From NCBI GenBank assembly GCA_945862505.1, contig CAMAYJ010000009.1, positions 1 through 44,642 of the forward strand: a stretch of 44,642 bases of DNA. Direction: 5' to 3'. The DNA is from Bifidobacterium breve (GTDB lineage Bacteria; Actinomycetota; Acidimicrobiia; Acidimicrobiales; Acidimicrobilacustridaceae). The notes beneath the pieces are model-generated. The model saw only the letters and a list, made by a program, of their open reading frames with translations. It was not told the origin of the DNA and did not search any database. Positions within the stretch are counted from its first letter, which is position 1; each line of letters starts with the position of its first letter. The translations under genes and the position numbers were made by a program. Below, piece by piece: positions 1 through 44,642 of this stretch.

Positions 1-1319
1 CCCTTGCCTTGTCGTCCTTCAAAGTTGCGGTTCGAGGTTGATGCTGAACGCTCACCCGGCGCCAACTTGTCGGGGTTCATGGCGAGACACATGGAACAAC
101 CCGGTTCACGCCAGTCGAATCCGGCCGCGGTAAAGATCTTGTCGAGGCCCTCGGCTTCGGCTTGACCCTTCACCATGAACGAACCCGGGACCACCATGGC
201 GCGCACACCGGCCGCAACCTGACGACCTTCGGCAACCGCCGCTGCGGCACGAAGGTCTTCGATGCGACTGTTGGTGCATGAGCCGATGAACACGGTCTGC
301 ACGGGGATGTCTTTGATTGGCATGCCAGCGGTGAGGCCCATGTACTCAAGAGCGCGAGATGCAGCATCGCGTTCTCCGGAATCGGCGAACGACGCCGGAT
401 CGGGCACATTGCTATCGAGCTCGATGACTTGACCAGGGTTGGTTCCCCATGAAACGAAGGGACGAAGTTTTGTGGCATCGATGTCGACAACCTTGTCGAA
501 CACCGCACCATCATCGGTGGGGAGTGTGCGCCAGTACGCAACTGCAGCGTCCCAATCGGCACCAGTCGGGGCGTACTTGCGGCCCTTGAGGTACTCAAAC
601 GTTGTTTCGTCAGGAGCAATGAGGCCAGCTTTGGCACCAGCTTCGATCGACATGTTGCACACCGTCATACGGCCTTCCATCGAAAGCGAACGAATTGCTT
701 CGCCGCGATATTCGATGACCGAACCGATGCCACCGCCGGTGCCGATGCGCCCGATGATGGCCAGCACGAGATCTTTGGCGGTGACGCCGTCGGGAAGTGC
801 ACCGTTCACGTTGACGGCCATGGTTGAGGCCGGATGCTGGGGGAGAGTCTGAGTGGCCATGACGTGTTCGACTTCAGAAGTACCGATGCCGAAGGCCAGC
901 GCGCCGAACGCGCCGTGCGTAGCGGTGTGGCTGTCACCGCACACGATGGTCATGCCGGGCATGGTCAGGCCTTGTTCCGGTCCGATCACGTGCACGATGC
1001 CTTGACCGGGAGTACCCATGGCGTGTTCGACAATGCCGAACTCGGCGGTGTTGGCCCGCAACACATCGACCTGCTTGCGCGAGATGGGATCGGCGATGGG
1101 CTGATCGATATCGGAAGTGGGGACGTTGTGGTCTTCGGTGGCAACGGTGAGTTCAGGTCGCCGAACCGTCCGGTCGTGGATGCGCAAACCATCAAACGCC
1201 TGCGGTGAGGTCACTTCGTGCACGAGGTGGAGGTCGATGTAGAGGACATCGGGCTCGCCATCGGCGCGGTGCACGACGTGATCGTCCCAAAGTTTTTGCG
1301 ACAGGGTTCTCGGGGCCAT
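1..1319 (-). CDS. leuC: 3-isopropylmalate dehydratase large subunit (partial, 3' end off window)
   Basis: This aconitase-family subunit isomerises 2-isopropylmalate to 3-isopropylmalate in leucine synthesis, with an Fe-S cluster. The reverse-strand frame is open from ATG at 1319 to the left edge, about 439 residues, so only a short C-terminal part is missing. The start reads [16 protein letters not shown], typical of LeuC. Visible cluster-ligand motifs are [13 protein letters not shown] and [13 protein letters not shown], and the family motif [14 protein letters not shown] is present. AGGAGC lies about 7 nt before the ATG. leuD would be expected beyond the left edge. It is divergent from an IclR regulator that probably controls it. 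Confidence 0.96.
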
Positions 1320-1384
1320 GTTCTGCTCCTGTTCGGGAGGTTGGCCGGGACTGACGATGACGTGAGTTCCGGACGGCGCCGTTT

Positions 1385-1405
1385 GCGTCTCATATAATGG
1401 GACGC
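1385..1405. promoter_or_regulatory. 21-bp operator-like palindrome and -10 box between leuC and the IclR gene
   Basis: Nine-base arms (GCGTCTCAT and ATGGGACGC) flank a 3-bp ATA centre with one arm mismatch. The core CATATAATGGGACG agrees at 12 of 14 positions with the LtbR site CAYATAGTGGGASA that I recall for Corynebacterium leuB/leuCD. A perfect -10 TATAAT at 1393-1398 on the + strand lies inside the palindrome, so a bound regulator would cover its own promoter. The site also sits in the leuC leader, 66 nt before the leuC start. The inverted repeat is seen; the regulator assignment is inferred. Confidence 0.65.
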
Positions 1406-1417
1406 TAATCTTGCTCC

Positions 1418-2086
1418 GTGGGAAACACTATAGGTGGTGTGGGTGTTCTAGACAAGGCGGTTGATGTTCTCGACGCCCTCGAACTCCGTTCGTTGTCGTT
1501 GTCAGAACTCGTTGTGGTGACGGGACTTCCTCGGGCCACCGCTCATCGTCTTGCGACGGCGCTTGAACGACATGGTCTTGTTCGGCGCGACGCCGATGGT
1601 CGATTCATGCTCGGGACACGTTTGCTTTCTCTGGGGCAGGCGGCGGCGGACGCATGGCCCCTCGCGACTGCGGCGGCATCTGTCCTTGCGATTCTGCGAG
1701 ATGAAACTGGTGAAAGCGTGCAGTTGTTCGTTCGCGACGGCGAGGTTCGTGTGTGTATTGCCGCTCTGCAGTCGCTACATGGATTGCGCACGATCGTGCC
1801 TCTTGGCGCCCGACTTCCACTTTCTGCAGGATCAGCGGCTCGTGTCTTGACGGGCGCAGATCAAATGGAGGGCGGGTGGATCGAGAGCGTGGGCGAGCGC
1901 GAGGCCGGCGTGGCGTCTGTTTCGGCTCCAGTTCGAGATGCATCGGGCCGAGTGGTCGCTGCGGTGAGTGTGTCGGGGCCGATTGAGAGAACTTCTCGAC
2001 AGCCAGGTAAGCGGTACGGTTCCTCTGTGGTTGATGCAGCAAGAGAGATCGAATCAGAAGCTGGTTTGCGGGGCGTCAACGCGTGA
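1418..2086 (+). CDS. ndgR: IclR-family regulator of leucine biosynthesis (NdgR/LtbR type)
   Basis: A 222-residue IclR protein: winged helix-turn-helix at about residues 8-62 ([20 protein letters not shown]), then an effector domain at about 75-220. The N-terminus [17 protein letters not shown] is characteristic of actinobacterial NdgR/LtbR proteins, which control leuCD and related amino acid genes. The GTG start at 1418 is 20 nt after a TATAAT box with no clear Shine-Dalgarno sequence, so the leader is very short. It is divergent from leuC across the palindrome, and its stop overlaps the next gene's start as GTGA. Function is inferred from family and position. Confidence 0.9.
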
Positions 2087-3654
2087 CTGAACGGCCACTC
2101 GCAGCCATCGATATCGGTACCAACTCGTTCCACATGGTCATTGCGCGAGTGGGCGAGGTTTCTGTCGCGGGCGAGTCCATCGGTCCTTCCTTCGAAGTGA
2201 TCGCGCGAGAGAAAGAAATGGTTCGCCTGGGCTCGAGCTCAGGCGACATGAAGGAACTTTCTGAGGACGCGATAGAGCGCGGTGTCTCAGCGCTTCGACG
2301 TCTGGTCAAGATCGCTGCCATTCACGACGCCGATGTCGTGGCCGTAGCGACGAGCGCGGTTCGGGAAGCCGAGAATGCTGCCGTTTTCATCGAACGATCG
2401 TTCAACGAAGCAGGGGTTGTTGTCGACGTCATTGCCGGCGTGGAAGAGGCGCGGCTCATCCACATTGGAGTTCTCCAAGCGGTGCCGGTGTACGACCAAC
2501 GTCTTGTAGTGATTGATATTGGTGGCGGTAGTACCGAGATCCTTGTAGGTGAGCAGGGAGAGACTCTTGTTGCCGGAAGTTTGAAACTTGGCGCAATTCG
2601 GTTGACGCGCCGGTTCTTCCGCGGAGAACGACTTCATCCCGGTGCAGTGGAATCTTGCCGCCGTCATGTCCGTTCGCTGCTCTCGCCGATGGTGCGCGAA
2701 GTCGAGCGCTTCGGTTTCGGTGTTGCCATCGCATCATCGGGAACAGCGGAAACGGTTGCGTCGCTCGTGAATTCTCAGAGAGGCGATGTCACTCCCAGAA
2801 CATTCAATAACTTCACGATGAGTCGCGACGAGATCAAGGCCGCTGTGCGAACGCTGATTGCTGCGACTTCTGTCGAGGAGCGCAATGCGCTTGCCGGAAT
2901 GGACCCCAGTAGGGCGGACATCATCCTGGCGGGAGCGATCATTCTCGAGCAGGCGGTCGAGGAACTCGGGATCGATGAGATCATCATCTCGGATAACGCG
3001 CTCCGGGAAGGCGTGCTTCTCGACGCGCTGTCGAGGCGCCGAGGCGCCACGTTGCATCATCTTCGGGATTTACGTCGCCGGAGCGTTCTGCACCTTGCTG
3101 AATCTATGGACGATGACGTTGCTCATTCGATTCGGGCGGCTGGCTTCGCCCTTGACCTCTTCGATGCAACAGCATCGTTGCACGGCCTCGGAGACGATTC
3201 GCGGGAATTGCTCGAGGCGGGTGCCCTACTTGCCAATGTTGGTCTCTCTATCTCGCACTCCGAGCATCACAAGCACAGCTATTACGTGATTCGTCATTCT
3301 GATTGTTTGGCCGGGTTCACAGACCACGAGATCGAATTGATCGCGCAGATAGCCCGCTATCACCGAAAGAGCGCCCCAAAGGCAAAGCATTCGGAGTTTG
3401 CGCGCTTGCGTTTGGAGGATCAAGACCGAGTTCGGATTCTCGCCGGCGTCCTCCGCGTGGGCATTGCTCTTGACCGTTCACACAAGGGGCGAGTGGAACG
3501 AATTGCGGTTTCTCTAGGAAATGGCGAAGAGCCAGTTTCGATCCTTGTGAAGCATCTTGATGAAGTTGATGTTGATCTCGAGATTCAAACTGCTGAGGAT
3601 CGCAAAGGATTACTTGAAGTCGTCCTTGATCGACGCGTGACCTTTTCTTCGTAA
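2083..3654 (+). CDS. ppx: Ppx/GppA phosphatase, probable exopolyphosphatase
   Basis: This 523-residue protein probably hydrolyses polyphosphate and/or pppGpp. The N-terminal half has the ASKHA phosphate-binding signatures AAIDIGTNSFHMVIA (about 7-21), ATSAVREAEN (about 89) and VVIDIGGGSTEI (about 142). The C-terminal part from about residue 310 contains an HD-like segment with NVGLSISHSEHHKHSYYV, as in long exopolyphosphatases. The GTG start overlaps the IclR stop (GTGA), implying translational coupling. Choice between Ppx and GppA cannot be made from sequence alone. Confidence 0.9.
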   Translation: MTERPLAAIDIGTNSFHMVIARVGEVSVAGESIGPSFEVIAREKEMVRLGSSSGDMKELSEDAIERGVSALRRLVKIAAIHDADVVAVATSAVREAENAAVFIERSFNEAGVVVDVIAGVEEARLIHIGVLQAVPVYDQRLVVIDIGGGSTEILVGEQGETLVAGSLKLGAIRLTRRFFRGERLHPGAVESCRRHVRSLLSPMVREVERFGFGVAIASSGTAETVASLVNSQRGDVTPRTFNNFTMSRDEIKAAVRTLIAATSVEERNALAGMDPSRADIILAGAIILEQAVEELGIDEIIISDNALREGVLLDALSRRRGATLHHLRDLRRRSVLHLAESMDDDVAHSIRAAGFALDLFDATASLHGLGDDSRELLEAGALLANVGLSISHSEHHKHSYYVIRHSDCLAGFTDHEIELIAQIARYHRKSAPKAKHSEFARLRLEDQDRVRILAGVLRVGIALDRSHKGRVERIAVSLGNGEEPVSILVKHLDEVDVDLEIQTAEDRKGLLEVVLDRRVTFSS

Positions 3655-3703
3655 ATTGAAGGAGTGTGCTCTCGCTTTTCTGATGAACGGTGTTCACCAG
3701 CAA

Positions 3704-4597
3704 TTAGGGAGTGGACGGCCCGATTGATCGGACTCGTGATGCAACGTCTTGGCACGCAACCATGAGGACGTCGGCGAATCGTTCAGGTCGCGTTGCGCAG
3801 ATGTCATGGCGACCGTTGACTTCGAAAACGGTCGAGTTGGAGATCGTGTCCGCAAGTTGTCGTTGCCGATGCGGCGAGACCGTTTCATCGCGGGTGGTTA
3901 GAACGACAGCGGTCGGCACGTTGATCGAACTGATCCAGTCGGTTGCATCGTACGAAGCGACTTCGTGTCCTGATTCGAGCATGGTCCGCAGATCATTAAG
4001 ACGCGCTTGCTCGCGGGCCCAGTTACCTAGAGGTGTCGTGTCGTATTTGGAGACAAGCACGCGTTCAGAGACACGTCGGTTGACTGATGGAGGTGCAAGT
4101 CGGGTAGCGAACGACAGGCCAGACACAACCCCGTTGAGAGCGCGTCCGTTGCGTCGTTCGCTGAACCGCGCTGTTGTGGCGCACAGTATGAGACCTTCGA
4201 CCATCTTGGGGTGTCGACGCCACAACAACTGAGCAACTGGCCCTCCCATTGAATAGCCAACCGCAATTGCACGTTCAATGTTCAACACTTCGAGAAGTGC
4301 AGCAGCATCATCGGCGCAGTCTTCGAGTCGAAAGCGACCGCGACTACGAATGCCGCGGCCATGACCGCGATGGTCAAGAGCGACAACATTGAACTCGCGC
4401 TGAAGACCTTCATACGTAGCGAACCAGTTGAGGGCCGAGTTCGCTGTCCAGCCGTGAAGAAGGAGAAGCGTTGGAGCACCCTGTGGCCCGGGGGCCTCGC
4501 GTATCCATGTTGTTCCTCGACCCGGAAGCTCGATTGCACGACCGTCAGGCAGGCCTGGCGTCAGAAACGGCGTGGATCCTGGGAGCGAGGGTGACAT
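3704..4597 (-). CDS. alpha/beta-hydrolase fold protein
   Basis: A 297-residue serine hydrolase, substrate unknown. The oxyanion-hole motif HGW is at residues 48-50, the nucleophile elbow GYSMGG places Ser116, and the likely acid and base are Asp237 (TTRDE) and His264 (NGRHD). DHRGHGRG near 75 is typical of esterase/epoxide-hydrolase-like members. There is no signal peptide, so it is probably cytoplasmic. It lies 12 nt downstream of greA on the same strand and is likely cotranscribed. It is convergent with ppx. Confidence 0.88.
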   Translation of the reverse strand: MSPSLPGSTPFLTPGLPDGRAIELPGRGTTWIREAPGPQGAPTLLLLHGWTANSALNWFATYEGLQREFNVVALDHRGHGRGIRSRGRFRLEDCADDAAALLEVLNIERAIAVGYSMGGPVAQLLWRRHPKMVEGLILCATTARFSERRNGRALNGVVSGLSFATRLAPPSVNRRVSERVLVSKYDTTPLGNWAREQARLNDLRTMLESGHEVASYDATDWISSINVPTAVVLTTRDETVSPHRQRQLADTISNSTVFEVNGRHDICATRPERFADVLMVACQDVASRVRSIGPSTP

Positions 4598-4609
4598 GTG
4601 CGATTGTCG

Positions 4610-5074
4610 TCAGACTTCGATGCTGACGATCTCAACCTTGAGGACGCCACCGGGGGCTTCAAAGTCGACGATGTCGCCGACCTTGTTTCCCATGAGGGCC
4701 TGTCCCAAAGGTGAGCCTGGGGTTAGGACTTCAAGTTCCGCGCGTTCTTCAACGGAGCCGACCAGAAGGCGCTCAACCTCGTCGTCATCTTCGTAGCGGA
4801 TCCCGACGATCACGCCTGAGACCACGGCGGATCCATCGGCGGCTTCGACGATTTCGGCGTCGAGGAGTAGTGCCTCGAGTTGGCGGATTCGGGCTTCCAT
4901 CTTGCCCTGTTCCTCTCTCGCGGCGTGGTAGTCGCCGTTCTCAGAGAGATCGCCCATTTCACGGGCAGTCTGAATTTTGCGGGCAATATCGACTCGACCG
5001 TGGGTCGTGTGCTGCTCATGTTCAGCGCTCAACCGGTCGTAGGTCTGTTGGGTGAATCGGTGTACGACAGCCAT
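4610..5074 (-). CDS. greA: transcription elongation factor GreA
   Basis: A 154-residue GreA/GreB-family factor that rescues backtracked RNA polymerase by stimulating transcript cleavage. The N-terminal coiled coil carries the family motif REMGDLSENGDYHAAREEQ with the acidic tip residues. The C-terminal FKBP-like domain includes the SPLGQALMGNKVGDIVDFEAP-type stretch near the end. The ATG is preceded by a TACGCT box only 6 nt away, suggesting a leaderless or near-leaderless mRNA. The hydrolase gene follows 12 nt later. The length is normal for GreA. Confidence 0.95.
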   Translation of the reverse strand: MAVVHRFTQQTYDRLSAEHEQHTTHGRVDIARKIQTAREMGDLSENGDYHAAREEQGKMEARIRQLEALLLDAEIVEAADGSAVVSGVIVGIRYEDDDEVERLLVGSVEERAELEVLTPGSPLGQALMGNKVGDIVDFEAPGGVLKVEIVSIEV

Positions 5075-5146
5075 GTCGCTAGCGTACCGGCCCTTCGTGG
5101 AACTCGCCTAGGGGGACGGGAGGGGGTCGGACTAGGGTGTTGAGCC

Positions 5147-5197
5147 ATGTCCACACCGAGCCCACGTCGTTCGCGCTCCATCGTGATCATTCGCTAG
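5147..5197 (+). CDS. attenuator leader peptide of the leuB-ilvE-cimA operon
   Basis: ATG at 5147 opens a 16-codon frame, MSTPSPRRSRSIVIIR, ending at TAG 5195-5197. Codons 12-15 are ATC GTG ATC ATT (Ile-Val-Ile-Ile), immediately before a strong hairpin and a terminator-like hairpin, and upstream of branched-chain amino acid genes. That is the layout of a ribosome-mediated attenuator sensing charged tRNA-Ile/Val. A TAGGGT box at 5133-5138 lies 8 nt before the ATG, so translation may be leaderless. The frame and hairpins are seen; the function is inferred. Confidence 0.75.
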   Translation: MSTPSPRRSRSIVIIR

Positions 5198-5250
5198 CGC
5201 ACACCGAGTTCGGTGTGCGCCCTCGGCCGTCCACCCCGGTGGGCGGCTTT
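5197..5250 (+). terminator. attenuator hairpins and terminator upstream of leuB
   Basis: Three mutually exclusive stems can be drawn. Stem 1:2 pairs 5197-5206 with 5211-5220 (10 perfect pairs, AGTT loop). Stem 2:3 pairs 5212-5221 with 5226-5235 (eight pairs including one G-U, with mismatches at 5216/5231 and 5220/5227) and would act as antiterminator. Stem 3:4 pairs 5226-5234 with 5239-5247 (nine pairs, one G-U, CCCG loop), followed by TTTCTC. A ribosome stalled on the Ile/Val codons at 5180-5191 would cover the 5' arm of stem 1:2 and favour 2:3, allowing read-through into leuB. Confidence 0.72.
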
Positions 5251-5321
5251 CTCGTTCCAGAACAGAGCCTGTCCCTTTCAAGGCATTGCACTCTTTAGTA
5301 CAGCAACCAATCGGAGTCATC

Positions 5322-6302
5322 GTGAGTCACAGAATCGGAGTTATCCCCGGAGACGGGATCGGGCACGAGGTCATCCCCGTTGCCCTCAAGGTCATTCGTG
5401 CTGCGGGTGTCGAGCTCGACTGTGTTGACTACGACCTTGGTGGTGCTCGCTACCTGCGTGACGGCGTCGTTCTTGACGATGCAACGGTTGAAGAATGGCG
5501 TGGACTCGACGCTCTGTTGCTCGGTGCAGTCGGAACACCTGATGTTCCGCCAGGCGTCATTGAGCGCGGCCTTCTTCTCAAAATGCGTTTCGATCTCGAC
5601 CTCTACGTCAATCAGCGTCCGTTCATCGCGCCCGATGGGTCACATGATTTCATCGTGATCCGTGAAAACACTGAAGGCACCTACGCAGGCGAAGGTGGCT
5701 TCCTTCGGAAGAACACGCCATTCGAAGTTGCGACGCAGGGTTCAGTGAATACCCGGCACGGCGTTGAACGTTGTGTTCGCTATGCCTTCGAACTCGCACG
5801 CAGCCGTGATCGCAAGCACCTCACTCTCGTCCATAAGACCAACGTTCTGACTTTTGCTGGAGATCTCTGGGAGCGCACCTTTAATGAGGTTGCCGCGGAA
5901 TTCCCCGATGTTTCGACGGCCTACAACCATGTTGATGCTGCTTGCATCTACTTCGTTGAAAACCCGCAGCGTTACGACGTCATCGTGACAGACAACTTGT
6001 TCGGCGACATCCTCACCGATCTCGGCGGAGCGGTCTCCGGTGGAATTGGGTTCGCCTCGTCGGGCAATCTCAACCCCGATCGAACGAGCCCCTCGATGTT
6101 TGAACCAGTCCATGGTTCGGCTCCAGATATCGCTGGTCAAAATAAAGCCAATCCCGTTGCTGCGATTCTCTCGGCGGCGATGATGCTGGAATTCCTTGGT
6201 GAAGAAGCGGCAGCAACGGCAATCCGCAACGCGTGTTCCGACACTGCCACCCTCACCGGTTCAACTACCGAAATCGGCGACATTGTCGTCGCTCGTCTCT
6301 GA
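5322..6302 (+). CDS. leuB: 3-isopropylmalate dehydrogenase
   Basis: NAD-dependent oxidative decarboxylation of 3-isopropylmalate in leucine synthesis. The 326-residue protein starts MSHRIGVIPGDGIGHEV, has the short actinobacterial form, and shows MRFDLDLYVNQRP, IRENTEGTYAGEGG, the metal/NAD region VTDNLFGDILTDLGG and FEPVHGSAPDIAG. GTG at 5322 is preferred because GGAG at 5313-5316 is 5 nt upstream and the N-terminus then matches the family. An in-frame TTG at 5286 would add 12 residues. It is the first gene of the attenuator-controlled operon. Confidence 0.95.
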   Translation: MSHRIGVIPGDGIGHEVIPVALKVIRAAGVELDCVDYDLGGARYLRDGVVLDDATVEEWRGLDALLLGAVGTPDVPPGVIERGLLLKMRFDLDLYVNQRPFIAPDGSHDFIVIRENTEGTYAGEGGFLRKNTPFEVATQGSVNTRHGVERCVRYAFELARSRDRKHLTLVHKTNVLTFAGDLWERTFNEVAAEFPDVSTAYNHVDAACIYFVENPQRYDVIVTDNLFGDILTDLGGAVSGGIGFASSGNLNPDRTSPSMFEPVHGSAPDIAGQNKANPVAAILSAAMMLEFLGEEAAATAIRNACSDTATLTGSTTEIGDIVVARL

Positions 6303-6313
6303 GAGGCAAAGCA

Positions 6314-7231
6314 ATGCCAATTACTCCTACCAACAAGATCTGGATGAACGGAACGCTCGTCGATTGGGACGACGCGAAAATCCACGTCCTTACCCACACC
6401 CTTCATTACGGGATGGGCGTCTTTGAAGGAATCCGCGCGTATGAAACCCCAAAGGGTCCTGCGGTGTTCCGACTTACCGAGCACATCGAGCGCTTGCATA
6501 ACTCGGCGAAGATCCTCGGCATGGACATGCCCTATGGCGTCGATGAGTTGGTCCAGGCCACGAAGGACGTCGTCAACGCATCGGGACTTCCTTCGGCCTA
6601 CATCCGTCCGATTGCCTATTACGGCTACGGCGAAATGGGACTGAACACGCTTCCGTGCTCGGTCGATGTCTCGATTGCTTGCTGGCCATGGGGCGCCTAC
6701 CTCGGTGAAGATGCGCTCACGAAGGGGATCAGCACAAAGATTTCGTCCTGGACCCGCCATGACCACAACACCATGCCGCCGGCTTCGAAAACCACAGGCA
6801 ACTACGTGAACTCATCCCTTGCCAAAGTCGAAGCTCTCCGCGGTGGATACGACGAAGCAATCATGCTCAACCCTCAAGGTTTCGTTAGCGAATGCACGGG
6901 CGAAAACATTTTTGTTGCTCGTGATGGTGCTTTCGTGACCCCACCGATCGCCGCTGGCGCGCTCGAAGGCATCACGCAAGACAGTGTCATGGTGATCGGT
7001 CGAGATCTCGGTTACGACTTCCGTGTCGATTACCTGACGCGCTCGGACCTTTATGTCGCCGAGGAAATCTTTCTGTGCGGAACCGCTGCTGAGGTTTCGG
7101 CTGTGAATTCAGTCGACAATCGCGATATCCCATGCCCTGGGCCGATGACATCTGCCATCGCTGCCGAGTATGGGCGCGTTGTGCGCGGTCAGGTTCCCCG
7201 TTACGAGGACTGGTTGGAGTATGTCCACTAA
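6314..7231 (+). CDS. ilvE: branched-chain amino acid aminotransferase
   Basis: A fold-type IV PLP enzyme that interconverts Leu, Ile and Val with their 2-oxo acids. The 305-residue protein begins MPITPTNKIWMNGTLVDWDD. The PLP lysine is Lys159 in PPASKTTGNYVNS, the same number as in E. coli IlvE. YYGYGEMGL and the phosphate-binding GTAAEVSAV are also visible. ATG at 6314 is preceded by GAGAGG at 6301-6306. It lies 11 nt after leuB and overlaps cimA by 11 bp. Confidence 0.95.
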   Translation: MPITPTNKIWMNGTLVDWDDAKIHVLTHTLHYGMGVFEGIRAYETPKGPAVFRLTEHIERLHNSAKILGMDMPYGVDELVQATKDVVNASGLPSAYIRPIAYYGYGEMGLNTLPCSVDVSIACWPWGAYLGEDALTKGISTKISSWTRHDHNTMPPASKTTGNYVNSSLAKVEALRGGYDEAIMLNPQGFVSECTGENIFVARDGAFVTPPIAAGALEGITQDSVMVIGRDLGYDFRVDYLTRSDLYVAEEIFLCGTAAEVSAVNSVDNRDIPCPGPMTSAIAAEYGRVVRGQVPRYEDWLEYVH

Positions 7232-8864
7232 CAACGATGCCAAAGCTGAACTGTCATCGCTTCCATCCTCGGTCGAAATTTTCGACACGACCTTGCGCGA
7301 TGGCGCCCAATTCGAAGGCATCTCACTCACAGTTGAAGACAAGCTTCGTGTTGCCGAGCAACTCGACTGGCTTGGTGTGCATTGGATCGAAGGGGGCTAC
7401 CCCCAGGCCAATCCAAAAGACGAGGAGTTCTTTAAGCGCGCCCCGCTTGAACTCAAACTCACAAATGCCGAACTCGTAGCGTTCGGTTCGACACGCAGGC
7501 CGGCCGGCAAAGTCGATGTCGACCCAACCTTGGCGGCACTCGTAGGAGCCGGCACCTCGACGGTATGCATCGTGGGCAAGAGCTGGGATTTCCATGTCAC
7601 CGAGGCCCTACGGACGACGCTCGATGAAGGCATAGCGATGGTGGCCGAATCGGTCGCTTTCTTGAAGGCCGAAGGATTGCGTATCTTCTTTGATGCTGAA
7701 CATTTCTTCGATGGTTACAAAGCCAACCCCGAATTCGCACTTCGAGTTCTCGAAGCAGCCATGCTGAACGGCGCCGATTGTGTGGTGTTGTGCGATACCA
7801 ACGGTGGGTCACTTCCACACGAGGTGCAGCGAGTCACTGCCGAGGTCGTTTCTTTTGTTGGCGGCGCAACAGGCGTGGGCATTCACACTCAGAACGATTC
7901 TGGCTGCGCTGTTGCAAACTCGGTGGCGGCAGTTGTCGGGGGTGCAACGCAGGTTCAGGGCACCATCAACGGCTATGGCGAGCGCACGGGCAATGCAAAC
8001 CTTATGACCGTCATTCCCGATCTCACGCTCAAACTCGGAGTGGCGACTCTCCCTGAGGGTCGCCTCGATCGACTCACCGTTGTGAGTCACCGTGTTGCGG
8101 AACTCGTTAACCTCCCTCCGCATCCTTCAGACCCATACGTGGGTGCGTCCGCATTTGCGCATAAGGGCGGCTTGCACACTTCTGCGCTTGGTCGCGCTGG
8201 TGGTGCAACCTACGAACACATCGATCCGGCAATCGTGGGAAACCACACGCGCGTTCTTGTGTCCGATCTCGGTGGGCGTGCGGGCATGGCCATGAAGGCT
8301 GATGAATTTGGAGTCGAACTCGACGACCCGTCGGTTGCCAAACTGTCCGACGAACTTAAGCAACTCGAGTCGGAAGGCTGGTTGTTCGAATCAGCCGACG
8401 CGTCGCTTGAACTTCGGATGCGCCGAGCTACTGGGTGGGAGCAAGAATTCTTCGAGGTCGAGGAATATCGAGTTTCGAGTTCACATCGCGAAGGTGCAGC
8501 CACAACTGGTGGTGCCCTCGAGGTCACGACCGAGGCAACAGTCAAACTTCGGATTGGTGGCAATCCAGTGACTGCCGATGGCGAGGGAAATGGTCCCGTC
8601 AATGCACTCGATGCTGCGGTTCGTCGAGCGCTTAACGGAAGATTCCCTGCGCTTGAACGGATTCACCTGACCGATTTCAAGGTTCGTGTCGTCGATGGCG
8701 GCGCTGCGACCGGGGCGGTGGTGCGCGTGCTGATCGATTCCACCAATGGCGACCGCGTTTGGACGACCGTGGGAGTCGACAGCAATGTGATTGAGGCCTC
8801 GTGGCAGGCACTCATGGACTCCATTCAGTTTGGGTTGGTCCACGCTGACGATCTTGCCGGGTAG
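7221..8864 (+). CDS. cimA: (R)-citramalate synthase
   Basis: Condenses pyruvate and acetyl-CoA to citramalate, giving a threonine-independent route to 2-oxobutyrate and isoleucine. The 547-residue protein has the DRE-TIM barrel signature EIFDTTLRDGAQFEGISL at the N-terminus, metal ligands in GIHTQNDSGCAVANS and NGYGERTGNANL, and a C-terminal LeuA-type regulatory domain from about residue 420 (EATVKLRIGG, GPVNALDAAVRRAL). The active-site style is CimA rather than LeuA. ATG 7221 overlaps the end of ilvE; GGAG lies only 1 nt upstream, so the exact start is less certain. Confidence 0.93.
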   Translation: MSTNNDAKAELSSLPSSVEIFDTTLRDGAQFEGISLTVEDKLRVAEQLDWLGVHWIEGGYPQANPKDEEFFKRAPLELKLTNAELVAFGSTRRPAGKVDVDPTLAALVGAGTSTVCIVGKSWDFHVTEALRTTLDEGIAMVAESVAFLKAEGLRIFFDAEHFFDGYKANPEFALRVLEAAMLNGADCVVLCDTNGGSLPHEVQRVTAEVVSFVGGATGVGIHTQNDSGCAVANSVAAVVGGATQVQGTINGYGERTGNANLMTVIPDLTLKLGVATLPEGRLDRLTVVSHRVAELVNLPPHPSDPYVGASAFAHKGGLHTSALGRAGGATYEHIDPAIVGNHTRVLVSDLGGRAGMAMKADEFGVELDDPSVAKLSDELKQLESEGWLFESADASLELRMRRATGWEQEFFEVEEYRVSSSHREGAATTGGALEVTTEATVKLRIGGNPVTADGEGNGPVNALDAAVRRALNGRFPALERIHLTDFKVRVVDGGAATGAVVRVLIDSTNGDRVWTTVGVDSNVIEASWQALMDSIQFGLVHADDLAG

Positions 8865-8875
8865 ATTCACTCTTA

Positions 8876-9436
8876 ATGGCTGCCCCTGATTACGTCCCCG
8901 TTCCCGTCGATGATCCCGCCCGGGTGTACCAGTCGCCTCCGTGGCGTCCCGAGTCGTGGATGGCCGATCGGCCGGCAGAAATTCTGGGCCGTCAGCCTCT
9001 TGGGCCGCGTTTAGGCGATCCAGGGCCTGACCAAGGTTTTGCAATCCGTCTAGCCCGACAGGTCCGTGGCCGTCTCGTGCTGACATCGGGTGAATCCGAA
9101 GCCGATGCGCTTTCGGGCACCGTTGCGATCGCGATGCGTCGATCAGCGTTGTTCGGCCGAGCGCCTTCTATTCACGACATCACGGTTGCGCTCACACTGT
9201 GGGGCTATTTGTCGGAAGCACCTATGGAACTTGTCGCTCTTCGTTCACAGGTATTTGCCGCTGTCGCTCACAGTCACCACTACATGGAGCGACGCGCCAT
9301 CGTCGATGCTGTTCCCGAAGAAGTTCTCCGGCTTGACCCAGCATCGGTCACAACTCTTGTGCGCAATGAACCTTCGCGCATCCTTGCGATGGCTAACGCT
9401 GCATTGGCGGGTCAGTCGCACGACAATCACGCCTGA
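8876..9436 (+). CDS. conserved-looking protein of unknown function in the leuB operon
   Basis: A 186-residue protein I do not recognise. It is soluble, with a proline-rich N-terminus (VPVPVDDPARVYQSPPWRPESW) and a helical C-terminal two thirds. It has no signal peptide, transmembrane segment or obvious catalytic motif. It begins 11 nt after cimA and is the last gene before a hairpin at 9446-9468, so it is probably cotranscribed with leuB-ilvE-cimA. Whether it has a role in branched-chain metabolism is unknown. Confidence 0.8.
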   Translation: MAAPDYVPVPVDDPARVYQSPPWRPESWMADRPAEILGRQPLGPRLGDPGPDQGFAIRLARQVRGRLVLTSGESEADALSGTVAIAMRRSALFGRAPSIHDITVALTLWGYLSEAPMELVALRSQVFAAVAHSHHYMERRAIVDAVPEEVLRLDPASVTTLVRNEPSRILAMANAALAGQSHDNHA

Positions 9437-9445
9437 GTGCCGCTT

Positions 9446-9468
9446 CATGCCGAGAGCGAATCGGCATG
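9446..9468. terminator. hairpin between convergent genes
   Basis: A perfect 8-bp inverted repeat, CATGCCGA and TCGGCATG, with a 7-nt loop, sits between the end of the leuB operon and the end of the convergent L,D-transpeptidase gene. There is no clear T tract on either side, so a bidirectional terminator is plausible but not certain. Confidence 0.5.
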
Positions 9469-9489
9469 GAATTGAACTCGTGAAGCGGT

Positions 9490-10401
9490 TTAGGGCTTTG
9501 CGGTTGCAGCAGTGGTGCTTGACCACGATGCGGGAGTGGTCGCGAAGATATCGATTGGGGTTCCGGCAGGTATCGCGCCAGCGATCTTGACCACCACATC
9601 GTTGGGAATGCGCACACAACCATTGGATGACTTGGTGCGAACCAGTTCAGGCTGGTTAGTCCCGTGGAACGCGACCTGGGGAAGGCCGTTGTCAAACGTA
9701 TCGAGCACTTCGCTGTATCCGTTGATGGGAAGGATCCATGCACCGTAGATGCCGGTATCTGATGGATTTTTGATCTTCTCAGTGACGAAGAATCGCCCAA
9801 GGGGGGTTGGCGTCGAGTCTTTGCCGATGACGACGTCGGTTTCAACGAAGACCACTGCACCCTGGAAGACCTTCAAGTGGAATGTCGAAAGATCAAGTTC
9901 CATATGAAAGTCGGTGGCCGCGATGGTGACATCGTCGGCCTTGATCCATCCGGTGGTGTGATTTGGACGAGCGGTGATCAACACCTTCATCCAGTCGCCT
10001 TGGTTCTCGAGCACTTCGACGACAAGTGGATTCTTGTAATAGGTGGGGTTTGTGAACTCGTAACCATCAGCGGTTTTCTTGACACCGGCCGAATTAAGTC
10101 CGGTGCGGGGGATAGCGGCAACCTTTGAGGCAACCGTGCTCGACGTGCTTGAAGTGCTTGAGGGCGGTGTTGTTACAACACTCTTGGGAAGTTCGCTATA
10201 CACCGTGAGCTTCGAGCCTTTGGCGGTTGCGTACGTGGTCTGATACGGCGCACCAGGGCTTGAAGTCGTTGATTGCTCGGTGGACGCGTCTGACGAAGCC
10301 TTCTTGCCATCCGAGCATGCGGCCGCACCCAAAACCAGAGCAAGCGAAATCGCGGCAGCAGCGATTGGGCGAAAGCGTCGTAAACGGCGAGGGGAGTTCA
10401 T
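9490..10401 (-). CDS. L,D-transpeptidase (YkuD domain) lipoprotein
   Basis: Probable peptidoglycan cross-linking enzyme forming 3-3 links, anchored outside the membrane. In the 303-residue protein a basic N-terminus and hydrophobic segment end at Cys29 (LGAAAC, a lipobox-like site). A Ser/Thr-rich linker follows to about residue 92, an SH3-like stretch at about 115-158, and the YkuD domain at about 165-290 with His246 (FHGTNQPE) and Cys262 (SSNGCVRI). ATG at 10401 is chosen because GGAG lies 7 nt upstream. It is divergent from gltX. Confidence 0.92.
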   Translation of the reverse strand: MNSPRRLRRFRPIAAAAISLALVLGAAACSDGKKASSDASTEQSTTSSPGAPYQTTYATAKGSKLTVYSELPKSVVTTPPSSTSSTSSTVASKVAAIPRTGLNSAGVKKTADGYEFTNPTYYKNPLVVEVLENQGDWMKVLITARPNHTTGWIKADDVTIAATDFHMELDLSTFHLKVFQGAVVFVETDVVIGKDSTPTPLGRFFVTEKIKNPSDTGIYGAWILPINGYSEVLDTFDNGLPQVAFHGTNQPELVRTKSSNGCVRIPNDVVVKIAGAIPAGTPIDIFATTPASWSSTTAATAKP

Positions 10402-10428
10402 GGAGTGCTCCGCGGGGAGGTTCAAATG

Positions 10429-10447
10429 CTGAGCCCGATTGGCTCAG
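10429..10447. repeat. 19-bp inverted repeat between L,D-transpeptidase and gltX
   Basis: CTGAGCC and GGCTCAG are perfect 7-bp arms with a 5-bp centre, placed in the 104-bp gap between two divergent starts. It could be an operator or a small hairpin in either leader. No protein can be assigned. Confidence 0.45.
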
Positions 10448-10505
10448 ATCGCCCAGATCAGTTGATCGAACGGGGGGAGGAAGGCCTGACGGTACCATCG
10501 ACCAT

Positions 10506-11921
10506 GTGAACACCCCAGTCGCCCGAGTCCGCTTTGCTCCCTCGCCTACGGGTTACCTCCACATAGGTGGGGCCAGGACCGCTCTTTTCAACTGGCTCTT
10601 CGCCCGCCAGCAAGGTGGCGAGTTTGTGCTTCGCATCGAAGACACCGATGCTGAACGCTCGAGGCCAGAACTCATTGACGTTATTTTCCGGTCTTTGGAA
10701 TGGTTGGGCCTTGATTGGGATGGCACGCCCGTCCATCAGTCCGAGCGCGGGGCCATGCATCTCGCTGCAGTCGAGACGCTTCTTGCGAATGGCTCGGCCT
10801 ACTGGTGTTCGTGTTCCTCCGATGAGGTCAAAGCTCGAGCGGAAGCTCGTGGCGGCACTCCTGGCTACGACGGATTTTGTCGCGAGCGGGGATTGGGCCC
10901 AGGCGAAGGTCATGTCGTTCGATTTCGGGTTCCCGACGAAGGCGTTACTTCCTTCGACGATCTCATTCGCGGCACGGTCAGTTTTGAAAATGCCGTTCTT
11001 GAAGATTTTGTGATTCTTCGTTCGAACGGAACGCCGATGTTTCACCTCGCAAACGCAGTCGACGATGCCGATCAAGGGATTACTCATGTCATCCGCGGCG
11101 AAGACCTCATCAACGTCACACCAAAGGTCCTGCTTCTTCGCCAAGCACTTTCGACGTCGGGCGAATTGATTTTCGCTCACCTTCCGCTCATCGTGAATGA
11201 AAAACGTCAGAAGCTTTCGAAGCGACGCGACGATGTTTCTGTCGGCGATTACATCGATCGCGGCTATTTGTCTGAGGCGATGGTGAATTACCTCGCCACC
11301 CTGGGGTGGGGTCCACCTGATGACATCGAGATTCGACCGCTTGCCGAGATCGTTGACTTGTTCCGTATTGCCGATGTGAATAATTCCGGCGCATTTTTTG
11401 ATGTCAAGAAGTTGCAGCACTTCAATGGTGAATACATTCGTAATCTGTCGGTCCCGCAATTCGTCAGTCGTTCAACTCGATGGTTATACGAAGACACTCC
11501 TTGGGAACCAGATCGATTTGATATCTCCACCTTCGAAGTTCTTGCTCCGCTCGTACAAGAACGCGTGAAATTGCTTTCAGAAGTGCCCGGTTATGTCGAT
11601 TTCATTTTCACTCCCGACCCCGTAATCGATGAAGACTCTTGGCAAAAGGTGATGGTCAAAGGCGCCGATCTGGCGGCGGCTGTGCTCGAACATGCCACGG
11701 CTCAATTTGCCGATTGTGACTGGACCGCAGCGTCACTTGAAGCGGCCCTGTTTTCGTATGCCGAAAAGCACGAAATTTCAAAGGGCAAGGTGCAGGCCCC
11801 TGTACGAGTTTCGGTGACTGGTCGCAGCATTGGGCCACCGCTTTTTGAATCGCTTGAAGTTCTCGGTCGGGACGAAACGCTTCGCCGGCTCACATCAGCG
11901 AAGGTTCTTCTGCAGGGCTGA
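10506..11921 (+). CDS. gltX: glutamyl-tRNA synthetase
   Basis: Class I synthetase charging tRNA-Glu, and tRNA-Gln too if non-discriminating. The 471-residue protein starts MNTPVARVRFAPSPTGYLHIGG, with the HIGH-type motif at residues 19-22 and KLSKR at 236-240, then the C-terminal anticodon-binding region. GTG at 10506 gives the family's N-terminus; a GGAGG run is about 25 nt upstream, so there is no good Shine-Dalgarno sequence. It is followed 1 nt later by the YdcF-like gene, and a tRNA-Gln gene is 670 bp downstream. Confidence 0.96.
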   Translation: MNTPVARVRFAPSPTGYLHIGGARTALFNWLFARQQGGEFVLRIEDTDAERSRPELIDVIFRSLEWLGLDWDGTPVHQSERGAMHLAAVETLLANGSAYWCSCSSDEVKARAEARGGTPGYDGFCRERGLGPGEGHVVRFRVPDEGVTSFDDLIRGTVSFENAVLEDFVILRSNGTPMFHLANAVDDADQGITHVIRGEDLINVTPKVLLLRQALSTSGELIFAHLPLIVNEKRQKLSKRRDDVSVGDYIDRGYLSEAMVNYLATLGWGPPDDIEIRPLAEIVDLFRIADVNNSGAFFDVKKLQHFNGEYIRNLSVPQFVSRSTRWLYEDTPWEPDRFDISTFEVLAPLVQERVKLLSEVPGYVDFIFTPDPVIDEDSWQKVMVKGADLAAAVLEHATAQFADCDWTAASLEAALFSYAEKHEISKGKVQAPVRVSVTGRSIGPPLFESLEVLGRDETLRRLTSAKVLLQG

Positions 11922-11922
11922 C

Positions 11923-12525
11923 ATGTTCTTTGGATTGCGTTGGGTGATACGTATCGCTCTCGGACTGCTCACAGTCTTGGTTCTCTATATCGGAATCACG
12001 TTTGCACAGGTGTGGTGGGCGGCGAGACAGAACGACTCATCGCCTGCGTCGGCGATCGTTGTTATGGGTGCCGCGCAGTGGAACGGTTTGCCATCGCCGG
12101 TGTTGAAAGATCGACTCGATCACGCCGCCGAGCTCTACCAAAAAGGGGTCGCTCCGGTGGTGATCGTCGCAGGCGGTAAGCAAGCGGGCGACAAGGTCAC
12201 ACAAGGTCTCGTCAGCTTCGAATACCTGCGGTCGAAGGGCATCCCCGAAGGGGCGATCAAGATTGAAGTGGACGGAACCGATAGCTACGAGGAACTTTCT
12301 TCAACGGCGTTCATCATGCGCAAAGCGGGTTTGCCCGATGACGTGGTGATCGTGACCGATCCGTATCACTCATTTCGGGCTGCTGGCATCGCTGATGAGG
12401 TTGGGCTTACTGCCCATGTCTCACCGACCAAGGGGCGGTCAACGTTCAGTGACTATGTGCGTGAAACAGGCGCAGTCGCTCTCGGCCGGATCATTGATTA
12501 CCGCCGTTTGGCGGCTTGGCGCTGA
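11923..12525 (+). CDS. YdcF/SanA-type DUF218 membrane-anchored protein
   Basis: A 200-residue protein with one N-terminal transmembrane helix (about residues 6-28, WVIRIALGLLTVLVLYIGIT) and a DUF218 domain after it. The domain shows AIVVMGAAQWNG, PVVIVAGGKQAGD, SYEELSSTAF and VVIVTDPYHSFRA, as in SanA/YdcF proteins linked to envelope functions. The ATG lies 1 nt after the gltX stop, so the two are cotranscribed. The biochemical role is unknown. Confidence 0.88.
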   Translation: MFFGLRWVIRIALGLLTVLVLYIGITFAQVWWAARQNDSSPASAIVVMGAAQWNGLPSPVLKDRLDHAAELYQKGVAPVVIVAGGKQAGDKVTQGLVSFEYLRSKGIPEGAIKIEVDGTDSYEELSSTAFIMRKAGLPDDVVIVTDPYHSFRAAGIADEVGLTAHVSPTKGRSTFSDYVRETGAVALGRIIDYRRLAAWR

Positions 12526-12592
12526 CCCCCGTTCGGCTGCCTGGCGTGGTTTGGTGCCACCCCGGTTCCAGCCGGTAACGTTCAATCGCCCT

Positions 12593-12664
12593 TCGGGGGT
12601 GGTGTAATTGGTAACACGAGTGGTTCTGGTCCATTTGTTGGGGGTTCGAGTCCTCCCCCCCGAG
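12593..12664 (+). tRNA. tRNA-Gln (anticodon CTG)
   Basis: A full cloverleaf can be drawn. The acceptor arms are TCGGGGG (12593-12599) and CCCCCGA (12657-12663), with discriminator G12664. The anticodon stem is 12619-12623 with 12631-12635, loop TTCTGGT and anticodon CTG at 12626-12628. The T stem is GGGGG/CCTCC with one G-U, loop TTCGAGT. CCA is not encoded. It is followed by a strong terminator. Confidence 0.95.
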
Positions 12665-12674
12665 CTTTGAAGAT

Positions 12675-12705
12675 CGGGCGTCGACAAGGTCGGCGCCCGT
12701 TTCGC
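12675..12705 (+). terminator. rho-independent-type terminator after tRNA-Gln
   Basis: An 11-bp GC-rich stem (12675-12685 with 12689-12699, one G-U) closes an AAG loop and is followed by TTTCG. It starts 10 nt after the tRNA-Gln 3' end. Confidence 0.8.
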
Positions 12706-12732
12706 GTCTCGGCCCAGCCCTAGGCTTCCTTC

Positions 12733-13323
12733 GTGACGACATTGCGTTCTCTTTGTGTCTATTGCGGATCGAAATTGGGCAATGATCCGCGACACGAGGC
12801 TGTTGCTGTTGAGTTAGGTCGGCTCATGGCCCAGTCGGGCGTGCGCCTCGTTTACGGCGGCGGTTCCGTTGGATTGATGGGATCGGTCGCCGATTCTGTA
12901 TTGGCCAACGGGGGAGAGGTATTCGGTGTCATCCCGAAGGGGCTGTTCACCACAGAAATTGGCCATCCCGGTCTGACCGAACTGATCGAGGTTGGTTCGA
13001 TGCATGAACGCAAGGCATTGATGGCCGCCGAGGCCGACGCCTTCGTTGCCCTGCCTGGTGGACTCGGAACCCTCGAGGAACTAGCAGAGTCCACCACATG
13101 GGCACAGTTGGGTATTCATGCCAAGCCCGTTGGTGTGCTTGATATCGACGGATTCTGGGAGCCCCTGCTCGGGTTCCTCGATCGCGCTGCCGACGCCGGA
13201 TTCATTCGGCCCCAGCATCGCAACATCATTCTGCGCATTGCCGACGTCAACGATGTGATCCCCGTGCTGTCGGCGAAGGTCGTGCCACCGTCTGTGCCGC
13301 TACTTGGCATCGAAGAGTCTTGA
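12733..13323 (+). CDS. LOG-family protein (TIGR00730), nucleoside-monophosphate phosphoribohydrolase
   Basis: A 196-residue Rossmann-like protein of the LOG family, whose members release bases from nucleoside 5'-monophosphates (cytokinin activation in some species). Visible motifs are YGGGSVGLMG (about 41-50), MHERKALM with Arg93 and Lys94, and PGGLGTLEE (108-116), the catalytic and phosphate-binding set. A TAGGCT box at 12721-12726 is 6 nt before the GTG start, suggesting a leaderless mRNA. The physiological substrate is unknown. Confidence 0.92.
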   Translation: MTTLRSLCVYCGSKLGNDPRHEAVAVELGRLMAQSGVRLVYGGGSVGLMGSVADSVLANGGEVFGVIPKGLFTTEIGHPGLTELIEVGSMHERKALMAAEADAFVALPGGLGTLEELAESTTWAQLGIHAKPVGVLDIDGFWEPLLGFLDRAADAGFIRPQHRNIILRIADVNDVIPVLSAKVVPPSVPLLGIEES

Positions 13324-13365
13324 CCCGATGGGGTCCGGGCTGCGTTGACGCGAGACAATTGAGGC

Positions 13366-14607
13366 ATGGAACAGGTTGACATTGCCGTGATCGGCGCCGG
13401 TCCCGCAGGCTCGTCTGCCGCGGCATGGGCAGCTCGTGGCGGCGCGTCAGTCGTTCTCTTCGAAAAGGCAACGCAGGGTCGCGAGAAATCCTGCGGGGAT
13501 GGTCTGACTCCGCGAGCGGTAATCGAATGCCGCCGTCTGGGCCTTGATCTCGATCGGTTTCATCGCATCGATGGGCTACGAGTGCAAGCGGGCAGCAAAG
13601 TTCGCGAAGTGTTGTGGCCCGACGGAGCGTTTCCTCCGGTTGGCGCGGTCGCTCCGCGCGCTGAGTTCGACGCAATGGTTATGCAAGCAGCAATTGATTC
13701 GGGTGCGGACTTTCGCGAGAACTCGCCGGCCGAACTCTGGATCGAAGACGGCCGCGTGTTGGGTGTCATTTGTCATGGTGAAAAGGTGCGCGCTCACCTG
13801 ACCGTGATCGCTTCTGGTGCTGGTTCCCCCTCGGCGCGAGCGGTCGGAGCGACACGTGTTGCGTCGTCACCATTCGGTCTGGCTATCCGCGGCTACATCT
13901 CCTCGACCCGTTCCGATGATCGCCACATGGAAGCATGTCTTACCGTCAAGGGCCCCGACGGCTCGATCGTTCCTGGCTACGGATGGGTGTTCCCTGCCGG
14001 TAATGGAATCGTCAATATCGGTGTTGGCGCGTTATCGACGATGAAGAACTTTTCTGATCTCAATCTCAACACCATGCTCGATGCGTACACCGCTCAAGTG
14101 CGCGACTCGTGGGGTCTCGGCGAGTTCATCGCTCGTCCAAAGGCGTGGCGGCTTCCAATGCATGTTGAGCACCGAGGCGGTCCCGGTTGGGTTGTTGTTG
14201 GCGATGCTGCCGGCCTTGTGAATCCCTTTAACGGGGAAGGAATCGACTACGCGCTCGAATCGGGCCGTCATATTGCGGAATGTTTCCTCGCCGAACCCGG
14301 AACTGCGTGGGCCTCATATCAAGCAATCATGCGCAAGGAATACGACCCGTTCTTTGCCACCGCCCGTCGCTTCGCGTGGCTCATCGGCCGCCCGAAACTT
14401 CTGCAGTTCCTTCTCGGCATTGCGTTGTCGACCAAGTTCACCATGAAACTCGTGCTCGACATCATGGCGAATCTGGTCGATATGGAGCACCCCGGTTTGG
14501 CAGGCCGTTCGCTCACGATCGGGGGCAAGGTGCTTTCATTGGCGGATCCGCTTCTTGTTCGTTCACCAAAAAAGCGCGGGAAACGACCAACAACTCCTGT
14601 CGGGTAG
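13366..14607 (+). CDS. geranylgeranyl reductase family FAD-dependent oxidoreductase
   Basis: A 413-residue flavoprotein that probably reduces isoprenoid double bonds, for example in menaquinone or lipid side chains. It has the FAD-binding GxGxxG (IAVIGAGPAGSSAAAWAARGG) at the N-terminus, EKSCGDGLTPRAV at about 42, the GGR-family PYGYGWVFP-like segment here reading PGYGWVFPAGNG, and the second FAD motif WVVVGDAAGLVNPFNGEGIDYA at about 270. The C-terminus has weak hydrophobic helices. The SDR gene follows in the same direction. Confidence 0.9.
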   Translation: MEQVDIAVIGAGPAGSSAAAWAARGGASVVLFEKATQGREKSCGDGLTPRAVIECRRLGLDLDRFHRIDGLRVQAGSKVREVLWPDGAFPPVGAVAPRAEFDAMVMQAAIDSGADFRENSPAELWIEDGRVLGVICHGEKVRAHLTVIASGAGSPSARAVGATRVASSPFGLAIRGYISSTRSDDRHMEACLTVKGPDGSIVPGYGWVFPAGNGIVNIGVGALSTMKNFSDLNLNTMLDAYTAQVRDSWGLGEFIARPKAWRLPMHVEHRGGPGWVVVGDAAGLVNPFNGEGIDYALESGRHIAECFLAEPGTAWASYQAIMRKEYDPFFATARRFAWLIGRPKLLQFLLGIALSTKFTMKLVLDIMANLVDMEHPGLAGRSLTIGGKVLSLADPLLVRSPKKRGKRPTTPVG

Positions 14608-14649
14608 GTTCAGGAGTCCCACAAGGGGATGAACGGGGGGGGGTCGGTC

Positions 14650-15507
14650 ATGGGTAGTTCGCCAGTCGCCATTGTCACGGGGGCAAGCCGCGGAATCGGT
14701 CGGGCCGGAGCGTTGGCGCTCGCTGAAGCTGGTTTCGACGTTGTTGTAAGCGCGCGCACAGTGCGCGAGGGCGAGGGCGTAGCCGAACCGAACTCCGTTC
14801 GTGAAGAAACAACGCTTGCCGTGCCGGGAAGTCTTGAGCGCACTGCGGAGGAAATTGAAGTGCGCGGTCAGCGAGCCCTTATCGTTCCCATGGATCTCAT
14901 CGATGTCGCGTCGGTTACCGCTCTGCCCGCCACTGTCATGGCCGAATGGGGCCGCATCGACGTGCTGTTTAACAACGCAATCTTTCGCGGTGTCGGCACG
15001 CTCGACCGCATCACCGATCTCACTATCGATTCGATGACCAATCTTCTCGCCGGAAACTTCATGAATCAGATCCTGCTCATTCAACAAGTGATTCCGCACA
15101 TGATCGCTGCAGGCGGCGGCACCATCATCGACATGGTGTCGGGTTCTGCACGCCTTGATCCGGCTGGTCCTCCGGGAGAAGGTGGCTGGGGCATTCTTTA
15201 TTCCGCATCGAAGGCTGCGTTTGGCCGCGTAGCTGGTGGCGTGAACGCTGAATATCGAGCGCAGGGAATCAAAGCGTTCAATGTTGACCCCGGCAACGTG
15301 GTCACCGAAGCTCGTAAAGCAGCCAAGCCCGACGACGAATACAGCACTGGCTATGGCAGCGAACCGGCTGAAGCCACGGGCAAAGTTGTGGCGTGGCTGG
15401 CCAGCGATCCGACCGCCGACAAGTTTCTCGGCAAGTGGATCTTTGCGCCGAAACTTTGTTCCGATCTCGGGCTGCTTCCTGGTTGGACGTTCCAGGCCCC
15501 GCAATGA
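14650..15507 (+). CDS. short-chain dehydrogenase/reductase
   Basis: A 285-residue classical SDR using NAD(P). It has TGASRGIGRAGALAL at the N-terminus, NNA, and the catalytic YSASK. It resembles the SDR at 20647 in detail, including the insert ending in PGSLE/PGSLA and the NNAIF motif, so the two are paralogues. ATG 14650 is preferred because a run of nine G (14635-14643) lies 6 nt upstream and can act as ribosome-binding site. The alternative ATG at 14629 would place that G run inside the gene. The substrate is unknown. Confidence 0.88.
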   Translation: MGSSPVAIVTGASRGIGRAGALALAEAGFDVVVSARTVREGEGVAEPNSVREETTLAVPGSLERTAEEIEVRGQRALIVPMDLIDVASVTALPATVMAEWGRIDVLFNNAIFRGVGTLDRITDLTIDSMTNLLAGNFMNQILLIQQVIPHMIAAGGGTIIDMVSGSARLDPAGPPGEGGWGILYSASKAAFGRVAGGVNAEYRAQGIKAFNVDPGNVVTEARKAAKPDDEYSTGYGSEPAEATGKVVAWLASDPTADKFLGKWIFAPKLCSDLGLLPGWTFQAPQ

Positions 15508-15956
15508 ACGAACAGGAACGCGCCGATCGACACGAGATCCGCAAGATTGTGGATGATTACGCGCTCTTTGCCGACCGCGTCGACAACGAATCACTCGCAG
15601 ACTTGTTTGCTCCCGATGGCGTGTTGCGTATTTTTGAGCGCGGGAAAACTGAACCAGTGCGCCAACGAATTGGTCGGGGGGAGATCGCTGAGGCCATCAA
15701 GGGTTTGTCGCGTTATGACGTGACGCTCCACGTGGTGAGCAACCATTACGTCGAAATCGAAGGCGATGTTGCCACTGGCGAAAGTTATTGCCGAGCCAGT
15801 CACATTCGACCTGTAGAAGGCGGTGCTCCTGAGGCCCGCGAGAACTACATCATGAACATTCGCTATCTCGATGAGTTCATTCGTACGACCGAGGGATGGC
15901 GCATTGCAAAACGTGAACTCCAAGTGGAGTTCACCGAAGTGTCGCCAATTCTCTGA
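15504..15956 (+). CDS. SnoaL-like / NTF2-fold polyketide cyclase-like protein
   Basis: A 150-residue protein with the SnoaL-like domain pattern: N-terminal helices (ADRHEIRKIVDDYALFADRVD), then LADLFAPDGVLRI and a C-terminal strand block (RTTEGWRIAKRELQVEF). Family members are often small isomerases, hydrolases or dehydratases in steroid and aromatic catabolism. Its ATG overlaps the SDR stop as ATGA, so the two are coupled and may act on the same compound. The substrate is not predictable. Confidence 0.87.
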   Translation: MNEQERADRHEIRKIVDDYALFADRVDNESLADLFAPDGVLRIFERGKTEPVRQRIGRGEIAEAIKGLSRYDVTLHVVSNHYVEIEGDVATGESYCRASHIRPVEGGAPEARENYIMNIRYLDEFIRTTEGWRIAKRELQVEFTEVSPIL

Positions 15957-15965
15957 GTTTGTGGT

Positions 15966-17024
15966 CTAGAGGCCTTGGAGTGTGGCAACCGAAGAGTTGC
16001 TGGCCATGGTCAGAGCAAGTGCGGCCAGCTCGGCAATCGTATTCTCGGTGCTGGTGGTGTCCTCGTCGGGACGGGTTGTCTTGATGCGGGCCAATGCGCC
16101 CTCGGTGATGATGGAGAGCTTGAAGACCGCCAGCACTCGGTAGACATCGATATCGCTGATGGAGCGACCGCTGGAAGCCTCGTAGCGGGCCAGCAGATGA
16201 TCTCCGGTGGGGAAACCAGGATTCAGGCGGTGGGGCTGTGGAGAGCGGCTCCGCCACATAATTTCCCCGGCATCGCCCCAATAGACGCTGACCATGCCGA
16301 GATCGGTGAGTGGGTCACCGAGCGTCGACATTTCCCAATCGAGGACAGCGACCATTTGGGTCGGGTCGGTACGGCTCCACATCGTATTATTGAACGAATA
16401 GTCACCGTGAACGATCGATGCTTCGGTACGAGCGGGGATCGAACGTTTGAGTCGCTTTGCGACCTCATCAATGTCGGGCAATTCCCGTTGTTTTGATTTC
16501 TCCCATTGTGTGCACCAGCGGTTGACCTGTCGCTCAAGAAATCCTGCAGGTTTGCCGAGTTGCCCGAGGCCTACTGCTTCGAAATCAACAGCGTGAAGCC
16601 GCGCAAGAACGTCAATGAGTTGATCGCTCGCTCCAAGTGCTTGAGCGTTATCGAGATGGGCAACGTGTTCGGCATCGGAATAGACAATGCCGTCAACGAA
16701 GTCCATCAAATAGAACGGCACGCCGATAACTGATTCGTCCTCGCACATCGCAACGGTCTGGGGCACGGGGACATCGGTGTCGCGTAAACCGGTTTGCACG
16801 CGGTATTCACGGCCCATGTCGTTTGCTGTTGCGAGAAACGCACCAACGGGTGGGCGTCGCAGTACCCAATCGTTGGCATCATCTTGCACTCGGAACGTGA
16901 GGTTCGAAGAACCGCCCGACAGATGCGAAACCGTAACCGGACCCTGCGCGCCCGAGACGTTGGTTGATATCCACGCGCTCAACGCAGTGGTGGGAACAGC
17001 CTCAGCTACCTGTTCGGAGATCAT
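15966..17024 (-). CDS. aminoglycoside phosphotransferase-fold kinase (ACAD10/11-like)
   Basis: A 352-residue APH-family kinase. HGDYSFNN at residues 206-213 supplies catalytic Asp208 and Asn213, and LDWEMSTLGDPLTDLG gives Asp229. The N-lobe has LSGGSSNLTFRV and VLRRPP. Such proteins near acyl-CoA and catabolic genes often phosphorylate hydroxyacyl-CoA or other hydroxyl compounds rather than antibiotics. ATG 17024 (MISEQVAEAVPTTALSAW) is chosen because upstream sequence does not look coding. It is downstream of the 17080 gene on the same strand. Confidence 0.88.
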   Translation of the reverse strand: MISEQVAEAVPTTALSAWISTNVSGAQGPVTVSHLSGGSSNLTFRVQDDANDWVLRRPPVGAFLATANDMGREYRVQTGLRDTDVPVPQTVAMCEDESVIGVPFYLMDFVDGIVYSDAEHVAHLDNAQALGASDQLIDVLARLHAVDFEAVGLGQLGKPAGFLERQVNRWCTQWEKSKQRELPDIDEVAKRLKRSIPARTEASIVHGDYSFNNTMWSRTDPTQMVAVLDWEMSTLGDPLTDLGMVSVYWGDAGEIMWRSRSPQPHRLNPGFPTGDHLLARYEASSGRSISDIDVYRVLAVFKLSIITEGALARIKTTRPDEDTTSTENTIAELAALALTMASNSSVATLQGL

Positions 17025-17079
17025 GCGATATGAAAGGGAAGACTTGAGCGACCGATGGTCACTCGAGGAGTTCCGCGAC

Positions 17080-17904
17080 TCACCACAGTTCGTTGGCGTA
17101 GGTATCGGTGCCAACCACGGTGCGGAAGAAGGGGGCCACGAGATGCACATCAGCAAGGCCAGCAGCTTCGACTGCATCGGTATAGGCCTTCATACGTTTC
17201 GTGGCTTTGGTGACATCCCCACGCACGAAAATGACCTGAACAAGCCGCTCGGTACCCCCGGCCGGTGTGCCGAGATCCATGGGCTGATCAGCGGCCGGCG
17301 TTGCTACTGGCTGCCACGAAGACACCAACTCAATGTCGGAACCATTCATGAGATCGGCGTAAATGCCGGCCTTCTCAATATCGGCGTGAACGCTCTTGGC
17401 TGTATGGCCGTCGCGTGCGTCGAAGAACACGTTGAAGATGCCGTCGTACGCGCTGTCGAGAGCGACATCAACCGGAACGCCATCGGCGTCGCGATTTGCT
17501 GAACCAATGAAGTCGAACAGGTTCGTGTGGGTGTGCTTGCGTTCGGGGAATCCGCGGTTATTGGTGTACAGCCACGTGACGCGCTCGGTGCTCCAGTTGT
17601 TCCAGTCGTCGTGGTGTCCGCCTTCGATCCAGTAGATCGCCACATACGAACCTGAATCAGAGGGGTTGGCGACGACGGTGCCACCTTCGGGCCAGCGAAG
17701 ATCTTTGAGGCTTCGCGTGGCAACCCAGCGTGAACCTGACATCTGATGCGGAGCCACCATGCAGCCTGCGTAAAAGTGATCTCGCTCGTACCAACGGTTG
17801 TACGCAGATTCGAAACCGGGGTTGGGGTCAACCATCGTGAGCAGCATGGATCCGACCTTCATCGGGTAGTCGTGGAGGCCGCCTGGGTCGAGTGGGTATG
17901 CCAT
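17080..17904 (-). CDS. protein of unknown function, ferredoxin-like alpha/beta barrel style
   Basis: A 274-residue cytoplasmic protein. It shows VGSMLLTMVDPNPGFESAYNRWYERDHFYAGC near the N-terminus and LVQVIFVRGDVTKATKRM near the C-terminus. These look like two dimeric alpha/beta-barrel repeats of the kind seen in EthD-like or antibiotic-monooxygenase-like proteins, but I do not recognise a named family. ATG at 17904 has AAGGA 5 nt upstream. It sits between the TauD-type dioxygenase and the kinase in one leftward operon. Confidence 0.82.
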   Translation of the reverse strand: MAYPLDPGGLHDYPMKVGSMLLTMVDPNPGFESAYNRWYERDHFYAGCMVAPHQMSGSRWVATRSLKDLRWPEGGTVVANPSDSGSYVAIYWIEGGHHDDWNNWSTERVTWLYTNNRGFPERKHTHTNLFDFIGSANRDADGVPVDVALDSAYDGIFNVFFDARDGHTAKSVHADIEKAGIYADLMNGSDIELVSSWQPVATPAADQPMDLGTPAGGTERLVQVIFVRGDVTKATKRMKAYTDAVEAAGLADVHLVAPFFRTVVGTDTYANELW

Positions 17905-17986
17905 GTTTTCCTTCGCTTTCGAACACGGGCGCAACGCCCCCTAGTGGGACCGAAACTAGCCGTTTGAAATGCCGGGTGACGCGCCG

Positions 17987-18805
17987 TTAGTGCTCGGCAG
18001 TTCCGACTACTGACACCCTGTACATAAGGCGACGGCCGGGGAAATCGTTGAGCACTCGATGCATCGTCGAACGGTTGTCCCACATCAGGAGATCGCCCTC
18101 TCGCCAGTGATGGCGATAGGTGAAGTGTTCCTTGACTGAATGCTGGAAGAGGAACGCGAGGACTGCGTCGCTTTCATCGGGCAGGAGACCAACAATGTGA
18201 CGGGTATAGGTCGGGTTGACGAACAAACTCTTGGCACCGGTTTCGGGATGGACACGAACGACGGGGTGAGCGGTGCGGGGATCTTGGGCGATGGCATCGG
18301 CGTATTGCTGCGGTGTGGCTCCGCCAAAGCGATACCGAAGTTCCGTTGTGCGACTGAGATCGTGAAGTGCAGTAAGGCCTTCGAGGTACAGCTTCATGTT
18401 CGGTGACAACGCGTTGTACGCGGCGGTGGTTGAGGCAAACATCGTGTCGCCCCCTACCTCGGGGAGCGTCTTTGCGTGCGTGAGCGTTCCCATCGGGGGG
18501 TGGGGGAGGAACGTTTCGTCGGTATGCCACATCGACGCGGTGTTTCCTTCCTCGGAATCAAGAACGCTGACGTGTTCAAGGCCGGGGCCGAGATTAGGGA
18601 AGAACGCATGGATTTCGATCTCGCCAATTCGGCGTCCGAGGGCCATGTGCTGTTCGGGAGTGAGGTCAGGAGCGTGGATGGCCAGGACCTGGTTCTCAAC
18701 GAGTGCATCGTGCACAGCATTAAGAGTCTCATCATCGAAATCGGTGCTGAGATCGAGTCCTGTGATCTCCGCTCCAAGGGCGGGAGTGAGTCGACGAATC
18801 TGCAT
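17987..18805 (-). CDS. TauD/TfdA-family 2-oxoglutarate-dependent dioxygenase
   Basis: A 272-residue Fe(II)/2-oxoglutarate oxygenase. The metal triad is visible as His94-x-Asp96 (MWHTDETF) and distal His249 (MHRVLND), with the 2-oxoglutarate-binding Arg in PGRRLMYRV. Substrates of the family include taurine and phenoxyacetates; here the neighbours suggest an unusual carbon source but do not identify it. ATG 18805 (MQIRRLTPALGAEITGLDL) matches the family N-terminus; upstream in-frame residues look non-coding. Confidence 0.92.
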   Translation of the reverse strand: MQIRRLTPALGAEITGLDLSTDFDDETLNAVHDALVENQVLAIHAPDLTPEQHMALGRRIGEIEIHAFFPNLGPGLEHVSVLDSEEGNTASMWHTDETFLPHPPMGTLTHAKTLPEVGGDTMFASTTAAYNALSPNMKLYLEGLTALHDLSRTTELRYRFGGATPQQYADAIAQDPRTAHPVVRVHPETGAKSLFVNPTYTRHIVGLLPDESDAVLAFLFQHSVKEHFTYRHHWREGDLLMWDNRSTMHRVLNDFPGRRLMYRVSVVGTAEH

Positions 18806-18814
18806 CGGGTGATG

Positions 18815-18843
18815 TTGACACTTTTCCCGACCACTCGTAGGTT
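18815..18843 (+). promoter_or_regulatory. consensus promoter for the 18894 SDR operon
   Basis: TTGACA at 18815-18820 is followed after exactly 17 bp by TAGGTT at 18838-18843. The predicted transcription start near 18850 leaves a leader of about 44 nt before the ATG at 18894, with GGGGG upstream of it. Confidence 0.7.
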
Positions 18844-18893
18844 CGCAGGACCGGCTGCCGGGTGGCGGCCCTTGATCTTGGGGGATTGGTTCC

Positions 18894-19697
18894 ATGACAA
18901 ATCTGTTTAGTTATTCCGGCAAGCGCGTCGTTCTCACGGGAGGCGCCACTGGCATTGGTGCCGCACTCGCTGAACTGCTGGGCGAACTCGGTGTCGAACA
19001 CCTCACCATTCTCGACATCAAGGCACCAACTGGCCGTTGCGATACGTTCATCGAAACGAACCTCGCTGATCCCGCGTCGATCGATGCGGCTATTGCACAG
19101 ATCGAAGGTCCGATCGACGTGCTGTTCTCAAACGCAGGTGTTGCAGCAAATGCTGGGGTTCGCACCTGCATGGCGGTGAACGTCGCCGCCTCTCGTCGAC
19201 TCACCGATGGCCTCTTCGATCGCATCACCAAGGGCGGAACCATCGTCTACACCGCGTCGATGGCAGGCAATGGTTGGCCGGCTCAGGTGGCGGAGATTAC
19301 CGAACTTCTTGAGATCGCCGACTGGGATGCATTCCTCGATTGGTGCGAGGCACACCCCGAGGTCGTGAACGACGTCTATGCATTTTCAAAGATGTGCATG
19401 CAGGTGTACACGATGCGTCGTTCGTATTCGGCAATTCGCGAGGGCATCCGCATCAACAGCATCTGCCCGGCGCCGGTTGATACGCCCCTCATGGCCGACT
19501 TCAAGGTTTCAATGGGTGAAGACGCCATCAACTGGGCCGTCGGCGTCCAGGGCAATGGTCGTATGGCTGTTGCAACAGACATCGCACCGTCGCTTGCCTT
19601 CATGGGTAGCGACGCCGCCGCGTTCATCAATGGCGAGAATCTCCACGTTGATAGTGGTCTGAGTTCGGCCATGGTCACGGGCCTGGCGTTTAGTTGA
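18894..19697 (+). CDS. short-chain dehydrogenase/reductase
   Basis: A 267-residue SDR. It has LTGGATGIGAALAELLG at the N-terminus, FSNAG, and the catalytic YAFSK in place of the usual YxASK. The region between the strand after NAG and the catalytic Tyr is lengthened (ITELLEIADWDAFLDWCEAH), as in 3-alpha-hydroxysteroid dehydrogenase/carbonyl reductase-type members. It leads an operon with a DUF7064-like gene and a second SDR, behind a consensus promoter. The substrate is unknown. Confidence 0.9.
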   Translation: MTNLFSYSGKRVVLTGGATGIGAALAELLGELGVEHLTILDIKAPTGRCDTFIETNLADPASIDAAIAQIEGPIDVLFSNAGVAANAGVRTCMAVNVAASRRLTDGLFDRITKGGTIVYTASMAGNGWPAQVAEITELLEIADWDAFLDWCEAHPEVVNDVYAFSKMCMQVYTMRRSYSAIREGIRINSICPAPVDTPLMADFKVSMGEDAINWAVGVQGNGRMAVATDIAPSLAFMGSDAAAFINGENLHVDSGLSSAMVTGLAFS

Positions 19698-19702
19698 TCG
19701 CT

Positions 19703-20650
19703 ATGCATCCCGAAGACGAATTTCATACGCCCACAACTGACGATCCGGAGTGGACTGAAACATGTTGGTTCACGTTTGCTGTTCCCGAACGCAATTTGTC
19801 GGGCCAGCTCTACCCGTATTTCAAGACAAATCAGGGCGTGGCTGCGGGCGGCGCGTTCTTTTGGGATGGCCGTAACGAGCGACCAGAAACCTGTGTGTAT
19901 GCCAAGCAGTTCTGGCACCTCCCGTTAGCGGATCAGAAACTGACCGATCTCACGCTCGCCAATAGCATTCGTTACGAATGCCTCAAGCCGCAGAAGAAGT
20001 GGCGCGTTCGCTACGACGATCCCGACGGTGGCGATGAGATTCATGTCGACCTCACGGTCACCGGCGTCGTTGCCCCCAACATGCTGGGTGAATCTCACGT
20101 CGATCAGCCCTGCCGTTACCAGGGAACGATTGTCTTGCACGGCGAAACCATTGAAGTTGATGACTACGGTTTTCGCGATCGTTCTTGGGGCCCTCGTCCG
20201 CAGTTTGGGCAAGGCATTCATGGTGGATCGATGATGCGCGGTGGCTATAGCTACGCCACTGCTTCAGACACGCACGCGTTTCATGCCATCACCATGGACT
20301 TTGGCACCGGCGCAATCGTGATTCACGGTTCGTACATGGTCGATGGCCACTGGGCGAAGCTGAAAAGTGGCGAACGCCGAGTGATCGAACGTGATCGTGA
20401 GGGTTTCCCGCTTGTCGTGGAACTCGATGGCGTCGATGAACTCGGTCGATCATTCAATGCTCGTGGGGAAACTACGAACTCACTCGGTTTCCTGATTAAT
20501 CCGAATCTGTACACCATCAATTGCCTGACTCGTTGGTCATTCGACGGCATCACAACTTGGGGCGAAGACCACGACAACCATTCATTCCCCGACGCACGTC
20601 GATTGTTCCGTGAAGCTCGCGGTCAGTCGCTCTGGACGGTCCCATCGTGA
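19703..20650 (+). CDS. DUF7064/DUF7065-type (AttH/CrtC-like) protein
   Basis: A 315-residue protein rich in beta structure. The segment YGFRDRSWGPRP is the hallmark I associate with the DUF7064/7065 lipocalin-like family often found in terpenoid and steroid catabolic clusters. It has no signal peptide and no catalytic set that I can assign. ATG at 19703 is preferred over an in-frame TTG at 19694 that overlaps the preceding stop. The next gene's GTG overlaps its stop as GTGA. The role is unknown. Confidence 0.82.
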   Translation: MHPEDEFHTPTTDDPEWTETCWFTFAVPERNLSGQLYPYFKTNQGVAAGGAFFWDGRNERPETCVYAKQFWHLPLADQKLTDLTLANSIRYECLKPQKKWRVRYDDPDGGDEIHVDLTVTGVVAPNMLGESHVDQPCRYQGTIVLHGETIEVDDYGFRDRSWGPRPQFGQGIHGGSMMRGGYSYATASDTHAFHAITMDFGTGAIVIHGSYMVDGHWAKLKSGERRVIERDREGFPLVVELDGVDELGRSFNARGETTNSLGFLINPNLYTINCLTRWSFDGITTWGEDHDNHSFPDARRLFREARGQSLWTVPS

Positions 20651-21480
20651 GCGCTGCGACCAGAACTGCGCTTGTTACCGGTGCTAGCAGAGGCATTGGT
20701 CGGGCTACTGCAATTGCGCTGGCGCAGGCAGGTTTCGATGTGGCGATTACGGCCCGAACAGTTGTCGATGGCGATCCGACTTCGTTGACTGATGACGGCA
20801 AGGTACTGCCGGGAAGTTTGGCCTCGACTGCAGCTGCAATCGAAGCTCTCGGACAACGTGCGGTGCAGATTCCGCTTGATCTTCTCAATCGTGATGCACT
20901 CGTACCTGCAGTTGAATCGGCAATTTCTGGGCTCGGACATCTTGATGTAGTTGTGAACAACGCGATCTTTGTGAGTGGCGGCGGGCCCAAGTATTTCCTC
21001 GACACCGACCCAGAAGATCTCATCAATCAGTTGTGGGGTGACCTCACCGCACAACTGTTGTTGCTGCAGCCGCAGGTTGCGCACATGATCACACGAGGTG
21101 GTGGAACGGTCATCAACATTGGTTCCGGTTCGGGAAAGTGGAAGTTGAAGTTCCCGATCGGCCAGGGCGGTCCCCAATTGGCCTACTGCGCGTCGAAGGC
21201 GGGCTTTCATCGGGCTGCAGATCGTCTGGCCTTTGAATATGGTGATCAAGGAATTGTTGCGTTCACGGTCGACCCAGGATTCGTTGCGACCGAACGCACG
21301 AAGATGGTCACCGAACTCGGCGAGATCGCTGCGCGAGGTGTCGAGCCTTCAATCGTTGGTGAAGCAATTGTGTGGTTGGCCACCACGGGTGCGACAACAG
21401 AAAAGAACGGTAGTTATCACGAGGCTCAAGAAATCGCTCGCAACCTTGGTCTCTTGCCGTCATTGCCTGAAACCGATTGA
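20647..21480 (+). CDS. short-chain dehydrogenase/reductase
   Basis: A 277-residue SDR with VTGASRGIGRATAIALAQAG, VVNNAIF and catalytic YCASK. It is a paralogue of the SDR at 14650, sharing the insert that ends PGSLAST and the QRA(V/L) strand. Its GTG start overlaps the DUF7064-like stop. Its end is convergent with the luciferase-like gene, with only 15 bp between them. Confidence 0.9.
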   Translation: MSAATRTALVTGASRGIGRATAIALAQAGFDVAITARTVVDGDPTSLTDDGKVLPGSLASTAAAIEALGQRAVQIPLDLLNRDALVPAVESAISGLGHLDVVVNNAIFVSGGGPKYFLDTDPEDLINQLWGDLTAQLLLLQPQVAHMITRGGGTVINIGSGSGKWKLKFPIGQGGPQLAYCASKAGFHRAADRLAFEYGDQGIVAFTVDPGFVATERTKMVTELGEIAARGVEPSIVGEAIVWLATTGATTEKNGSYHEAQEIARNLGLLPSLPETD

Positions 21481-21495
21481 TTCGCTCGTTGCCAA

Positions 21496-22461
21496 TTAGA
21501 GGTTGGGGACTACCTGCGTACACGTGAGTTCTACGTGTCGTTCGACGAGTTCGTCGGGCATGCCGGCAACGCTGGCCCACAGGTAGACGTGTTCCACCGG
21601 TGAACCATCGGTGGCTTCGTGGATGGCTTCGACGGCATCAGCCGGCGTGAGCACTCGAAGCCCAGGAATCTGGCCGGTCTTTGCCGCACCACCGCGCAAT
21701 TTCTCGATGGTGATTTCCTTCGGCGCATCGCGTCCCGAGCCTGCAGCGGCGGCGGCACGGTAGGAATTCAATTGGTGCGCGTAATGAGGAAGGATGCATT
21801 CGAACGCTGGTTCCGGGTCGTCGGCGACGATGATGTCGAGCATTCCGCCGGTGCGAGCAACCGAAGGATCGTGACCGCCGTCAACGAGACCTTCGCGATA
21901 GGGCTCAAGTAATGCTCGATCGAGGCTCAACAGGCCGACACCGAGCCGACCAGCGCGCTTGGCGCCCTGCGGTCCCTGGTAGCCGAGCCAGATTGGGAAC
22001 GGATTCTGCGCCGCTGGGGGAGTGACGATGCCGTCGTCGAGAAGGTGGCGAATCTCGGCGACCGCTGCGTCGGTGAGTCCGTAGCGCTTTGTGATGTCTG
22101 TGGTGTAGAGCTCGAACTCCGGAGAGCTGTAACCGGCGCCGATTCCGAGTTCGAGTCGACCACCAGATAACTGATCGATGACTGCGACCTCTTCGGCGAC
22201 AAGAGCCGCCGGCCGCAGGGCGGCTAAGAGAACAGCTGTTCCGATTCGGACATGTGATGTTCTCGCGGCAGCAGCGGCAGCAAAAGTCAGGGGCTGGGGC
22301 AGATAGCCGTCGGCGAAGAGGTGGTGTTCAGAGAACCACACTGATGCTGCGCCGAGCCGTTCGGCCTCGACAACAAGATCAAGCGCACGTCCGTAGACCT
22401 CGGGCCATGGGCGGGCCCAAGGCTCAGGATTGCGAAGGTCGAAGTAGAGGCCGAGTTTCAA
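21496..22461 (-). CDS. luciferase-like (LLM class) F420-type oxidoreductase
   Basis: A 321-residue TIM-barrel flavin or F420 oxidoreductase. It shows MKLGLYFDLRNP, ASVWFSEHHLFADGYLPQP, HVRIGTAVLL and DQLSGGRLELGIGAGY, which are standard for the class. Actinobacterial members usually use F420, but FMN monooxygenases share the fold. The start is TTG at 22461, inside a perfect 16-bp palindrome. The SDR at 22470 ends 8 nt upstream, so they form one operon with the amidohydrolase. Confidence 0.9.
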   Translation of the reverse strand: MKLGLYFDLRNPEPWARPWPEVYGRALDLVVEAERLGAASVWFSEHHLFADGYLPQPLTFAAAAAARTSHVRIGTAVLLAALRPAALVAEEVAVIDQLSGGRLELGIGAGYSSPEFELYTTDITKRYGLTDAAVAEIRHLLDDGIVTPPAAQNPFPIWLGYQGPQGAKRAGRLGVGLLSLDRALLEPYREGLVDGGHDPSVARTGGMLDIIVADDPEPAFECILPHYAHQLNSYRAAAAAGSGRDAPKEITIEKLRGGAAKTGQIPGLRVLTPADAVEAIHEATDGSPVEHVYLWASVAGMPDELVERHVELTCTQVVPNL

Positions 22462-22466
22462 CTCGG
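22451..22466. repeat. perfect 16-bp palindrome over the luciferase-like start codon
   Basis: CCGAGTTTCAACTCGG reads as two 7-bp arms around TC and covers the TTG start at 22461. In RNA the very short loop makes a hairpin weak, so it could be a protein site or chance. Confidence 0.4.
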
Positions 22467-22469
22467 GGC

Positions 22470-23312
22470 TCAGGCGCCGACGGGCTTTTTGGCAACGAGT
22501 GCGTCGTGACCGATGGCGGGTTCGATGAACGAGCGGAAGTCAGGGCCTCGGCGCAAGTGGTGTCCGCCATCGCAGTTGATTGCGGTGCCAGTGATCCAAC
22601 GAGATTCATCGCTGAGAAGGAAACGAGCGAGATTGGCAACGTCTTCGGGTTCGCCGACATCGTCCAGAGGTGTGTTGACGATGTAGGAGTCATACACCGC
22701 CGATTCGCGCGGAATGCCTTCCATGATTTCGGTGGAGATGAAACCAGGACGAATTGCGTTGAAGCGAACCTTCACTTCACCAAATTCATCGGCCGCGTTC
22801 TTCATCATTTCTTCGATGCCCGCTTTAGCGACGCAATAGGCACCGAACATGACGTGTGTCTTGTGTCCTGCAAGCGATGACATGCCTACGAATGAACCGC
22901 CGCCAGCGGCGACAAGGTGGGGAACCGAATGCTTCACTGACAACATTGTTCCGAGAACGTTGAGGTGGAGTACGCGAATGAATTCTTCGGTGTCGAGCAA
23001 GTGGTACGGACCCATTCCGCCGCCACCGCCGGCGTTAGCGATGAACCCATCGAGACGGCCGTATGCATCAACGTGGCCGGCAACAAGTGCGGCAACATCG
23101 GTTTCAACTGTGACATCGGTGACCTGATGACGGATCTGGCCAGAGGCCCCGCTGGCCTTGATGCGATCGACAACCTCAGTGAGTTTGCTTTCGGTGCGAC
23201 CACAAATCGTGACGTTCATTCCATCTTCAGCGAGACGTGTTGCGCACGCTGCACCGATACCAGTGCCGCCGCCGGTGACGATTGCGGTGCGACCTGCGAT
23301 TGATGAAGACAT
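22470..23312 (-). CDS. short-chain dehydrogenase/reductase
   Basis: A 280-residue SDR. It has VTGGGTGIGAACATRLAEDG at the N-terminus, ANAGGGGGMGPY after the central strand, and catalytic YCVAK. The C-terminus ends DGGHHLRRGPDF before a tail. ATG 23312 has GGAG 7 nt upstream. It lies between the amidohydrolase and the luciferase-like gene on the same strand. Confidence 0.9.
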   Translation of the reverse strand: MSSSIAGRTAIVTGGGTGIGAACATRLAEDGMNVTICGRTESKLTEVVDRIKASGASGQIRHQVTDVTVETDVAALVAGHVDAYGRLDGFIANAGGGGGMGPYHLLDTEEFIRVLHLNVLGTMLSVKHSVPHLVAAGGGSFVGMSSLAGHKTHVMFGAYCVAKAGIEEMMKNAADEFGEVKVRFNAIRPGFISTEIMEGIPRESAVYDSYIVNTPLDDVGEPEDVANLARFLLSDESRWITGTAINCDGGHHLRRGPDFRSFIEPAIGHDALVAKKPVGA

Positions 23313-23367
23313 GTGTTTCTCCGTGAAGGGTGTGGTTGGTTTTAGAACTGTTAGTAAGCGGTGTGAG

Positions 23368-25122
23368 TTATCGCTGACCGCGGACGAGGCGTCCGGGTCG
23401 TGCACCAGTGTCGACGCCATTGCGGCGGGTGACGACACCACTCACGATGGTGTTGACATAACCGGTTGCTCCTTGGAGCAACCGCTTTCCGCCGGCGGGA
23501 AGGTCATAGGCCATGTGTGGCCGACCAACCTCGATGCGGTTCATGTCGATGATGTTGATGTCGCCCTTCTTACCTTCGGCGATCACACCGCGATCAGTGA
23601 GGCCGTACAGGGTTGCGGTGTCGAGTGACTGCTTTTTGACTACGTACTCAATTGGAAGTCCTGGACCACGTGTGCGTGCGCCTTCCTTTGCCCAGAAGGA
23701 AAGGAGGTAAGTGGGGTAGGACGCGTCACAAATCATTGCGCAGTGAGCGCCACCATCAGAAAGGCCAGCAACACCAGCGGGGTGGAGCAACATTTCGCGC
23801 ACGGCATCTTGATTGCCCTCTGAATAGTTGAAGAACGGCACCATCGACATTGCCCCAGCGTTGTGTTCGCTGTAGATGTCGTACAACACCTCGAGCGGAT
23901 CGCGTCCTTGTGCCTTTGCGATCGCCGCAATGGTTTTGTCGGGGGTTGGTTCGTAATCAACTCGAGAGCCAAGCGAGTACGTGCGATCGACCATTCCCTG
24001 TGCGAGGGAGTTCATTCCGTCGAACAAAACATTGGGGTCGGAAGGAAGGTCGGTTTCAGAAAGGATCTTGGCCTTGACTGCAGGCTTCAGAAGTTCAGTC
24101 GCGAGTTCCTCGTGAGACAACTTGGCGCGCAATTCGACATAGGTCGGACGCTTTGAGAAGGCATGGTGTCCGGGGAAGCCGAGCAGCATGCCGAATGGGC
24201 GTGCCGCGACCTGCGGGTAGATCGGGGCGCCGGCGTCGTGAGCAGCAAGCGACTCGGCCATGATTTCGCGCCACAGATCAGGAGCGGCATCTACCTGAAT
24301 GAGTGCGAAGGAAACTGGGCAATCGATTTCAGCCGCGAGACGCTTCATCCACTCGACTTCAGTTTTCGGAGCAATGATGTCTTCACCAGCTGCACCCATA
24401 GGCGCGAGTTCAAACACTGATGCGCCACCGCGTGCCATTGCACGACCAAGACCAAAGAGTTCGTCTTCGGCAGCGAAGGTGCCGGGAACTGGTTCACCAT
24501 TCATGGCGCGATGGCCGAGTGTGCGTGATGTTGAGAAGCCAAGAGCACCGGCTTCGACGGCTTCGGTGACGTACTTGCCCATGAGGTCGATGTCCTCGGA
24601 CGAGGCTGCTTCGTTTCGTGCGCCGCGCTCGCCCATGACGTAGGTGCGAACCGCGCTGTGGGCGATCTGCACACCAAAGTCGACAGCGAGGTCGAGATCT
24701 TCAAGTTTGTCGAGATAACCGGGGAATGATTCCCAACCCCAAGTCATACCTTCGGTGAGGGCAGTGCCGGGGATGTCCTCGACGCCTTCCATGAGTTCAA
24801 TGAGAGCGTCTTCATAACCAGGACGAACCGGAGCAAAGCCGACACCGCAGTTGCCACTCACGATGGTGGTGACGCCGTGTTGGCTCGAAGGCTCAAGGAG
24901 GCCGTCCCACGTGACCTGACCGTCGTAATGGGTATGAATATCGACAAAGCCAGGAGCCACGATCATGCCGGTGGCATCAATAACTTCGACTGCATCGCCT
25001 TGGAGTCCCCCGCCGCGCTGAACTGCCACGATGACGCCGTTGGTGATGGCGATATCGCCAACGAATCGGTCGGCACCGGTGCCGTCGACAATCGTGCCAT
25101 TGGTGATCTTGAGATCGAACAT
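23368..25122 (-). CDS. D-aminoacylase-like amidohydrolase, atypical metal site
   Basis: A 584-residue amidohydrolase-superfamily protein of the N-acyl-D-amino acid deacylase type. His63 and His65 (DIHTHYDGQ) and Cys92 (GNCGVGF) are present, as are GALGFSTSRT and SDGGAH. The two segments that normally carry His ligands (SHxR and SHHK in D-aminoacylases) read FELAPMG and FALIQ, so the metal site or substrate may differ. ATG 25122 has AAGGGGG upstream. It is first in an operon with an SDR and the luciferase-like enzyme. Confidence 0.88.
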   Translation of the reverse strand: MFDLKITNGTIVDGTGADRFVGDIAITNGVIVAVQRGGGLQGDAVEVIDATGMIVAPGFVDIHTHYDGQVTWDGLLEPSSQHGVTTIVSGNCGVGFAPVRPGYEDALIELMEGVEDIPGTALTEGMTWGWESFPGYLDKLEDLDLAVDFGVQIAHSAVRTYVMGERGARNEAASSEDIDLMGKYVTEAVEAGALGFSTSRTLGHRAMNGEPVPGTFAAEDELFGLGRAMARGGASVFELAPMGAAGEDIIAPKTEVEWMKRLAAEIDCPVSFALIQVDAAPDLWREIMAESLAAHDAGAPIYPQVAARPFGMLLGFPGHHAFSKRPTYVELRAKLSHEELATELLKPAVKAKILSETDLPSDPNVLFDGMNSLAQGMVDRTYSLGSRVDYEPTPDKTIAAIAKAQGRDPLEVLYDIYSEHNAGAMSMVPFFNYSEGNQDAVREMLLHPAGVAGLSDGGAHCAMICDASYPTYLLSFWAKEGARTRGPGLPIEYVVKKQSLDTATLYGLTDRGVIAEGKKGDINIIDMNRIEVGRPHMAYDLPAGGKRLLQGATGYVNTIVSGVVTRRNGVDTGARPGRLVRGQR

Positions 25123-25230
25123 GGTGTTCCCCCTTCGGAAAACTCAAACGCTACTACTTGGTCCTGCGGTTATTCCTATAGCGCTTGATGACCCTGCTGA
25201 TCCGGCGTTTTCCGGCGAGTCCGTCGTTCG

Positions 25231-26052
25231 CTAACGGCGAGAACTCCCATCGAGATTTCGTACCTCGAGGTCAAATTCATCGATGTTGTCGAGGCTGACG
25301 GTGACACGACCGGTGATATCGGGGTCACAATCGCAGAGGAAGAGAGTGCCCTCAACCATTGCCTCCATCGACTCGATCTGATCGGGCCGCAAGCGATCGC
25401 CCACGAGTGCAGCGGCACCTTCGGACAGCACCGCCGCCCGGGGTTCCACGGTATTGACGCGCACGCCCGTCCCGTACAGCTCCATGGCGAGACCGTTGCT
25501 GATGCGGTTGAGTGCTGCCTTCGTTGCGCCGTAGGCCGAGATGTTGACCGAGGTCGGAACGATGGGCTCGCCGGGACCACCCCAATGCTTGGCGCTGCCG
25601 CTCGAAAGATTCACGATCCATCCTTCGCCAGCGGCGACCATCGCCGGAGCGGCGGCCAGCGAAAGATCGAGCGGAGCATTGACATTCACTTCGAACATGA
25701 TGTTGCGTCGCTTCACCGAGAATCCCGTTAGCGGAGCTTGGATTGATGCCGCCGCGTTGTTGACGAGAATCTCGATGTGTCCGCCGAGGGCTTCGGCAGC
25801 TTCGGGAATGACACGAAGTCGATCGGTCGGATCGGTGAGATCAGCAACAACAACTTCAACCTGCGTTCCGAACCGTGCAATCCGGTCGCGAGTTGCGTTG
25901 AGGCTGCCTTCGAGGGTTTTGTGTTGGTCGAGGGTGCGCGCTGTGAGGACGATGTTTGCGCCTTCCGCAGCCATTCGTTCCGCAAGCGCTGCGCCAATGC
26001 CTCTGCTCGAACCAGTGACCAGGACACGGCGACCTTCGAAGCGACCAGCCAT
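25231..26052 (-). CDS. short-chain dehydrogenase/reductase
   Basis: A 273-residue SDR. It has VTGSSRGIGAALAERMAAEG, VNNAAASIQ, and catalytic YGATK. ATG 26052 shares one base with the stop of the upstream aminotransferase-fold gene (TGATG) and has AAGGGA upstream, so the two are tightly coupled. That pairing suggests a common substrate. There is no sign of a membrane segment. Confidence 0.9.
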   Translation of the reverse strand: MAGRFEGRRVLVTGSSRGIGAALAERMAAEGANIVLTARTLDQHKTLEGSLNATRDRIARFGTQVEVVVADLTDPTDRLRVIPEAAEALGGHIEILVNNAAASIQAPLTGFSVKRRNIMFEVNVNAPLDLSLAAAPAMVAAGEGWIVNLSSGSAKHWGGPGEPIVPTSVNISAYGATKAALNRISNGLAMELYGTGVRVNTVEPRAAVLSEGAAALVGDRLRPDQIESMEAMVEGTLFLCDCDPDITGRVTVSLDNIDEFDLEVRNLDGSSRR

Positions 26053-27284
26053 CAAAGTCCCTTTTCGGCGACGAAGCCGTCGATGCATTCGCCGATGTAA
26101 TTGCAGTCGTCGTCAGAGAGCGAATGATTGTTGGGAACGATGAGACCCCATTCCATGACGCGGTCTGCGTTGGGCAGTCCGTCGGCAGGCACTCGGAATT
26201 CTTGGCCACGAAGCATCGGCTGACGGGTGATGTTGCCGGTCCAGACCATGCGGGTGTCGACGCCATGCGACTCCATCCACTGCTGGAGTTCAGCGCGACG
26301 GATTCCTGAGTCGGGCTGAATGATGAACGGGAACATGTGCCATCCGGTTTCGATTCCTTCAGTGAGCTGGGGAAGTACGAACAAGTGCGGGTACTTCGCA
26401 AGATGTGAACTCGTGATTGCGAAACTGCGCTGACGACGAGCAAGGTTCTCGTCCAGCTTGTCCAACTGAACAAGTCCAAATGCAGCCGAGAGTTCTGAAG
26501 GTTCGAAGTTCCAACCATTTTCATCGAAGATGAAAATGTTGTCGTATTCGAGCCCGTCATCGAGGGCGCTAAAGAAGCGGTTTTCCTTACCCTTGAGCGA
26601 GCCAAAAAGTTGAATTTCAGAGCGACGGCCCCAACGACGGAATAACAACGCTCGGTCAGCGAGTTCATCGTTGTCGAAACACACCATGCCGCCGGTTCCC
26701 GCTGCGGTGATGATGTGAGAGAGGGCGAAACTAGTGAGCGAAATATCGGCGCGAGTGCCCGTTGCCGTTCCGCGCAATGTTTGACCGAGAGCGTCACATG
26801 AGTCTTCGATCACTAAAAGGTTGTGTCGGTCGGCGATTTCGCGAATGACATCCCAGTCGGGGCAGTTGCCGATGAGGTTGGGGGCAAGGATGGCGCGCGT
26901 CTTCGCTGAAATCATCTCTTCGATGCGATTGACGTCGATCTGAAACGTGTCAGGGGTGACATCGACAAAGACCGGTACTGCGCCCTTGCGGATGACGGGT
27001 GCGACGTCGGTGGAGAAGGTCACCGCACTCGTGACGATTTCATCTCCAGGTTGAAGGTCAATGGCTTCGTAAGCGAGGTACAACGCAGAACTTCCGGAGT
27101 TGCACATGACGCCGCGCTTCTTTTCGAAGAGGTCGGCAATACGACGTTCCATGGCTTTGACGTTCTTCCCGATACGCATCGACGTCGGGCCACCGCGTAG
27201 AACTTCGACGACCGCTTCGATCTCTCGTTCGTCGTGTACTGATCCGGCGTAATCGATGCGGCGTTCGCTGTTGATACGGCTCAT
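26052..27284 (-). CDS. DegT/DnrJ/EryC1/StrS-fold PLP enzyme with His in place of catalytic Lys
   Basis: A 410-residue fold-type I PLP protein. It shows MCNSGSSALYLAYEA, the PLP-ring Asp in IEDSCDALG (about 159-167), and TSFALSHIITAAGTGG around residue 190. Sugar aminotransferases have Lys at that position; here it is His190. The same change is known in the dehydrases RfbH/DdhC and ColD, and DSCDALG and the following RRWGRRSE also recall RfbH. It may therefore be a PMP-dependent dehydratase rather than an aminotransferase. It is cotranscribed with MarR (4-bp overlap) and an SDR. Confidence 0.88.
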   Translation of the reverse strand: MSRINSERRIDYAGSVHDEREIEAVVEVLRGGPTSMRIGKNVKAMERRIADLFEKKRGVMCNSGSSALYLAYEAIDLQPGDEIVTSAVTFSTDVAPVIRKGAVPVFVDVTPDTFQIDVNRIEEMISAKTRAILAPNLIGNCPDWDVIREIADRHNLLVIEDSCDALGQTLRGTATGTRADISLTSFALSHIITAAGTGGMVCFDNDELADRALLFRRWGRRSEIQLFGSLKGKENRFFSALDDGLEYDNIFIFDENGWNFEPSELSAAFGLVQLDKLDENLARRQRSFAITSSHLAKYPHLFVLPQLTEGIETGWHMFPFIIQPDSGIRRAELQQWMESHGVDTRMVWTGNITRQPMLRGQEFRVPADGLPNADRVMEWGLIVPNNHSLSDDDCNYIGECIDGFVAEKGL

Positions 27285-27766
27285 GGTTGCTCCTTGGTGG
27301 TGAGAGTGTCAGTTCGTATTGGTGTTGATCGAAGATCGGCGACCAGTTGGTCAACGAGTCGTACGAGTTCGGTGCAGTCGTGCTGAGACCAATCGCCGAG
27401 TACGTCAGTCATCTGTTCGACACGCAGGCCAACGATGCGGTCATGCGCGCGGCGTCCTTTGGCGGTCAGTCGGGCAACAGCGAGACGAGCATCGTCTGGG
27501 TCAGTAACGCGTTCAACAAGTTCGGCGTCTTCTAGAACGCGAACCTGTCGGTTCGCAGCAGCGGGGTCCATTGAGCAACGACGTGCGAGTTGTCCCATCG
27601 GCATCTCACCTGAATCGGCGAGAGAGCGCAGGATTGCGTACCCGGCGCGAGTCACCTCGACACCGATGGTGGCTGTCTGACGGTGGTGGACTGCCCGGTT
27701 CACCGTGAGCCGAAAGAGTCGTTCCAGCGATCGTTCAGCATCAGCGACAGATGGCGGGGTGGGCAC
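27281..27766 (-). CDS. MarR-family transcriptional regulator
   Basis: A 161-residue MarR protein with a winged helix at about 40-105: MGQLARRCSMDPAAANRQVRVLEDAELVERVTDPDDAR. The GTG start at 27766 is 7 nt after a TACGGT -10 box, so the mRNA is probably leaderless. The stop overlaps the aminotransferase-fold gene (ATGA). It is divergent from an MFS exporter, a classical arrangement for a regulator controlling both directions. Confidence 0.92.
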   Translation of the reverse strand: MPTPPSVADAERSLERLFRLTVNRAVHHRQTATIGVEVTRAGYAILRSLADSGEMPMGQLARRCSMDPAAANRQVRVLEDAELVERVTDPDDARLAVARLTAKGRRAHDRIVGLRVEQMTDVLGDWSQHDCTELVRLVDQLVADLRSTPIRTDTLTTKEQP

Positions 27767-27773
27767 GAGTGCG

Positions 27774-27802
27774 ACCGTATGACAGGTAGTGGACTATGTC
27801 AA
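27774..27802 (-). promoter_or_regulatory. marR promoter and possible operator
   Basis: On the minus strand TTGACA (27797-27802) is followed after exactly 17 bp by TACGGT (27774-27779). The start codon at 27766 lies at the expected transcription start. Inverted TGACA...TGTCA half-sites at 27780-27784 and 27797-27801 overlap the promoter and could bind the regulator. Confidence 0.72.
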
Positions 27803-27862
27803 TGTTTCTGCACATCGCGACCTTGGCGCCGAGGATCGGTGATTGTGGACCAAACTGCGCTC

Positions 27863-29425
27863 ATGACCGACGTAACCCCCACGAATCAACCCGCGCGTGC
27901 AGGGCTCGTACTTAGCTCGCTGATTTTGGTAGCCACCGTTGCGAACCTGAACCTTTCTGTTGCAAATGTTGCCCTGCCAGATATCGGACGCCACTTCGAT
28001 GCCTCGCAAACCGGCCTCAATCTGGTGGCGGTTGCCTATTCACTCGGGCTTGCGGCATCAGTCCTCTGGCTCGGAGCCGTGGGCGATCGTCATGGTCGCA
28101 AGATGATGCTGCTTGTGGGCACCGGGCTCGCTGTTCCCGCATCGATCTTGGCCGCGTGGGCACCAAGTCTCGAGGTTCTGATTTGTGCCCGAATCTTGGG
28201 CGGTCTCGCCGCGGGCATGGCATTCCCCACGACGTTGTCAATGATTGCGGCATTGTGGAGTGGCCCGGCTCGAACGAAATCGATTGCACTCTGGTCGGCA
28301 CTAGGCGGTGCGATGGCCGCGCTTGGTCCGCTGGCTGCAGGTGCGGTGCTTATGTATTTTTGGTGGGGCTCGGTCTTTCTCATCACGCTCCCTCTTGCTG
28401 CAGTTGCCTTTTTCGGTGCCTGGAAATTTGTTCCATCACATGTGCATGAGTCGACCGAACCCGTAGACAACCTCGGCGGCATTCTTTCCGTTGTCATGGT
28501 GGGTGCTGTGGTGCTGGCAATAAGCTTTGCTCCGGAACCAGGGATGATGACGCAGGCGTTGATCTTCGCCATCGTCGGCGTAGCGGCGATCGGCGCTTTC
28601 GTTCTTCGTCAGCGACGGGTGCAAGTTCCCCTTTACGACTTGCACTATGCGAGTCGTAGACCATTTTGGGTCGCAGCAATTGCGGGAATTTTGGTCTTTG
28701 GCTCTCTCATGGGGGCCATGTTCGTTGGGCAGCAATATCTGCAGAATGTCCTTGGATATTCGACATGGACCGCGGGACTAAGCGCGTTGCCCGCAGCTTT
28801 TGTGATGGTGCTGTTGGCACCGCATTCAGCAAGGCTCATCGAAAAATATGGTTCACGCGTAACGCTGATGCTTGGTTACGTCTGTTGCATGTTGGGATTC
28901 GGCGTCATGCTGTTTCTTTGGAACGAGCGTTCATCGTTTGCCATGGTCAGCTTGGGCTACATGTTCCTGGGAGCGGGCGTTGCATTAGCCGGAACCCCTG
29001 CTTCGCGTGCGCTTACCAGCGCGGTGCCAGTGCGAAAAGCCGGTATGGCTTCAGCAACGGCGGATCTACAGCGTGATCTCGGTGGAGCGATCATGCAATC
29101 GATTTTCGGCGCACTCTTGACAGCCGGTTATGTGAAGTCTTTCGATTCGCAGATTGAGTCCACGCCTCAGACGGCGACTATCTCTGACCAAGTCGTGGGT
29201 CAGCTGACTCGGTCATTTTCCAGTGCAGAAAACGTGGCATCGTCGTATCCGCAATATGCATCGCAGATAACGAACGCAGCCCGAGAATCATTCCTTGATG
29301 GCCAACACTGGGCGTTTGCATCTGGGGCGTTCGCCATGGCGCTCGGAATGGCATTGGTCTGGTTCGCCTACCCCAAAAAAGACCAGGAAGTTTCCTTGTT
29401 TGCGGAGTATCAATCCACAGACTGA
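27863..29425 (+). CDS. MFS drug/metabolite exporter, DHA2-like 14-TM family
   Basis: A 520-residue membrane transporter with about 14 hydrophobic helices. It shows LNLSVANVALPDIGRHF in TM1, the loop motif LGAVGDRHGRKMMLLVG after TM2, and RILGGLAAGMAFPTTLSMI, all typical of EmrB/QacA-type proton antiporters. ATG 27863 is the conservative start; in-frame GTGs at 27839 and 27845 follow a GAGG at 27831 and are real alternatives. It is divergent from the MarR gene and likely under its control. The substrate is unknown. Confidence 0.9.
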   Translation: MTDVTPTNQPARAGLVLSSLILVATVANLNLSVANVALPDIGRHFDASQTGLNLVAVAYSLGLAASVLWLGAVGDRHGRKMMLLVGTGLAVPASILAAWAPSLEVLICARILGGLAAGMAFPTTLSMIAALWSGPARTKSIALWSALGGAMAALGPLAAGAVLMYFWWGSVFLITLPLAAVAFFGAWKFVPSHVHESTEPVDNLGGILSVVMVGAVVLAISFAPEPGMMTQALIFAIVGVAAIGAFVLRQRRVQVPLYDLHYASRRPFWVAAIAGILVFGSLMGAMFVGQQYLQNVLGYSTWTAGLSALPAAFVMVLLAPHSARLIEKYGSRVTLMLGYVCCMLGFGVMLFLWNERSSFAMVSLGYMFLGAGVALAGTPASRALTSAVPVRKAGMASATADLQRDLGGAIMQSIFGALLTAGYVKSFDSQIESTPQTATISDQVVGQLTRSFSSAENVASSYPQYASQITNAARESFLDGQHWAFASGAFAMALGMALVWFAYPKKDQEVSLFAEYQSTD

Positions 29426-29476
29426 GTCTGTTCGCGATCTCTGATCATCAATGATGAGGTTGCCCTGACGCGAAGA

Positions 29477-29504
29477 AGCCGCCGACCAATTCAGGTCGAC
29501 GGCT
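29477..29504. terminator. hairpin between convergent MFS and P450 genes
   Basis: An 11-bp stem with one mismatch (29477-29487 with 29494-29504) closes an AATTCA loop in the gap between convergent stops. There is no strong T tract, so its termination strength is uncertain. Confidence 0.5.
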
Positions 29505-29533
29505 CCAGTTCGTAACTCTCGAAGTGACAGTAC

Positions 29534-30838
29534 TTACGCGGTGGCCAGCGGTGCCGGGTTACGGCGTGCGCCTGCGGTGAAGTTCACCGGCATGTGCTTG
29601 ATGCCACCAATGAAGTTTGAACGAAGGATGTCGACGTTGCCCGCAAGGGACATATCGGGAATCCGTTCAAGGATCTCTTTGAAGATCAACTTCAGTTCCA
29701 TGCGGGCAAGGTTTGCGCCCAAGCAGAAGTGCTGGCCGCCGCCACCGAACGCGATGTGTTCGTTGGGGAAGCGGTCGATGTTGAACTGATAGGGATCGTC
29801 GAAGACTTCTTCGTCACGGTCGGCAGAAATGTGCCACATGACGACTTTGTCGCCCTTCTTGATTTCCTTGTCACCGATGACCGTGTCATCCATTGCGGTG
29901 CGACGGAAGTGGTACACCGGCGTCGCCCAACGAAGGATTTCTTCGATGGCGTTGTCGATCTTTCCGTCCATGTCGCCAGCGAGGGCGGCGTACTGATCAG
30001 GGTTCTGCATAAGTGCCCACATGCCCCACGAGGTGGTGTTGCGGGTGGTCTCGTTGCCGGCGACGGTCAGTAGCACCATGAACATGTCGAACTCGAGTTC
30101 GCTCATCTTGTCGCCCTCGATCTCGGAATTGATCAACTTCGTGATGATGTCTTCACGAGGGTCGTTTGCGCGCTCCTTACCGAGTTGGTTGACATAGGAG
30201 TAGAGCTCGACCATGGCCGAAGCGTTGTCCTCGGTGGCGTACTCGGGATCGTCGAGGCCGATCATGCGGTTCGACCAGTCGAACAGCATCATGCGGTCTT
30301 CCTGCGGGACTCCCATGATTTCGGCGATGGCCTGGAGGGGGAGTTCCGATGCCAGATCAACAACAAAGTCACACGAACCGCGTTCGATGATGTTGTCAAC
30401 GATAAGGATGGCTCGATGCTCGAGGTACTTCTCAAGCATTCCGATCATGCGTGGTGTGAATCCCTTGTTGACCAGCAACCGATAGCGCGTGTGCTTTGGG
30501 GGATCCATGTACAGCATCATGAGTCCGCGCGGGTCGTTGCCGCCGGCGCCACCAGCCAGCTCATCCGGGGTCAGGATGGAGATGCCACCGGCTTCGGAGG
30601 AAAATAAAGCGGTGTCACGATTCACCGTGAGAAGGTCCTTGTGCTTCACAACGTTCCAGAAGCCGTTAGCGCCCGGATACTCGTGCCAGCTCACCGGATC
30701 TTCGGCGCGAAGTCGGTCGAACATTTCGTAGTGCTCGAGTCGCTGGAAGCGGTCGAGGTCGAGGAGGTCGATTCCCTCGAGTGTCATGCGGATCCCCTTG
30801 ATCGGTGCTGAGACAGCGGAAGACGTGTCAGTGGTCAC
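29534..30838 (-). CDS. cytochrome P450
   Basis: A 434-residue soluble bacterial P450. The heme-binding loop FGGGGQHFCLGANLAR gives ligand Cys372. The I-helix oxygen-activation motif reads AGNETTR and the K-helix ExxR reads EILR. DPPKHTRYRLLVNKGFTP near 110 resembles the CYP125/142-type actinobacterial P450s that oxidise steroid and terpenoid side chains, but the substrate cannot be fixed. GTG is the start. The DMT-type gene ends 53 bp upstream on the same strand. No ferredoxin gene is adjacent. Confidence 0.93.
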   Translation of the reverse strand: MTTDTSSAVSAPIKGIRMTLEGIDLLDLDRFQRLEHYEMFDRLRAEDPVSWHEYPGANGFWNVVKHKDLLTVNRDTALFSSEAGGISILTPDELAGGAGGNDPRGLMMLYMDPPKHTRYRLLVNKGFTPRMIGMLEKYLEHRAILIVDNIIERGSCDFVVDLASELPLQAIAEIMGVPQEDRMMLFDWSNRMIGLDDPEYATEDNASAMVELYSYVNQLGKERANDPREDIITKLINSEIEGDKMSELEFDMFMVLLTVAGNETTRNTTSWGMWALMQNPDQYAALAGDMDGKIDNAIEEILRWATPVYHFRRTAMDDTVIGDKEIKKGDKVVMWHISADRDEEVFDDPYQFNIDRFPNEHIAFGGGGQHFCLGANLARMELKLIFKEILERIPDMSLAGNVDILRSNFIGGIKHMPVNFTAGARRNPAPLATA

Positions 30839-30891
30839 GGAACACTAATAGAGACGGGGAGTGGGTCCACCTTCGGGTCGGGAGAACCGCC

Positions 30892-31821
30892 CTAATTGGC
30901 CTGAACTTTGGGGTCGGCGGTCTCCCCTGATCCGGCAGCCACGAGGGGAGAGGCGGCCAACACCACGATTCCGGCGAGGACAAGACCGATGCCGGCGAGG
31001 GCGCCGAGGAGATCGCCGAGACTGTGGTGGAACCGTTCGTCGAAGATAACGATGCCGACAGCACCGGCGACGAGGGGATTGCCGCCGACGAATGGGGCGA
31101 GGGCGGCGGCGAGGCTTCCCTGACGGAAGGCCACCTGCTGCAACGCGAGCGCACTGAGTTCGCAAAGTCCAAGGAACGCAAGGACAGGGAGCAGCGAAAG
31201 CAATCGGTTGTGGTTGGCCAGGTTGGTGTCAATCACTTTGAGCATCACTGCGGCTGAGCCCAGCGCTACCGCTGCGGAGGAACCAAAAAGTGCAGCACGC
31301 ACATTTGGGGCGGTGGCTCGACGAGCGAGAACGATCAGCGTCGCCATGACGGCGAAGAAGACGAACGTTCCGATGACAGCGGTGCGGAGTGGAATGTCGT
31401 AGTTGCCATCTTGGGGATCGGCGAAAAGCAGGAACGCAACTAGCCCGACGATGGTTGCAAGCGCTCCGAGCCAATCGCGCAGTGAGACGCGAGCGTTGCT
31501 TACGACCACGCCCAGTCCAAGAGCGAACAGCAGTGAGGTCACCATGATCGACTCAACTTCGATGAGTGAACCATGACTCAGGGCGACGGCATGGAAGAGG
31601 CCCGACAGGCCCGCAAATGCGGCGCCGAGTAACCAGATCGGTGTGCGAACGAGTTGGAGGAGGAGTCGAACGACGTTCGGTGGGGCCGGATGGACTGATA
31701 GGGCGCCACGACTTTGAAACACCGCGGCCGCCGCACCCGCGAGGGCGGCCAAAAGCGCAAGGAGCAAAGCGGTCGTGGACACAGACGAAGCGTAGGAGAC
31801 CTTCAGCGTCACGACGATCAC
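30892..31821 (-). CDS. EamA/DMT-type membrane transporter
   Basis: A 309-residue integral membrane protein with about ten helices in two EamA-like halves (LLLALLAALAGAAAAVFQ near the N-terminus; IVIFDERFHHSLGDLLGALAGIGLVLAGI near the C-terminus). Family members export metabolites or amino acids. GTG at 31821 leaves only 25 bp to the divergent gene, so an internal GTG at 31782 is a plausible start. The substrate is unknown. Confidence 0.85.
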   Translation of the reverse strand: MIVVTLKVSYASSVSTTALLLALLAALAGAAAAVFQSRGALSVHPAPPNVVRLLLQLVRTPIWLLGAAFAGLSGLFHAVALSHGSLIEVESIMVTSLLFALGLGVVVSNARVSLRDWLGALATIVGLVAFLLFADPQDGNYDIPLRTAVIGTFVFFAVMATLIVLARRATAPNVRAALFGSSAAVALGSAAVMLKVIDTNLANHNRLLSLLPVLAFLGLCELSALALQQVAFRQGSLAAALAPFVGGNPLVAGAVGIVIFDERFHHSLGDLLGALAGIGLVLAGIVVLAASPLVAAGSGETADPKVQAN

Positions 31822-31846
31822 GCTCGTACTCTTCTACCCTTTATCG

Positions 31847-32323
31847 ATGGGCATCCTGATTCTTCCCCTCATGGTCGTGCTGGCTTGGGTTTTTGCTGCA
31901 TTCGGACTCACGCCGTATGGGAGTTCAGCAGGCGATGATTTTGCGGTAGAGGCGATGCGGTGGATGCTGTTTCTTCCCGCAGGCATTCAGTTCATCGTGA
32001 GTGGCTTCATGCACACGGTCTTCGCGAAGTCGACAGCGGAAGGCATCGGTTGGAAAACCAATGGCTTCCAGTACGAGTTGGGTTTTGCCTCATGGGGGCT
32101 CGGCATCGGTGGGATCTTGGCAGCATCGCGTGACTGGGACAGTTGGCTGATCATGACGGCGGTGGCCTCGATTTTTCTCGTGCTTGCTGGCGTACAGCAC
32201 GTCGTGCTCATGGTGCGCGAGAAGAACTTCAAGCCGGGTAATTCTCTCGTTTTGATCTATGACTTTGGACTTCCGGCGTCGTTGATTGGGTTGTTACTCG
32301 CAACGCATTCCTCGATGGCGTAA
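31847..32323 (+). CDS. small integral membrane protein (DUF6790-like)
   Basis: A 158-residue protein with four likely helices: LPLMVVLAWVFAAFGL, WMLFLPAGIQFIVSGFMH, ASWGLGIGGILAA and IYDFGLPASLIGLLLA. It resembles small proteins annotated DUF6790; the function is unknown. It is the last chromosomal gene before the left attachment repeat at 32453. Confidence 0.8.
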   Translation: MGILILPLMVVLAWVFAAFGLTPYGSSAGDDFAVEAMRWMLFLPAGIQFIVSGFMHTVFAKSTAEGIGWKTNGFQYELGFASWGLGIGGILAASRDWDSWLIMTAVASIFLVLAGVQHVVLMVREKNFKPGNSLVLIYDFGLPASLIGLLLATHSSMA

Positions 32324-32452
32324 GGAAACCGACGATTCATTGGTGACGTCGGCTGGTGGCGGAGGTCGATTCACCTGGTTGCAGGGCTCCGGCGACGACC
32401 GCACTCCAACACGCCGGATGCGGCGGTACTCGCCGATTCTCGAGTCGATCGC

Positions 32453-32466
32453 GTGGCACCCCCAAC
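32453..32466. repeat. left attachment repeat (attL core)
   Basis: GTGGCACCCCCAAC, identical to 38268-38281. It is flanked by chromosome on the left (GTCGATCGC) and the element on the right (CGCAGAAG). No tRNA can be drawn here, so this is the displaced copy of the tRNA-Glu 3' end. Confidence 0.85.
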
Positions 32467-32578
32467 CGCAGAAGATTGGAACCGACTGGGCGAGTGGCTA
32501 GCAGGCGTTGAGGACCTAAGGCTTGCCTTGGCCAGTAGCGGCCTAATCCCGATTCTGACGGGATGGAATCGGCCATGA
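32453..32578 (+). other. stranded 3' part of the recombinase gene (joined only in the circle)
   Basis: Reading from GTG 32453 in the phase that the right repeat has inside the recombinase gives 41 sense codons, starting VAPPTAEDWNRLGEWLAGVE and ending at TGA 32576-32578. When the repeats are recombined, codon 500 of the recombinase runs straight into this frame, making a 541-residue protein. The TGA overlaps ATG 32575 of the HTH gene as ATGA. The frame, the lack of stops and the overlap are seen; expression in the circular form is inferred. Confidence 0.8.
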
Positions 32579-33108
32579 GTAGGTCCCAAGGGAGAGTGAA
32601 CCAAGGGGAGGATGTCATTCTCTGGGACTACACAGCGCTACATCGGCTCACATCCGCACAGTCCTTGGCGGCATCGGCAATCGGAACGGGGACGTCGCAC
32701 CAAAAAGCCGCCGAGGTCGCAGGAGTTCATCGAGTGACCGTGACGAACTGGAGCAATCATCATCCAGAGTTCATCGCTGAAGTGAATCGGATCCGCTCGG
32801 ATATCGCTGACGAAGTTCGAGCGGATTGTGATCGCCTGACGCGTTCCGCCGTCGATCTTGTGGCTAAGAGGATCGCAGATGGGGATGTTCAGAGTGCTTT
32901 TAAGTGGCTGAAGATAAGTCCGCCTGAGACATTGTTGGCTAGGGGCGGCGGACCATTGCATTCTGTGGAGGTCGTCGATCGGATCAGGCGGCAACTCCCG
33001 GGACCTGTTGAATCCATCCTCGTTGCCAATGATGAGGTCGGACCGGGAGAGGCGGAGGCGCACTTGGTGCAACGCCTCGCGAAGTACGCGTGCTATCCCG
33101 ACTCTTAG
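32575..33108 (+). CDS. small helix-turn-helix protein, terminase-small-subunit-like
   Basis: A 177-residue protein. The segment RLTSAQSLAASAIGTGTSHQKAAEVAGVHRVTVTNWS, then HPEFIAEVNRIR, is the HTH plus 'DPEF..ELNRLR' pattern seen in phage terminase small subunits and in stand-alone DNA-binding proteins of mobile elements. There is no terminase large subunit nearby, so a packaging role is unlikely. ATG 32575 is chosen because it overlaps the end of the circular-form recombinase frame (ATGA). An upstream ATG at 32563 would add four residues. Confidence 0.75.
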   Translation: MSRSQGRVNQGEDVILWDYTALHRLTSAQSLAASAIGTGTSHQKAAEVAGVHRVTVTNWSNHHPEFIAEVNRIRSDIADEVRADCDRLTRSAVDLVAKRIADGDVQSAFKWLKISPPETLLARGGGPLHSVEVVDRIRRQLPGPVESILVANDEVGPGEAEAHLVQRLAKYACYPDS

Positions 33109-33123
33109 TGCCGGTTTGCCCAT

Positions 33124-34404
33124 GTGGTGTCTCAGTCCGTCTGTAACGTACTGAGCGTGAGTCCTACGAGTATTGACCTCTTTGCTGGCTGCGGCGGACT
33201 CTCGCTTGGTCTCGAGCAAGCAGGCTTTGAGACCGTATTTGTGAATGAACTCCATCCGAATGCGATGGACACCTTCTTGATGAACCGATTTGGTTCGCTA
33301 GTCGATGACTCCAAAAATCGGTGCTTTGACATCCATGATTTGACCCAAAACCCGGACGAGTTGGATGCACTGGCTCGCCGTATGCGTCAAGAACACGGGG
33401 ACATCACGCTGGTGTCAGGTGGTCCTCCTTGTCAGGGATACAGCGGAATCGGTCACAGGCGTTCATTCGATATCACTAAGGATGAGATTCCGAGCAACCA
33501 CCTTTATGGGGAGATGGCCAAGTTCGTGTCGGCTATCGGACCTAAGGCTTTCGTATTCGAAAACGTGAGGGGCCTGCTGACGTCTCGATGGACTCCGGCA
33601 GGGGATAAGGGTGAGATTTGGCGCGATGTCGTGCAGACATTTGAGCGCATCCGCGTTAAGCGGGGTCGCAAGGTTCTCGAATACCGCATTGGGAGCAAGT
33701 TGGTGTTCGCGAAGGAATACGGGGTCCCACAAAACCGACCTCGGGTCATCATGGTGGGTATCCGATCCGATATTGACCTGAACTTGGATCCCAACGGTGT
33801 CGCAGGTGGATTTCTCCCCATTCCTACGGGTGGAGCGCCAAATCTGATTGATCTATTGGGTGACCTTGTAGATCCAAAATGGATGCCCGGAGGTGCCACA
33901 ACGACATATCGCACCAATCCGAAGAACGCTGTTCAAGAGGCATTGCGGCAGACGAGAGAGGGCGAAGTTCTCGTGAAGGGTGATCTCCTTACAGAGCAGG
34001 AGTACTCGAATCATCGCCCTGAGGTCATCGAGAAGTTTCAGTACATGATCGATAACGGAGGCGAGATTCCGTTGCGTATGCAAACGAAGAAGTTCGCTCA
34101 AAGGGTCCTACCTGCGCGGTGGGCTGCTAACGGTCCATCAATCACCGCAACCTCCCTTCCTGACGATTTCGTCCATTTCTCCCAGCCTCGAACTCCTACG
34201 GTCCGCGAATGGGCGCGATTGCAGACGTTTCCTGACTGGTACGAGTTCGCAGGACGCAGAACTACGGGAGGCCGCCGTCGGGCGGGTGATCCGGGTACAG
34301 GCGACTGGTCGCGCGACGTGCCGAAATACACCCAGATTGGAAATGCTGTCCCTGTGGCCTTAGGCGAGGCGATTGGTACGCACCTTCTGGGCCTTCTTGA
34401 TTGA
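33124..34404 (+). CDS. DNA (cytosine-5-)-methyltransferase of a type II R-M system
   Basis: Transfers methyl from AdoMet to C5 of cytosine. The 426-residue protein has motif I DLFAGCGGLSLGLEQAGF (about 18-35), motif IV GGPPCQGYSG with catalytic Cys103, motif VI FVFENVRGL (about 143-151), motif VIII QNRPRVIMVGIR, and motifs IX/X RTPTVREWARLQTFP and QIGNAVPVALGEAIG. GTG 33124 is taken as start, but a GTG at 33157 also fits; no clear ribosome-binding site is visible. It converges on the endonuclease with 6 bp between stops and protects the host from it. Recognition is perhaps CCNGG-like, judged only from the partner's family. Confidence 0.95.
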   Translation: MVSQSVCNVLSVSPTSIDLFAGCGGLSLGLEQAGFETVFVNELHPNAMDTFLMNRFGSLVDDSKNRCFDIHDLTQNPDELDALARRMRQEHGDITLVSGGPPCQGYSGIGHRRSFDITKDEIPSNHLYGEMAKFVSAIGPKAFVFENVRGLLTSRWTPAGDKGEIWRDVVQTFERIRVKRGRKVLEYRIGSKLVFAKEYGVPQNRPRVIMVGIRSDIDLNLDPNGVAGGFLPIPTGGAPNLIDLLGDLVDPKWMPGGATTTYRTNPKNAVQEALRQTREGEVLVKGDLLTEQEYSNHRPEVIEKFQYMIDNGGEIPLRMQTKKFAQRVLPARWAANGPSITATSLPDDFVHFSQPRTPTVREWARLQTFPDWYEFAGRRTTGGRRRAGDPGTGDWSRDVPKYTQIGNAVPVALGEAIGTHLLGLLD

Positions 34405-34410
34405 TGGTTC

Positions 34411-35622
34411 CTATGCCGCCAGAAGGTCGTATTCGACAGGGTCGGGAAAGAGAAGTCTGTGGTGCGCACTTCCGATCTTCCAGAGGTAACCATGATCTCG
34501 GGTACGACCGGACTCTTCGAGGCTGAGTGTGTAATCCATCGAGATTCGGGCAGCGTCGACTAACGGTCCGAAGTTCGATATCAGGGGGGTTCGAGTGTGA
34601 ATCACCTTGACATAGTGGAACTGCTCAACGCCGTTTGGCGACGTCTGGACGCGAGCAGAGACCCAGAAAGTCTCGGGGTGTTTGGCGGCGAGCGATGCCT
34701 GAAGGACGCTCAAGTTCCATTGAGCGACGAACTGAGGGGGTTGCTCATGCTCGCTGATTGAGTAGTTGGTGACCACGTCATCCTTCTCGTCAGTAGAGAG
34801 GTAGAGGCCACTCGGATTCGGGTTTGCTGTGACGGTTGAGTACAACTGGAGACGACCAGTTGTTGGCTCATTCCAGCCAAAAGCGTCTAGGACTGCTCGA
34901 GCGCTCCCGAGTCCCTTTAGGTCCCAATCGGGCTTCTTGGAGAATAAGTTGCTGCGGTTTCGCCTTCCATCGGCTCGCAGTCTTGATGCCTTCAACTCGA
35001 TGCCCATGTAGTCAGGCGTCGGACGACTGTTCGCTTCGATGCCGAGGAGTGTCTCGAGTGTGTAGCCGACCCCTGTGTCGCCTGAGCGGAGGGAGTCCAA
35101 ATACCCGCGTCCAGCAATCTCTCGAAGGAGTTCGAGGAGTTCGACGGCGGAAGATGCAACTTGCTTATCCGTGAGCAGGGTTCGAAGGGGACTCCCATCA
35201 ATGTGGCGGGACTCTAGGAGCGCCGTGTCACTGCAGTTGACTGCATACAACTCCTTCTTCCCATCGGCGATGAGGGCGATCAGGTTCTCGCTCTTCGCGT
35301 AGTTGCCAAGAACACTTATCCAAAGGCGTGGGTCGCCATCCTTTGTTTGGGGGCGATAGAGCGAGACAGTCCTCGTCTCGAATCGATCCGGGTGGATGAC
35401 ATGGATCGGGATTGTCCGCTTGCCTTCAGGACCCTGATCTTGTTTGCCGTAATCGTGGATGCCATGAAGCGAGAGGAACTCGCGCACTGTCTGAGTCGCA
35501 TCAAGGATCGATTTGTCGAGACCATTTTGGAGAGGAACGACATATGCAGCCTCAACTCCGAACTCGGCGAACGCCTCAACAGCCGACTCAATGGGTGTAT
35601 CCGCCCGATTCAGCACGACCAA
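34411..35622 (-). CDS. type II restriction endonuclease, MvaI/BcnI-like, with extra N-terminal domain
   Basis: A 403-residue protein. GVGYTLETLLGIEANSRPTPDYMGIELKASR (residues 184-214; key Glu190, Asp204, Glu209, Lys211) matches the PD-(D/E)xK core of the MvaI/BcnI family, whose known members cut CCWGG and CCSGG. Those enzymes are about 240 residues; here about 170 residues precede the core, with no family I recognise. The start is TTG 35622, or GTG 35616 in frame. It lies tail to tail with the methyltransferase and head to head with the MerR-like gene, whose operator is 57 bp away. Confidence 0.85.
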   Translation of the reverse strand: MVVLNRADTPIESAVEAFAEFGVEAAYVVPLQNGLDKSILDATQTVREFLSLHGIHDYGKQDQGPEGKRTIPIHVIHPDRFETRTVSLYRPQTKDGDPRLWISVLGNYAKSENLIALIADGKKELYAVNCSDTALLESRHIDGSPLRTLLTDKQVASSAVELLELLREIAGRGYLDSLRSGDTGVGYTLETLLGIEANSRPTPDYMGIELKASRLRADGRRNRSNLFSKKPDWDLKGLGSARAVLDAFGWNEPTTGRLQLYSTVTANPNPSGLYLSTDEKDDVVTNYSISEHEQPPQFVAQWNLSVLQASLAAKHPETFWVSARVQTSPNGVEQFHYVKVIHTRTPLISNFGPLVDAARISMDYTLSLEESGRTRDHGYLWKIGSAHHRLLFPDPVEYDLLAA

Positions 35623-35678
35623 CGTCTATCAGTACGAAGTCCGCCGCCACGGGATCGATGTCAAGAGTTGTCCGAAGT

Positions 35679-35707
35679 TTGAACAGTACGGTTCAATCTG
35701 GTATCGT
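35679..35707 (+). promoter_or_regulatory. merR-like gene promoter overlapped by an 18-bp palindrome
   Basis: TTGAAC (35679-35684) and TATCGT (35702-35707) are spaced by 17 bp, with TGG just before the -10 box. The -35 box is the left arm of the palindrome TTGAACAGTACGGTTCAA (35679-35696; 16 of 18 positions symmetric). A protein bound there would block this promoter, and the divergent endonuclease start is only 57 bp away. The start codon at 35715 falls on the expected transcription start. Confidence 0.75.
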
Positions 35708-35714
35708 CTTTCAG

Positions 35715-36479
35715 GTGGAGAAGACCAACAATCAGGAGACTTCCCGTGCCGGGGACATCCGCGAACTCGTCGGGATGTCCTACCGCCAGATCAATGACTG
35801 GACGCAGCGCGGGGTGATCCCCGACAACCGCGATTCCGAAACCGGATGGCGTCGATTCACGGCCCGCGAAGTCTTCATGATGAAGGTCTGCAAGGAGATC
35901 CGCGACAGGTTTGGGGTTCCCGTTGAGAAGTTGAAGTTCGTGAGCGACTCGATGCTTGAGCCGGGTGTGAATCACTTCGCGTCGGCCATCAAGACGATTG
36001 CGATGCTGGGTTGCGCTTTATGGGTGATCACGGACTTTGAGTCCACGTTCTTCATGGACTCCGAGTTGGACATTATGGAACTCGCTGACATGGGTTACTT
36101 CGGTGGAGACGCAAAGGCCGGTCTGGTGATGGTCAAGGTCAGTCCTCTCGTCAATGAGTTCTTGTCAGCGCGCAAAAGCCCGATCACCCTTCCTCTTCAT
36201 GGTTGGGGACGAGAGGTGGTGCGGACGGCCTACGAGTTCGCTGGGCTGACGCCCGAGGAACAAAAGGTCATGGCCCTTGCTCGCTCGCCCGACGTCAAGT
36301 CAATCGAAGTGATCCTCAAGAACGGGAAGATCCATCGGATCAAGGAAACTAAGGACTTCGACGCTTCCAGTCTCTTTGAGGCGATGCGGGCCGACGACTT
36401 TCAGAAACTCGAAATCGTCATGCGTGACGGGAATGTCGTCAGCGCTCAGCGGGAGGTGTCAAGCAAGCCCAGTAGTTGA
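35715..36479 (+). CDS. MerR-like transcriptional regulator
   Basis: A 254-residue protein. The N-terminal winged helix (about 13-57, DIRELVGMSYRQINDWTQRG followed by GWRRFTAREV) is MerR-type, and a recognition-type arm follows. The rest (about 75-250) is a domain I do not recognise, with GCALWVITDFEST and a repeated strand motif (IEVILKNGKIHRIKE, LEIVMRDGNVVSAQRE). GTG 35715 is chosen because the promoter places the transcript start on it (leaderless). The frame is open upstream to 35412, but that part is antisense to the endonuclease. It may control both itself and the endonuclease. Confidence 0.85.
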   Translation: MEKTNNQETSRAGDIRELVGMSYRQINDWTQRGVIPDNRDSETGWRRFTAREVFMMKVCKEIRDRFGVPVEKLKFVSDSMLEPGVNHFASAIKTIAMLGCALWVITDFESTFFMDSELDIMELADMGYFGGDAKAGLVMVKVSPLVNEFLSARKSPITLPLHGWGREVVRTAYEFAGLTPEEQKVMALARSPDVKSIEVILKNGKIHRIKETKDFDASSLFEAMRADDFQKLEIVMRDGNVVSAQREVSSKPSS

Positions 36480-36628
36480 AGTCAAGTACTTCAGTCGCGA
36501 AGACGGTCGCAACTGTCAGGGGAAGCACCCCAGCAGAGTTGACCTATTTAGTTCACGAAGTTGCTGATGACGGGAGGCACCCGAGTCGGAACGCGTAGGG
36601 CGCACGCAAGGTGCGCGCTGAGGTCAAC

Positions 36629-36793
36629 GTGCTTTCACTCGAACGGTGCCGGGAGATTCTCGGTGATGCAGGCAAGGACGCAACTGATGAGCAAGTCATT
36701 GCTCTGCGAGATCAGATGATGTCGATCGCAAGTTATGCGCTCGACCAACTCTCTAAGGGAGGTCAGGATGGCCACGACAAAGAAGACGAGTAG
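36629..36793 (+). CDS. small protein preceding the serine recombinase
   Basis: A 54-residue protein starting MLSLERCREILG, with TDEQVIALRDQMMSIASYALD. This pattern of a short helical protein ending just inside a large serine recombinase gene is common in mobile elements. GTG 36629 has GAGG 5 nt upstream. Its last 26 bp overlap the recombinase start, so they are translationally coupled. The function is unknown; a recombination accessory role is a guess from position. Confidence 0.78.
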   Translation: MLSLERCREILGDAGKDATDEQVIALRDQMMSIASYALDQLSKGGQDGHDKEDE

Positions 36794-38309
36794 TCCATCT
36801 GCCGTCATTTACACGCGCGTGAGTACGGAGGAGCAAGTCGGGAATCACTCATTGTTCACGCAGCAAAAGTGCTGCGAGGAGTTCTGTGCGCGCGAGGGTT
36901 TTGAAGTCGTGGCGTCTTTTAGCGATGAAGGTGAGTCGGCAAAGACAGCGAATCGGACTCAGTTGCAGGAGATGCTCGCTTACGTCGCCGCCAATGCCAA
37001 GCGTCAGAACATCACTGCAGTCGTCGTGATGCGAGTCGATCGGTTCTCTCGCAATGTCTTAGTCCATGAGCAGGTGCGCCTGTATCTCCGCGCTAGCGGT
37101 GTGAATCTCCGTTCCGCGACTGAATACATTGACGAGACGGCAGTCGGGCAAATGATGGAGGGCGTCCTTGCTGTCATGGCCCAGTTCGATAACGCTGTGA
37201 GATCAGATCGAACTAAGGCCGGTATGACGGCGTCGCTCAACGCTGGAAACTGGGTATGGCGACCACCAATCGGATATGCCAAGGGTCCTGCGGGTGGTAC
37301 GACCATGGTCCACGATCCGGAGAGCGCTCCGCTCATTGTGCGATTGTTTGAGGCTGTCGCTCAAGAAGGAGCGTCACAGTCCTCTGCGCTCCGAGAAGTG
37401 ACGTCCCTAGGTCTGCGCCGAGCCGACGGCTCCACGGTTCCGTTGCAAGCCGTCGGCAGGATTCTTCGCAACCCGCTTTACGCCGGTCGCATCGTGGTGA
37501 CCAAGTTCGGAGTCGATACTCGGGGCAAGTTTGAGCCGATTGTCTCGCCGGAACTCTTCGATGCGGTCCAAATCGCACTCGGTGGGGGGCGTGCTTCCAA
37601 GAAGCGACATCGAGCAGGGGAAGCCTTCCCCCTCAAGCGAGTCGTGAAGTGTGGAATGTGCGGTGAGCGTGTCACGGGGAGTTTCTCCCGCGGTCGTTCA
37701 AAGCACTATGGCTATTACCGGTGCTATCAAGGAGCCTGCAGGGGCCTGAAAGTTGGCAAGGACTCCCTTGAGGAGGCATTCGGGACCTTCCTCAAGGCGC
37801 TTTCGGTTACGTCCGAGGCCTTTGAACTTCTTGATGCAGTCGTTGTCGACCTTCACGCTGATCGAGTTCGTGCGGACGAGTTGGCAGAAAGGCATTTGAG
37901 GGGGCAACTTGACGAAATCGAGCGAAAAGAGGCTCGGCTTTTTGACCTGCACTTCTATGAGCGTCGAATCGATGACGCCACTTTCGAGGTTAAGAGTCGC
38001 GCATTGCGTGAGGAACGTGCCGAGATCGAGACGACAAGCGTCACTCGATTGAGCGTTTCAGGCGATCCAGCATCGACGGTTCGGTTCGCTCGATCAGTTC
38101 TGGGCGATCTGGGAGGGTGTTGGAACCGTCTCACCACCACACAGCGAGCGGACTTTGCGCTCGCATTGTTCCCGTACGGGTTGGTCTATGACGAGGGATT
38201 TGTTGGAACCGCCGAAAGCCCATGGAGTAACTGGCCTGTTGGCACCTTTGAAGCCTTTGATGAGCGTGTGGCACCCCCAACGGGATTTGAACCCGTGCCG
38301 CCACCTTGA
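36768..38309 (+). CDS. large serine recombinase (integrase); C-terminus re-tailed by tRNA DNA
   Basis: A 513-residue site-specific recombinase. The catalytic Ser19 is in IYTRVSTEEQ, with VMRVDRFSRN and FDNAVRSDRTKAGM completing the resolvase domain (about 12-155). A recombinase domain follows (LRNPLYAGRIVV), then a zinc ribbon (VKCGMCGERV, YYRCYQGACRG, about 300-330) and a coiled coil (about 370-420). ATG 36768 has GGGAGG 5 nt upstream. Residues 501-513 are read from the att repeat and the host tRNA-Glu antisense strand. In the circle the frame instead continues for 41 codons from 32453. It probably drives integration and excision. Confidence 0.95.
   Translation: MATTKKTSSPSAVIYTRVSTEEQVGNHSLFTQQKCCEEFCAREGFEVVASFSDEGESAKTANRTQLQEMLAYVAANAKRQNITAVVVMRVDRFSRNVLVHEQVRLYLRASGVNLRSATEYIDETAVGQMMEGVLAVMAQFDNAVRSDRTKAGMTASLNAGNWVWRPPIGYAKGPAGGTTMVHDPESAPLIVRLFEAVAQEGASQSSALREVTSLGLRRADGSTVPLQAVGRILRNPLYAGRIVVTKFGVDTRGKFEPIVSPELFDAVQIALGGGRASKKRHRAGEAFPLKRVVKCGMCGERVTGSFSRGRSKHYGYYRCYQGACRGLKVGKDSLEEAFGTFLKALSVTSEAFELLDAVVVDLHADRVRADELAERHLRGQLDEIERKEARLFDLHFYERRIDDATFEVKSRALREERAEIETTSVTRLSVSGDPASTVRFARSVLGDLGGCWNRLTTTQRADFALALFPYGLVYDEGFVGTAESPWSNWPVGTFEAFDERVAPPTGFEPVPPP
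38268..38281. repeat. right attachment repeat (attR core) inside tRNA-Glu and the recombinase
   Basis: GTGGCACCCCCAAC, identical to 32453-32466. On the minus strand it is the last T-stem base, the 3' acceptor strand, discriminator G, CCA and one further C of tRNA-Glu. On the plus strand it is codons 501-505 of the recombinase. Confidence 0.88.
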
Positions 38310-38344
38310 GAGGGTGGTGTCCTAGGCCGCTAGACGATGGGGGC
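38269..38344 (-). tRNA. tRNA-Glu (anticodon CTC), integration target
   Basis: The minus strand folds as a cloverleaf. Acceptor GCCCCCA (38344-38338) pairs with TGGGGGT (38279-38273), with a G1-U72 wobble. The anticodon stem CCACC/GGTGG closes loop CTCTCAA with anticodon CTC. The T arm is ACGGG TTCAAAT CCCGT. Discriminator G38272 and an encoded CCA (38271-38269) follow. The gene is intact because the element carries the 3' end in its att core. The recombinase runs 42 bp into it from the other strand. Confidence 0.94.
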
Positions 38345-38457
38345 CGGTGTCACGCTTGCGTTACTGGGCGAAGCCTCAGCAGCCGAGAGAGCATAGCGGC
38401 GGCCTCAGTTCCGGCACCAAGCCGCCTTTGGCGATGTCGACCGAGGATTTCGGTGAA

Positions 38458-39111
38458 TCAGAGTTCCGAATCGCGGTTTGGTTCGGGCGGGAACTGGACA
38501 TCGGCAGATGGACGCAGCGGACAAACGCCTTCGATAGGGCCGACTCCCCGAACGGTGACCTCTTTCGGCGGTCCGATCTCAACCCAATCGGGCACGCCAT
38601 TAAGTGCTGACGGGTGCGCGAGCAATTGGCCAGGTTCGGCCTCGTCACAAAGTCGAGCAGCAAGATTGACGGGGCGACCGATGTAGTCGTCACCATCGAA
38701 CAACAACGCTGTTCCGCTGGCGACACCAGCTCGAAGGTCGATCGCGAATGATTCGAATCGGCCCGTCATTTCGGCAACGGTCGCCACGATGGGGCCAGGC
38801 TTTACTCCGACGAGGAGGACGCCATCGCCCAACCATTTCGCCACGCGCACGCCGCGTCGTCCGGCAACTTCTTTGACTGCTGAGCGGAATACTTCAAGCG
38901 CGCGCACTGCACGTCGAGGTCCATGTCGTTCGGTAAGTGCGGTGAATCCACAAATGTCGATGAACGCAAAGGTTCGTTCAAGGGCAATTGGTCCGCCAGT
39001 GGGCGGGACATCCTCGGGGCGTTCGGTACCCATGCCGGTGGCCGGCGGGGGTGTCATTGGGCCGGCAGCGTTGGCGTCGGATTCTGTCGAGAAGTTGGAA
39101 TCATCAGGCAT
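38458..39111 (-). CDS. class III adenylate/guanylate cyclase domain protein
   Basis: A 217-residue protein with a disordered N-terminus (about 1-42) and one cyclase homology domain. RTFAFIDICGFTALTERHG supplies the first metal Asp, and RVAKWLGDGVLLVG the substrate Lys and second Asp. NLAARLCDEAEPGQ matches the N-x-x-x-R region. These fit an active cyclase, which usually works as a homodimer. It reads leftward towards tRNA-Glu, outside the element. The base specificity cannot be assigned. Confidence 0.88.
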   Translation of the reverse strand: MPDDSNFSTESDANAAGPMTPPPATGMGTERPEDVPPTGGPIALERTFAFIDICGFTALTERHGPRRAVRALEVFRSAVKEVAGRRGVRVAKWLGDGVLLVGVKPGPIVATVAEMTGRFESFAIDLRAGVASGTALLFDGDDYIGRPVNLAARLCDEAEPGQLLAHPSALNGVPDWVEIGPPKEVTVRGVGPIEGVCPLRPSADVQFPPEPNRDSEL

Positions 39112-39189
39112 GCACTAAGGACGATTACACAGATTGCACCCTGTGCGCAGCCGAGTTTCTGAAATATCCGATGAACTCAGAGAAACGGT

Positions 39190-40023
39190 TCAGCGACGAG
39201 GCCGACCGAGGGCTTCTTGAGCGGCAGTGGCGACGTGCAACCCCGCCTGATTGAAGACTCGAGCGATCGAAAGTCCGCGCGCATCAGACATTCCTTGACC
39301 GTCAAGGGTGAAACACAGCCAGTCATCGACTCGCAGCGGGCGATGGAACCAAAGTGCGTGGTCGAGGCTTGCGGTCATGAGTTTCTCAAAATCGCCGATG
39401 AGGCTGTGTCCTGTGAGTGCCGCTCCAAGGAGGTGCTCATCGGAGAGGTAGGCGAGTGCACATGCATTCATCACCGGGTCATCGCCGAAGGATTCATTGG
39501 CCCGCATCCATGCAGTCTTGGCCATGCCGTGAGTATCACGGAGGGCTCGAGTCTGAAAGAACAGGGGCGTTTCTTCGTTCTCAAGGGCGTCAGGTCTCGG
39601 TGTATCGGCGGGCAGAAACGTTGCCTCGCGCTCTTCGCTTTCTTCTGGCGTATGAAAACTTGCGATGCAATTAAGAATCGCTCCGCCCGACTGCGATGCC
39701 ACGACCTGTCTCGTGGAGAACGACCGGCCATCGCGAATTCGTTCGACTTCATAAAGAACGGGAGCCGCTTCATCGCCTTGGCGGACGTAATAGGCGTGCA
39801 TTGAATGAGGGATTTGTCCATTGTCAACGGTGAGCGCGGCGGCACGAAGGGCTTGAGCAATTGCTTGACCACCGTAAATTCGACCCCAGCCGGTGTGCGC
39901 GCTGGGGGCGAGGAATGCATCGGGGCTCACCGCTTCGAGGGTGAGCAGCGTCCGGAGGTCAGTGGCAAGGGGAAGCTCAAGAGTCACGGTATGAGCCTGC
40001 CATGTGCCGGCATGTGGACTCAC
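39190..40023 (-). CDS. acyl-CoA thioesterase II (TesB-like)
   Basis: A 277-residue double hot-dog thioesterase hydrolysing acyl-CoA. It has RIYGGQAIAQALRAAALTV, SMHAYYVRQGDEAAPVLYEVERIRDGRSF, and the C-terminal SLDHALWFHRPLRVDDWLCF followed by LSIARVFNQAGLHVATAAQE, all standard for TesB. GTG 40023 has GGAG 8 nt upstream; GTG 39987 is an alternative 12 codons in. It is divergent from the aquaporin gene. Confidence 0.93.
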   Translation of the reverse strand: MSPHAGTWQAHTVTLELPLATDLRTLLTLEAVSPDAFLAPSAHTGWGRIYGGQAIAQALRAAALTVDNGQIPHSMHAYYVRQGDEAAPVLYEVERIRDGRSFSTRQVVASQSGGAILNCIASFHTPEESEEREATFLPADTPRPDALENEETPLFFQTRALRDTHGMAKTAWMRANESFGDDPVMNACALAYLSDEHLLGAALTGHSLIGDFEKLMTASLDHALWFHRPLRVDDWLCFTLDGQGMSDARGLSIARVFNQAGLHVATAAQEALGRPRR

Positions 40024-40146
40024 TTTTCGGGCTCCGGCGAAGTTGAATGTGATTTATTCGTCTATCCACCCTTCGTGGGACTGGTGCTTCTACCGTTTTC
40101 TCCGTCGCCGACTCCCGGCGATACATGACACCCCAAGGGGGGACCA

Positions 40147-40902
40147 ATGGACATGCGCAAGAAGCTCATCGCAGAGGCGATCGGCACCTTCTGGCTAGTT
40201 CTCGGCGGCTGCGGCAGTGCTGTGCTGGCGGCAAAATTAATCAGCAGCAGCGATGGCATTCAGCTAGGTATCGGTCTTGTAGGCGTGTCGTTTGCATTTG
40301 GTCTCACTGTGCTGACCATGGCCTATGCGGTTGGTCATATTTCTGGTGGCCACTTCAACCCGGCCGTCACCATCGGACTTTGGGTCTCAAAGCGTTTCCC
40401 GACGAAGGAAGTACTTCCGTATGTGGTCGTTCAGGTGATCGGCGCAATTCTCGCTGCACTTACGATCTGGGCGATTGCTTCTGGTCGTGCTGGCTTCGAT
40501 CTCAAGGTCGACGGTCTTGCTGCAAATGGTTACGGCGATCATTCGCCGGGCGGGTTCAACCTCACTGCTGCTCTCATTACCGAAATCGTGATGACGGCAG
40601 GGTTCTTGTTCGTGATCCTCGGAACCACGGCAAAGAAGGCGGTTGGAGCTGCGGCACCGATGGCGATTGGTTTCGCTCTCGTGCTTATCCACCTCATCTC
40701 AATCCCGGTCACCAATACCTCGGTGAACCCTGCTCGTTCAACTGGTCCCGCAGTTGTGCAGGGTGGTTGGGCGATCGGTCAGTTGTGGCTGTTCTGGGTT
40801 GCGCCGATTGTTGGCGCAGTTATCGCAGGATTGGTGTGGCGATTCCTGAGCCCGTCCGACAGCGTTCTTGACGACGAACCAGAAGAGGCACGCGCCTACT
40901 GA
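40147..40902 (+). CDS. aqpZ: aquaporin Z-type water channel
   Basis: A 251-residue MIP-family channel with six helices and two NPA loops, at 71-73 (HFNPAVTIG) and 194-196 (SVNPARS). The selectivity-filter set Phe51, His182, Thr191 and Arg197 has the same spacing as in E. coli AqpZ, so it should be water-selective. AAGGGGGG lies just before the ATG. A strong terminator follows at 40929. Confidence 0.96.
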
Positions 40903-40928
40903 TTTTGCGCAACAGGTGTGGGCGAGAG

Positions 40929-40970
40929 CGGCCTGGCATTCCTATGGAGTGTCAGGCCGTTTCTGTTTTC
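40929..40970 (+). terminator. rho-independent terminator after aqpZ
   Basis: A 14-bp stem (40929-40942 with 40946-40959, two G-U pairs) closes a TAT loop and is followed by TTTCTGTTTT. It lies 26 bp after the aqpZ stop and before the convergent amidase gene. Confidence 0.9.
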
Positions 40971-41012
40971 GGAAGATGTGCTGGGTCGGAAGACGATCGC
41001 GAGTGGAGTCGC

Positions 41013-42464
41013 TCACGCGTGAATTTCTGGAACCCGTTCATTCCAGTTGCATGCACTCTCAAGTTCTGACGCAAGCCGAATGAGTACATCCTCACTACCG
41101 AATGCTGCAACCAATTGGATGCCGACGGGCAATCCGTCTTCTGTCCACCACAGCGGCAGCGAAATCGCCGGTTGTCCGGTGACATTGAACTGAGCGGTGT
41201 ACTGCATGATCGCCGTGACCCGACCTAGTCCTTCGACTGGATCACTAAGCCAACCGATCTTTGGTGGCGGGCTATTGAGCACTGGTGTGCAGAGGATGTC
41301 GTAGCCGTTTGGATTGAGTTCGTTCTTCCACCATGTGGCCATACGACGAGACCATTCCTGCTGCCAAAAGATTGCATTTAGATACTGAGGTGCGGTGAAA
41401 GAACGGCCGATTGTCGCAAACATCCAGTTTCGTTCTTCGACGTCTTCGCCGGTGATCTCGCGGCCGAGTTCGCGGCCCCATGTGTCGAGATCGTGAGCAA
41501 CGTGTGCTGCAATCACCGTCGTAAATGCGTCGGTGAATCGCGCATCGCCCATGGCTTCAGGGTGTGAGTCTTCGATCTTGTGCCCGAGTTGTTCGAGCAG
41601 GGACACAGCGAATCGGATTGCGTTTGTCATTTCACCGGATGTCTCAACGCCGGGAAGGAGTGGATGATCGAGGACACCGATCTTTAGCGAGCCGGGTTCG
41701 CGACCAACTTCAGCAGTAAGTGGGCCTGGGAGCGCTGGTGCTGCGTACGCATCACCCGGCATTGGTCCAGCAATTGCATCGAGAATTGCTGCTGTATCGC
41801 GCACCGTTCGCGTAACAACGCCATTGGTGGTTGAACCGGCCCAGGATTCACTAATGGCAGGTCCTAGAGGAACTCGACCACGCGTGGGTTTGAGCCCAAC
41901 GAGTCCGCATGCGCTCGCCGGAATTCGAATCGAACCGCCACCATCGCTGGCGTGAGCGGCAGGCACCATGAACGACGCGACCGCAGCCGCTGATCCGCCA
42001 GAGGAACCGCCTGTCGAATAGTCGGTGTTCCAAGGATTGAGGGTGGCGCCGTATGACTCGGGTTCGGTTGTGATGGTGGTGCCGAACTCTGGAGTGTTGG
42101 TTCGTCCAACGATCACAACGCCCGCTGCCCTCAGTCGTGAGGTGACGTAGTCGTCTCGATCGGAGATGTACCCAGCGTTTTTGAGAAACGAAGTGCCAGA
42201 GTGATGAGGGTCACCCACACTGCGAGTTTCGAGATCTTTGAGGAGAAAGGGCACGCCACGAAACGGGCCGTCGGGAAGTGCGCCTTCGGCTTCGTTCCGA
42301 GCCTTCTCGAATCGCTCATGGATAACAGCGTTGAGTGTTGGGTTGATCGCTTTGATGCGCGCTATCGCTGCATCAACGAGGTCTAGGGGTCGGACCTCGC
42401 CCGACTGGACGAGGTCAGCTTGCGCGGTGGCATCAAGTTGAGCGAAGTCGGAGGTTGAAGTCAT
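41013..42464 (-). CDS. amidase signature family protein
   Basis: A 483-residue amidase with a Ser-cisSer-Lys triad: Lys76 (PFLLKDLE), cis-Ser in [13 protein letters not shown] (Ser154/155) and nucleophile Ser178 ([24 protein letters not shown]). It hydrolyses a carboxamide, but the substrate is unknown; family members include nitrile-pathway and lactam amidases as well as GatA. No gatB/gatC genes are adjacent, so it is not obviously GatA. It is convergent with aqpZ and 39 bp downstream of the TetR-type gene. Confidence 0.93.
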
Positions 42465-42503
42465 CCTCGGAAACTATCGCTAGGAAATTACGCGTGCCGA
42501 TAG

Positions 42504-43742
42504 TCAGGCCGGCTGTGTTCGCATGACTTCCATCGCCATTGTGTAAAACGTGGTCGCTGCTTCTGGCTTGAGTTCAGGGAAGGCTGCGCAAACGACACCA
42601 GCCCCCACTGGGTTGACCGACAAAAACCACACTGCAGTTTCGGCGTCAATATCTGATCGGAGGAGTCCCTCGCCTTGGGCGTTCCTCACGAAATTTGCCA
42701 TATTGGCGAGCGTGGCCTCTTGAAGTGGTCCAACCACGGCGGCGACTCCGGGCTCGTGTCGTGATGCATCGCGCGCAGCGAGGCGAAGCCCACGGTTGTC
42801 TAACTCGGAGTTGTCATTTAAACGAACTATGAGGTCGTAAACCGCTGGATCTGAAATTGCCTGGGATGCTGCAAGCGTTTGAACGACGTCGAATCCGACG
42901 ATCTGAGCACCAGCGCTGAGTTTGTCGACGATGACCGCGTTCATGAGGCCCGCTTTTCCGTTAAAGCGGTTGTAGATGGCGCCACTTGTGAGTTGGGCTC
43001 GCCGCGCGATGTCAGCAACTGCCGCTGCGTGGTAGCCCTTCTCTGCAAAAATCTCAGCGGCTGAATTGACGAGAGCTTCATGGATTGCATCGTGCTCACA
43101 GTTTTCATGTTGTACAACAACGGGTGCATTTCGCACTTTGTTCGGACGCTCAGCAGGCAACGGGGTTGAGGGCGCAACGTTGGTCATGGCCAAGCGCATG
43201 AGTTCATTGATGGGTTTCGTGTAGCGCTTAGGCGGTTCGCTCACGAGTCCAACGACGTAGGTGCCAACCCAGCTCGAAGCCCGCATGAGTACTTGGATTA
43301 ATGGATCTTGATTGTCCCGCAACTCGCCGCGAGTAGCGGCCTTGTTGCGTTCGACGAGTGCGATATTTACGCGACGTCGGAGAAACCCGTACACCTGCTC
43401 ATGGAGAGAGGGAGTGTGGCGCGCGGCCAAGAGAAGTTCGGCTACAACGCCAAGTTGGTCAATGTTGAGCTTCGGTGGATCTGTTGAACCGGACCAGAAT
43501 GCGATCGCTTCTGCGTCTAATTGCGCGCCGAGTTCTGGTTCGATCCGCTCGACTATGAGTGCTTCGATAAGAGCTTCTTTGGTGGGGAATCTGTTGTAGA
43601 TCGCGCTCGTGGCAAACCCACAGATTTGGGCAATGGTGGTGAGCGCCATGGCGTCGTAGCCAACCCGAAGGAGCTCGGCGGCAGCCGCATCGAGGATTTC
43701 GATTCGAAGCTCTGCAGAGCGCTGGCGGCTGACTTTCACCAT
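42504..43742 (-). CDS. double TetR-family regulator (two TetR units fused)
   Basis: A 412-residue protein with two TetR N-terminal HTH domains: ALTTIAQICGFATSAIYNRFPTKEAL (about 33-58) and AAVADIARRAQLTSGAIYNRFNGKAGL (about 240-266). Each is followed by a helical ligand-binding-type region, and a linker at about 190-215 joins them. Normal TetR proteins are about 200 residues with one HTH, so this acts as a covalent dimer or a fusion of two repressors. It is one continuous frame. A 17-bp palindrome lies upstream. It probably controls the amidase or itself. Confidence 0.9.
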   Translation of the reverse strand: MVKVSRQRSAELRIEILDAAAAELLRVGYDAMALTTIAQICGFATSAIYNRFPTKEALIEALIVERIEPELGAQLDAEAIAFWSGSTDPPKLNIDQLGVVAELLLAARHTPSLHEQVYGFLRRRVNIALVERNKAATRGELRDNQDPLIQVLMRASSWVGTYVVGLVSEPPKRYTKPINELMRLAMTNVAPSTPLPAERPNKVRNAPVVVQHENCEHDAIHEALVNSAAEIFAEKGYHAAAVADIARRAQLTSGAIYNRFNGKAGLMNAVIVDKLSAGAQIVGFDVVQTLAASQAISDPAVYDLIVRLNDNSELDNRGLRLAARDASRHEPGVAAVVGPLQEATLANMANFVRNAQGEGLLRSDIDAETAVWFLSVNPVGAGVVCAAFPELKPEAATTFYTMAMEVMRTQPA

Positions 43743-43777
43743 GGTGGTTCGACCCTTCGTAAGGGATGATGAAGGAT

Positions 43778-43794
43778 CAAATAAAACTTATTTG
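43778..43794. promoter_or_regulatory. operator-like 17-bp palindrome upstream of the double TetR gene
   Basis: CAAATAA and TTATTTG are perfect 7-bp arms around AAC, AT-rich against a GC-rich background, 36 bp before the TetR-type start. It is a plausible self-binding site. The flanks GGA(T) and TCC extend the symmetry imperfectly. Confidence 0.6.
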
Positions 43795-43864
43795 TCCAAT
43801 AGACCTTGAACCATAATGCCAAAGAGCAGGTTGCGCGGTTTTTCTCTGCGGGTTCAGTTAGTAA

Positions 43865-44642
43865 TTAGGCGGGTTGACCCGTAATCGCCTGACCGCCGTG
43901 GCTGTCTCGCTTCACGCCACTTGGATCCTTGGCGATCGCTCCAGCAACAAAGACATACGAGATGCCCTGAGACATCTGCGCCGGCTTCTCGACGGTCGAT
44001 GTATCGGCGATCGTTGCAGGATCGAAAATGGTGATGTCGGCATCTGCGTCCATCTGCAGCCGACCTTTGCGGGCGAGCATCGGGACGCGGGTATCAAGGC
44101 GCTTTGCGGGCAGGATCGTGCACTTCGCAAGTGCGTCCATCAGTGAAAGCGCACCCATGTCACGTACATATGGTCCAAGGAGGCGAGAGAAACAACCGGC
44201 ACCGCGGGGATGGTTGTTGTTTGACGACTCAGGTATCGCGTCGGAGCCAACCAGCGACCATGGCGCGCTGAGTGCGGCATTGACATCCTCTTGCGGTATC
44301 GCATAGGCCACAACGAGTTTGTTTTGTGCTTGATATTTCTTGAACGATTCGGGCGTGAGACGTTCGGACGAGCCTGCGAGTTGCAGGTCGTTGTAGGAGA
44401 TGCGGAATCGCGATTGCCAGTCACCAGCGAAGCGGGCAGATCCGAGGTACGTGCCCCAGAATGTGTATGGGTAGAAGCATCCGGTGATGTCGAGGCCCTC
44501 GCTGCGGGCGGCATCGATTTTTGCGATGGCTTCAGGCATGACGTGCGTTGCCATCGAGGGAATGTGATCGACATGCAACGAGACGCCAGTTTGGCGGGCG
44601 ACGTTCAGTACTTCGTCAATCGCGTCAAGCGAGCTCTTTCCT
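43865..44642 (-). CDS. D-aminoacylase-like amidohydrolase, C-terminal part (5' end off window)
   Basis: The frame is open from the right edge to TAA at 43865, about 258 residues. The visible part begins KSSLDAIDEVLNVARQTGVS, then LHVDHIPS, DITGCFYPYTFWGTYLGS, LVGSDAIPESSNNNHPRGAGCFSRLLGPYVRD and the C-terminal beta domain LQMDADADITIFDPATI. These match N-acyl-D-amino acid deacylases. It keeps a His where the 23368 paralogue has none. The first visible codon with start potential (TTG 44578) is internal, not the real start. Confidence 0.9.
   Translation of the reverse strand, partial: GKSSLDAIDEVLNVARQTGVSLHVDHIPSMATHVMPEAIAKIDAARSEGLDITGCFYPYTFWGTYLGSARFAGDWQSRFRISYNDLQLAGSSERLTPESFKKYQAQNKLVVAYAIPQEDVNAALSAPWSLVGSDAIPESSNNNHPRGAGCFSRLLGPYVRDMGALSLMDALAKCTILPAKRLDTRVPMLARKGRLQMDADADITIFDPATIADTSTVEKPAQMSQGISYVFVAGAIAKDPSGVKRDSHGGQAITGQPA

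Follow-up and report, generated by a model that had tools for sequence, protein, structure and literature searches.

A large serine recombinase with an attachment site inside its own gene and two predicted C-termini set by integration beside a tRNA gene

The window analysed here, i.e., the whole stretch of DNA with its 44,642 nucleotides, contains a 5.8-kb restriction-modification element placed between a DUF6790 gene (31847–32323) and tRNA-Glu(CTC). Because the docking site of this element lies inside its own large serine recombinase (LSR) gene, insertion beside the tRNA gene exchanges the conserved end helix of the enzyme for a short nonsense peptide. At the level of sequence, the LSR has two alternative C-termini set by the integration state, and the original prediction of one enzyme form in the circle and another in the chromosome is well supported. 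According to the reading that we favour (probability of about 0.6), attP is located inside the 3′ end of the LSR gene, the long form encoded by the circle would be the integrase, and integration would cut off the helix, leaving a disabled or weakened short form and a stabilised inserted state. How serine integrases choose a direction is a key question, on which their use as genome tools rests; the docking-site-in-LSR arrangement, found in relatives from many bacterial phyla, could act as a built-in one-way switch. If true, the range of self-altering integrases would grow to include bacteria and a second family of enzymes. Besides, since matched long and short forms tied to the integration state occur naturally in many phyla, they allow a direct test of what the terminal helix does.

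The features of the element are listed in Table 1. A 14-bp direct repeat (GTGGCACCCCCAAC) was observed at 32453–32466 and 38268–38281, on the + strand in both cases, and its two copies are the only ones in the 2.32-Mb genome. As had been predicted from the window, the near copy starts with LSR codon 501, base 38268 being the first base of this codon when counting from the ATG at 36768 (with an in-frame ATG at 36735 as alternative start, the codon numbers would change by 11). After codon 500, the chromosomal frame runs through 13 codons (VAPPTGFEPVPPP) supplied by the core and the antisense strand of tRNA-Glu, and ends at the stop at 38307–38309. At the far repeat (32453), the LSR phase remains open for 41 codons (VAPPTAEDWNRLGEWLAGVEDLRLALASSGLIPILTGWNRP) up to the TGA at 32576–32578, so that joining the repeats computationally gives a 541-aa LSR whose last 41 codons are exchanged for 13 in the chromosome. 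Both the 13- and the 41-codon ends and the length of the joined protein were reproduced as originally predicted, and so was the ATGA overlap between the tail stop and the next start (ATG at 32575), which also occurs in L067 and L071. The circle junction of the element would read GTGGCACCCCCAAC then CGCAGAAGATTGGAACC.

Table 1. Coordinates of the element, its att sites and its genes in the window.
Feature	Position	Strand	Remarks
Integrative element	32453..38267		5815 bp, from far core up to near core; repeat-bounded; missing from empty sites in L004 and L011
Far att core	32453..32466	+	Flank joined to attP P′ side
Rest of 41-codon tail (AEDWNRLGEWLAGVEDLRLALASSGLIPILTGWNRP, stop)	32467..32578	+	Predicted C-terminal LSR helix in circle; about first 25–30 codons conserved in relatives
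TTGGAACC, proposed zinc-domain motif of attP P′ arm	32476..32483	+	Carries W-N codons
HTH-type gene	32575..33108	+	Start overlaps tail stop (ATGA); similar gene in L071
C5 DNA methyltransferase, cargo	33124..34404	+	PF00145, E 3e-52
MvaI/BcnI-family restriction endonuclease, cargo	34411..35622	-	PF15515, E 2e-49
MerR-type regulator	35595..36479	+	PF13411; true start uncertain; similar genes in L125 and L071
Small ORF overlapping LSR start	36611..36793	+	Similar small ORFs 5′ of LSR at 13 other loci
LSR, chromosomal short form, 513 aa	36768..38309	+	PF00239, PF07508, PF13408
Near att core	38268..38281	+	Inside LSR gene, codons 501–505
tRNA-Glu(CTC)	38269..38344	-	Target gene, stays intact; antisense strand gives end of short LSR
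TTGAAC, antisense T-loop motif, proposed zinc-domain motif of attB B′ arm	38287..38292	+	

The empty site was found in two same-genus genomes (L004 and L011), in which the flanks are contiguous and share exactly one 14-bp core (...gagtcgatcgcGTGGCACCCCCAACgggatttgaaccc), joining at a single repeat copy as foreseen; the LSR was absent from the other 20 same-genus genomes examined. As in known tRNA-targeting elements, the repeat is located at the 3′ end of the tRNA gene, the tRNA remains intact and relatives carry the empty site. Although the genomes of this study are mostly metagenome-assembled, an explanation by a chance repeat, a chance open frame or an assembly artefact is very improbable. 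Chance is refuted by an expectation of 0.01 for such a repeat (window, one mismatch allowed), by the empty sites and by the HMM counts and held-out test of the tail described below, while an artefact is ruled out by the two empty sites and by the recurrence of the same design in many independent contigs.

The LSR presents, in order, the Resolvase, Recombinase and zinc-ribbon domains of serine integrases. A search of genome contigs with its single sequence gave no matches, and relatives were obtained through a search with an alignment of the first homologues, leading to 80 loci from many phyla; their sequences come mostly from metagenomic assemblies, and related elements among them are not independent of each other. 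Many far ends of the relatives lie outside the 10 kb of flank that was covered. Homologues ending short of the att site were looked for; instead, the LSR frame continues through the core into the antisense 3′ end of a tRNA gene in 57 of the 80 loci (Glu 38, Lys 7, Ala 6, Arg 4, His 1, Asn 1). In a midpoint-rooted tree, a split separates the tRNA-reading LSRs, accompanied by some LSRs that lack a tRNA, from serine recombinases that are more distant; inside the group, several switches of tRNA type occur. A tblastn comparison with plasmids and phages returned distant LSRs alone, none of which, among the matches listed, reaches the tail. From these loci, the alternative ends are confirmed, as far as reading frames can tell, as a property of the whole clade beyond the element of the window. 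In L085, L090, L096 and L097, the LSR 3′ end shows a T-loop-like motif (ATCGAACC) followed by sequence without a recognised tRNA; we propose that these motifs are tRNA fragments or T-loop-like secondary sites.

The tail supplied by the far side was then considered in the relatives. At the far att site upstream of the LSR, an open frame encoding a W-N-x-[ILV]-x3-[LI] helix was present in 29 of the 80 loci, and frames in phase with the core share the consensus xWN[QRH][ILV]xxxLxx(hydrophobic)xxL[R]. Searching with a regular expression for the tail behind core matches of 7 bp or more, we obtained 33 in-phase matches in 27 loci, a few of them being due to chance as in the controls, which gave 3 and 2 matches in the two other phases and 3 on the reverse strand. 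Across all six frames, an HMM of the tail found about 40 matches on the LSR strand vs one on the opposite strand. When loci were held out of the HMM, each locus's own tail was the best match in that locus; this is illustrated by the window, whose tail was the best six-frame match of an HMM built without it, with 16.5 bits vs 3.8 for the next. Past the W-N motif, the information held by codons +3 to +14 is 0.25 bits at the first codon position, 0.78 at the second and 0.07 at the third. All 35 tails have L, I, M or V at position +7, encoded by 11 different codons, and an in-frame stop interrupts 1 of the 35 tails, vs 27 and 16 for the two other frames. Such a codon pattern is read as selection on a protein helix. 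Conservation of the DNA only is ruled out by codon positions and frame openness, on which the argument for protein selection rests since simple synonymous/nonsynonymous ratios were mixed between groups. The idea that the tail is real, conserved protein holds for about the first 25–30 of the 41 codons; the remaining C-terminal ones are not conserved.

Because the helix and the LSR body share a frame only across the joined core, selection on the tail can only take effect in the circular (or tandem) state. Naturally joined LSR-tail frames were indeed found in L143, in L184 (a contig of a viral collection, whose LSR has a frameshift further upstream) and in a recombinase remnant of L078. These joined frames, together with the match between tail phase and LSR phase in the core-anchored set, make it scarcely credible that the tail is a separate micro-gene starting inside the core and not a part of the recombinase; the core of the window does open with GTG, a possible start codon, but for some tails (e.g., L094) the matched core does not contain ATG, GTG or TTG in the phase concerned. 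Long core-like repeats without tail, which count against the favoured reading, were also observed upstream of the LSRs of L083, L104, L115 and L130.

The motifs proposed to be contacted by the zinc domain were compared between the two sites. In the related loci, the antisense tRNA T-loop motif reads T[TC]GAAC. When the sites were aligned on the core, the attP motif was 5 bp farther out than the attB T-loop motif, on the P′/B′ side, in 27 of 27 elements, the window included; most of these elements come from the phase-dependent search, which favours shifts of 2, 5, 8 or 11 bp and not 5 alone. This shift is in line with the LI/A118 integrase, in which the zinc-domain motif is likewise displaced between attP and attB (PMC3783163). 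It also alters the reading phase, the motif being read as F-E-P in the tRNA and as W-N in the tail. As the T-loop, which would form half of attB, is nearly universal, these observations suggest how the clade may move between tRNA genes. Since the same bases serve as att motif and as W-N codons, part of the tail conservation (the T before TGG, the AAC codon) belongs to the DNA level. This fits a rival explanation, in which attP overlaps the end of a compact gene by chance, the helix adds little and both enzyme forms work alike, and the lack of conservation in the C-terminal 15 or so tail codons fits it as well. However, the strong protein-level pattern continues past the motif with near-random third positions, and a W-x2-I-x3-L helix is also encoded by Bacteroidetes-type LSRs in which the DNA motif is missing; such a by-product is considered quite unlikely. 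Two more copies of TTGGAACC were noticed in the LSR gene, 83 bp apart, at 38120–38127 (read C-W-N-R) and 38203–38210 (read V-G-T-A), and similar motif pairs with a spacing of 83 bp exist in L065 and L067. These copies are possibly added binding sites, or reflect protein conservation.

The structure of a full-length natural relative (L143) was predicted with AlphaFold2 (mean pLDDT 89, pTM 0.49). The model contains the usual LSR parts, with a coiled coil in the zinc domain (helices 336–383 and 389–409), a low-confidence linker (486–492) surrounding the residues that the core encodes, and a terminal helix (494–516, pLDDT about 57–69) without confident docking. Its best solved structural matches are serine integrase complexes, including 9y66, 9dxd, Bxb1 (9iu2), phiC31 (9tep) and LI (4kis). 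The recombinase thus resembles large serine integrases of the LI/A118, Bxb1, phiC31 and SPbeta type in its domains, coiled coil, structural matches and 5-bp shift. Unlike in these enzymes, attP is part of the integrase frame, integration alters the C-terminal helix and a tRNA T-loop provides half of attB.

In the favoured mechanism, the LSR gene of the circle would read through the core into the amphipathic C-terminal helix, yielding the 541-aa enzyme, and integration at the 3′ end of tRNA-Glu would remove this helix and substitute the antisense-tRNA peptide, yielding the 513-aa form. The long form would be the proper integrase, and loss of the helix would disable or weaken the enzyme for further recombination. 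If these roles are true, the inserted state would be stabilised, because each form is made only with its matching substrates: the long one with attP, the short one with attL and attR. Re-mobilisation would need a directionality factor, or long enzyme coming from another element or from a neighbouring unit that donates a tail. In the circle, the LSR, the tail and the HTH and methyltransferase genes (32575–34404) would be co-directional, with the restriction enzyme on the opposite strand; the LSR transcript would read on through these two genes, and this might promote methylation at an early stage.

The main rival is an excision-biased short form, acting on attL x attR, perhaps with the small ORF upstream of the LSR as directionality factor, so that the element stays mobile. 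In its favour, most of the integrated copies observed have an open LSR body, 13 other loci have a similar small ORF directly upstream of the LSR, and repeated recombination is indicated by L115, L118, L125 and L127, in which more than one core-plus-tail unit is located upstream of a single LSR. However, the tRNA-derived end is beyond the reach of selection acting on the element, and the selection detected favours the long form. The excision bias is regarded as unlikely, and stabilised insertion is favoured. The recurrent small ORF follows the pattern LS..CR..L...D.....LRD......A, with copies at L118:9790–9981, L089:9714–9989 and L145:4439–4624 among others, and its copy at 36611–36793 is a candidate directionality factor or regulator.

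Among bacterial tyrosine integrases, some have a gene whose 3′ end overlaps attP. In the open-licence literature, no report was found of serine integrases forming a clade in which attP sits within the enzyme's own frame and a conserved helix is swapped. One functional parallel is provided by the archaeal suicidal integrases (SSV1, pTN3, pT26-2), in which att lies in the tyrosine integrase gene, which is altered and inactivated by integration into a tRNA gene (PMC8371274); a 2021 review considered self-disrupting recombinases as exclusively archaeal (PMC8371274). The LSR shares with them the att site in the integrase gene and its alteration by tRNA-gene integration, but it is a bacterial serine recombinase that is not split, its end being exchanged while the catalytic parts stay whole. 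In the integration-dependent immunity of mycobacteriophages, which use a tyrosine integrase, attP is located in the repressor gene and integration strips the degradation tag of the repressor (PMC9635641). There as here, integration alters the C-terminus of a protein; in our case, however, att is in the LSR gene and the recombinase itself, rather than a repressor, is altered.

Tail loss on integration is not universal, as the chromosomal LSRs of two Bacteroidetes-type loci keep a full tail. In L139, a second copy of the LSR 3′ end, starting within the gene and including the tail, lies 2.4 kb downstream with about 83% identity (L139:11458–14210); in L148, such a copy lies 1.2 kb downstream with about 95% identity (L148:11481–12961). 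The chromosomal LSR of both loci apparently takes its full tail from the adjoining unit, and the LSR end would therefore depend on its neighbour, i.e., its own circle, a tRNA or another unit. Some relatives (L115, L118, L125, L127, L139 and L148) resemble integrons in being arrays of cassette-like units beside one recombinase, with a single small gene spanned by some of the units, but the enzyme is a serine and not a tyrosine recombinase of the IntI type, the site lies inside the recombinase gene and the units carry its tail. A wider view may be proposed tentatively, at somewhat under even odds: a cassette-capture system, widespread in bacteria and operated by serine recombinases, with att inside the recombinase gene and a copy of the tail in every element or cassette, in which the neighbour of the LSR (own circle, tRNA or cassette) would decide which enzyme is made, so that the C-terminus would read the integration state and set the direction. 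Besides, in L088, the tRNA-Lys-like fragment of the LSR (11469–11515) recurs 8.8 kb downstream (20254–20300, 97.9% identity over 47 bp), which suggests a later insertion of another island into the same tRNA.
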